The notes under the pieces are model-generated. The model saw nothing but the letters and a program-made list of their open reading frames with translations, was not told where the DNA came from and searched no databases. A program made the translations under genes and the position numbers. From Pseudomonadota bacterium (GTDB lineage Bacteria; Pseudomonadota; Alphaproteobacteria; Acetobacterales; Acetobacteraceae): DNA of 33,459 bases. The stretch is from the NCBI GenBank assembly GCA_018971725.1, contig JAGXAE010000008.1:1-33459 (forward strand), given 5' to 3'. Of the stretch, positions 1 to 33,459 are shown piece after piece (the stretch's first letter is position 1; the number at the start of each line of letters is the position of its first letter).

Positions 1-4
1 GCGG

Positions 5-418
5 ATGCAGGAGGCATTGCCCGCCGCCAAGCGCGCCCGGCCCAAGGCGGGGTTGAAGACCGTGCTGGCGGAGCATCTGCCCGCCCGCCTGGCCGCGCAT
101 CTAGCCGAGGCGCATCCCGGCAACCTCGCCGATTTGCCGGACAAGACCCTGCACGCGCTGGGCGCCCGGCTGAACCGGTTTGAATTCACGCCCAGCGGCA
201 CGGAGGGGTTCGCGAAAGCCGAGGTGACGGCGGGCGGGGTGGACACCGGCGGGTTGAACTCCCGTGATTGCGGCAGCAGAATTGTGCCGGGGCTTTATTT
301 CATCGGCGAGGCGGTGGACGTGACGGGCTGGCTCGGCGGTTATAACTTCCAATGGGCCTGGGCGAGCGGCCATGCCGCCGCGAAGGGGATTGAAGGGACG
401 CGACAACATGGCCAATGA
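5..418 (+). CDS. C-terminal part of a BaiN/HI0933-family NAD(P)/FAD-dependent oxidoreductase (5' end outside window)
   Basis: ORF open at window start; C-terminal motif GLYFIGEAVDVTGWLGGYNFQWAWASGHAAA typical of the HI0933-like flavoprotein family. Confidence 0.85.
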   Translation: MQEALPAAKRARPKAGLKTVLAEHLPARLAAHLAEAHPGNLADLPDKTLHALGARLNRFEFTPSGTEGFAKAEVTAGGVDTGGLNSRDCGSRIVPGLYFIGEAVDVTGWLGGYNFQWAWASGHAAAKGIEGTRQHGQ

Positions 419-1253
419 CAAGCAGAAAGCCTATTGGAACGAGGTGGCGGCGCCGAAATGGCTAGGCCTGGGCGGCGCCATGGAGGCGCGGCTGGCACCC
501 ATTAGCGATGTGGTGATTGCCGCCGCCGCGCTGCAACCGGGCGAACGCGTGCTGGATATTGGCTGCGGGGCTGGCGTCACCAGCCTGGAGGCCGCCCAGG
601 CGGTGGGGCCGCAGGGCCATGTTCTGGGCGTGGACATCGCCGCCCCGATGGTGAAGGCGGCACGGGCCTTGGCGGAAAAACAGGGGGCCAGCAACGCGGA
701 ATTTACGGTGGCCGACGCGCAGACGGAGGTTTTCTCACCCCCCGCGAACGTACTGATCTCCCGCTTTGGGGTGATGTTTTTCGAGGACCCTACGGCGGCC
801 TTCGCCAATCTGCGCCGCAGCGCGGCACCGGGGGCACGCATGGTGTTTGCCGCCTGGGCGCCGCTTCAAGCGAACCTGCATTGGGCGCTGCCGCTGCAGA
901 CGGTGGAGGCGCTGCTTGGCCCCGGCGCGCCGCGCACCCCGCGCGCACCCGGCCCGCTGGCATTCGACGACGCGGATTATGTTTTGTCGATTTTGCGTGA
1001 TTCTGGCTGGAAGAATGGCAAGGTGGAGGCCACGGCGGTGTATCTCAGCGGTATGGAGCTGGAGGACGAGGCGCGGGTGGCCTGCACGATGGGGCCTGCC
1101 GGCGCGCTGTTGGACGAGAAACAGGCCAGCCCCGCCCAGCGCGCGGAGGTGTATGACGCCATACTCGACGCGCTGCCGGATTATGCGGCGCTGGCGGAGG
1201 AGGGCATAAAACTGGCCGCGACCATCCACCTGATCACCGCGGACGCGCCATGA
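408..1253 (+). CDS. class I SAM-dependent methyltransferase
   Basis: VLDIGCGAGVTSLEAA motif I; probable start ATG at 408 (MANDKQKAYWNEVAAPKW). Confidence 0.85.
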   Translation: MANDKQKAYWNEVAAPKWLGLGGAMEARLAPISDVVIAAAALQPGERVLDIGCGAGVTSLEAAQAVGPQGHVLGVDIAAPMVKAARALAEKQGASNAEFTVADAQTEVFSPPANVLISRFGVMFFEDPTAAFANLRRSAAPGARMVFAAWAPLQANLHWALPLQTVEALLGPGAPRTPRAPGPLAFDDADYVLSILRDSGWKNGKVEATAVYLSGMELEDEARVACTMGPAGALLDEKQASPAQRAEVYDAILDALPDYAALAEEGIKLAATIHLITADAP

Positions 1254-1858
1254 GCCTTTCCCAGATCATGATTTTCTGTGTGGCGCTTGCCGTGATGGCG
1301 GGCACGCCAGGGCCGGGCATCGCCGCACTTGTCTCGCGCATTCTCACCAACGGGTTTTGGGATGTGCTGCCGTTTCTGGCGGCGATGTGGATCGGCGAGG
1401 CCATCTGGCTCACCGTGGCCATGCTCGGGCTTTCCGCGCTGGCACATAGCTTCGCCTTTATGTTCCTGGTCCTGAAATATGCGGGCGCGGCGTATCTGCT
1501 GTTCCTTGCCTGGAAAATGTGGCGCGCGCCGGTGAACATAGAGGATGCCGCCCTGCCCCGCCGCCGCCCGCTGCGCATGTTTGGCGCCGGGCTGATGGTG
1601 ACGCTGGGCAACCCCAAAATCATGGTGTTCTATCTGGCGGTTTTACCGGCAATTGTTGACATCCGGCATGTGACACTCGGCCGCTGGGCGATTTTAACGG
1701 CGGCACTGTTCTGCGTGCTTCCCGCCACGGACCTGACATGGAGTTTTGTCGCCACCCGCGCCCGGAAGCTGCTGCGTAGCCCGAAGGCCATGCGCGTTGC
1801 GAACCGGACGAGCGCCGGGGTGATGGCGGGGGCGGCGGCCGTGATTGCCGCGAAATAA
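1250..1858 (+). CDS. LysE/RhtB family amino-acid exporter
   Basis: Hydrophobic ~200 aa protein with TPGPGIAALVSR and GLMVTLGNPKIMVFYLAVLP motifs; ATGA overlap with upstream gene. Confidence 0.85.
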   Translation: MSLSQIMIFCVALAVMAGTPGPGIAALVSRILTNGFWDVLPFLAAMWIGEAIWLTVAMLGLSALAHSFAFMFLVLKYAGAAYLLFLAWKMWRAPVNIEDAALPRRRPLRMFGAGLMVTLGNPKIMVFYLAVLPAIVDIRHVTLGRWAILTAALFCVLPATDLTWSFVATRARKLLRSPKAMRVANRTSAGVMAGAAAVIAAK

Positions 1859-1866
1859 AGCGCGGG

Positions 1867-2700
1867 TTAAACGGCGCCGAATTCAGGCACGGGCTGTTCA
1901 GTGAAGAGCGGGTTGATGCCTAGTTTTTGAAAAAGCTCCAACAGCCCGTCAACCTTCGGATTTTCGTCCGTAACCCACATCATGCTGTTGTATGATTCCT
2001 CTCCGGCATTCAGGTGTACCAGCAAATGCCAGCCAAGCCCCTTGAAGTCTGCCATCGCCTCAGAGTTGTCCACATCCACAAAGTGGCGAAGCTTTTCCTT
2101 GCTGGCCTTCACCTGTTCATCCCAGGATTTATGGTGGAAATGTACATAGATCAGGTTTGTTTCCAGCCTCCCATTATTCCGGCCTGAAATATCCTCGTGC
2201 GACCCATGGCAGAGCAGGCCAAGATTACCACCTGAAAAGAACACCTTCTGGTAAGGCAGCGCCCAGTAAGTGTTTGGGTGCCCAAGAATGTTCAGTAAGT
2301 TTTGCTTTATCTCCAGCGTCTCCGTCCGCCCGGCATAGTTTGCCAGTTCGTCCAGAATGTCTTTCTTGCTGCAGGTAAAGCTGCCGTCCTCCCTACGCAC
2401 CGCCAGGAATTCATCACAATCTATCGGCAGCAGGAAATCATAATCGCCTTCTTCGTCCATCACCCGCATCGCGTTAGTCATGAACTCGCCTTGCAAGCCG
2501 AAATCCGCCTCGGCGGGTAGCCGCACCACCCTCAACCCTTCGGCCTCATACCAAGTCAACGTATTGAGAACCTTGGGGTGGGTCGAACCATGGTCGATGA
2601 CGCAGAGATTTTGCATACCGAAGAGATGCGCGTGGTAGAGCAGCCAGGGCTCCAGGGCGTTCACCTCGTTCTTCTGCATCAGCACGCAACCGATTTTCAT
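1867..2700 (-). CDS. glycosyltransferase family 2/92-like protein
   Basis: MKIGCVLMQKNEVNALEPWLLYHAHLFGMQN..., LLPIDCDEFLAV; start chosen at internal Met (2700). Confidence 0.7.
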   Translation of the reverse strand: MKIGCVLMQKNEVNALEPWLLYHAHLFGMQNLCVIDHGSTHPKVLNTLTWYEAEGLRVVRLPAEADFGLQGEFMTNAMRVMDEEGDYDFLLPIDCDEFLAVRREDGSFTCSKKDILDELANYAGRTETLEIKQNLLNILGHPNTYWALPYQKVFFSGGNLGLLCHGSHEDISGRNNGRLETNLIYVHFHHKSWDEQVKASKEKLRHFVDVDNSEAMADFKGLGWHLLVHLNAGEESYNSMMWVTDENPKVDGLLELFQKLGINPLFTEQPVPEFGAV

Positions 2701-2903
2701 ATTCCGCTCCACTCGCCAGAAACAGGTAGCAGAACTGGAACGAGACCCCAAACAGAGCAGGCTCGGCTGCAACGATAGCCTGGGCAATGCTCGGCATTTG
2801 CGCGCTGGTCTAACCAGGAATATCGTACCCCTACAAAGCGCTGGCATTGGGTATGCGCTTACGGGTGGTGGTAAGCGGAGCATGTGCGGATACGGCGATC
2901 CTG

Positions 2904-4157
2904 ATGAGTAAGCTCCGAAACACCAGCATCATGCGGACCTCACTTGCCGGGGTGGTGCAGAGATTCGCACAGCTTCTTAGCTCCATCATCACCTTGCCGG
3001 TCGTCCTGCACAGTGTTGGCGTGGCTGGGTTTGGCGTGTGGGGGGCCGCGACATCGCTGGCATGGCTTTCCGGCCTGCTCGCGCTGGGGTTAGGCGGTGC
3101 GCTCGTCACACTTATCCCGCGCGGCCTCGCCACCGGACAAACGGCCGAAAATCGCGGCTATGTCACCGCCTCCCTCCAGGTCAGCATAGCCTTGGCGGCG
3201 GCTCTGCTGCTTGACTGCCTTATGGCGTGGCTGGCCGGCGTGAAGGTGCCGTCCGGCCCCTTTCTCGTGGCTGGCGTGGCTCTCATCCTCAATATCCCGC
3301 TTAACATCCATGGCTCGCTCTGGTTGTCGCTGCACAAAGGCCATATGGCCGCCTTATGGGCCACGGTGCAGACGCTACTCGGCCTCGCTTTTGTCCTTCT
3401 CGGCGCGTTTATCGGGGCGGGTGTTACCTTTATGGTGGCAGCCATTTACGGTGCCCTGCTGCTTAGCAACGCTGGTAGCCTGGCGCATGTACTCTATTTG
3501 CATCATCATATCCGCCCTTCCCGACAACGTCCGCCAACAGCGCTACGCATTGTGCTGGGCCATAGCGGGCTGCTTTTCACGCTTACCATTGCCGGCACCT
3601 GCGCCACCGCGTTCGACAACGTTTTTGCCCTGGTTTGGCTCAGCCCTGCCGCTGCGGCGCAAATGGCCGTGGCCATGCGCGTCTGTATCACGGCCACTGG
3701 CATGGTTGGCGCGGTGACGCAGGCCTTCTGGCCCAGCTTCGTCGATGCATTTGCCACCAATGACCACGCCTGGGCCCGTCGAATCTTATGGCTCGGCACG
3801 GCGGCGGTGGTTGCGTTGTCCGTCGGCGGCTCAGGGCTGCTTGTGGCCTTTGGCGCGCCGGCCTTACGCTGGTGGTTACATCAAAATCTGCATATTTCCG
3901 CGCCGCTGCTCTGGGCCATGGCGGCTTGGATCACGGGCCTGACGCTGACGAATGTTCCTGGCGCCCTGCTGAATGCCGCGCTCAAATTCAAACCGCAAAT
4001 CGCGATCTTGTCTTTCGCAGCCGCGGCAGGATTCGGTTTGAAATTTCTGGCGGCACATACGTTTGGTGTACCCGGCATTTTGCTCGTTACACCGGCGCTA
4101 TGGTTTGCGTTTGTGGCGCCTCTTTATTTCTGGATGGCCGGGCGTGTTGTTACTTGA
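2904..4157 (+). CDS. polysaccharide/oligosaccharide flippase (Wzx/MATE-like membrane protein)
   Basis: Multi-TM ORF next to LPS sugar genes; N-terminus MSKLRNTSIMRTSLAGVVQRFAQLLSSIITLPVVLHSVGVAGFGVW typical of Wzx-like exporters. Confidence 0.75.
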   Translation: MSKLRNTSIMRTSLAGVVQRFAQLLSSIITLPVVLHSVGVAGFGVWGAATSLAWLSGLLALGLGGALVTLIPRGLATGQTAENRGYVTASLQVSIALAAALLLDCLMAWLAGVKVPSGPFLVAGVALILNIPLNIHGSLWLSLHKGHMAALWATVQTLLGLAFVLLGAFIGAGVTFMVAAIYGALLLSNAGSLAHVLYLHHHIRPSRQRPPTALRIVLGHSGLLFTLTIAGTCATAFDNVFALVWLSPAAAAQMAVAMRVCITATGMVGAVTQAFWPSFVDAFATNDHAWARRILWLGTAAVVALSVGGSGLLVAFGAPALRWWLHQNLHISAPLLWAMAAWITGLTLTNVPGALLNAALKFKPQIAILSFAAAAGFGLKFLAAHTFGVPGILLVTPALWFAFVAPLYFWMAGRVVT

Positions 4158-4336
4158 TCAAGTAGCGCACCGATACCATCGTATGGTTCACGTTGGCATC
4201 ACGTTATGCCGTATTATATTCATGGCTGAGATAATCAGCGCCGTTATTTGCAACAACAATATCCATCTGCTCTGAGCACTTGGCCTTGCATTGTAGGGAG
4301 TGCCCATGTCCCCGCGTCATATCCAAGACGATCCCC

Positions 4337-5221
4337 TTATGTTGTAGATGTCGTTAGATATGTCATCGTGTCCCTGATCTGTTGCTCCAGCCCGGAGGGT
4401 GCAAGATTTAACGAAGTAGAGTGAGACAAATACGCTTTTTCATCACCAACATAATAATCCGGCGCGCCATCCCGCCATTCCGGCCTCTGGATAACCAGCT
4501 CCTTCTCCACCACCTTCGCCGCCAGCGCCGCAAGGTCGGAAACCTCCACAGGCTCCCCCCAGCTATCGAAGACCGGAGGGGAACGCCCGGCAAGCAGTAA
4601 GCCCATGGCAATGCTCAACACGTCGTTTACATGCGCGTAACCGCGCCAGACAGGGTGCGCGGCACGCAGTGTTACCGGCCGGTTGGCAAGCAAGTCGCGC
4701 AAAATGCAGGCCAGAACATAAGAGTTCTGCTTGTTGATGAAGGGTCCGGCGATATTGAAGACGCGGATGATGACAGTGGGGATGGATAGCGCCTCTCCCA
4801 GCGCGGTGAAGCGGGTTTCGTCTTCTAGTTTACACGCGCCATAAGGGTTGGGCGGCGGCGCATAAACAGCGCCGGAGGAGGGTACAAAAATCCCCCGTGC
4901 GCCGTTGCGCTTTATGAATGATGCAACAGATTCCGAGATCATACGGTTCGCGGCAATATAATCCGCTTCATCCATCCGCGCCGCGTGTTCCCGGGTCAAA
5001 AACGCCATGTGCAGAACCAGAGCGCCAGGAAGCACCTGTTTACCTAAGGCAGAAAGCGGAAGAACGGGAATGGTTGTGCCGTCCAGCAATCTCTGCTCAC
5101 GCGCGCTGGAACCGAAGGCGTGGATGGCGGCACCCGATTTATGCGCGATCTCCAGCGCCGCCTGGCCAAGCCATCCGCCAGCACCGGTGACGACGATCGG
5201 GACGCCGCTCAATTCAAACAT
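4337..5221 (-). CDS. NAD-dependent epimerase/dehydratase (extended SDR)
   Basis: [14 protein letters not shown] nucleotide-binding motif; catalytic YGACK (YxxxK); overlaps upstream rfbH. Confidence 0.85.
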
Positions 5222-6533
5222 AAGACTTAGAGAAAGCGGAGAATTGATCGATCATGTAGCCGATATGCTCACTGGAGAGCCCAGGATAGACGCCGATCCA
5301 GAACGTATTGTTCATTACCAGATCAGCATTTGGCGTCGGCGTGGCAACTCGGAAATTTTTGCCGCGCATATAGGGTTGATGAATGAGATTGCCACCGAAA
5401 AGGTAGCGTGTGCCAATGCGCGCCTCATTCAAATGTTGTACCAGCTCCGCGCGTGAAAAGGGAGCATCCGGCCGGACGGTGAGTGGAAACCCGAACCAGG
5501 AAGGTTCGCCCCCTGGTGTGGCCTCGGGCAAAACCAAGAATGACTCAAATGGTTTAAGCCCGTCATGCAGCGCCCGAAAGTTCGCGTTGCGTGCTGCAAC
5601 AAAACCATCCAGGCGGTCGAGCTGCGTCAGCCCTATCGCCGCCTGCATGTCTGTCATTTTAAGGTTATAGCCCGCATGCGAATAGATGTATTTGTGGTCG
5701 TACCCCTGAGGCAGGCCCCCGAGTTGCCAGGAAAACCGCTGCTTGCAGGTGTTGTCGTTGCCCGGTGCGCACCAGCAGTCTCGCCCCCAGTCCCGCAATG
5801 ACTCAAGAATCCGCTTGAACTTGCTCGAATTCGTGAACACTGCGCCACCCTCTCCGGTGGTAATGTGATGCGCGGGATAGAAGCTGAGCGTTCCAACTTC
5901 GCCGAAGCTGCCTACGGCCTGCCCATCATACCGCGCTCCCAGCGCATCGCAGCAATCCTCGATGAGATATAGACCATGCCGTTTGCATAGGTTGGTGATG
6001 GCGGATAGGTCGAACGGATTACCAAGCGTGTGCGCCAATGCAACGGCGCGCGTACGTGGCGTGATGGCAGCCTCAAGGATGGAAACGTCAATATTATAAG
6101 TGGGCAAAGAGACATCCACAAAAACCGGCACCAAGCCGTTTTGCAGAATCGGATTTACGGTCGTGGGAAAGCCCGTCGCACAGGTGATGACCTCATCGCC
6201 CGGCTGCAAAGCATCCGCCCCAAGCACAGGGCTGGTGAGGGCGGTAACGGCCAGCAGATTGGCGGAAGAACCGGAATTAACCGTGAGCGCGTAGCGACTT
6301 GCTGTAGCAAGGGCGAGACGCTGCTCAAACGCATCGTTAAAGCGCCCTGTGGTAAGCCAAAAATCCAGTGCCGAATCAACAAGATTCACCATTTCTTCCT
6401 GGCCGTACACTTTGCCAGAAACCGGGACCGGGGATGAGGCCTGATTAAAAGGCTTCACGCCATGAGCAAGCTCGGCATAACGGGCCGTAAGCCGCAAAAT
6501 TTCAGCGCGCAGGGCTGTGGGATCTTCAGTCAT
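5214..6533 (-). CDS. rfbH: CDP-6-deoxy-L-threo-D-glycero-4-hexulose 3-dehydrase (E1), DegT/DnrJ/EryC1 fold
   Basis: [18 protein letters not shown]: His replaces the PLP-binding Lys, the known signature of RfbH/E1 dehydrases; adjacent rfbG/rfbF. Confidence 0.92.
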
Positions 6534-7581
6534 GCTGACAATAGGTCTCGATTTGGGACAAAGACATTGCATCCATGGCAGCACCATCCTGCCAGGCACG
6601 ATACCACTCGGCCGTAAAGGCAAGCGCTTCCTCAAGCAGCCAGCGGGGGCGCCAGGCAAGCTCGCACCGGGCCTTATGTGCGTCAAGCCGCAGTACCGGG
6701 GCCTCGTGCGGCGCATCTGCTTGTGGCGAGACCTCGTAACAAGCGCCTGGCCAAAGCGCCCCTAGCCGGGTGATCACCGCCTCCACGCTCGCTTCGCTCT
6801 CCGCGCTGGGGCCAAAATTCCAGGCATCTCGCCCTGCCGCGCCAAGCCACATATGTTCGGCCGCAAGCAGATAACCGCATAATGCGTCCAGCACATGCTG
6901 CCAGGGGCGGATGGCGCCTGGATTTCTGAGATGAAGTGTGTCGTTAGCAAGAGCGGCTCGAAAGAAATCCGGTATAAGCCTGTCTGAGGACCAATCGCCA
7001 CCACCGATGACATTGCCCGCACGGAGAGTGGCGATTTTTACTGAGGTGGGGAATGACGCCGCAACCAGTTCTGCCGCTGCCTTGGAGGCGCTATACGGGT
7101 CTTTACCCCCAAGTGGCGCTGTCTCCGTATGTGCGTCCGGTCCCTCGGCATAAATTTTATCGCTGGTGACAACCATCACCAATTTGACGCCCGGCGTTTT
7201 CGCCGCGGCATCCAGTAAAAAAGCCGTGCCCATTATGTTGGTGGCGTATGTTTCCAAAGGCTGCGCGTAGGAAGCACGGACAAGCGCCTGCGCCGCCAGA
7301 TGAAACACGATATCCGGCTTAAAATCATGAATCGCTTTGGCAAGAACAGCGGAATCACGGACGTCGCCGGTCTGATGAAGAAGCTTGGTCTCGACCTGGC
7401 AGAGCGTGAAAAAATTCGGGTCCGTATCTGGCGGCAGCGCATAACCATGCACGACAGCGCCAAGTTTTGAAAGCCACAGAGCCAGCCAGCCACCTTTGAA
7501 GCCGGTGTGGCCCGTGATGAAGATCCGCTTGCCAGACCAAAAATCCGTAGAAGGTAAGGGCGCGTTTACCATGTGACCCAA
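6526..7581 (-). CDS. rfbG: CDP-glucose 4,6-dehydratase
   Basis: [23 protein letters not shown]..., VTSDKIYAE..., context between rfbH and rfbF. Confidence 0.92.
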
Positions 7582-8342
7582 GGGGAAGCACCGGAAGCAT
7601 ATAGCTGTTCGAGCGTCAGGCGATCACGCAGCGTATCCATGGGTTGCCAGAAGCCGGTATGCCGGTAGGCTTGCAACTGCCCTTCCCGGGCAAGGGCTTC
7701 CATCGGGGCTTTTTCCCAAAGGGTGGAATCATCTTCGATTAAGTCTAGCGCCCCTGGGTTGAGTACGAAAAAGCCTCCGGAAATGAACCCAGCCTCTTGC
7801 TCAGGTTTTTCTTCGAAGCGTGTCACTGCGTCTCCCTCCATGTGTAACGCGCCGAAGCGTGCAAGTGGCCGTACCGCGGCGACCGTGGCGAGCTTGCCAT
7901 GCGCATGATGGAAAGCGAGTTCGGCCCCGACATCAATATCAGACACGGCATCGCCATAGGTCATGCAAAAAGCGCTATCCGAGTCGAGATATTTTCGGAT
8001 CCTGCGCAACCGCCCGCCAGTCTGGGTTTCCAGGCCGGTTTCCACCAGAGTCACGCGCCAATCTTCAGCCTGGCTCCGGTGAATGGTCATTCCGGCGCGC
8101 AGATCGATTGTGATGTCCGATGAGTAGAGATTATAGTTATAGAAATATTCTTTGATTTTTTCGCCCTTATAGCCGAGGCAAATGATAAAATCAGATATGC
8201 CGTGTTGGGCATAGATTTTCATGATGTGCCAAATGATCGGCCGGCCCCCAATCTCAACCATTGGCTTCGGCTTCACGTCAGTTTCCTCCGAAAGGCGCGA
8301 ACCGCGCCCGCCAGCAAGAATGACGGCCTTAATACCGCTCAT
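7566..8342 (-). CDS. rfbF: glucose-1-phosphate cytidylyltransferase
   Basis: KAVILAGGRGSRLSEETDVKPKPMVEIGGRPIIWHIMKIY hallmark. Confidence 0.94.
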   Translation of the reverse strand: MSGIKAVILAGGRGSRLSEETDVKPKPMVEIGGRPIIWHIMKIYAQHGISDFIICLGYKGEKIKEYFYNYNLYSSDITIDLRAGMTIHRSQAEDWRVTLVETGLETQTGGRLRRIRKYLDSDSAFCMTYGDAVSDIDVGAELAFHHAHGKLATVAAVRPLARFGALHMEGDAVTRFEEKPEQEAGFISGGFFVLNPGALDLIEDDSTLWEKAPMEALAREGQLQAYRHTGFWQPMDTLRDRLTLEQLYASGASPWVTW

Positions 8343-10117
8343 GTGTTGCTCCACATATTTTTGGCCAGCTCCTCGCGGGAAAGAAAAGGTGCCATATCGT
8401 GCAAGGGAGACGATACCATGCGCCCATCGTCCAGCTTACGGGAAGAAAGCTTGGGAGCGAAAACTTGCATAGGATTCAATACGACCTCGCAGAATTGCGG
8501 ACCGGGCGAAGCGAGTGTCTCGGCAATCGTTTGGGATAGTGCCGCATGCGCCGTTACACGCCGCGGTTCAAACCCAAAGGCCGCGGCGACACGGCAGAAA
8601 TTTGGAAAGGTGACGCCATTGCTTGCGTCACAGCCAAACATATTGTCGGGGAAAAAGGCTCTTTGGGTCTGCTTGATGGAAGAATAACCATCATTGTTCA
8701 GCAGGAATATCTTGATATTGAGGCCCATGGCGATGATGCTTTGTAGTTCCTGCATGTTCATCATGAAGCTGCCATCACCAGAGAGGCAAATGACGCGACG
8801 TTCCGGTGCTGCAATGGCAGCGCCTATCGCCGCGGGCAGGTCGTACCCCATGGAGGCTGAACCGGAATTAGAAAACATACGCTGGCCCGGCTTGATTTTC
8901 GCCGTCTGAAAGGTGGTGACGCAAGCGGTGGCGTTGGCCGTTACAATGACATCATTGCCTGATGCGGCATCAGACAGATTGTCTGCAAAAAAGTAAGGAT
9001 TAACCCCCTGCGTATCATCTTCGTACTCAGGCCGCATCACGGGGTGAAGACGGTGCCGCTCCTGACACCATGCAAGATAACGGTTTTGATCTTCCGATGG
9101 GACGAAATTGCCAAGCGCCTGCACAAGCGCCGGAATAAAGTCCTTCAGGTCTGCGCATACGGCTTTCTGAATATCGAGCGTTGGTTTGGAGAGTTCGGCC
9201 TGGTCTATATCGACCATGATTTTTAAAGCGTCGGGCGCGAAATTTTCCCAATTATAGGAAATCTGCCTGATGTTCAGGCGGCAGCCGAGGATAAGCACCA
9301 CGTCGGCATTTTGCACGGCGAAATTTCCGGCGCGGTCTCCCACGGTTCCAGGACGGCCGACATAGGATGAATGCCCCTCAGGCAGAAGATCATGGGCATT
9401 GAAGGCTGTGGCAACAGGAAAGCCTGTCAACTCGACCAGTTTCAGAAACGCATCATACGCGCCGGCAATGCGCACACCGGTACCGGGCATGATAACAGGG
9501 CGCCGTGCATTGCGAAGAATCTCCGCGATCTCAGCGATATTTGGCAATGCATCATGCGCTTCAGGAACATAGCCGCGTAATGTATCGGGCTCGATCTGCG
9601 CGCCTTGGATGTCCATTGGCACGTCGATCCACACGGGACCGGGTCGTCCGGTAAGCGCCAGATGGATGGCCTTCTCCACCACATAGCGCACATCTTCCTT
9701 ATTGCGCAGCACCGTGGCGAATTTGGTGATGCCGCGTGCCATGGAGACGATGTCTGCTTCCTGGTCGCCGAGTTGACGCAAGGGCAGGTCGTAGCTCGTG
9801 GCCATCGTCTCCTGCTTTACTTGCCCCGAGATGACGAGCATGCCGATCGAATCCGTCCATGCTCCATGCACGCCGTTCAAGGCGTTTATGCCGCCCGGCC
9901 CGGTCGTCACGTTCACCAGAGCGAGACGGCCTGACAAGCGGCAATAGGCTTCCGCGGCCATGGTGCAAGCCTGCTCATGATGCAGGCAGATACCGCGGAG
10001 TTGCTTGTTACGGGCAAACGCATCGTTAAGATGCATCGCCCCGCCGCCAGTGACGGTGAAGAAATCCGTTACACCATGCGCCGCGACCAGCGAGGCGATA
10101 TAGTCAGCGAGGCGCAA
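8339..10117 (-). CDS. TPP-dependent acetolactate-synthase-like enzyme; candidate YerE-like sugar C-acetyltransferase
   Basis: Three-domain ThDP enzyme: HHEQACTMAAEAYCRLSG with catalytic Glu, SGDGSFMMNMQEL...NNDGY cofactor motif; overlaps rfbF. Confidence 0.85.
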   Translation of the reverse strand: MRLADYIASLVAAHGVTDFFTVTGGGAMHLNDAFARNKQLRGICLHHEQACTMAAEAYCRLSGRLALVNVTTGPGGINALNGVHGAWTDSIGMLVISGQVKQETMATSYDLPLRQLGDQEADIVSMARGITKFATVLRNKEDVRYVVEKAIHLALTGRPGPVWIDVPMDIQGAQIEPDTLRGYVPEAHDALPNIAEIAEILRNARRPVIMPGTGVRIAGAYDAFLKLVELTGFPVATAFNAHDLLPEGHSSYVGRPGTVGDRAGNFAVQNADVVLILGCRLNIRQISYNWENFAPDALKIMVDIDQAELSKPTLDIQKAVCADLKDFIPALVQALGNFVPSEDQNRYLAWCQERHRLHPVMRPEYEDDTQGVNPYFFADNLSDAASGNDVIVTANATACVTTFQTAKIKPGQRMFSNSGSASMGYDLPAAIGAAIAAPERRVICLSGDGSFMMNMQELQSIIAMGLNIKIFLLNNDGYSSIKQTQRAFFPDNMFGCDASNGVTFPNFCRVAAAFGFEPRRVTAHAALSQTIAETLASPGPQFCEVVLNPMQVFAPKLSSRKLDDGRMVSSPLHDMAPFLSREELAKNMWSNT

Positions 10118-10120
10118 CGG

Positions 10121-11245
10121 TCAGACCAACCGCGGCGCGGCGCGGCCAGCCTCAGGCTCTTCCGGTTCGATGCCCCTCTGCTCGATGGATTTCGCCAAAA
10201 GCGAGTCGGCACCGTAAGGGCTGTCTATGTTGGTGAAGGCTATGGCTCCATCTTTGGCGACCGGACGCAACAGAACCTCGCCGCGCATCATTTCGCGGCA
10301 AGATATCTGCCCCTTTTGCAAGGGTACCGCGAGGTAGACGGAATCATCGTCCAGAATATGACCGGCCGGGAGGTCAGATTTAGCATACACGCCGCGCACC
10401 AGCCCATCCAGGTAACGCACTTCTTTCTCCGGCGGCATGCGTTTGGCCGCACTTGACCCGCCGCATAGTTCCTCTGCCTTGTGGAAGGCCTTGAACCAAG
10501 TATCGACCTGCTCAGGCAACGAGCAATAGGGCGAGACGGGAATGCCATCCATCGCGATATCAACATGGCGCTCGAAGGTGCGTGCCCCCTTGGCGTAAGC
10601 AACCAGCATGGAGTCATTCCAATCGCGGTATTCATGCGAGGAAAAGCCGATCACGTTCTCTGGGTAGCGCGCTTTCAGAAAGTCGATCTGGTTCATCTCC
10701 AATTCATGGTCTTCGGAAGGGTAGATCGACACACAATGGTTGATGGCCAGCGGAATATTGCGCTTCTCAAAAAAGGAGACGATGTCGTCTAGGTCGCGCA
10801 GGGATGAGCCGCCTGTGGAGATGATCACAGGTTTCTTGGTTTTGGCGATCGCCTCGATCAGAAACCAATCCTTGATATCGGAGCTGGCAATCTTGATAAT
10901 CTGGATGCCGAGTTCAATGCATTTTTCCACGGAGGTTTCGTCGAACGGCGTTGCCATCGAAATCATCGAGGCGTTGCGGACCGCCAAAGCCATCTTCTGG
11001 TAGTCAGCCCAGGAAAGCTGGGTGTCCATCGTTTTTTTGATGTACCGTATGTCCGTCCGGTGACGAAAATCCTTGTGGATGAACTGGTCCACGTCGCGGA
11101 ACTGAAATTTCATGGCGGCGCGGATGTTATTATAGCGGACGACCTGCCCATAGGCGGAGATGATTTTCAGGCCGCGCTCGACATTGCCCCAATGGTTGTT
11201 GGCCATCTCCAGAACGAACAGATTGTCGAAGATTGAACTGCGCAC
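10121..11245 (-). CDS. N-acetylneuraminate synthase family (NeuB/SpsE-like) with C-terminal SAF domain
   Basis: FVLEMANNHWGNVERG, IIKIASSDIKDWFLIEAIAKTKKPVIISTGGS, VIGFSSHEYRDW, C-terminal SAF-like region (VRGVYAKSDLPAGHILDDDSVYLAVP). Confidence 0.85.
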   Translation of the reverse strand: MRSSIFDNLFVLEMANNHWGNVERGLKIISAYGQVVRYNNIRAAMKFQFRDVDQFIHKDFRHRTDIRYIKKTMDTQLSWADYQKMALAVRNASMISMATPFDETSVEKCIELGIQIIKIASSDIKDWFLIEAIAKTKKPVIISTGGSSLRDLDDIVSFFEKRNIPLAINHCVSIYPSEDHELEMNQIDFLKARYPENVIGFSSHEYRDWNDSMLVAYAKGARTFERHVDIAMDGIPVSPYCSLPEQVDTWFKAFHKAEELCGGSSAAKRMPPEKEVRYLDGLVRGVYAKSDLPAGHILDDDSVYLAVPLQKGQISCREMMRGEVLLRPVAKDGAIAFTNIDSPYGADSLLAKSIEQRGIEPEEPEAGRAAPRLV

Positions 11246-11273
11246 GAAACATCCCTCCGTTGATTATCGGAAT

Positions 11274-12593
11274 TTAAGCTTCCAGCTTGATAGCGTCAAT
11301 TTTTCCAGCAAGAAGGCGCCCCAGATGCAGAATCGCGAAAGCGAGAACGATGCGGAGGAGACCGGCAGCCAACCACCACCAGAGTACTTCACGGGCCAGC
11401 CAGAACAGCAAGGCAGGGCCAGGACCGGCGTGCAGAACATGGTCAAGGGCTTGAAAAAAATCTCGAATCGGCGCTTCCCACAACTCGAAAACCAGGATCG
11501 CCAGCAGCCCGTAAGCGGGCCGGTACGTCTTGCGCAGCCGCCACAGGCCGGGCACAGCAAGAGACAGATAAATGGCGCGGTAGCTGAGATTCGAGGCCAA
11601 CAAGAAACAAACAGAGATTAGTAGCGCGCTGGCCTCAAGAAAGAGCGGTTCGCCGGAATTCAGTTCAGCCAACGGTATCTGCCCCCTGCGCCACGTCAAC
11701 ATCGCCCAGGCTACAATACAAGCATCCTGGCAAAGCCTAATGTCTGGCTGCGGCACCCAAATGGCATGGGGCACATTAAACCAAGGAATATTGTATGCGA
11801 GCCACTGTGGTGTGGCGTGGCCGCTGCCAGCGTAGAGCGTCAAGAGCCCAGAGGATAAATTGATGGCGCCGAATGTATTTATAAAAGGGTCGGAAATGGG
11901 GAGTGTTGCGATAGCCGCGACGATACCATGGTAAAAATAGGCAAGAAACAACGTACCTACGCATAGTGAAACAGCCGCTCCGGCAGAAAAATGGCTGCGC
12001 TTTTCCCGCATCGCGAGCGGCAGCATGGCGACGGGATAGAATTTAAGAAGAAAGCCCGTGAGGATGAGACCATATCCCCCCATTCTCCAGGCCAGGGAAC
12101 GCGAAAGGAGCCACACGGCGCCGGTCAACATCACAAACAGAAAGACATCAATGTTTGCCTGCTCAATTGCGAAATAAGACGCCGGTGATATGGCTGAAGC
12201 CAACCTCAAGGCAAGCTCACGCCAGGAACCAGCAGGCGGCAGCCAACCAAGCGCCACGCAATACACTCCCCCGAGAGCTAAACCGCACAAGAAGCTCCAA
12301 GATGGCTGCAAATGCAGAAGCCAGAAAACATGCAGCATTAGCGGCGAGTAGTTGAACTCTCCTCCCCCCATGCATGAGTTTGGCGCATAAACATTAACGC
12401 CCTGCCCCCAGCATTTTCCAGCCTGGAGAATCGCAGCCAAATCACCAAATGGAAAATGCCTGACGGCACCATCCGAAATAGCGGATAAAGCCAAGTATAA
12501 AGGGTGCGCTGAAAAGTACAGCACCGTGATACACAGCAATACGCCGAATGCGACAAGGCTTACCCCCCAGCGAGCCAGGAAGGGAGAGGTCAA
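11274..12593 (-). CDS. polytopic membrane glycosyltransferase, DUF2029/GT87-like
   Basis: Multi-TM, YAPNSCMGGGEFNYSPLMLHVFWLL-type motif; overlaps upstream GT2. Confidence 0.65.
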   Translation of the reverse strand: MTSPFLARWGVSLVAFGVLLCITVLYFSAHPLYLALSAISDGAVRHFPFGDLAAILQAGKCWGQGVNVYAPNSCMGGGEFNYSPLMLHVFWLLHLQPSWSFLCGLALGGVYCVALGWLPPAGSWRELALRLASAISPASYFAIEQANIDVFLFVMLTGAVWLLSRSLAWRMGGYGLILTGFLLKFYPVAMLPLAMREKRSHFSAGAAVSLCVGTLFLAYFYHGIVAAIATLPISDPFINTFGAINLSSGLLTLYAGSGHATPQWLAYNIPWFNVPHAIWVPQPDIRLCQDACIVAWAMLTWRRGQIPLAELNSGEPLFLEASALLISVCFLLASNLSYRAIYLSLAVPGLWRLRKTYRPAYGLLAILVFELWEAPIRDFFQALDHVLHAGPGPALLFWLAREVLWWWLAAGLLRIVLAFAILHLGRLLAGKIDAIKLEA

Positions 12594-13519
12594 AAGCCGA
12601 TCCTCTCTTTTTCCACAACATAGGGCCGCTTCTGCACCTGAGTGTGGATAGCGCCCACATATTCACCGATGACGCCAATGGAGATGAGCTGCACCGAGCC
12701 CAGGAAAAACAGGCCTATGATAACGGGCGCCACGCCAACGTTGAAGTGCGACCAGAACATCAGCTTATAGAGGAGATAAGAAAGCCCTGCCAGAAAGGAG
12801 ACCGCAGCCGAGATGAACCCCAACCCGGTGACTAAGCGCAACGGCACCTTCGAGAGGTTGGTGATGCCCAGCATCCCGATATCGTACAAAGAATAAAAAT
12901 TGTTTTTTGTCAGTCCCCGCTTGCGACTCGGTTGATCGTAAGGGAGCTGACAAATCTTCAGCCCTATTTCAGCGATCATACCGCGGAAAAACGGGTATGG
13001 GTCACCCATTTCACGAATCGCTTCGACCACTTTGCGATCATACAAGCCGAACCCGGTAAAATTTTGGATCGTTATAATTGATGCCATGCGCTCCACCAGC
13101 GCGTAATAGGCACGGCGGAGCATGAACATGGCCGGCGTTTCCTCGGCGCTGCGCTTCACGCAGATCACCGTCTTGTAGCCTTCCTCCCATTTGGCCAGCA
13201 ACGTGGGGATCATCTCTGGCGGATCCTGCAAGTCCGCGACCAAGGAAATAACCGCCTCACCCGAGGCGGCCAGCAGCGCGTGCATGGGCGAGCGTATATG
13301 GCCGAAATTCCGGGCATTTACGATGACCCGGACACGAGAATCGGCTGCCGCAATCTCTTTTAACTTGACTACCGTGGCGTCAGTAGAGGCGTTATCGATA
13401 AAAATATGCTCATAACTATAGGCTGGCAGCTCCGCGAAAACGGCGGTAACGCGGCGATGCAGCTCCTGGACGTTGTCCTCTTCGTTAAAGCAGGGCGTGA
13501 TCAGGCTTATATAGGGCAT
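12590..13519 (-). CDS. family 2 glycosyltransferase, polyprenyl-phosphate type (GtrB/ArnC-like) with C-terminal TM helices
   Basis: ISLITPCFNEEDNVQELHRRV..., VISLVADLQDPPEMIP; two C-terminal TM segments. Confidence 0.88.
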   Translation of the reverse strand: MPYISLITPCFNEEDNVQELHRRVTAVFAELPAYSYEHIFIDNASTDATVVKLKEIAAADSRVRVIVNARNFGHIRSPMHALLAASGEAVISLVADLQDPPEMIPTLLAKWEEGYKTVICVKRSAEETPAMFMLRRAYYALVERMASIITIQNFTGFGLYDRKVVEAIREMGDPYPFFRGMIAEIGLKICQLPYDQPSRKRGLTKNNFYSLYDIGMLGITNLSKVPLRLVTGLGFISAAVSFLAGLSYLLYKLMFWSHFNVGVAPVIIGLFFLGSVQLISIGVIGEYVGAIHTQVQKRPYVVEKERIGF

Positions 13520-13672
13520 TATAAATCATACCTATCCGATCCATTGAGAAGTTCAATTCGAGATAATTGCCGTCCGGTAAATTCTCGCCTTGGTATCATC
13601 ACGCCCCGAGTCGCATTTTAAACCCTGAAGAAGCTGGCGGCGGGGGCTGGAGCAGGTGCCCTCTTTTTAATC

Positions 13673-13910
13673 GCGCCGATCAAGGCCTGTAACTGGGGCC
13701 GGAGTTGTGCCAATACCGGCGCCATGTGGATTCACTCTTCAAACCCGTCCCCTGGCCGGCACCCCACGCGGCACCCCCGGCCCCCGCGACGGCGATTAGA
13801 GCCGCCCGGCATCAGAGACCATTGCGCTTTCGGCCCGCACAGCCTGAAAAGCGTATAAATTACCCAAGGAATTCAGTAAGATGGCCGCTTATCAATATGT
13901 GTATGTGATG
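13673..13910 (+). repeat. left copy of the ettA promoter + first 10 codons (attL-type direct repeat)
   Basis: Homologous to 26863-27112: 66/68 identical at the upstream end, divergent middle with 1-nt and 11-nt gaps, then a 57-bp perfect core (13854-13910 = 27056-27112). Confidence 0.95.
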
Positions 13911-13925
13911 GCGAGACCAAGATAA
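13881..13925 (+). pseudogene. orphaned 5' fragment of ettA ([14 protein letters not shown])
   Basis: ATG plus 10 codons identical to ettA, then diverges and stops at TAA (13923-13925). Confidence 0.85.
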
Positions 13926-14033
13926 CAATTTGATTTTTAACAGTTTTTAACTTCAAAAATTCCTGCACAAGCCCCACACAGCTATTGAAAACGAGGGGGT
14001 TAGGCGCCCCATCTGCACAGAAAAGGATATTTC

Positions 14034-15240
14034 ATGCCCTTTCTGGTCGATGCTCAAACACTCAAAGCCGGGCTGATCATTTTCCGCCGCGCGGATGTGC
14101 AGCATCGCAACTGGTACTGCCGGATCAAGCTGCCAAGCGTGGACCGCTACAAAACGTTCTCTTTGAAAACCCCCGACATTAACGCGGCACGAGATCTGGC
14201 ATTTGACCAGGACGCGGAGGTACGCTTCTCGCGTCAAGCACGATATCCCTGTATTCAAAAAGTCGTTTAGCCAGGTTGCAGAGGAATTTTCCGCCTTCCA
14301 GAAGGAGCGTGCGGAGGCTGGGCAGATCAGCCATCACCGCTGGCGAGTGTTGGACTCGCACATACGAGCACAGCTCAACCGCTATATAGGCAGTGTTCAG
14401 ATCAGCCAGATCGGCAAGGAAAGCTGGGCTTCCTACCCCGTATGGCGGCAGAAAAATGGCCAAGGTCGCTCGGGTGGGCGGGTCAGCGAGGGCACGATCC
14501 GCGACGAAATGGCGACCTTACGCGCTATTCTTGGTTATGCTGCCCGCAGGCATTACATCCGCGAGGCCCAAATTCCGAATGAGAGGCTGCCGCTGAGCAA
14601 GGCAAGGCGGGAGGAATTCACCCCAGCCGAGTATCGCAAGCTGCACAATTTTGCACGGAGCTGGGTCAAAGACGCGCGAAACAGCTTGAATAGCTGGTAT
14701 CGCACAGTTGCCTATAACTTCGTGCTCATTATGGCCAACACCGGCATGCGGCCATCGGAAGCCAAAAACCTGCAATGGCGGGATATTTCGGAGCAGGCCG
14801 ATAAACAAGGTCGGCCATTTGTGAGGTTGAATGTGCGGGGGAAAGGCAAGCACCGCCATCTCGTTGCGGCGTCCACGGTGGCAACATACCTCGACCGTAT
14901 CCGTGCCATTTCTAAGGCCAGAGAGCCGGCCGACTACGTTTTCACCAATGAAGGCGCTCCCACCGCAACGCTGTACCACTCACTCGTAGAGGGGCTGTTG
15001 ACCGATTCTGAGCTGCTCATGAGTTCATCGGGCAGTCGTAGAAGCACGTCTTCCTTCCGCCATACTTACGCGACGTTTCGGCTTACCGAAGGCGTGGATG
15101 TCTATTTTCTGGCAAAGCAGATGGGGACCTCGGTGCAGATGATCGAAAAGCACTATGGGCATGTGACTCCTGTCAAGAATGCTGACCGCATTCTGCAGGG
15201 ATTGCCCGGATGGGAGCCCGCGCCCCCCGCCTCGCCATGA
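14034..15240 (+). pseudogene. int: tyrosine recombinase/integrase interrupted by a 1-nt frameshift
   Basis: 14034- frame encodes N-terminal domain (NWYCRIKLPSVDRYKTFSLKTPDINAARDLAFDQDAEVRF), continued in another frame by RVKHDIPVFKKSFSQVAEEF...; catalytic region NTGMRPSEAKNLQW, SFRHTYATFRL, EKHYGHV present. Confidence 0.8.
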
Positions 15241-15320
15241 GTCGCGCTGAAGCGCGACGGCGGAGCGACTTTTTTCGGGCCTGAAGGCCCGCCCTTGCTT
15301 TTGCGGCCGCGAGCGGCCGC
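15241..15320. other. three tandem GC-rich perfect inverted repeats, each with a central GA, downstream of int
   Basis: GTCGCGCT-GA-AGCGCGAC (15241-15258); CGGGCCT-GA-AGGCCCG (15276-15291); GCGGCCGC-GA-GCGGCCGC (15303-15320). Confidence 0.85.
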
Positions 15321-15525
15321 CGTCTCTCTATTGCACCAGATAGCCTCCGCGTAGGTGAACGACTGTTCAGCCTGGGCCGCAAGCTGTATCCCTGCACGTT
15401 TCGATCCACGCCCCCGCGTAGAGGCGACGGGCAGTGGTTCGAGTCTACTAGGGCGTGCCGCCAGTGATGAAACAGCGAAGAAACGCCGCCATCGATCCGG
15501 CACAGGCACCAGCGAGCTTGACTTT

Positions 15526-15552
15526 TATAAATATCGTATTACGATATTTATA
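15526..15552. promoter_or_regulatory. perfect 12-bp-arm palindrome upstream of uspA, candidate MarR operator
   Basis: TATAAATATCGT-ATT-ACGATATTTATA; shares ATATCGT-N3-ACGATAT core with 22648-22666. Confidence 0.7.
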
Positions 15553-15691
15553 GCGGCGTTTTGGGAGTAAGCTTGATAATTTGCGTCAGATCGCAAGGCA
15601 TTCCTTAAATTCTTTGGCACTTGCAATCTCTTGCCAGCTTCTCATCAACTAGGCTGGTGGTTGGCACCGGCCATGGTACGGGGCACGTTGC

Positions 15692-16558
15692 ATGACGATT
15701 AAGCGAATACTGCTTCCACTTTCAGATAGCTGGGAGCTCACCGGGCAAATCGAAACCGGATTGGCCGTAACGAATGCGCTCGACGCACATGTCGAAGCAC
15801 TACTTATTCGATCCAATGACAAAACGCCTCAGACAAGTCCACGAAATTTGACTGATTCGAATAGACATGCTTCCGAATTTCCACTGGAATTTATCACCCG
15901 AAAAAGTAGGGAGGTGGAGGCGCTGCATGCTTATTTTGTAAAAGCCTGCTCAACCGCAGGGATAGCTTTATCTTGCGGAGTCCCCCCAAGCCAGCTGTCG
16001 GCCTCGTGGCGTGAAGCTGTAGGGGCCTATGTGGAGGTCGCAGTCCGGCGGGCTTCGGCATTCGATCTTGTGATTGCGGGGAGTGCTTCCCATTCGCAAG
16101 AAGCGAAAAAAATTGTACAAAATGAATTGTTGCAGACCGGTCGGCCGGTTTTGCTAGCACCAAGTCAGCTGAAGACAAATTTCACCAATCCCGCAATGAT
16201 CGCTTGGAGTGATAGACCCGAGTGTTGGCGTGCCATTTCCATCGCGGTGCCATTGTTACGAATTGCACGGACGGTGAAGATCTTACGCATCGGACGCACC
16301 GGTACCGGCGAACAAAACACCGAAGATGATTTGCTCTGCTATTTAGGCCTTCATGGGATTACGGCAACGGTCGAGTTGGTTGAGCCGAGCGTAGATGCGG
16401 TGGGCGATCTGCTACTGGCCGCAGCTGCCGAGGACGACTGCGGCCTCGTGGTGATGGGCGCATACTCGCATCGGCGCCTGCATGAACGTTTGAAAAAGGG
16501 AACCACTGAGCACGTACTCAGCAATTCTTCCACGCGGCCAGTACTTATGGCTCATTAG
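15692..16558 (+). CDS. universal stress protein, tandem UspA domains
   Basis: KRILLPLSDSWE... N-terminal strand and C-terminal DCGLVVMGAYSHRRLHERLKKGTTEHVLSNSSTRPVLMAH. Confidence 0.88.
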   Translation: MTIKRILLPLSDSWELTGQIETGLAVTNALDAHVEALLIRSNDKTPQTSPRNLTDSNRHASEFPLEFITRKSREVEALHAYFVKACSTAGIALSCGVPPSQLSASWREAVGAYVEVAVRRASAFDLVIAGSASHSQEAKKIVQNELLQTGRPVLLAPSQLKTNFTNPAMIAWSDRPECWRAISIAVPLLRIARTVKILRIGRTGTGEQNTEDDLLCYLGLHGITATVELVEPSVDAVGDLLLAAAAEDDCGLVVMGAYSHRRLHERLKKGTTEHVLSNSSTRPVLMAH

Positions 16559-16617
16559 TGGTGCATGGTATTGGGCGCCGGGTTCGAGTACCGATCGGAT
16601 TTACATTAGATAATCAC

Positions 16618-16643
16618 AAGACCTTCACCTGAGTGATGGTCTT
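16618..16643. terminator. terminator-like hairpin after uspA
   Basis: AAGACCTTCAC-CTGA-GTGATGGTCTT, 11-bp arms with one mismatch; no strong T-tract. Confidence 0.35.
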
Positions 16644-16875
16644 GGCACTGTAAAGGGAATGCTGCTTGAGCAGGCGCGGCCGGTTGGGTCGTGTCCCGGC
16701 CTGACGCAACCATCCCCCACTCGGAAACGGGATCAGGTGCTCGGCATCCTGAGACCGTTCATATGGCCGGGCCGTCTAGACCTACCAATTTGTTCCACGG
16801 CGCCTGGGCCAGCCCCCACAAAGAAGGACACTATTCAAGACGATGCTCTGTGCTTGCTCTCGTTCCCTCCGGGCC

Positions 16876-17961
16876 TCAGCCTTTGGCAGCTTCCGTCGCC
16901 GGCAATACCCGCCCGGCGGCTGCCAGCAGGTCTGTTTGCGATAACAGGCCAACAACCCGTCCGGCTGTGTCCTGGATGATAACGGCGTGTATCAGCCCAT
17001 CGGCCAGCGGGGTGAGAAGACTGAAAGCCGGTGTGTCGGGGCTGGCGGTGAAGGCTGGCACCATTGCCTCGCGGACCTGTCTGCCGCCGTGTGCGATTTG
17101 CCGTAGCCCGATGGTTCCGAGCAATTGCCCTGATGTGTCGGCCACCGGCAAAATGCGGAGATTATGCTCAAGCAGCAAAGCAAGGGCGGTCTCAATGTCA
17201 TCGTCAGGCCTGACCGTGATCACATCACGCGACATGATATCCGAACAAGTCAGATAGCCATGGGTGCGCAGCAGCGCCTGTCGTTCAACACGCTGGAGCA
17301 GCTGGTCGAGGTCGTTCCGGTTAATGTCAAATGCTTCACCGAGCTCCGCCAGGGCCGCGTCCACATCCTCGACATGAAACCCGGCGCGCAGGATGGGGGC
17401 CGGATCTTTCGTGCCAACAGGGCTCACGACTTTAGGGGGCACGTGCGGGTAGTTGTGCCTCAATAGTTTATGAAAAATGATTCCCAGCAAAACCAGCGTA
17501 ATGGAATTGAGAGCCATCGGAACCAGCGCGAAGGAAAACCCCTGGGCAGCCACGGCCGGCCCGCCAATAACAGCGGTGAGGGCGGCGGCGCCACCCGGCG
17601 GATGCAAGCACTTGGTTAACGACATGACAACGATGGCAAGCCCAACGGCGATACCGGAGGCGACCATCATATCCGGCACAAGGCGGTAGGCCAAAATACC
17701 GCAAAGGCATGACAAGGTATTGCCACCGATGATGGACCATGGTTGCGCCAGGGGGCTGGCGGGCACGGCGAACAGCAACACCGAGGACGCCCCAAGCGGG
17801 GCCACAATCAATGGCAGGTCGGGGTTGCCACCGAACGTCATCTCGCCGATTAACCCGGTCAGGCCGATGCCGATCAACGCGCCCAGGCCGTTGATCAGCC
17901 GATCGTTCAGGGTGGCGCCGGCCAGAATAGGCGAAAACAGCTTGAAACGGAGTTTTGACAT
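16876..17961 (-). CDS. HPP family membrane protein with C-terminal CBS domain pair
   Basis: HPPGGAAALTAVIGG signature; SDIMSRDVITVRPDDDIETALALLLEHNLRILPV CBS motif. Confidence 0.9.
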   Translation of the reverse strand: MSKLRFKLFSPILAGATLNDRLINGLGALIGIGLTGLIGEMTFGGNPDLPLIVAPLGASSVLLFAVPASPLAQPWSIIGGNTLSCLCGILAYRLVPDMMVASGIAVGLAIVVMSLTKCLHPPGGAAALTAVIGGPAVAAQGFSFALVPMALNSITLVLLGIIFHKLLRHNYPHVPPKVVSPVGTKDPAPILRAGFHVEDVDAALAELGEAFDINRNDLDQLLQRVERQALLRTHGYLTCSDIMSRDVITVRPDDDIETALALLLEHNLRILPVADTSGQLLGTIGLRQIAHGGRQVREAMVPAFTASPDTPAFSLLTPLADGLIHAVIIQDTAGRVVGLLSQTDLLAAAGRVLPATEAAKG

Positions 17962-18025
17962 TATGATTTACGCCGCAGTTGGAACGGAATGAAAGACAGG
18001 CCGTCTACTCTTGATGCGTCAGGTT

Positions 18026-19486
18026 TCATTGTGGCTGGCCAGGAGAAGTGGAGGCAGAGGCAAGGTTGGTGTTGCCCCAACCACCTCCCAGCGCGTAGAA
18101 CAAGGCGATTTGGCTGTCGCTGATTTTTGTTTGCAAATTGGCCACATCTATGTTCGCAGCAGCGAGTTTCTGGTCCGCGCCAAGTTGCATAAGCGCATTC
18201 ACTCTGCCTCCTTGATGTAATGCAGTCATGTCGGCCGCTACCTGCGCGGCAAAATTCCTGGCATCAGTCACGCTGGCCGCTTGGTCAAGCTCAGACTCAT
18301 AGGAGGTAATCGCGCTCTGGGCTTCCTGCAAAGCGGCAAGCACCGTGCCATCGAACGCGGCCTGGCGGGCTTGCACCTGGGCCTTGGCCTGCGCGATATG
18401 CGCGCGGATGGCGCTTTGATTCAAATCCCAACTGACCGATGGCCCAAGGTTAAACAGATTGGTCACGGGTGCGAATGCATCGAAGGCAGCACCGGTGGAC
18501 CCCACGGCACCGCCCAGCTTGAAGTCAGGGTAAAGTTTGGCCTCGGCCTGGCCCACGCGCGCGGTGGCGGCGGCCAGGCGGCGCTCGGCCTCACGCACGT
18601 CAGGCCGCCGGTTCAACAGGCTTTTCCCGTCACCAACAGGAAGGAGGGTGTGCAGCACCAGGGGCTGCTGGCAGGCGAGCCATGTTGGATCATAGGACTC
18701 GGGCGGTTCGCCCATTAGCGCCGCGAGGCGATAAGCGGCGTTGGTCTGCGCGGCTTGCAGCGGCGGCAATTTGGATTGCAGAGTCTCAAGCTGGGCCTGA
18801 GCCCCGGCCACATCAAAGCTCGTTGCGCGGCCATTTTCATGCAGCAGGCGCACAAAAGCCAATGATTGATTTTGCAGCGCGATAGCGTGGCGGAGTGCTG
18901 CGAGCTGGTTGCCGTCATCACAGATGTCGGCGTAAGCACGCGTGGTTTCAGCGGCGACGCTCACCTTCACAAGATCGCGCGCGTCTTCGGCGGCCTGGCT
19001 GTCGTCGTTCGCCGCCTCTATGCCACGGCGGATACCGCCGAACAGATCGGCATCGTAGCTGACGGTGATGCCGACATTATAGCGCTCGAGTTGCGCTGCG
19101 GGGATTTTGCTCAAGACAGCTTGCGCCGATCTCTGACCATAATCCGTGGAGTCGCTGGTGGTAACGCTGGCTTCCCGCCCGGCTTTTGCCGCTGCCAGCA
19201 ATGCGTAGGCGCTTTCCAGATTCGCCTGGGCTACCCGCAGGTTTGTGTTGGCGGCGAAGGCGCGCTGCACCAAGGCGTCAAGCGTTGGATCATCATATAA
19301 ATGCCACCAATTGTCAGGCGGGTTTGCAATTTGCGTAGCTGTGTTGTCGGCCAGGAAGTTGGCCTGCGCGGCGGGGTTGTTGATCATCGCTGTGCGGGGC
19401 AGCTTGTAATTTGGCCCCACCGTGCAGCCAGCCAGCAGCAATATCGCCAGCGATGCGCAAAGGCGCCGAGTGCGGCCCTCTACCAC
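18026..19486 (-). CDS. RND-type outer-membrane efflux lipoprotein, NodT family
   Basis: Lipobox LLLAGC followed by TVGPNYKLP; LLNRRPDVREAERRLAAATARVGQAEAKLYPDF motif. Confidence 0.92.
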   Translation of the reverse strand: MVEGRTRRLCASLAILLLAGCTVGPNYKLPRTAMINNPAAQANFLADNTATQIANPPDNWWHLYDDPTLDALVQRAFAANTNLRVAQANLESAYALLAAAKAGREASVTTSDSTDYGQRSAQAVLSKIPAAQLERYNVGITVSYDADLFGGIRRGIEAANDDSQAAEDARDLVKVSVAAETTRAYADICDDGNQLAALRHAIALQNQSLAFVRLLHENGRATSFDVAGAQAQLETLQSKLPPLQAAQTNAAYRLAALMGEPPESYDPTWLACQQPLVLHTLLPVGDGKSLLNRRPDVREAERRLAAATARVGQAEAKLYPDFKLGGAVGSTGAAFDAFAPVTNLFNLGPSVSWDLNQSAIRAHIAQAKAQVQARQAAFDGTVLAALQEAQSAITSYESELDQAASVTDARNFAAQVAADMTALHQGGRVNALMQLGADQKLAAANIDVANLQTKISDSQIALFYALGGGWGNTNLASASTSPGQPQ

Positions 19487-20376
19487 GGCCAGCTCCTCTG
19501 CTCCGTGGCTTCGCCATGCCGGGGCAGGATTTCAACCGAAGCGGTTTGGCCAGCAATCAACCTTACACCTTTGGGCACCTGATCGATCGCGATTCTGACG
19601 GGGATGCGCTGCGCCAGGCGCACATAGGTATATTCCGGCTGGATATTGTCGAGCATGTTTGCGCTTTTGTCGCGCTCCCGGTCCACGATCCCGGCGGCAA
19701 TGCTTTCGACATGCCCATGGATTACCCCGGCCACGCCCATCAGCCGCACATCTGCCTTGTCGCCAATGTTGATGGCGGGGATTTTGGTTTCCACGAAATA
19801 CCCTTCAATCCGGAGGGACGCCGTATCGACCAATGCAAAAGCCTCCTTACCGGAAGTAAGATAGTCTCCAGGCTGCAGAGTCATGTTAGAGACAACCCCA
19901 TCGACCGGCGCGCGCAGAACCGTGCGGGCGAGATTCAACTGCGCGAGACTCAGCGCTGCTTGGGCATTGGCTACGGCACTCTGCAATAAGCCAACCTTCT
20001 CCTCTCCCTTTTCGATGGTTTCGGTATCGACCAGCGTGGAAAGCGCATGGTTGCGACGATTATCGCGGTTGGCCTGTGCCAAGGCGATCCTCTGGCTATC
20101 AAGCGCCGCATGTGCCTGTGCCAGGGCAAGCTGATAGCGTGACTGATCGATCGTTAGCAGGGGTTGGCCTTTTTTAACAGCCTCATTGTCATGCACATTA
20201 ACGCTGGTGATCCACCCGCTGACATCAGGTGTGACCTGAACAATATCCGCCGCAACCTTGCCGTCGCGGGTCGTAGGCTGGATCTGATAACGTATCCAAA
20301 GTGCCACGATTAAGACCGCCGCGATGATCAGCAGCAAGAAGGTGGAGAATGCTTTGACAAGATGTTCACGGTTCAT
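19480..20376 (-). CDS. HlyD-family periplasmic adaptor (EmrA/AaeA-like)
   Basis: Single N-terminal TM, VTPDVSGWITSVNVHDNEAVKKGQPLLTID, LRAPVDGVVSNM; overlaps downstream OMF gene. Confidence 0.92.
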   Translation of the reverse strand: MNREHLVKAFSTFLLLIIAAVLIVALWIRYQIQPTTRDGKVAADIVQVTPDVSGWITSVNVHDNEAVKKGQPLLTIDQSRYQLALAQAHAALDSQRIALAQANRDNRRNHALSTLVDTETIEKGEEKVGLLQSAVANAQAALSLAQLNLARTVLRAPVDGVVSNMTLQPGDYLTSGKEAFALVDTASLRIEGYFVETKIPAINIGDKADVRLMGVAGVIHGHVESIAAGIVDRERDKSANMLDNIQPEYTYVRLAQRIPVRIAIDQVPKGVRLIAGQTASVEILPRHGEATEQRSWPW

Positions 20377-20378
20377 GG

Positions 20379-20606
20379 TCAGCGTGCAATCAACAAAGGT
20401 AAAAACCGATTGGCCATAATGGAAAGCCCCCACCAGAACGAAAGAAAGAGAGTAAGGTCGAGCAGGATCGGCCGCCAGAAAAAACGATCTATACGGAGCC
20501 GGTGCAGCACGACATGAGCAACCAAAGTGAGGATGCCCGCAACAACGGCTGCGGCAAGCCCAAGGGACACAAATCCACCGAAGATATTAAGCTGTTCAAT
20601 CATCAT
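20379..20606 (-). CDS. DUF1656 small inner-membrane protein
   Basis: MIEQLNIFGGFVSLGLAAAVVAGILTLVAHVVLHRLRIDRFFWRPILLDLTLFLSFW; canonical position before HlyD. Confidence 0.85.
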   Translation of the reverse strand: MMIEQLNIFGGFVSLGLAAAVVAGILTLVAHVVLHRLRIDRFFWRPILLDLTLFLSFWWGLSIMANRFLPLLIAR

Positions 20607-20723
20607 GGCCTGCCGCGACGTGAACAGCCGCCGTGTGGGCACCGGCCTGTTCGCTGCTTGCGCGGATGACTACGCCGCCAAGGCGTCTATTAGATTGTTT
20701 AGGGACACACATGAAGCCACCAT

Positions 20724-20746
20724 AAACTGCATATGAAATACATCTT
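20724..20746. promoter_or_regulatory. candidate NsrR site upstream of the DUF1656-HlyD-OMF operon
   Basis: AAACTGCATAT-G-AAATACATCTT fits the 11-1-11 inverted repeat of AANATGCATTT with 3 mismatches in 20 defined positions. Confidence 0.55.
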
Positions 20747-20803
20747 TATAGCGAACTGAAAATGCGCGCAAGTGCATCACCGTGTGGGCAGTCGGCCCGC
20801 CGC

Positions 20804-22636
20804 CTACGTCGAGAAGGTTTGGTCAGGCTCCTTCGCCTTAAGCGGGCCATCCTTGCGCCCCCGCCTGAAATGCGCCTCACGCCGGGATTCCGCCTTGAAT
20901 TCGCGCCAGTGCAGCTTGATCAGATCGCCGCGCGAAACAATGCCAAGTAGCTCACGCGTTTGCGGGTCAATAACCGGAAGTCGAGGGGTTTGCTGAGTCA
21001 TCATCCGCACCGCCACTGCAGAAATTGTTTCATCAGGCGCCGCCGTTGGCGTCTCAGTATGGGCAAGTAAATCAACAAGCAGGCGCTCCCTTGGCATCTC
21101 CTTGCCGATCCAGCCAAGTATGTCAGGGCGTGACACCAGCCCGGCCAACCGTCCCCGTGCGTCGATCACAGGATAGGCGCGATGCCGATGTGCCGGATCG
21201 AAAAAGAAATCGATGGTTTGGCCGATGGTAAAATCCGCGCTCAGCGTCTCGACAGGGCTTGCCATGATCTCGCGCACTCGCGCCAGCGAGGCCAGATCGA
21301 CACTGTATTCCCGGGTGACGTGGTGTCCGCGCCGCGCCAGCTTCTCGGTCAGAATCGAGCGTTTCATAACCAGAACCGTCACAGCATAACTCGCCATGCA
21401 GGCGGTGATGACCGGCAGCAGGACCTCATGATTTCCCGTGAGTTCAACAGCAAATATCGTCGCCGTTAGCGGGGCGCGCATGGTTCCTCCCATCATCGCC
21501 GCCATGCCGAGCACCGCCCAAAAACCCGGCGCAGCAGCAGGCAGCCATGGGGTAAAGACGGCGCCAAGGCCACCGCCAATAATCAGCAGCGGCGCGAGTA
21601 CACCGCCGGAGGTGCCCGACCCCAGAGCCACCGACCAGATCGCGGCTTTCACGGTCATGAGCCGAAACGCGGACAGGCCTGCTACCTGTCCGGCGAGGAG
21701 CTGTGCAATATTTGAATAACCAACACCGAGCGCGCGGGGATCAATTAGCCCACCAACGCCAACCGCAATACCGCCCAAGGCAGGCCACCACATCCAGTGC
21801 AGCCTTAAGCGGATGAACCAATCCTCGGTGGTATAAACGATCGTCGTGAGCACCGCGGAGCCGAACCCTGCAGCGAGACCTATCCCGGCCCAGGCAGCGC
21901 CATGCAGCGGATCTACTGTCACGCCACCGGTATAGGGAAAGAGGGGGGCCTGCGTGAGCAGATAACGCCGCTCAACGGCAGCGGTGATGCAGGCAATAGC
22001 CACGGGCAGCACGCTACGCGGCTTGAGTTCGAACAGCAGAAGTTCGATTGCGAGAAGTATCGCGGCTACGGGCGTGCCGAAAACAGCGGTCATGCCGGCA
22101 CAAGCACCGGCCACTAGCAAGGTTTTGCGTTCCATATCGGTCAGCGCGAAAAATTGCGCGAAGAGCGAGCCGATAGCGCCCCCGGTCATGATGATCGGCC
22201 CTTCCGCACCGAACGGCCCGCCCGTGCCGATGGAAATGGCAGAGGAGATCGGCTTCAATATGGCGACCTTCAGTCCCATGCGGGACCTGCCGAGCATAAT
22301 GGCCTCCAACGCCTCCGGTATGCCATGGCCTCGGATTTTCTCACTGCCATAGCGTGCCATCAGCCCGATGATGAGCCCACCGCCCACCGGAACGAAGATG
22401 GTCCATACCGGCAGGGGCATGTTCCCCCCGGACATGGAAAAACGGCCGAGATACGCCACCGAGGTCACTAAGGCGATGAGATGGAGCAAAAGCCAGCCGG
22501 CGGCCACGCCGCCAGTTCCAGCGGCCAGGCCCATCGCCGCAATGACCAGCACACGCGGGCCGGCCGTGAAATCACCGAGCTTTCTCGTCAAACCATCCGC
22601 ATGGCTCAAGGCCGCGCTCTTACTGTCTGTCTGCAT
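20804..22636 (-). CDS. ClC family chloride channel/transporter with C-terminal CBS domains
   Basis: RGHGIPEALEAIM, GTGGPFGAEGPIIMTGG with gating Glu, GSGTSGGVLAPLLIIGG; CBS pair at C-terminus. Confidence 0.92.
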   Translation of the reverse strand: MQTDSKSAALSHADGLTRKLGDFTAGPRVLVIAAMGLAAGTGGVAAGWLLLHLIALVTSVAYLGRFSMSGGNMPLPVWTIFVPVGGGLIIGLMARYGSEKIRGHGIPEALEAIMLGRSRMGLKVAILKPISSAISIGTGGPFGAEGPIIMTGGAIGSLFAQFFALTDMERKTLLVAGACAGMTAVFGTPVAAILLAIELLLFELKPRSVLPVAIACITAAVERRYLLTQAPLFPYTGGVTVDPLHGAAWAGIGLAAGFGSAVLTTIVYTTEDWFIRLRLHWMWWPALGGIAVGVGGLIDPRALGVGYSNIAQLLAGQVAGLSAFRLMTVKAAIWSVALGSGTSGGVLAPLLIIGGGLGAVFTPWLPAAAPGFWAVLGMAAMMGGTMRAPLTATIFAVELTGNHEVLLPVITACMASYAVTVLVMKRSILTEKLARRGHHVTREYSVDLASLARVREIMASPVETLSADFTIGQTIDFFFDPAHRHRAYPVIDARGRLAGLVSRPDILGWIGKEMPRERLLVDLLAHTETPTAAPDETISAVAVRMMTQQTPRLPVIDPQTRELLGIVSRGDLIKLHWREFKAESRREAHFRRGRKDGPLKAKEPDQTFST

Positions 22637-22647
22637 GGCGATGGCTA

Positions 22648-22666
22648 TATATCGTAGAACGATATA
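22648..22666. promoter_or_regulatory. palindromic candidate MarR operator just upstream of clc
   Basis: TATATCGT-AGA-ACGATATA, perfect 8-bp arms, between marR stop and clc start. Confidence 0.65.
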
Positions 22667-22674
22667 ATCAAGCG

Positions 22675-23097
22675 TTAATCGAGCTGCGCCAGCATATCTC
22701 CCAGCAAAGGCCGAAGCCGACGCAACTCGTCACGATGCACGAGGGACAAGCCGCGCAACGCCTTTTCGGCGGATGGCGTTAGATGCAACCGCATCATGCG
22801 CCGGTCAGTCGTGCTTGGTTGGCGGCTGACCAGCGCCAATGCGGTTAGCCGGTCCGCCAGCTCGCTCGCGCTATGCGGCTGGATCAGCAAAAATTCCGCA
22901 AGCTCGCCTATAGACAAAGCGCGGTCCGGCGCCCCCCGGATGGCCAGGAGAGCTTGGTGGTGCTGTGGCGTCAACCCTGCCGCACGGGCCGCATTCTCGC
23001 TGAAATGCGTGAAGCGGCGCAATGCGGCGCGAATCTCCGCCAAGGTCTTATAGTCTTTATCCGAAAGGCAACTGCCGGGCTCGTTATGTCTCGCCAT
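22675..23097 (-). CDS. MarR family transcriptional regulator
   Basis: Winged-helix pattern LLIQPHSASELADRLTALALVSRQPSTTDRRMMRLHLTPSAEKAL. Confidence 0.9.
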   Translation of the reverse strand: MARHNEPGSCLSDKDYKTLAEIRAALRRFTHFSENAARAAGLTPQHHQALLAIRGAPDRALSIGELAEFLLIQPHSASELADRLTALALVSRQPSTTDRRMMRLHLTPSAEKALRGLSLVHRDELRRLRPLLGDMLAQLD

Positions 23098-23147
23098 GGC
23101 CCATAGTAGGGCCTGTCACGCCCAGAAGACCATACGCGGCTCTGCTT

Positions 23148-24326
23148 TTAATCCAGCGCCTCCGCCGGGCCGAAGAACTCGTAACGGCGGTGCGTATCCG
23201 GCAGGCCAAGGACCGACAGGAAGCGTTTAATGGCAGCCATGAACGGCTTGGGTCCGAGGAAATAAACATCGCAGTCCAGCGCCGCCGGCAGCCAGTTTTG
23301 CAGATGCTCGATCACCGGGCGGCCCAGCGCACGCGCTTCACCCTCACCGCCATGCTCCAGGACCGTGAAATGCCGGAATCTCGGGTGGCGTGACGCCCAG
23401 TCTTCCAGGGTCTTGCCAAAGGCATAAGCATTCCGGTTGCGAGCGTAGTGCAGGAAAATCACCTCGCGGTCTCCCTTCGCCAGCGCGGCCTCCGCCATGG
23501 CGAGCGTTGGTGTAATGCCAACCCCGCCGCTAATCAGCACTAAGGGGCTCGGGCTGTCTTGTAAAACGAACTCACCTGCCGGTGGAAAAATATCCAGCGT
23601 ATCGCCCTCCTTAACGTGGTCGTGCAAGAAATTTGAGGCCAAGCCGCCGGGCTCGCGCTTCACGCTGATACGGTAGGAGCGGCCGTTCGGTGCAGCCGAG
23701 AGAGAATAGTTGCGTCGCACCTCTTGGCCGCCGATGACAAGACGTAAACCAAGATATTGGCCGGGCGTGAAGTCGAGCACAGGCTCAGAGTCCGCGGGCT
23801 CCAGATGGAACGAAGTGATCTCGGTGCTCTCCACCTGCTTACGAGTAACACGGAACGCCCGCGCGCCACGCCAGCCGCCAGGTGCTGCCACGAGCTTGTC
23901 GTATAAATCCCTTTCCGCGCCGATCAGCAAATCAGCGAGCTGTTGGTAAGCCGCTGCCCAGGCATCGATCACCGCGTCTGTAGCGATATCTGCCCCGAGC
24001 ACTTCACGGATTGCACGCAGCAAGCAGGCGCCAACGATAGGGTAATGCTCGGGCAACACTTGCAATGCTACGTGTTTGTTGACGATTTGCGCCGCGAGCG
24101 GTCCAAGCTCCTGAAGCCGGTCGATGTTCTTGGCGTAGATCAGCACCCCGTTGGCCAGCGCGCGTGGCTGAGCGCCGCTGGCTTGATGTGCCTGATTGAA
24201 CAGTGGCCGCACCTGCGGATATTCGCCCAGCATGATTTTGTAGAAATGCGTAGTCAAAGCCTCGCCCCCCGTTTCCAGAATAGGGACAGTGGCCTTGATG
24301 ATAGCGGTCTGGTCGGCAGTGAGCAT
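23148..24326 (-). CDS. hmp: flavohemoprotein / nitric oxide dioxygenase
   Basis: Globin domain (AIIKATVPILETGGEALTTHFYKIM...HYPIVGACLLRAI) fused to FAD/NAD reductase (RRNYSLSAAPNG, LISGGVGITPTLAM); RBS AAGGAG. Confidence 0.96.
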   Translation of the reverse strand: MLTADQTAIIKATVPILETGGEALTTHFYKIMLGEYPQVRPLFNQAHQASGAQPRALANGVLIYAKNIDRLQELGPLAAQIVNKHVALQVLPEHYPIVGACLLRAIREVLGADIATDAVIDAWAAAYQQLADLLIGAERDLYDKLVAAPGGWRGARAFRVTRKQVESTEITSFHLEPADSEPVLDFTPGQYLGLRLVIGGQEVRRNYSLSAAPNGRSYRISVKREPGGLASNFLHDHVKEGDTLDIFPPAGEFVLQDSPSPLVLISGGVGITPTLAMAEAALAKGDREVIFLHYARNRNAYAFGKTLEDWASRHPRFRHFTVLEHGGEGEARALGRPVIEHLQNWLPAALDCDVYFLGPKPFMAAIKRFLSVLGLPDTHRRYEFFGPAEALD

Positions 24327-24551
24327 AAAGCAGGCTCCTTCAGGTGTGCGTGGCAGAAAAGAGGGGGAGGAAAGCCGGAGTTAGCTGCTTCAGAAACTTG
24401 TGCAGCGAGCAGGACAGAGGTCTTCCTGAGTTGGGAAATTAAAAGAGCCGGTCTGGACGGCAAGGTCAGGCTCGTAGGAAGCTTCGACGATTGACATGAC
24501 AATGGGCACTAAAACAGGTATCCTGTACACATCTTTAGCAGATAGACATAA

Positions 24552-24574
24552 AAGATGCAATAGATATGCATCTA
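24552..24574. promoter_or_regulatory. candidate NsrR operator between hmp and nsrR
   Basis: AAGATGCAATA-G-ATATGCATCTA, 11-1-11 arrangement, 4 mismatches in 20 positions to AANATGCATTT inverted repeat; 11 bp from nsrR ATG. Confidence 0.7.
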
Positions 24575-24585
24575 TAGGATAGCCC

Positions 24586-25020
24586 ATGCGCCTGACACGT
24601 TTTTCGGACTATGCAATCAGAGTCCTGCTCTATCTAGCAACGCATAATGATCGTCTCTGCTCGATCGCCGAAATCGCGCAAGCTTACGGGATCTCTCAAA
24701 ACCACTTGATGAAGGTGGTGAGCGACCTAGCAGGACCTGATTATGTGCATAGCTTGCGTGGCCGCAGGGGGGGCATTCGCTTGGCTCGACCAGCAGAGGA
24801 AATTAATATTGGTCAACTGTTGCGGCATACGGAGGGAAAGGTTGATCTGGTCGGTTGCGGAGAGTGCATTCTGGCATCATCTTGCGGAATGACCTGCGTC
24901 TTCAAGGAAGCCGTGCAAAATTTCTTCTGGGCCCTGGATCGGTACAGTCTAGCTGAGGTGATGGCAAAAGGCGCGCCCTCCCAGTTGCGCCAGATACTGA
25001 CATCCGGCTCCTTGCCGTGA
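24586..25020 (+). CDS. nsrR: Rrf2 family NO-sensing repressor NsrR
   Basis: MRLTRFSDYAIRVLLYLATHNDRLCSIAEIAQAYGISQNHLMKVVSDL; Cys cluster; divergent from hmp. Confidence 0.93.
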   Translation: MRLTRFSDYAIRVLLYLATHNDRLCSIAEIAQAYGISQNHLMKVVSDLAGPDYVHSLRGRRGGIRLARPAEEINIGQLLRHTEGKVDLVGCGECILASSCGMTCVFKEAVQNFFWALDRYSLAEVMAKGAPSQLRQILTSGSLP

Positions 25021-26155
25021 CGGCCGCGCGGCACATGGCTGTCCATTGTCGAAAGATTTGAGCAGTTGGCCGCCTGAATTAACGGAGGCTTGGGCTCAAC
25101 TGTTGTCAGGACTTCCTGCGCCCTACTCGTGAAACTGCGCAGAAGTAACCCCTGCCTTAATTGTGCCCAATATACCAACAAATAGGCAGAAATCTTGTTC
25201 GGGTGAGGTTCCGATCGGCAGCGATCCGGACCTCATACTCTTGCTGACATCTCCATTTTTTGAGGGCATTAACCCAGCTTTGGCCCAGGGCCCCGCTTCC
25301 GTGCTGATTCACATCAAGAGCAATGGAATAACATCTTACGCCTAAAATAAGGGCATCCTAAGATCTAAAATATAGACCAAGAAGATCGCATCCATTCAGC
25401 CACGAAACAAAAACAAGCCTGAGTGTTCTGGCACGATTTTTGTTACGTATCACAAGCCAATTTTCCTAAACTTGGAGCGCGCCCACCTTCCCGACTTTTC
25501 ATCTGAAAGCCGCCATTCCGCTCATGACGTCGTGGACGGCCCCCTTCCCATCTAGGGTATATTGGCGGGAACAGCCGGAAAGGGAGCCACGATGTCAGGC
25601 TGATGCCAGCTTAGTATGTCAAGCCATATGTTTTACAACTGCCGACCACTGGACCAAGAAGCTGCTCCGCCGCATTAGCCAACCATGCTCTCTTCTGAGT
25701 TGGAAGATTGGCAGGCTTATCACTTCATTCCTGAGCCCAATCCTCATCTCCTCCCTGAGCTCATTAGCCTGCTCGTTCGTAAGCTCTAATTGCGTCCGTC
25801 TGATGCGGTATCCGGCTACGCAGTTTTTACCGATCAAGGAATGCTAGCGCATGATTCTGTATCGCAATGATGCCGCCAAGCGCCGTGTGGCGGTCCCTCT
25901 TGGTTATAAGTTTCCCCCAATGCGCTCGACCGTACAAGGACGCTCGCCGTGCTCGCCATTCTGGCTGCGCGGCTGCGCGCCGCCTGACGGCGGTGGAGGC
26001 TTTGCCTCCCTCCTTTGACGGCCTGCGCGCATTGCGGGTGGCTGGATACAGAGACGGGACGAAGAACAGGGTTTTGCCGGTCCGAACAAAGAACAACAGT
26101 AAGAGGTGATGACGTGTTTACCGGTATTCGCCAATTGCCCATGATTGGGCTGTTA

Positions 26156-26167
26156 TTGTCATGACAA
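26156..26167. promoter_or_regulatory. perfect palindrome upstream of vapB, possible autoregulatory operator
   Basis: TTGTCATGACAA, ~55 bp upstream of vapB ATG. Confidence 0.4.
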
Positions 26168-26222
26168 ACATGCCATTATGGGATGCATACATTATCATTA
26201 CGCCTGAAATGAGGCCGCCGCC

Positions 26223-26465
26223 ATGAACCTGCAAATAAGAGACCCGCGCGCACGTGAGCTCGCCAAACGAATCGCGGAACGCCGTCACATCTCCATGACC
26301 GAGGCTGTGGTTGAGGCCTTGGAAGCAGAATACCGCCGTGTGGCCGCCGAACGGTCTCTCGCGGAACGCCTCGGCGCCCTTGCAGACGAGCTTGCCGCCA
26401 TGGCCAAGCCGGGGGGGCGGGATATGACGCAAGAAGAGATCGATGAGATGTGGGGGCATCCCTGA
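26223..26465 (+). CDS. vapB: type II antitoxin, VapB (Rv0623-like/PSK) family
   Basis: MNLQIRDPRARELAKRIAERRHISMTEAVVEALEAEYRR; overlaps vapC start. Confidence 0.9.
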   Translation: MNLQIRDPRARELAKRIAERRHISMTEAVVEALEAEYRRVAAERSLAERLGALADELAAMAKPGGRDMTQEEIDEMWGHP

Positions 26466-26854
26466 TGTTCATCGACACATCGGTGATCGTCGCCATTCTT
26501 TCCAATGAGCCGGATGCCACCGCATTCGCCAATAAGATCGAGGCGGCGGAATGCTGCACCTCCGCCTTGGTTATACTGGAAGCAGCCATGAGGCTTTCGA
26601 CCAAGCTGCAGATTGACCCGGTGGAAGTGGAGCAAAGAATTCAGGCACTCTTGATCGAGGCGGGCATCACGCTGGCGCCCATGGATGCCAAAACCGCCAG
26701 CCTGGCCGTAAAGGCGTTCGCCGACTATGGCAAAGGCCGGGGCCATCCCGCCCAGCTCAATCTGGCTGACTGCCTTTCTTACGCCTGCGCCAAGGCACAG
26801 GGCATCCCGCTTCTCTATAAAGGGAAAGACTTCTCGCACACGGATTTAGGCTGA
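26465..26854 (+). CDS. vapC: type II toxin, VapC PIN-domain ribonuclease
   Basis: MFIDTSVIVAIL, LVILEAAMRL, LNLADCLSYACAK acidic PIN residues retained; TGATG overlap with vapB. Confidence 0.93.
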   Translation: MFIDTSVIVAILSNEPDATAFANKIEAAECCTSALVILEAAMRLSTKLQIDPVEVEQRIQALLIEAGITLAPMDAKTASLAVKAFADYGKGRGHPAQLNLADCLSYACAKAQGIPLLYKGKDFSHTDLG

Positions 26855-26862
26855 GTTTGATG

Positions 26863-27112
26863 GCGCCGATCAAGGTCTGTAACTGGGGCCGGAGTTGTGC
26901 CAATACCGGCGCCATGTGGATCCACTCTTCAAACCCGCCCTCCGGCCGGCGCCTCGCTGAAGCGCCTCCGGCCCCTGCGATGGCGACCGAAGCCACCCGG
27001 CATCAGAGATCATTGCATTTTCGGCCTGCACAACTCCCGCACAGCCTGAAAAGCATATAAATTACCCAAGGAATTCAGTAAGATGGCCGCTTATCAATAT
27101 GTGTATGTGATG
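26863..27112 (+). repeat. right copy of the ettA promoter + first 10 codons (attR-type direct repeat)
   Basis: See 13673-13910; begins 8 bp after the vapC stop codon. Confidence 0.95.
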
Positions 27113-28762
27113 AAAGACCTCACCAAGGCCTATCCGGGCGGGCGTGAGGTTTTCAAGGGCATCACCCTCTCTTTCCTCCCCGGCGTGAAGATCGGCGTGC
27201 TGGGCGTGAACGGCGCTGGTAAATCCACCCTGCTGAAGATCATGGCGGGCATCGAGAAGGAATATGGCGGCGAGGCCTGGGCCGCGGAAGGTGTGAAGGT
27301 CGGCTATCTGGCGCAGGAGCCGCAGCTGGACCCCACAAAGAATGTCGGTGAGAACGTGGCCGAGGCTTTCCAGGAGGTGCGCGCCGCGTTGGCCAGGTTC
27401 AACGAGATCTCCGAGGCGTTCATGGAGCCGATGGACGACGACAAGATGAACGACCTGCTCGCCGAACAAGCCAAATTGCAGGAAATCATCGACAACAAGG
27501 ATGGCTGGGACCTCGACCGGCAGATCGAGATCGCGCTGGACGCGCTGCGCTGCCCTCCGGCGGAAGCCGATGTCGGCCCGCTCTCGGGCGGTGAGAAGCG
27601 CCGCGTGGCTTTGTGCCGTTTGCTGCTGGAAAAGCCCGATATTCTGCTGCTCGATGAGCCGACCAACCATCTGGACGCCGAGTCCGTGGCCTGGCTGGAG
27701 CGCACGCTGGAAAATTACACCGGCACCGTCATTCTCATCACCCACGACCGCTACTTCCTGGACAACGTGACCAACTGGATTCTGGAAATCGAGCGTGGGC
27801 GTGGCTACCCGTATGAGGGCAATTACTCTTCCTGGCTGGAACAGAAGCAGAAGCGCCTGGCCCAGGAAGAGAAGGAAGAATCCGCCCGCCAGCGCGCTTT
27901 GGCCGAGGAACGGGAATGGATCAATGCCTCCGCGAAAGCCCGCCAGACCAAGAGCCGCGCGCGTATCCAGCGCTATGAGGAGATGCTGCAGAAAAGCCAG
28001 GAGCTGGCCGGCGGCGTGGCGGAAATCGTCATTCCCCCCGGCCCGCGTTTGGGCGGCACGGTGATCGAGGCGCAGGATCTCTGCAAGGGCTTCGGCGACC
28101 GCGAGCTGATCGAGAACCTGAACTTCAAGCTGCCGCCGGGCGGGATTGTGGGCGTGATCGGCCCCAATGGTGCTGGCAAATCCACGCTGTTCAAGATGAT
28201 CACCGGAGCGGATAAGCCGGATTCTGGCGCCTTGAAGATCGGCGAGACGGTGAAGCTGGGCTATGTGGACCAGAGCCGCGACAGCCTGGATGACAACAAG
28301 AACGTGTGGGAGGAAATCTCCGGCGGCACGGACGTGATTTATCTGGGTAAGCGCTCCATCGCCTCGCGCGCTTATGTCGGCGCCTTCAACTTCAAGGGCT
28401 CGGACCAGCAGAAGAAGGTTGGCATCCTTTCGGGCGGTGAACGCAACCGCGTGCATCTGGCCAAGATGCTGAAATCCGAAGCCAACGTCATCCTGCTCGA
28501 CGAACCGACCAACGATCTGGACGTGGATACGCTGCGCGCCCTGGAAGATGCGCTGATGGAGTTCGCCGGTTGCGCCGTGGTCATCTCCCATGATCGCTGG
28601 TTCCTGGACCGTTTGGCGACGCATATTCTGGCCTTTGAGGGCGATAGCCATGTGGAATGGTTCGAAGGCAACTTCCAGGCGTACGAGGAGGACAAGCGCC
28701 GCCGACTTGGGCAGGACGCCACCGAGCCCCACCGCATCAAATACCGTCCACTGACCCGGTAA
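27083..28762 (+). CDS. ettA: energy-dependent translational throttle protein EttA (ABC-F)
   Basis: Two ABC cassettes ([72 protein letters not shown]), ends [12 protein letters not shown]. Confidence 0.96.
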
Positions 28763-28772
28763 TCGCCCTGGC

Positions 28773-29297
28773 ATGAACGTTTCATCCGCCTGGGTGCTGG
28801 AGACGGCGCGCCTGCGGATGACGCCCGTAGGCTACTGGGACCTGCCCGACCTGACCCGACTGAAAGCCAATCCGCGTGCCTATGCGCTGATGATGGGCGG
28901 CGTGCGCTCGCCCATTCAGACCGCTGAGGAACTGGCGCAGAATATCCGCGACTGGGGGCAATATGGCTATGGCATGTGGGCGGTACGGGCCAAGCGGGGC
29001 AAGTTTCTTGGCATGACCGCGCTGATGCACCGGCCGGACGGGCGCGGCGTGGCGTTGCGTTTTGCCTTCTACCCAGAGGCGCGTGGCGTGGGGCTGGCGC
29101 GGGAGGCAGCCCTGGCGGCGCTGATCTACGCGCATGACACGGCGGGACTGGACTGCGTGGTGGCGGTGGCACGGGAAGATAATATCGGGTCGCGCCAAGT
29201 GCTTAGCTCAATAGGCATGTCACGTATAAGTGAATTCCAGCGGGACGGAAATTTACTCTTTGTTTATCAATCCACTAAAGCTGGGCGGGCAGAGTGA
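28773..29297 (+). CDS. GNAT family N-acetyltransferase (RimJ/RimL-like)
   Basis: LETARLRMTPVGYWDLPDLTRLKANPRAYALMMGG; ARGVGLAREAALAALIYAH; N-terminal pattern typical. Confidence 0.85.
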   Translation: MNVSSAWVLETARLRMTPVGYWDLPDLTRLKANPRAYALMMGGVRSPIQTAEELAQNIRDWGQYGYGMWAVRAKRGKFLGMTALMHRPDGRGVALRFAFYPEARGVGLAREAALAALIYAHDTAGLDCVVAVAREDNIGSRQVLSSIGMSRISEFQRDGNLLFVYQSTKAGRAE

Positions 29298-29361
29298 ATT
29301 CGGCGTAATCCGGGCGATTCCATCTTGCCCCAAACCATGGTTTTGCCTCTTAAGATCGATC

Positions 29362-29604
29362 GTGACCCGGCAAGAGCACAAAAATATTCTGGCGTTTTTG
29401 GATGGCGTGCTCAAAGGCGCCCGTGCTCCGCTCGACCTTGAGGCGGATGCCATCATTCGGGCTTATCTCAAACGCAACCCGGATGCCGCCTACCGCTTGA
29501 CCATGATGGCGATGGAGTTGTCGCACACGGCGCAGATGCCAGCCCGCAGCAAACCGGAACGCCGCCGCTGGCTGCCGATGCTGCTGCGGGGCTGGCAGCT
29601 TTAA
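29362..29604 (+). CDS. small DUF2076-like protein (GTG start proposed)
   Basis: VTRQEHKNILAFLDGVLKGARAPLDLEADAIIRAYLKRNPDAAYRLTMMAMELS resembles the N-terminus of DUF2076 proteins. Confidence 0.5.
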   Translation: MTRQEHKNILAFLDGVLKGARAPLDLEADAIIRAYLKRNPDAAYRLTMMAMELSHTAQMPARSKPERRRWLPMLLRGWQL

Positions 29605-29647
29605 GCACGGGTTGCCCGCCGCGCTGGCCACGCATAAACCCAGGCGC

Positions 29648-30850
29648 ATGACCGAATTCGCCGCACGCATTGGCCGCACCGAGCTGGCCGCCACTTTCGC
29701 CATGGCCGCCCGCGCCCGCGCCTTGCGGGCGGAGGGCAAGGATGTGATCTCTCTTTCCCTCGGTGAGCCGGATTTCCCGACCCCCGAGCATGTGACCCAG
29801 GCGGCTTACGAGGCGGCGCGGCGCGGCGAGACCAAATACCCGCCGCTGGGCGGTAACGAGGCGCTGCGCGTGGCGGTGGCGGCAAAATTCAGCCGCGAGC
29901 ACGGCATTGCGGCACAACCGCAGGATGTGCTGGTGACCAATGGCGGCAAGCAGGGCATTTTCAATATCGTCATGTCGCTCATCAGCGCGGGGGACGAGGT
30001 GATCATCCCGGCACCGTCCTGGGCGGGCTATGAGCAGACCGTGAAATTCGCGGGCGGTGAGCCGGTTTTCGTGCCCTGCCCGCAGGAAGAAGGCTTCGTG
30101 CTCCAGCCGGAGGCGCTGGCCGCCGCGATCACCAGCCGCACCAAGCTGCTCATCCTCAACTACCCCAGCAACCCCTCCGGCGCCACCATCTCGCGCGAGG
30201 CGCTGGCGGCACTGGCGGAGGTGCTGCGGCATTACCCGCATGTTTGGGTGCTGAGCGACGACATTTATGAGCACTTGCTGTTCGGCGGCGCTCAGCACCA
30301 CACCTTGCTGGGCGTGGCGCCAGATTTGGCGAATCGGGTGGTAACACTCTCCGGCGTTTCCAAAACCTATGCGATGACGGGCTGGCGCATCGGCTGGTGC
30401 ATCGGCCCGGCGGAGATGATCAAGGCCGCCACGATTGTGCAGGCCACGGCCACCTCTGGCGTGTCCTCAGTCGGCCAGGCGGCGGCGCTGGCCGCGCTCA
30501 CCGGCGACCAGTCTTTCCAGGCCGAGCGCGTGGCTGCCTATGAGGCACGGCGCGACACTGTGGTGGCGGCGCTTAACCAGGTGCCGGGACTCTCCTGCCA
30601 CCGGCCGGAGGGCGCATTCTACGTATTCCCCAGCGTCGCCGGATGCCTCGGCAAAACCACGCCCGGCGGGCGCGTCATCGGCTCGGACAGCGATTTCGCG
30701 ATGGCGCTGCTGGAGGAAGGGCTGGTGGGCGTGGTGCAAGGCGCTGCCTTCGCCATGAGCCCGCATATCCGCATCTCCACCGCCGCCGGCCTGCCCCGTC
30801 TCATCGAAGCCTGCCAGCGCATTTCAAGCTTCTGTAACGCTCTGGCGTGA
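29648..30850 (+). CDS. class I/II pyridoxal-phosphate aminotransferase (aspartate aminotransferase-like)
   Basis: VISLSLGEPDFPTPEHV, NYPSNPSGATISREAL, SGVSKTYAMTGWRIGW PLP-lysine motif. Confidence 0.93.
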   Translation: MTEFAARIGRTELAATFAMAARARALRAEGKDVISLSLGEPDFPTPEHVTQAAYEAARRGETKYPPLGGNEALRVAVAAKFSREHGIAAQPQDVLVTNGGKQGIFNIVMSLISAGDEVIIPAPSWAGYEQTVKFAGGEPVFVPCPQEEGFVLQPEALAAAITSRTKLLILNYPSNPSGATISREALAALAEVLRHYPHVWVLSDDIYEHLLFGGAQHHTLLGVAPDLANRVVTLSGVSKTYAMTGWRIGWCIGPAEMIKAATIVQATATSGVSSVGQAAALAALTGDQSFQAERVAAYEARRDTVVAALNQVPGLSCHRPEGAFYVFPSVAGCLGKTTPGGRVIGSDSDFAMALLEEGLVGVVQGAAFAMSPHIRISTAAGLPRLIEACQRISSFCNALA

Positions 30851-30914
30851 ACGCCCTCTTGCCTTGAACCCCGCAAGCGCACATCCTGCCCGCTCTTGAA
30901 TAAGGAGACAGAAT

Positions 30915-31346
30915 ATGAGCGTTAAGGAAGTTCTCTATACCGGGCATGGCCATGCCACTGGCGGACGCACCGGCAAGGGCGCCACGGATGACAAGAAGCT
31001 GGAACTGACGCTGAGCGTGCCAAAGGGGCTGGGCGGCGATGACGGGCCGGGCACCAACCCGGAGCAGCTTTTCTCAATCGGCTATTCGGCCTGTTTCCTG
31101 GGCGCGCTGAAAGTGGTGGCGGGCAAGGAAAAGATTAAGCTGCCGGAAGATACACAAGTCTCCGCCGCCATTGGCGTTGGCCCGCGCGAGGATGGCGGCG
31201 GCTTCGGCATCACCGCCTCACTCACCGTTTCCGCGCCCGGCGTGGAAAAGGCCAAGTTGGAGGACCTGGTGCAGAAGGCGCATATCGTGTGCCCCTATTC
31301 CAACGCTATTTACAAATCCGTGGATGTGAAGCTGACAGTCGCGTAA
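30915..31346 (+). CDS. ohr: organic hydroperoxide resistance protein (Ohr/OsmC family)
   Basis: GYSACFLGALKVVA and KAHIVCPYSNAIYKSVDVKLTV reactive Cys motifs. Confidence 0.93.
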   Translation: MSVKEVLYTGHGHATGGRTGKGATDDKKLELTLSVPKGLGGDDGPGTNPEQLFSIGYSACFLGALKVVAGKEKIKLPEDTQVSAAIGVGPREDGGGFGITASLTVSAPGVEKAKLEDLVQKAHIVCPYSNAIYKSVDVKLTVA

Positions 31347-31384
31347 TCTACTGACGGCGCCGTGGAGAATGCTTCATGGCGCCG

Positions 31385-32710
31385 CTAAAACAGGTTCGTA
31401 CGGACCGGTACCTCCACCAATATTTTTGCTGCGGGCGCGTAAGGCCCGATGCCAATGCCAACGCCGACATTCAGGCTGGTGTGGGTGGAGATGGCATAGC
31501 CCAGCCCGAAATTGAATGTTCCGAAATCATAAGCCGAGCCAGGAAGCTGGCGTCCGTCCGCCGACGCGGGGAAAACATGCTCCTCCTGGTAGCTGAATGT
31601 CATTGATGCCTTGTCGTTCAGCGCGAAGCCAATGCCGAACGTAGCCGCCAGCGCCTGGCCAGGGGACAGATTAACAGGAGTACCCGGCCCGCCCCCGGTG
31701 CTGGGCACCGTATAGGTATGGCTGAAATTCTTGATATATTGAAAATTGCCGAACAGCACGCCGGGTGCCGTGGGGTAGAAGACCGTCAAGCTGGGCTGCA
31801 ATGAATAGAAACCCGTGCCGGTTGGCAATTTCTTGGGAATGCCGAACAAAAGCTGGTTGTCGGTGTTCAGGGCATTATAGATCGGCACTTCATACGGGTT
31901 CTGCCCAGTCGCCGTCTTGAAGGTTAGATTGCCGACGAAAATCGGCCAGCCATTATCGCCGGAATTGAACTGATAGGAGGCGCCGAACTGAACGTCGCCG
32001 ATACTGGCGGCATGGGCGCTGGCGGTAAGCGGAATGGCAGAGGGGCCGGCCTGCTGCGCCGTGGTGCTACCCCAACCCAACACGAACGGCACTTTCAGAT
32101 TCAACTCCAACCGGTCAGTGATGCCATAGCGCAGGGTGAGCGCCGGCATGAGATAACGTTGGTCCACGCGGGAGACGAAAATATTGCCGAAGGTAATGCC
32201 AGGGATGATGGTGAAGCCGTTCAGGTTGAGTTGGTTCTGGGTCCAGTAATCATATTCGACAGACGGATCGATCACCAACTGGCCCTTGGGCGTCAGCACG
32301 CCGCCTGTGTTGGTTAACACGGTTGCGGATTGCAGGATTACTTTCGTCTGGTCCTGTTGGTTCTGCGCCTGTGCCTGCTGCTGCTCGGCGCCAGCAGTGG
32401 CACCGCCGGCAGGCGCTTCCGCCGGGGGCACAGGCTGCACTACCTGTTGCGCCGTCTGTTGTTGTGACGCCGCCGCCGCGGCGCCCCCGCCGCGTAGCTT
32501 TGCCATCTCCGAATTCAGCAATTGCTGTTGCCGCTGCAATTGCAACACATGGCGCGCAAGCTCCCCCTCCTCCTGCTGCAGCTTTTCCTGTTGTACAGCA
32601 ATGGATTTTTGCAAAGCCACCAGACTATCAACCTCTGACTGCGCCCTTGCCGGCTGGACCATGCCAAGCGACAACAGTAGCGGCAACAGTAAAGCAGCGC
32701 ACCAACCCAT
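31385..32710 (-). CDS. outer-membrane beta-barrel/transporter-like protein with N-terminal coiled coil and Q/A-rich linker
   Basis: Signal peptide from Met at 32710 (MGWCAALLLPLLLSLGMVQPARA), coiled-coil QEKLQQEEGELARHVLQLQRQQQLL, repeated amphipathic strands ending in aromatic F. Confidence 0.65.
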   Translation of the reverse strand: MGWCAALLLPLLLSLGMVQPARAQSEVDSLVALQKSIAVQQEKLQQEEGELARHVLQLQRQQQLLNSEMAKLRGGGAAAAASQQQTAQQVVQPVPPAEAPAGGATAGAEQQQAQAQNQQDQTKVILQSATVLTNTGGVLTPKGQLVIDPSVEYDYWTQNQLNLNGFTIIPGITFGNIFVSRVDQRYLMPALTLRYGITDRLELNLKVPFVLGWGSTTAQQAGPSAIPLTASAHAASIGDVQFGASYQFNSGDNGWPIFVGNLTFKTATGQNPYEVPIYNALNTDNQLLFGIPKKLPTGTGFYSLQPSLTVFYPTAPGVLFGNFQYIKNFSHTYTVPSTGGGPGTPVNLSPGQALAATFGIGFALNDKASMTFSYQEEHVFPASADGRQLPGSAYDFGTFNFGLGYAISTHTSLNVGVGIGIGPYAPAAKILVEVPVRTNLF

Positions 32711-33209
32711 GGTTGAACTGCCGGACAAATTGCGGAACGCTGGAGACCTCCGCTTGACGGCTTGTGGCGAGATTCCAGGACCATCACAAAGAAAAACCAA
32801 GGTCGCCTGCATGAAGCGCTCCCCCAATTTTTGTTTCTGGATTGTTTCATACAATCTCTAAACGAAATTCTCTTTTCACGCCAGAACTAAACTTAATAGC
32901 ACATACACAGGAAATTAGAAATGACACGTATTTTTGTTACAGATTTTCGTAAACAGTTTACAGTTTACAGTGCGCCACTCATTTCAGAAACACGCTAACA
33001 ACGCGCCATAACTTCGTGAAATAGTTTACCAAGCCAAAACAAAACAAGGTTAAAAGAATTTGGCACGCCGCTTGCTGTATCTGTTGCGTGGCCGCGCCGA
33101 TGGTCCGGTCTATGACAAAAAAATTAACCACGACATCAAGCGTGCAGGGCAAGACTGATCGCGAACCTCGGCTTCTCGCATGATGTCATCTAAAGGAAGG
33201 AATACTATC

Positions 33210-33459
33210 ATGCGCTCACTTCTGATGACAACGACAGCGGCATTTCTGCTAAGCGGCGGCCTGGCCCTGGCGGACGAACATGGCGGCAGCACAACCACTA
33301 CGACCACGACGACGACTGTGCCCACGGTGAAAAACGCGGCGGCAGCGGGCGGCAGTGCGGCGGCCACCAGCGACGGCACCGCTGTCAACGCCAACGGTAA
33401 CACCCTGACCTCCAATTCCAACAATAGCATGGACATAACCAGAACACTGGTCTCCGTTG
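33210..33459 (+). CDS. secreted low-complexity (poly-Thr, Ala/Gly/Asn-rich) protein, truncated by window end
   Basis: RBS AAGGAAGG, signal peptide MRSLLMTTTAAFLLSGGLALA, nine consecutive Thr codons; open to window end. Confidence 0.6.
   Translation, partial: MRSLLMTTTAAFLLSGGLALADEHGGSTTTTTTTTTVPTVKNAAAAGGSAAATSDGTAVNANGNTLTSNSNNSMDITRTLVSV

Follow-up and report, generated by a model that had tools for sequence, protein, structure and literature searches.

The AaeXAB operon of Escherichia coli is devoted to the efflux of p-hydroxybenzoate. The operon described here has a small DUF1656 protein (AaeX) and an AaeA-like adaptor in common with it, but it lacks the FUSC subunit (AaeB) as well as an adjacent LysR gene, and it contains an outer-membrane efflux protein (OMF) and, as its last gene, an HPP protein with CBS domains. 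Export pumps connected to nitrosative stress have been described: MexEF-OprN of Pseudomonas aeruginosa is induced by this stress, and MdtEF of the E. coli MdtEF-TolC system protects against nitrosative damage (PMC10333786). However, these are RND pumps under the control of MexT or of EvgA and other regulators, not of NsrR (PMC10333786). For NsrR itself, the accessible text of Rodionov 2005 (PMC1274295) lists narK-like nitrite-extrusion genes and tehB as predicted regulon members, and reports that the regulator was not found in alphaproteobacteria except in R. capsulatus E1F1. The locus analysed here resembles the regulons of that text in having an Rrf2 regulator beside hmp, a box of the type gATGyAT-N5-ATrCATc, hmp and hcp as targets, and some transporter targets (narK-like and tehB there). 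It differs in the target, a DUF1656-HlyD-OMF-HPP operon, whereas neither "efflux" nor "HPP" occurs among the targets named in the accessible text (PMC1274295). No report of an NsrR-controlled tripartite pump or DUF1656/HlyD exporter was found in the literature, subscription journals being mostly outside the search, and as far as found the link between NsrR and such an operon has not been described before.

The window, which is the whole stretch of 33,459 nucleotides that was analysed, corresponds to contig C43 of a draft genome of 2.4 Mb (G000, 86% complete); Acidocella aromatica and further Acidocella records are among its same-genus relatives. On its minus strand the genes hmp, marR, ClC-CBS, DUF1656, HlyD, OMF, and HPP-CBS follow each other in this order, and nsrR is divergent from hmp. 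Hmp is a flavohaemoglobin (23148-24326; NF009805, 523.7 bits, cut-off 432), followed by a MarR-family regulator (22675-23097; PF12802) and, at the end of hmp-MarR-ClC, by a ClC-type anion channel or transporter with CBS domains (20804-22636; PF00654 and CBS). This order recurs in G004, G025, and G026. The efflux operon starts with the small AaeX-like DUF1656 membrane protein (20379-20606; PF07869, 34.4 bits, cut-off 26.5) and continues with a HlyD/AaeA-like periplasmic adaptor (19480-20376; PF16576/PF13437, the best NCBIfam model being AaeA with 227 bits, under its cut-off of 400), a NodT-type OMF (18026-19486; PF02321, TIGR01845 with 249.9 bits, cut-off 210), and the HPP membrane protein with a C-terminal pair of CBS domains (16876-17961; PF04982, 164 bits). 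We infer that the four genes from DUF1656 to HPP form a single transcript. A tyrosine recombinase and a possible VapBC-like pair flank the hmp-HPP cluster (window 14203-15240 and 26223-26854), and given these neighbours the cluster may be mobile; the sole match in plasmid records is the ClC gene.

The regulator gene lies on the plus strand (24586-25020; PF02082, 112.6 bits). Its product has NsrR (5n07) as the best PDB match (E 3.4e-16), and the best NCBIfam model is also NsrR, but because the score of 117.3 bits is under the equivalog cut-off of 182 we call it NsrR-type. Asp8 and the three cluster cysteines can be read from the sequence (D8, C91, C94, and C100), the first cysteine spacing being shorter than in 5n07. 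Between nsrR and the divergent hmp there are two NsrR boxes, at -34 (24552-24574) and at -73 (24513-24535) of nsrR; relatives show the same layout, and close relatives have equivalents of the -34 box. The genome encodes a second nsrR-hmp locus on a contig of 4.1 kb (L075, G000:C107), also with two NsrR boxes, whose NsrR is 76% and whose Hmp is 84% identical.

The palindrome in front of the efflux operon, AAACTGCATATGAAATACATCTT, is found at 20724-20746 (minus strand) and has the 11-1-11 architecture that the sequence-only reading had ascribed to it. Its right arm AAATACATCTT is close to perfect compared to the NsrR consensus, and its left arm AAACTGCATAT deviates from it. That reading had counted three mismatches in 20 positions and considered the site a slightly better match than the one at nsrR itself, neither of which survives recounting. 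Compared to AAGATGCATTT-N-AAATGCATCTT there are four mismatches in 22 positions, and the -34 box AAGATGCAATAGATATGCATCTA has the same number; compared to gATGyAT-N5-ATrCATc there are two mismatches in 14 positions for the efflux site and one in 14 for the nsrR box. A search with the generic NsrR consensus, three mismatches being allowed, gave no match. With the 14-position consensus and two mismatches, 0.54 matches are expected per window and 10 of 100 shuffles reach two; the two window matches to this consensus alone are not significant. Because the generic consensus is too weak as a test, a genus matrix was built from 26 NsrR boxes in the nsrR/hmp promoters of Acidocella, the efflux sites not being part of the training set, and applied to the window and to the fetched loci. 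Only three window matches score above 5 bits, namely the -34 box (24552, 28.0 bits), the efflux site (20724, 22.2 bits), and the -73 box (24513, 22.1 bits), and the next best match, which is not an NsrR box, has 4.8 bits. The efflux site thus equals the -73 box and is below the -34 box. Its score does not change when the boxes of its own genome are removed from training, the training boxes not being independent since they come from related promoters. In 10 Mb of random sequence with the composition of the window no match of at least 22.2 bits was found, and four were found in 10 Mb of intergenic-like composition, so that the efflux site is significantly above chance with the genus matrix. A looser core pattern, devised after both kinds of site had been seen, has three exact matches across the 2.4 Mb of the genome: the efflux site and the two nsrR/hmp promoters.

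The box overlaps a putative -10 element, TATAAA (20745-20750, minus strand), of the minus-strand efflux operon, which is preceded by a putative -35 element, CTTGCG (20767-20772, minus strand), with a 16-nucleotide spacer. A generic scan of the ClC-DUF1656 gap for sigma-70 promoters and terminators was uninformative and did not pick up this -10 element. Orthologs of the DUF1656-HlyD-OMF operon were found in ten genomes besides G000. HlyD relatives at good identity in GTDB contigs all belong to Acidocella-type loci, and the comparison therefore rests on one genus. In six of these operons (G002, G004, G007, G025, G026, and G030) a palindrome of the efflux type directly follows a TATAAAG-like -10 element, with scores between 12 and 24 bits, those of G007 and G025 reaching only 12-14 bits. 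Together with G000 the box is kept at the same promoter position in all seven operons of this clade. TATAAAG is kept in six of the seven promoters, and the -10-like element of G007 is TATAAGG, one base shorter than in the other six. In the alignment of six promoters, from which G007 was left out, the block from the -35 element to the box is the best-conserved part, and CTTGC is invariant. The gene upstream of the operon varies: G000 and G004 have a ClC gene there, G030 and G026 a gene whose translation we read as MEKHLA-like. Conservation of the block is thus not simply a by-product of a longer unchanged stretch. The operons of G011, G016, G021, and G034 have the order FUSC-DUF1656-HlyD-OMF, and no efflux box is present before their DUF1656 genes. 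In G021 two nsrR boxes precede the nsrR gene heading the operon, a weak box of 12.8 bits lies between hmp and FUSC in G016/KAb 2-4, and the FUSC-type operons of A. aromatica (L177) and a near relative (L176) have no box before FUSC.

In five genomes hmp or nsrR is moreover a neighbour of the efflux operon, and four different arrangements occur. In G000 and G004 the order is hmp-MarR-ClC-efflux, in G007 nsrR is located tail-to-tail with the operon, in G021 nsrR directly precedes FUSC-DUF1656-HlyD-OMF on the same strand, and in Acidocella sp. KAb 2-4 (L178) FUSC-DUF1656-HlyD-OMF is divergent from hmp. In the fetched loci, matrix matches of at least 12 bits mostly precede genes for nsrR, hmp, hcp, HPP, or a truncated globin; beyond the genus, an nnrS-like gene is also preceded in this way. 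Apart from nsrR, hmp, and HPP, we named these genes by reading their translations. Because these loci were picked by NsrR, HlyD, HPP, or box searches, the tally is not an unbiased genome scan. Beside another Rrf2 gene in G002 (L119, G002:C25), hcp-hcr is accompanied by NsrR-like boxes on both sides (at about 3521 and 4102).

Taken together we regard an NsrR-type operator as the probable identity of the palindrome, although with moderate confidence, and other regulators have to be considered. Efflux operons are often controlled by MarR proteins, and the palindrome could be the operator of the MarR protein from the hmp-MarR-ClC operon, NO acting only indirectly, by raising the MarR level. Exactly those five genomes with the strongest match to the full-length efflux pattern of 28 bp (G000, G004, G025, G026, and G030) encode this MarR, none of the six other genomes carrying the efflux operon does, and in G000 and G004 marR is located just upstream of the operon. 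However, the efflux boxes score on a matrix built from NsrR boxes, and G002 and G007 keep the box although marR was not detected in these assemblies (86% and 80% complete). G002 does have NsrR, and its efflux box reaches 20.8 bits with G002 left out of training. In addition, marR of G030 is neither located behind hmp nor preceded by such a box, and the perfect palindrome ATATCGT-N3-ACGATAT between marR and ClC is a candidate for an alternative MarR operator, although ClC genes of G005, G013, and G017 have it in front of them as well. The window has one copy ahead of ClC (22649-22665) and one ahead of a Usp-like gene (15531-15547). Eight of the 38 genus genomes each contain a single longer form, which lies just before the ClC gene in those that were read. 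Control by MarR is unlikely, but draft genomes miss genes, which weakens the comparison of NsrR and MarR on both sides.

The divergent box might also belong to a different Rrf2 paralog (the 43-48% identical proteins of L017-L020, or the one tied to hcp-hcr) or to another unlinked regulator, in which case the signal may not be NO. The efflux box deviates from the NsrR consensus in a consistent way of its own, one arm being AAACTG or similar in most orthologs compared to AA(G/C)ATG, and the recognition helix of the paralog resembles that of NsrR. Four genomes with a missing or broken close NsrR (G007, G025, G026, and G030) do have the paralog. NsrR was found in G000 and G002, its frame is disrupted in G007, hmp is at the contig end in G004, and no NsrR of more than 55% identity was found in the box-keeping G025, G026, and G030, these being incomplete assemblies (77-90% complete). 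A full hmp match was not found in G030 or G007 (likewise 77-90% complete, the hmp of G007 running off its contig). In G007 (L084, G007:C82, 515-1332) a mutation or an assembly error has broken the nsrR frame into two parts, and both boxes there are near perfect. On the other hand, such a paralog was not found in G000 (86% complete), and near-perfect NsrR boxes are retained in front of hmp in G025 and G026, which indicates that an NsrR-like activity probably exists in these species. Ownership of the box by such a paralog or by another unlinked regulator seems rather improbable to us. A chance resemblance without any regulator, for which it could be said that about 0.5 such matches to the generic consensus are expected per window, is very hard to reconcile with the genus-matrix score and with a box that seven orthologs keep at the same place in the promoter.

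Under control by NsrR, the NsrR-type Fe-S repressor (the 24586-25020 product, or an Rrf2 paralog) would bind the 23-bp palindrome and block transcription by covering the -10 element and the start region in the DUF1656-HlyD-OMF-HPP promoter. Damage of the Fe-S cluster by NO would release the repressor, and the efflux operon would then be expressed along with hmp. Because the promoter carries a conserved copy of the NsrR site, the efflux pump is probably switched on together with the NO-detoxifying enzyme Hmp. The sequence-only reading had placed the operon, possibly including HPP, in the same regulon as hmp. The operator part of this proposal is supported by the genus-matrix score, the same position in seven promoters, the overlap with the putative -10 element, the linkage in five genomes, and the association of HPP with hmp or hcp under NsrR-like boxes; control by NO is what we infer from it, and the clustered MarR stays a candidate regulator.

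HPP is located directly downstream of the OMF gene in all six clade operons whose contigs extend that far. An HPP gene is also located behind hmp in G000:C107 and G015:C160; in G024 HPP has a separate box of 28.5 bits, and in G017 it is divergent from hcp with a box of 16.0 bits. The efflux operon contains no FUSC (AaeB) gene, and the genome-wide best FUSC match in G000 has 19.3 bits, below the cut-off of 30.9. The HlyD tree separates the operons with HPP (G000, G002, G004, G007, G026, and G030, with G025 truncated) from those with FUSC. Since the boxed clade has HPP instead of the AaeB-like FUSC that related operons carry, HPP may be the inner-membrane partner of the DUF1656-HlyD-OMF pump. 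One member of the HPP family, NITR2;1, is a nitrite transporter (Maeda 2014, cited from PMC4137279), and the protein has the TM_HPP membrane domain in common with it (PF04982, 164 bits). Unlike NITR2;1 as presented there, the HPP protein here is bacterial, has CBS domains, and is encoded behind an efflux operon, and its transport of nitrite is putative.

The exporter, perhaps with HPP as its inner-membrane part, would presumably remove nitrite, nitrate, a nitrosated metabolite, or some other product of NO chemistry. In acidophiles nitrous acid and NO form from nitrite, and the cell tends to attract anions; on general grounds, the disposal of nitrogen oxides should therefore matter to them. A far-reaching and doubtful scenario would be that in the Acidocella clade HPP took over from FUSC as the inner-membrane component of a tripartite DUF1656-HlyD-OMF exporter, and that NsrR induces this pump together with Hmp and ClC so that the acidophile can expel what NO detoxification leaves behind, be it nitrite, nitrate, or nitrosated products. 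Reading the export operon as an NsrR target makes a concrete bench test possible. If this reading is true, the reach of NsrR would extend beyond the enzymes consuming NO to a trans-envelope exporter, and a bacterial role in NO stress could be assigned to the HPP family.
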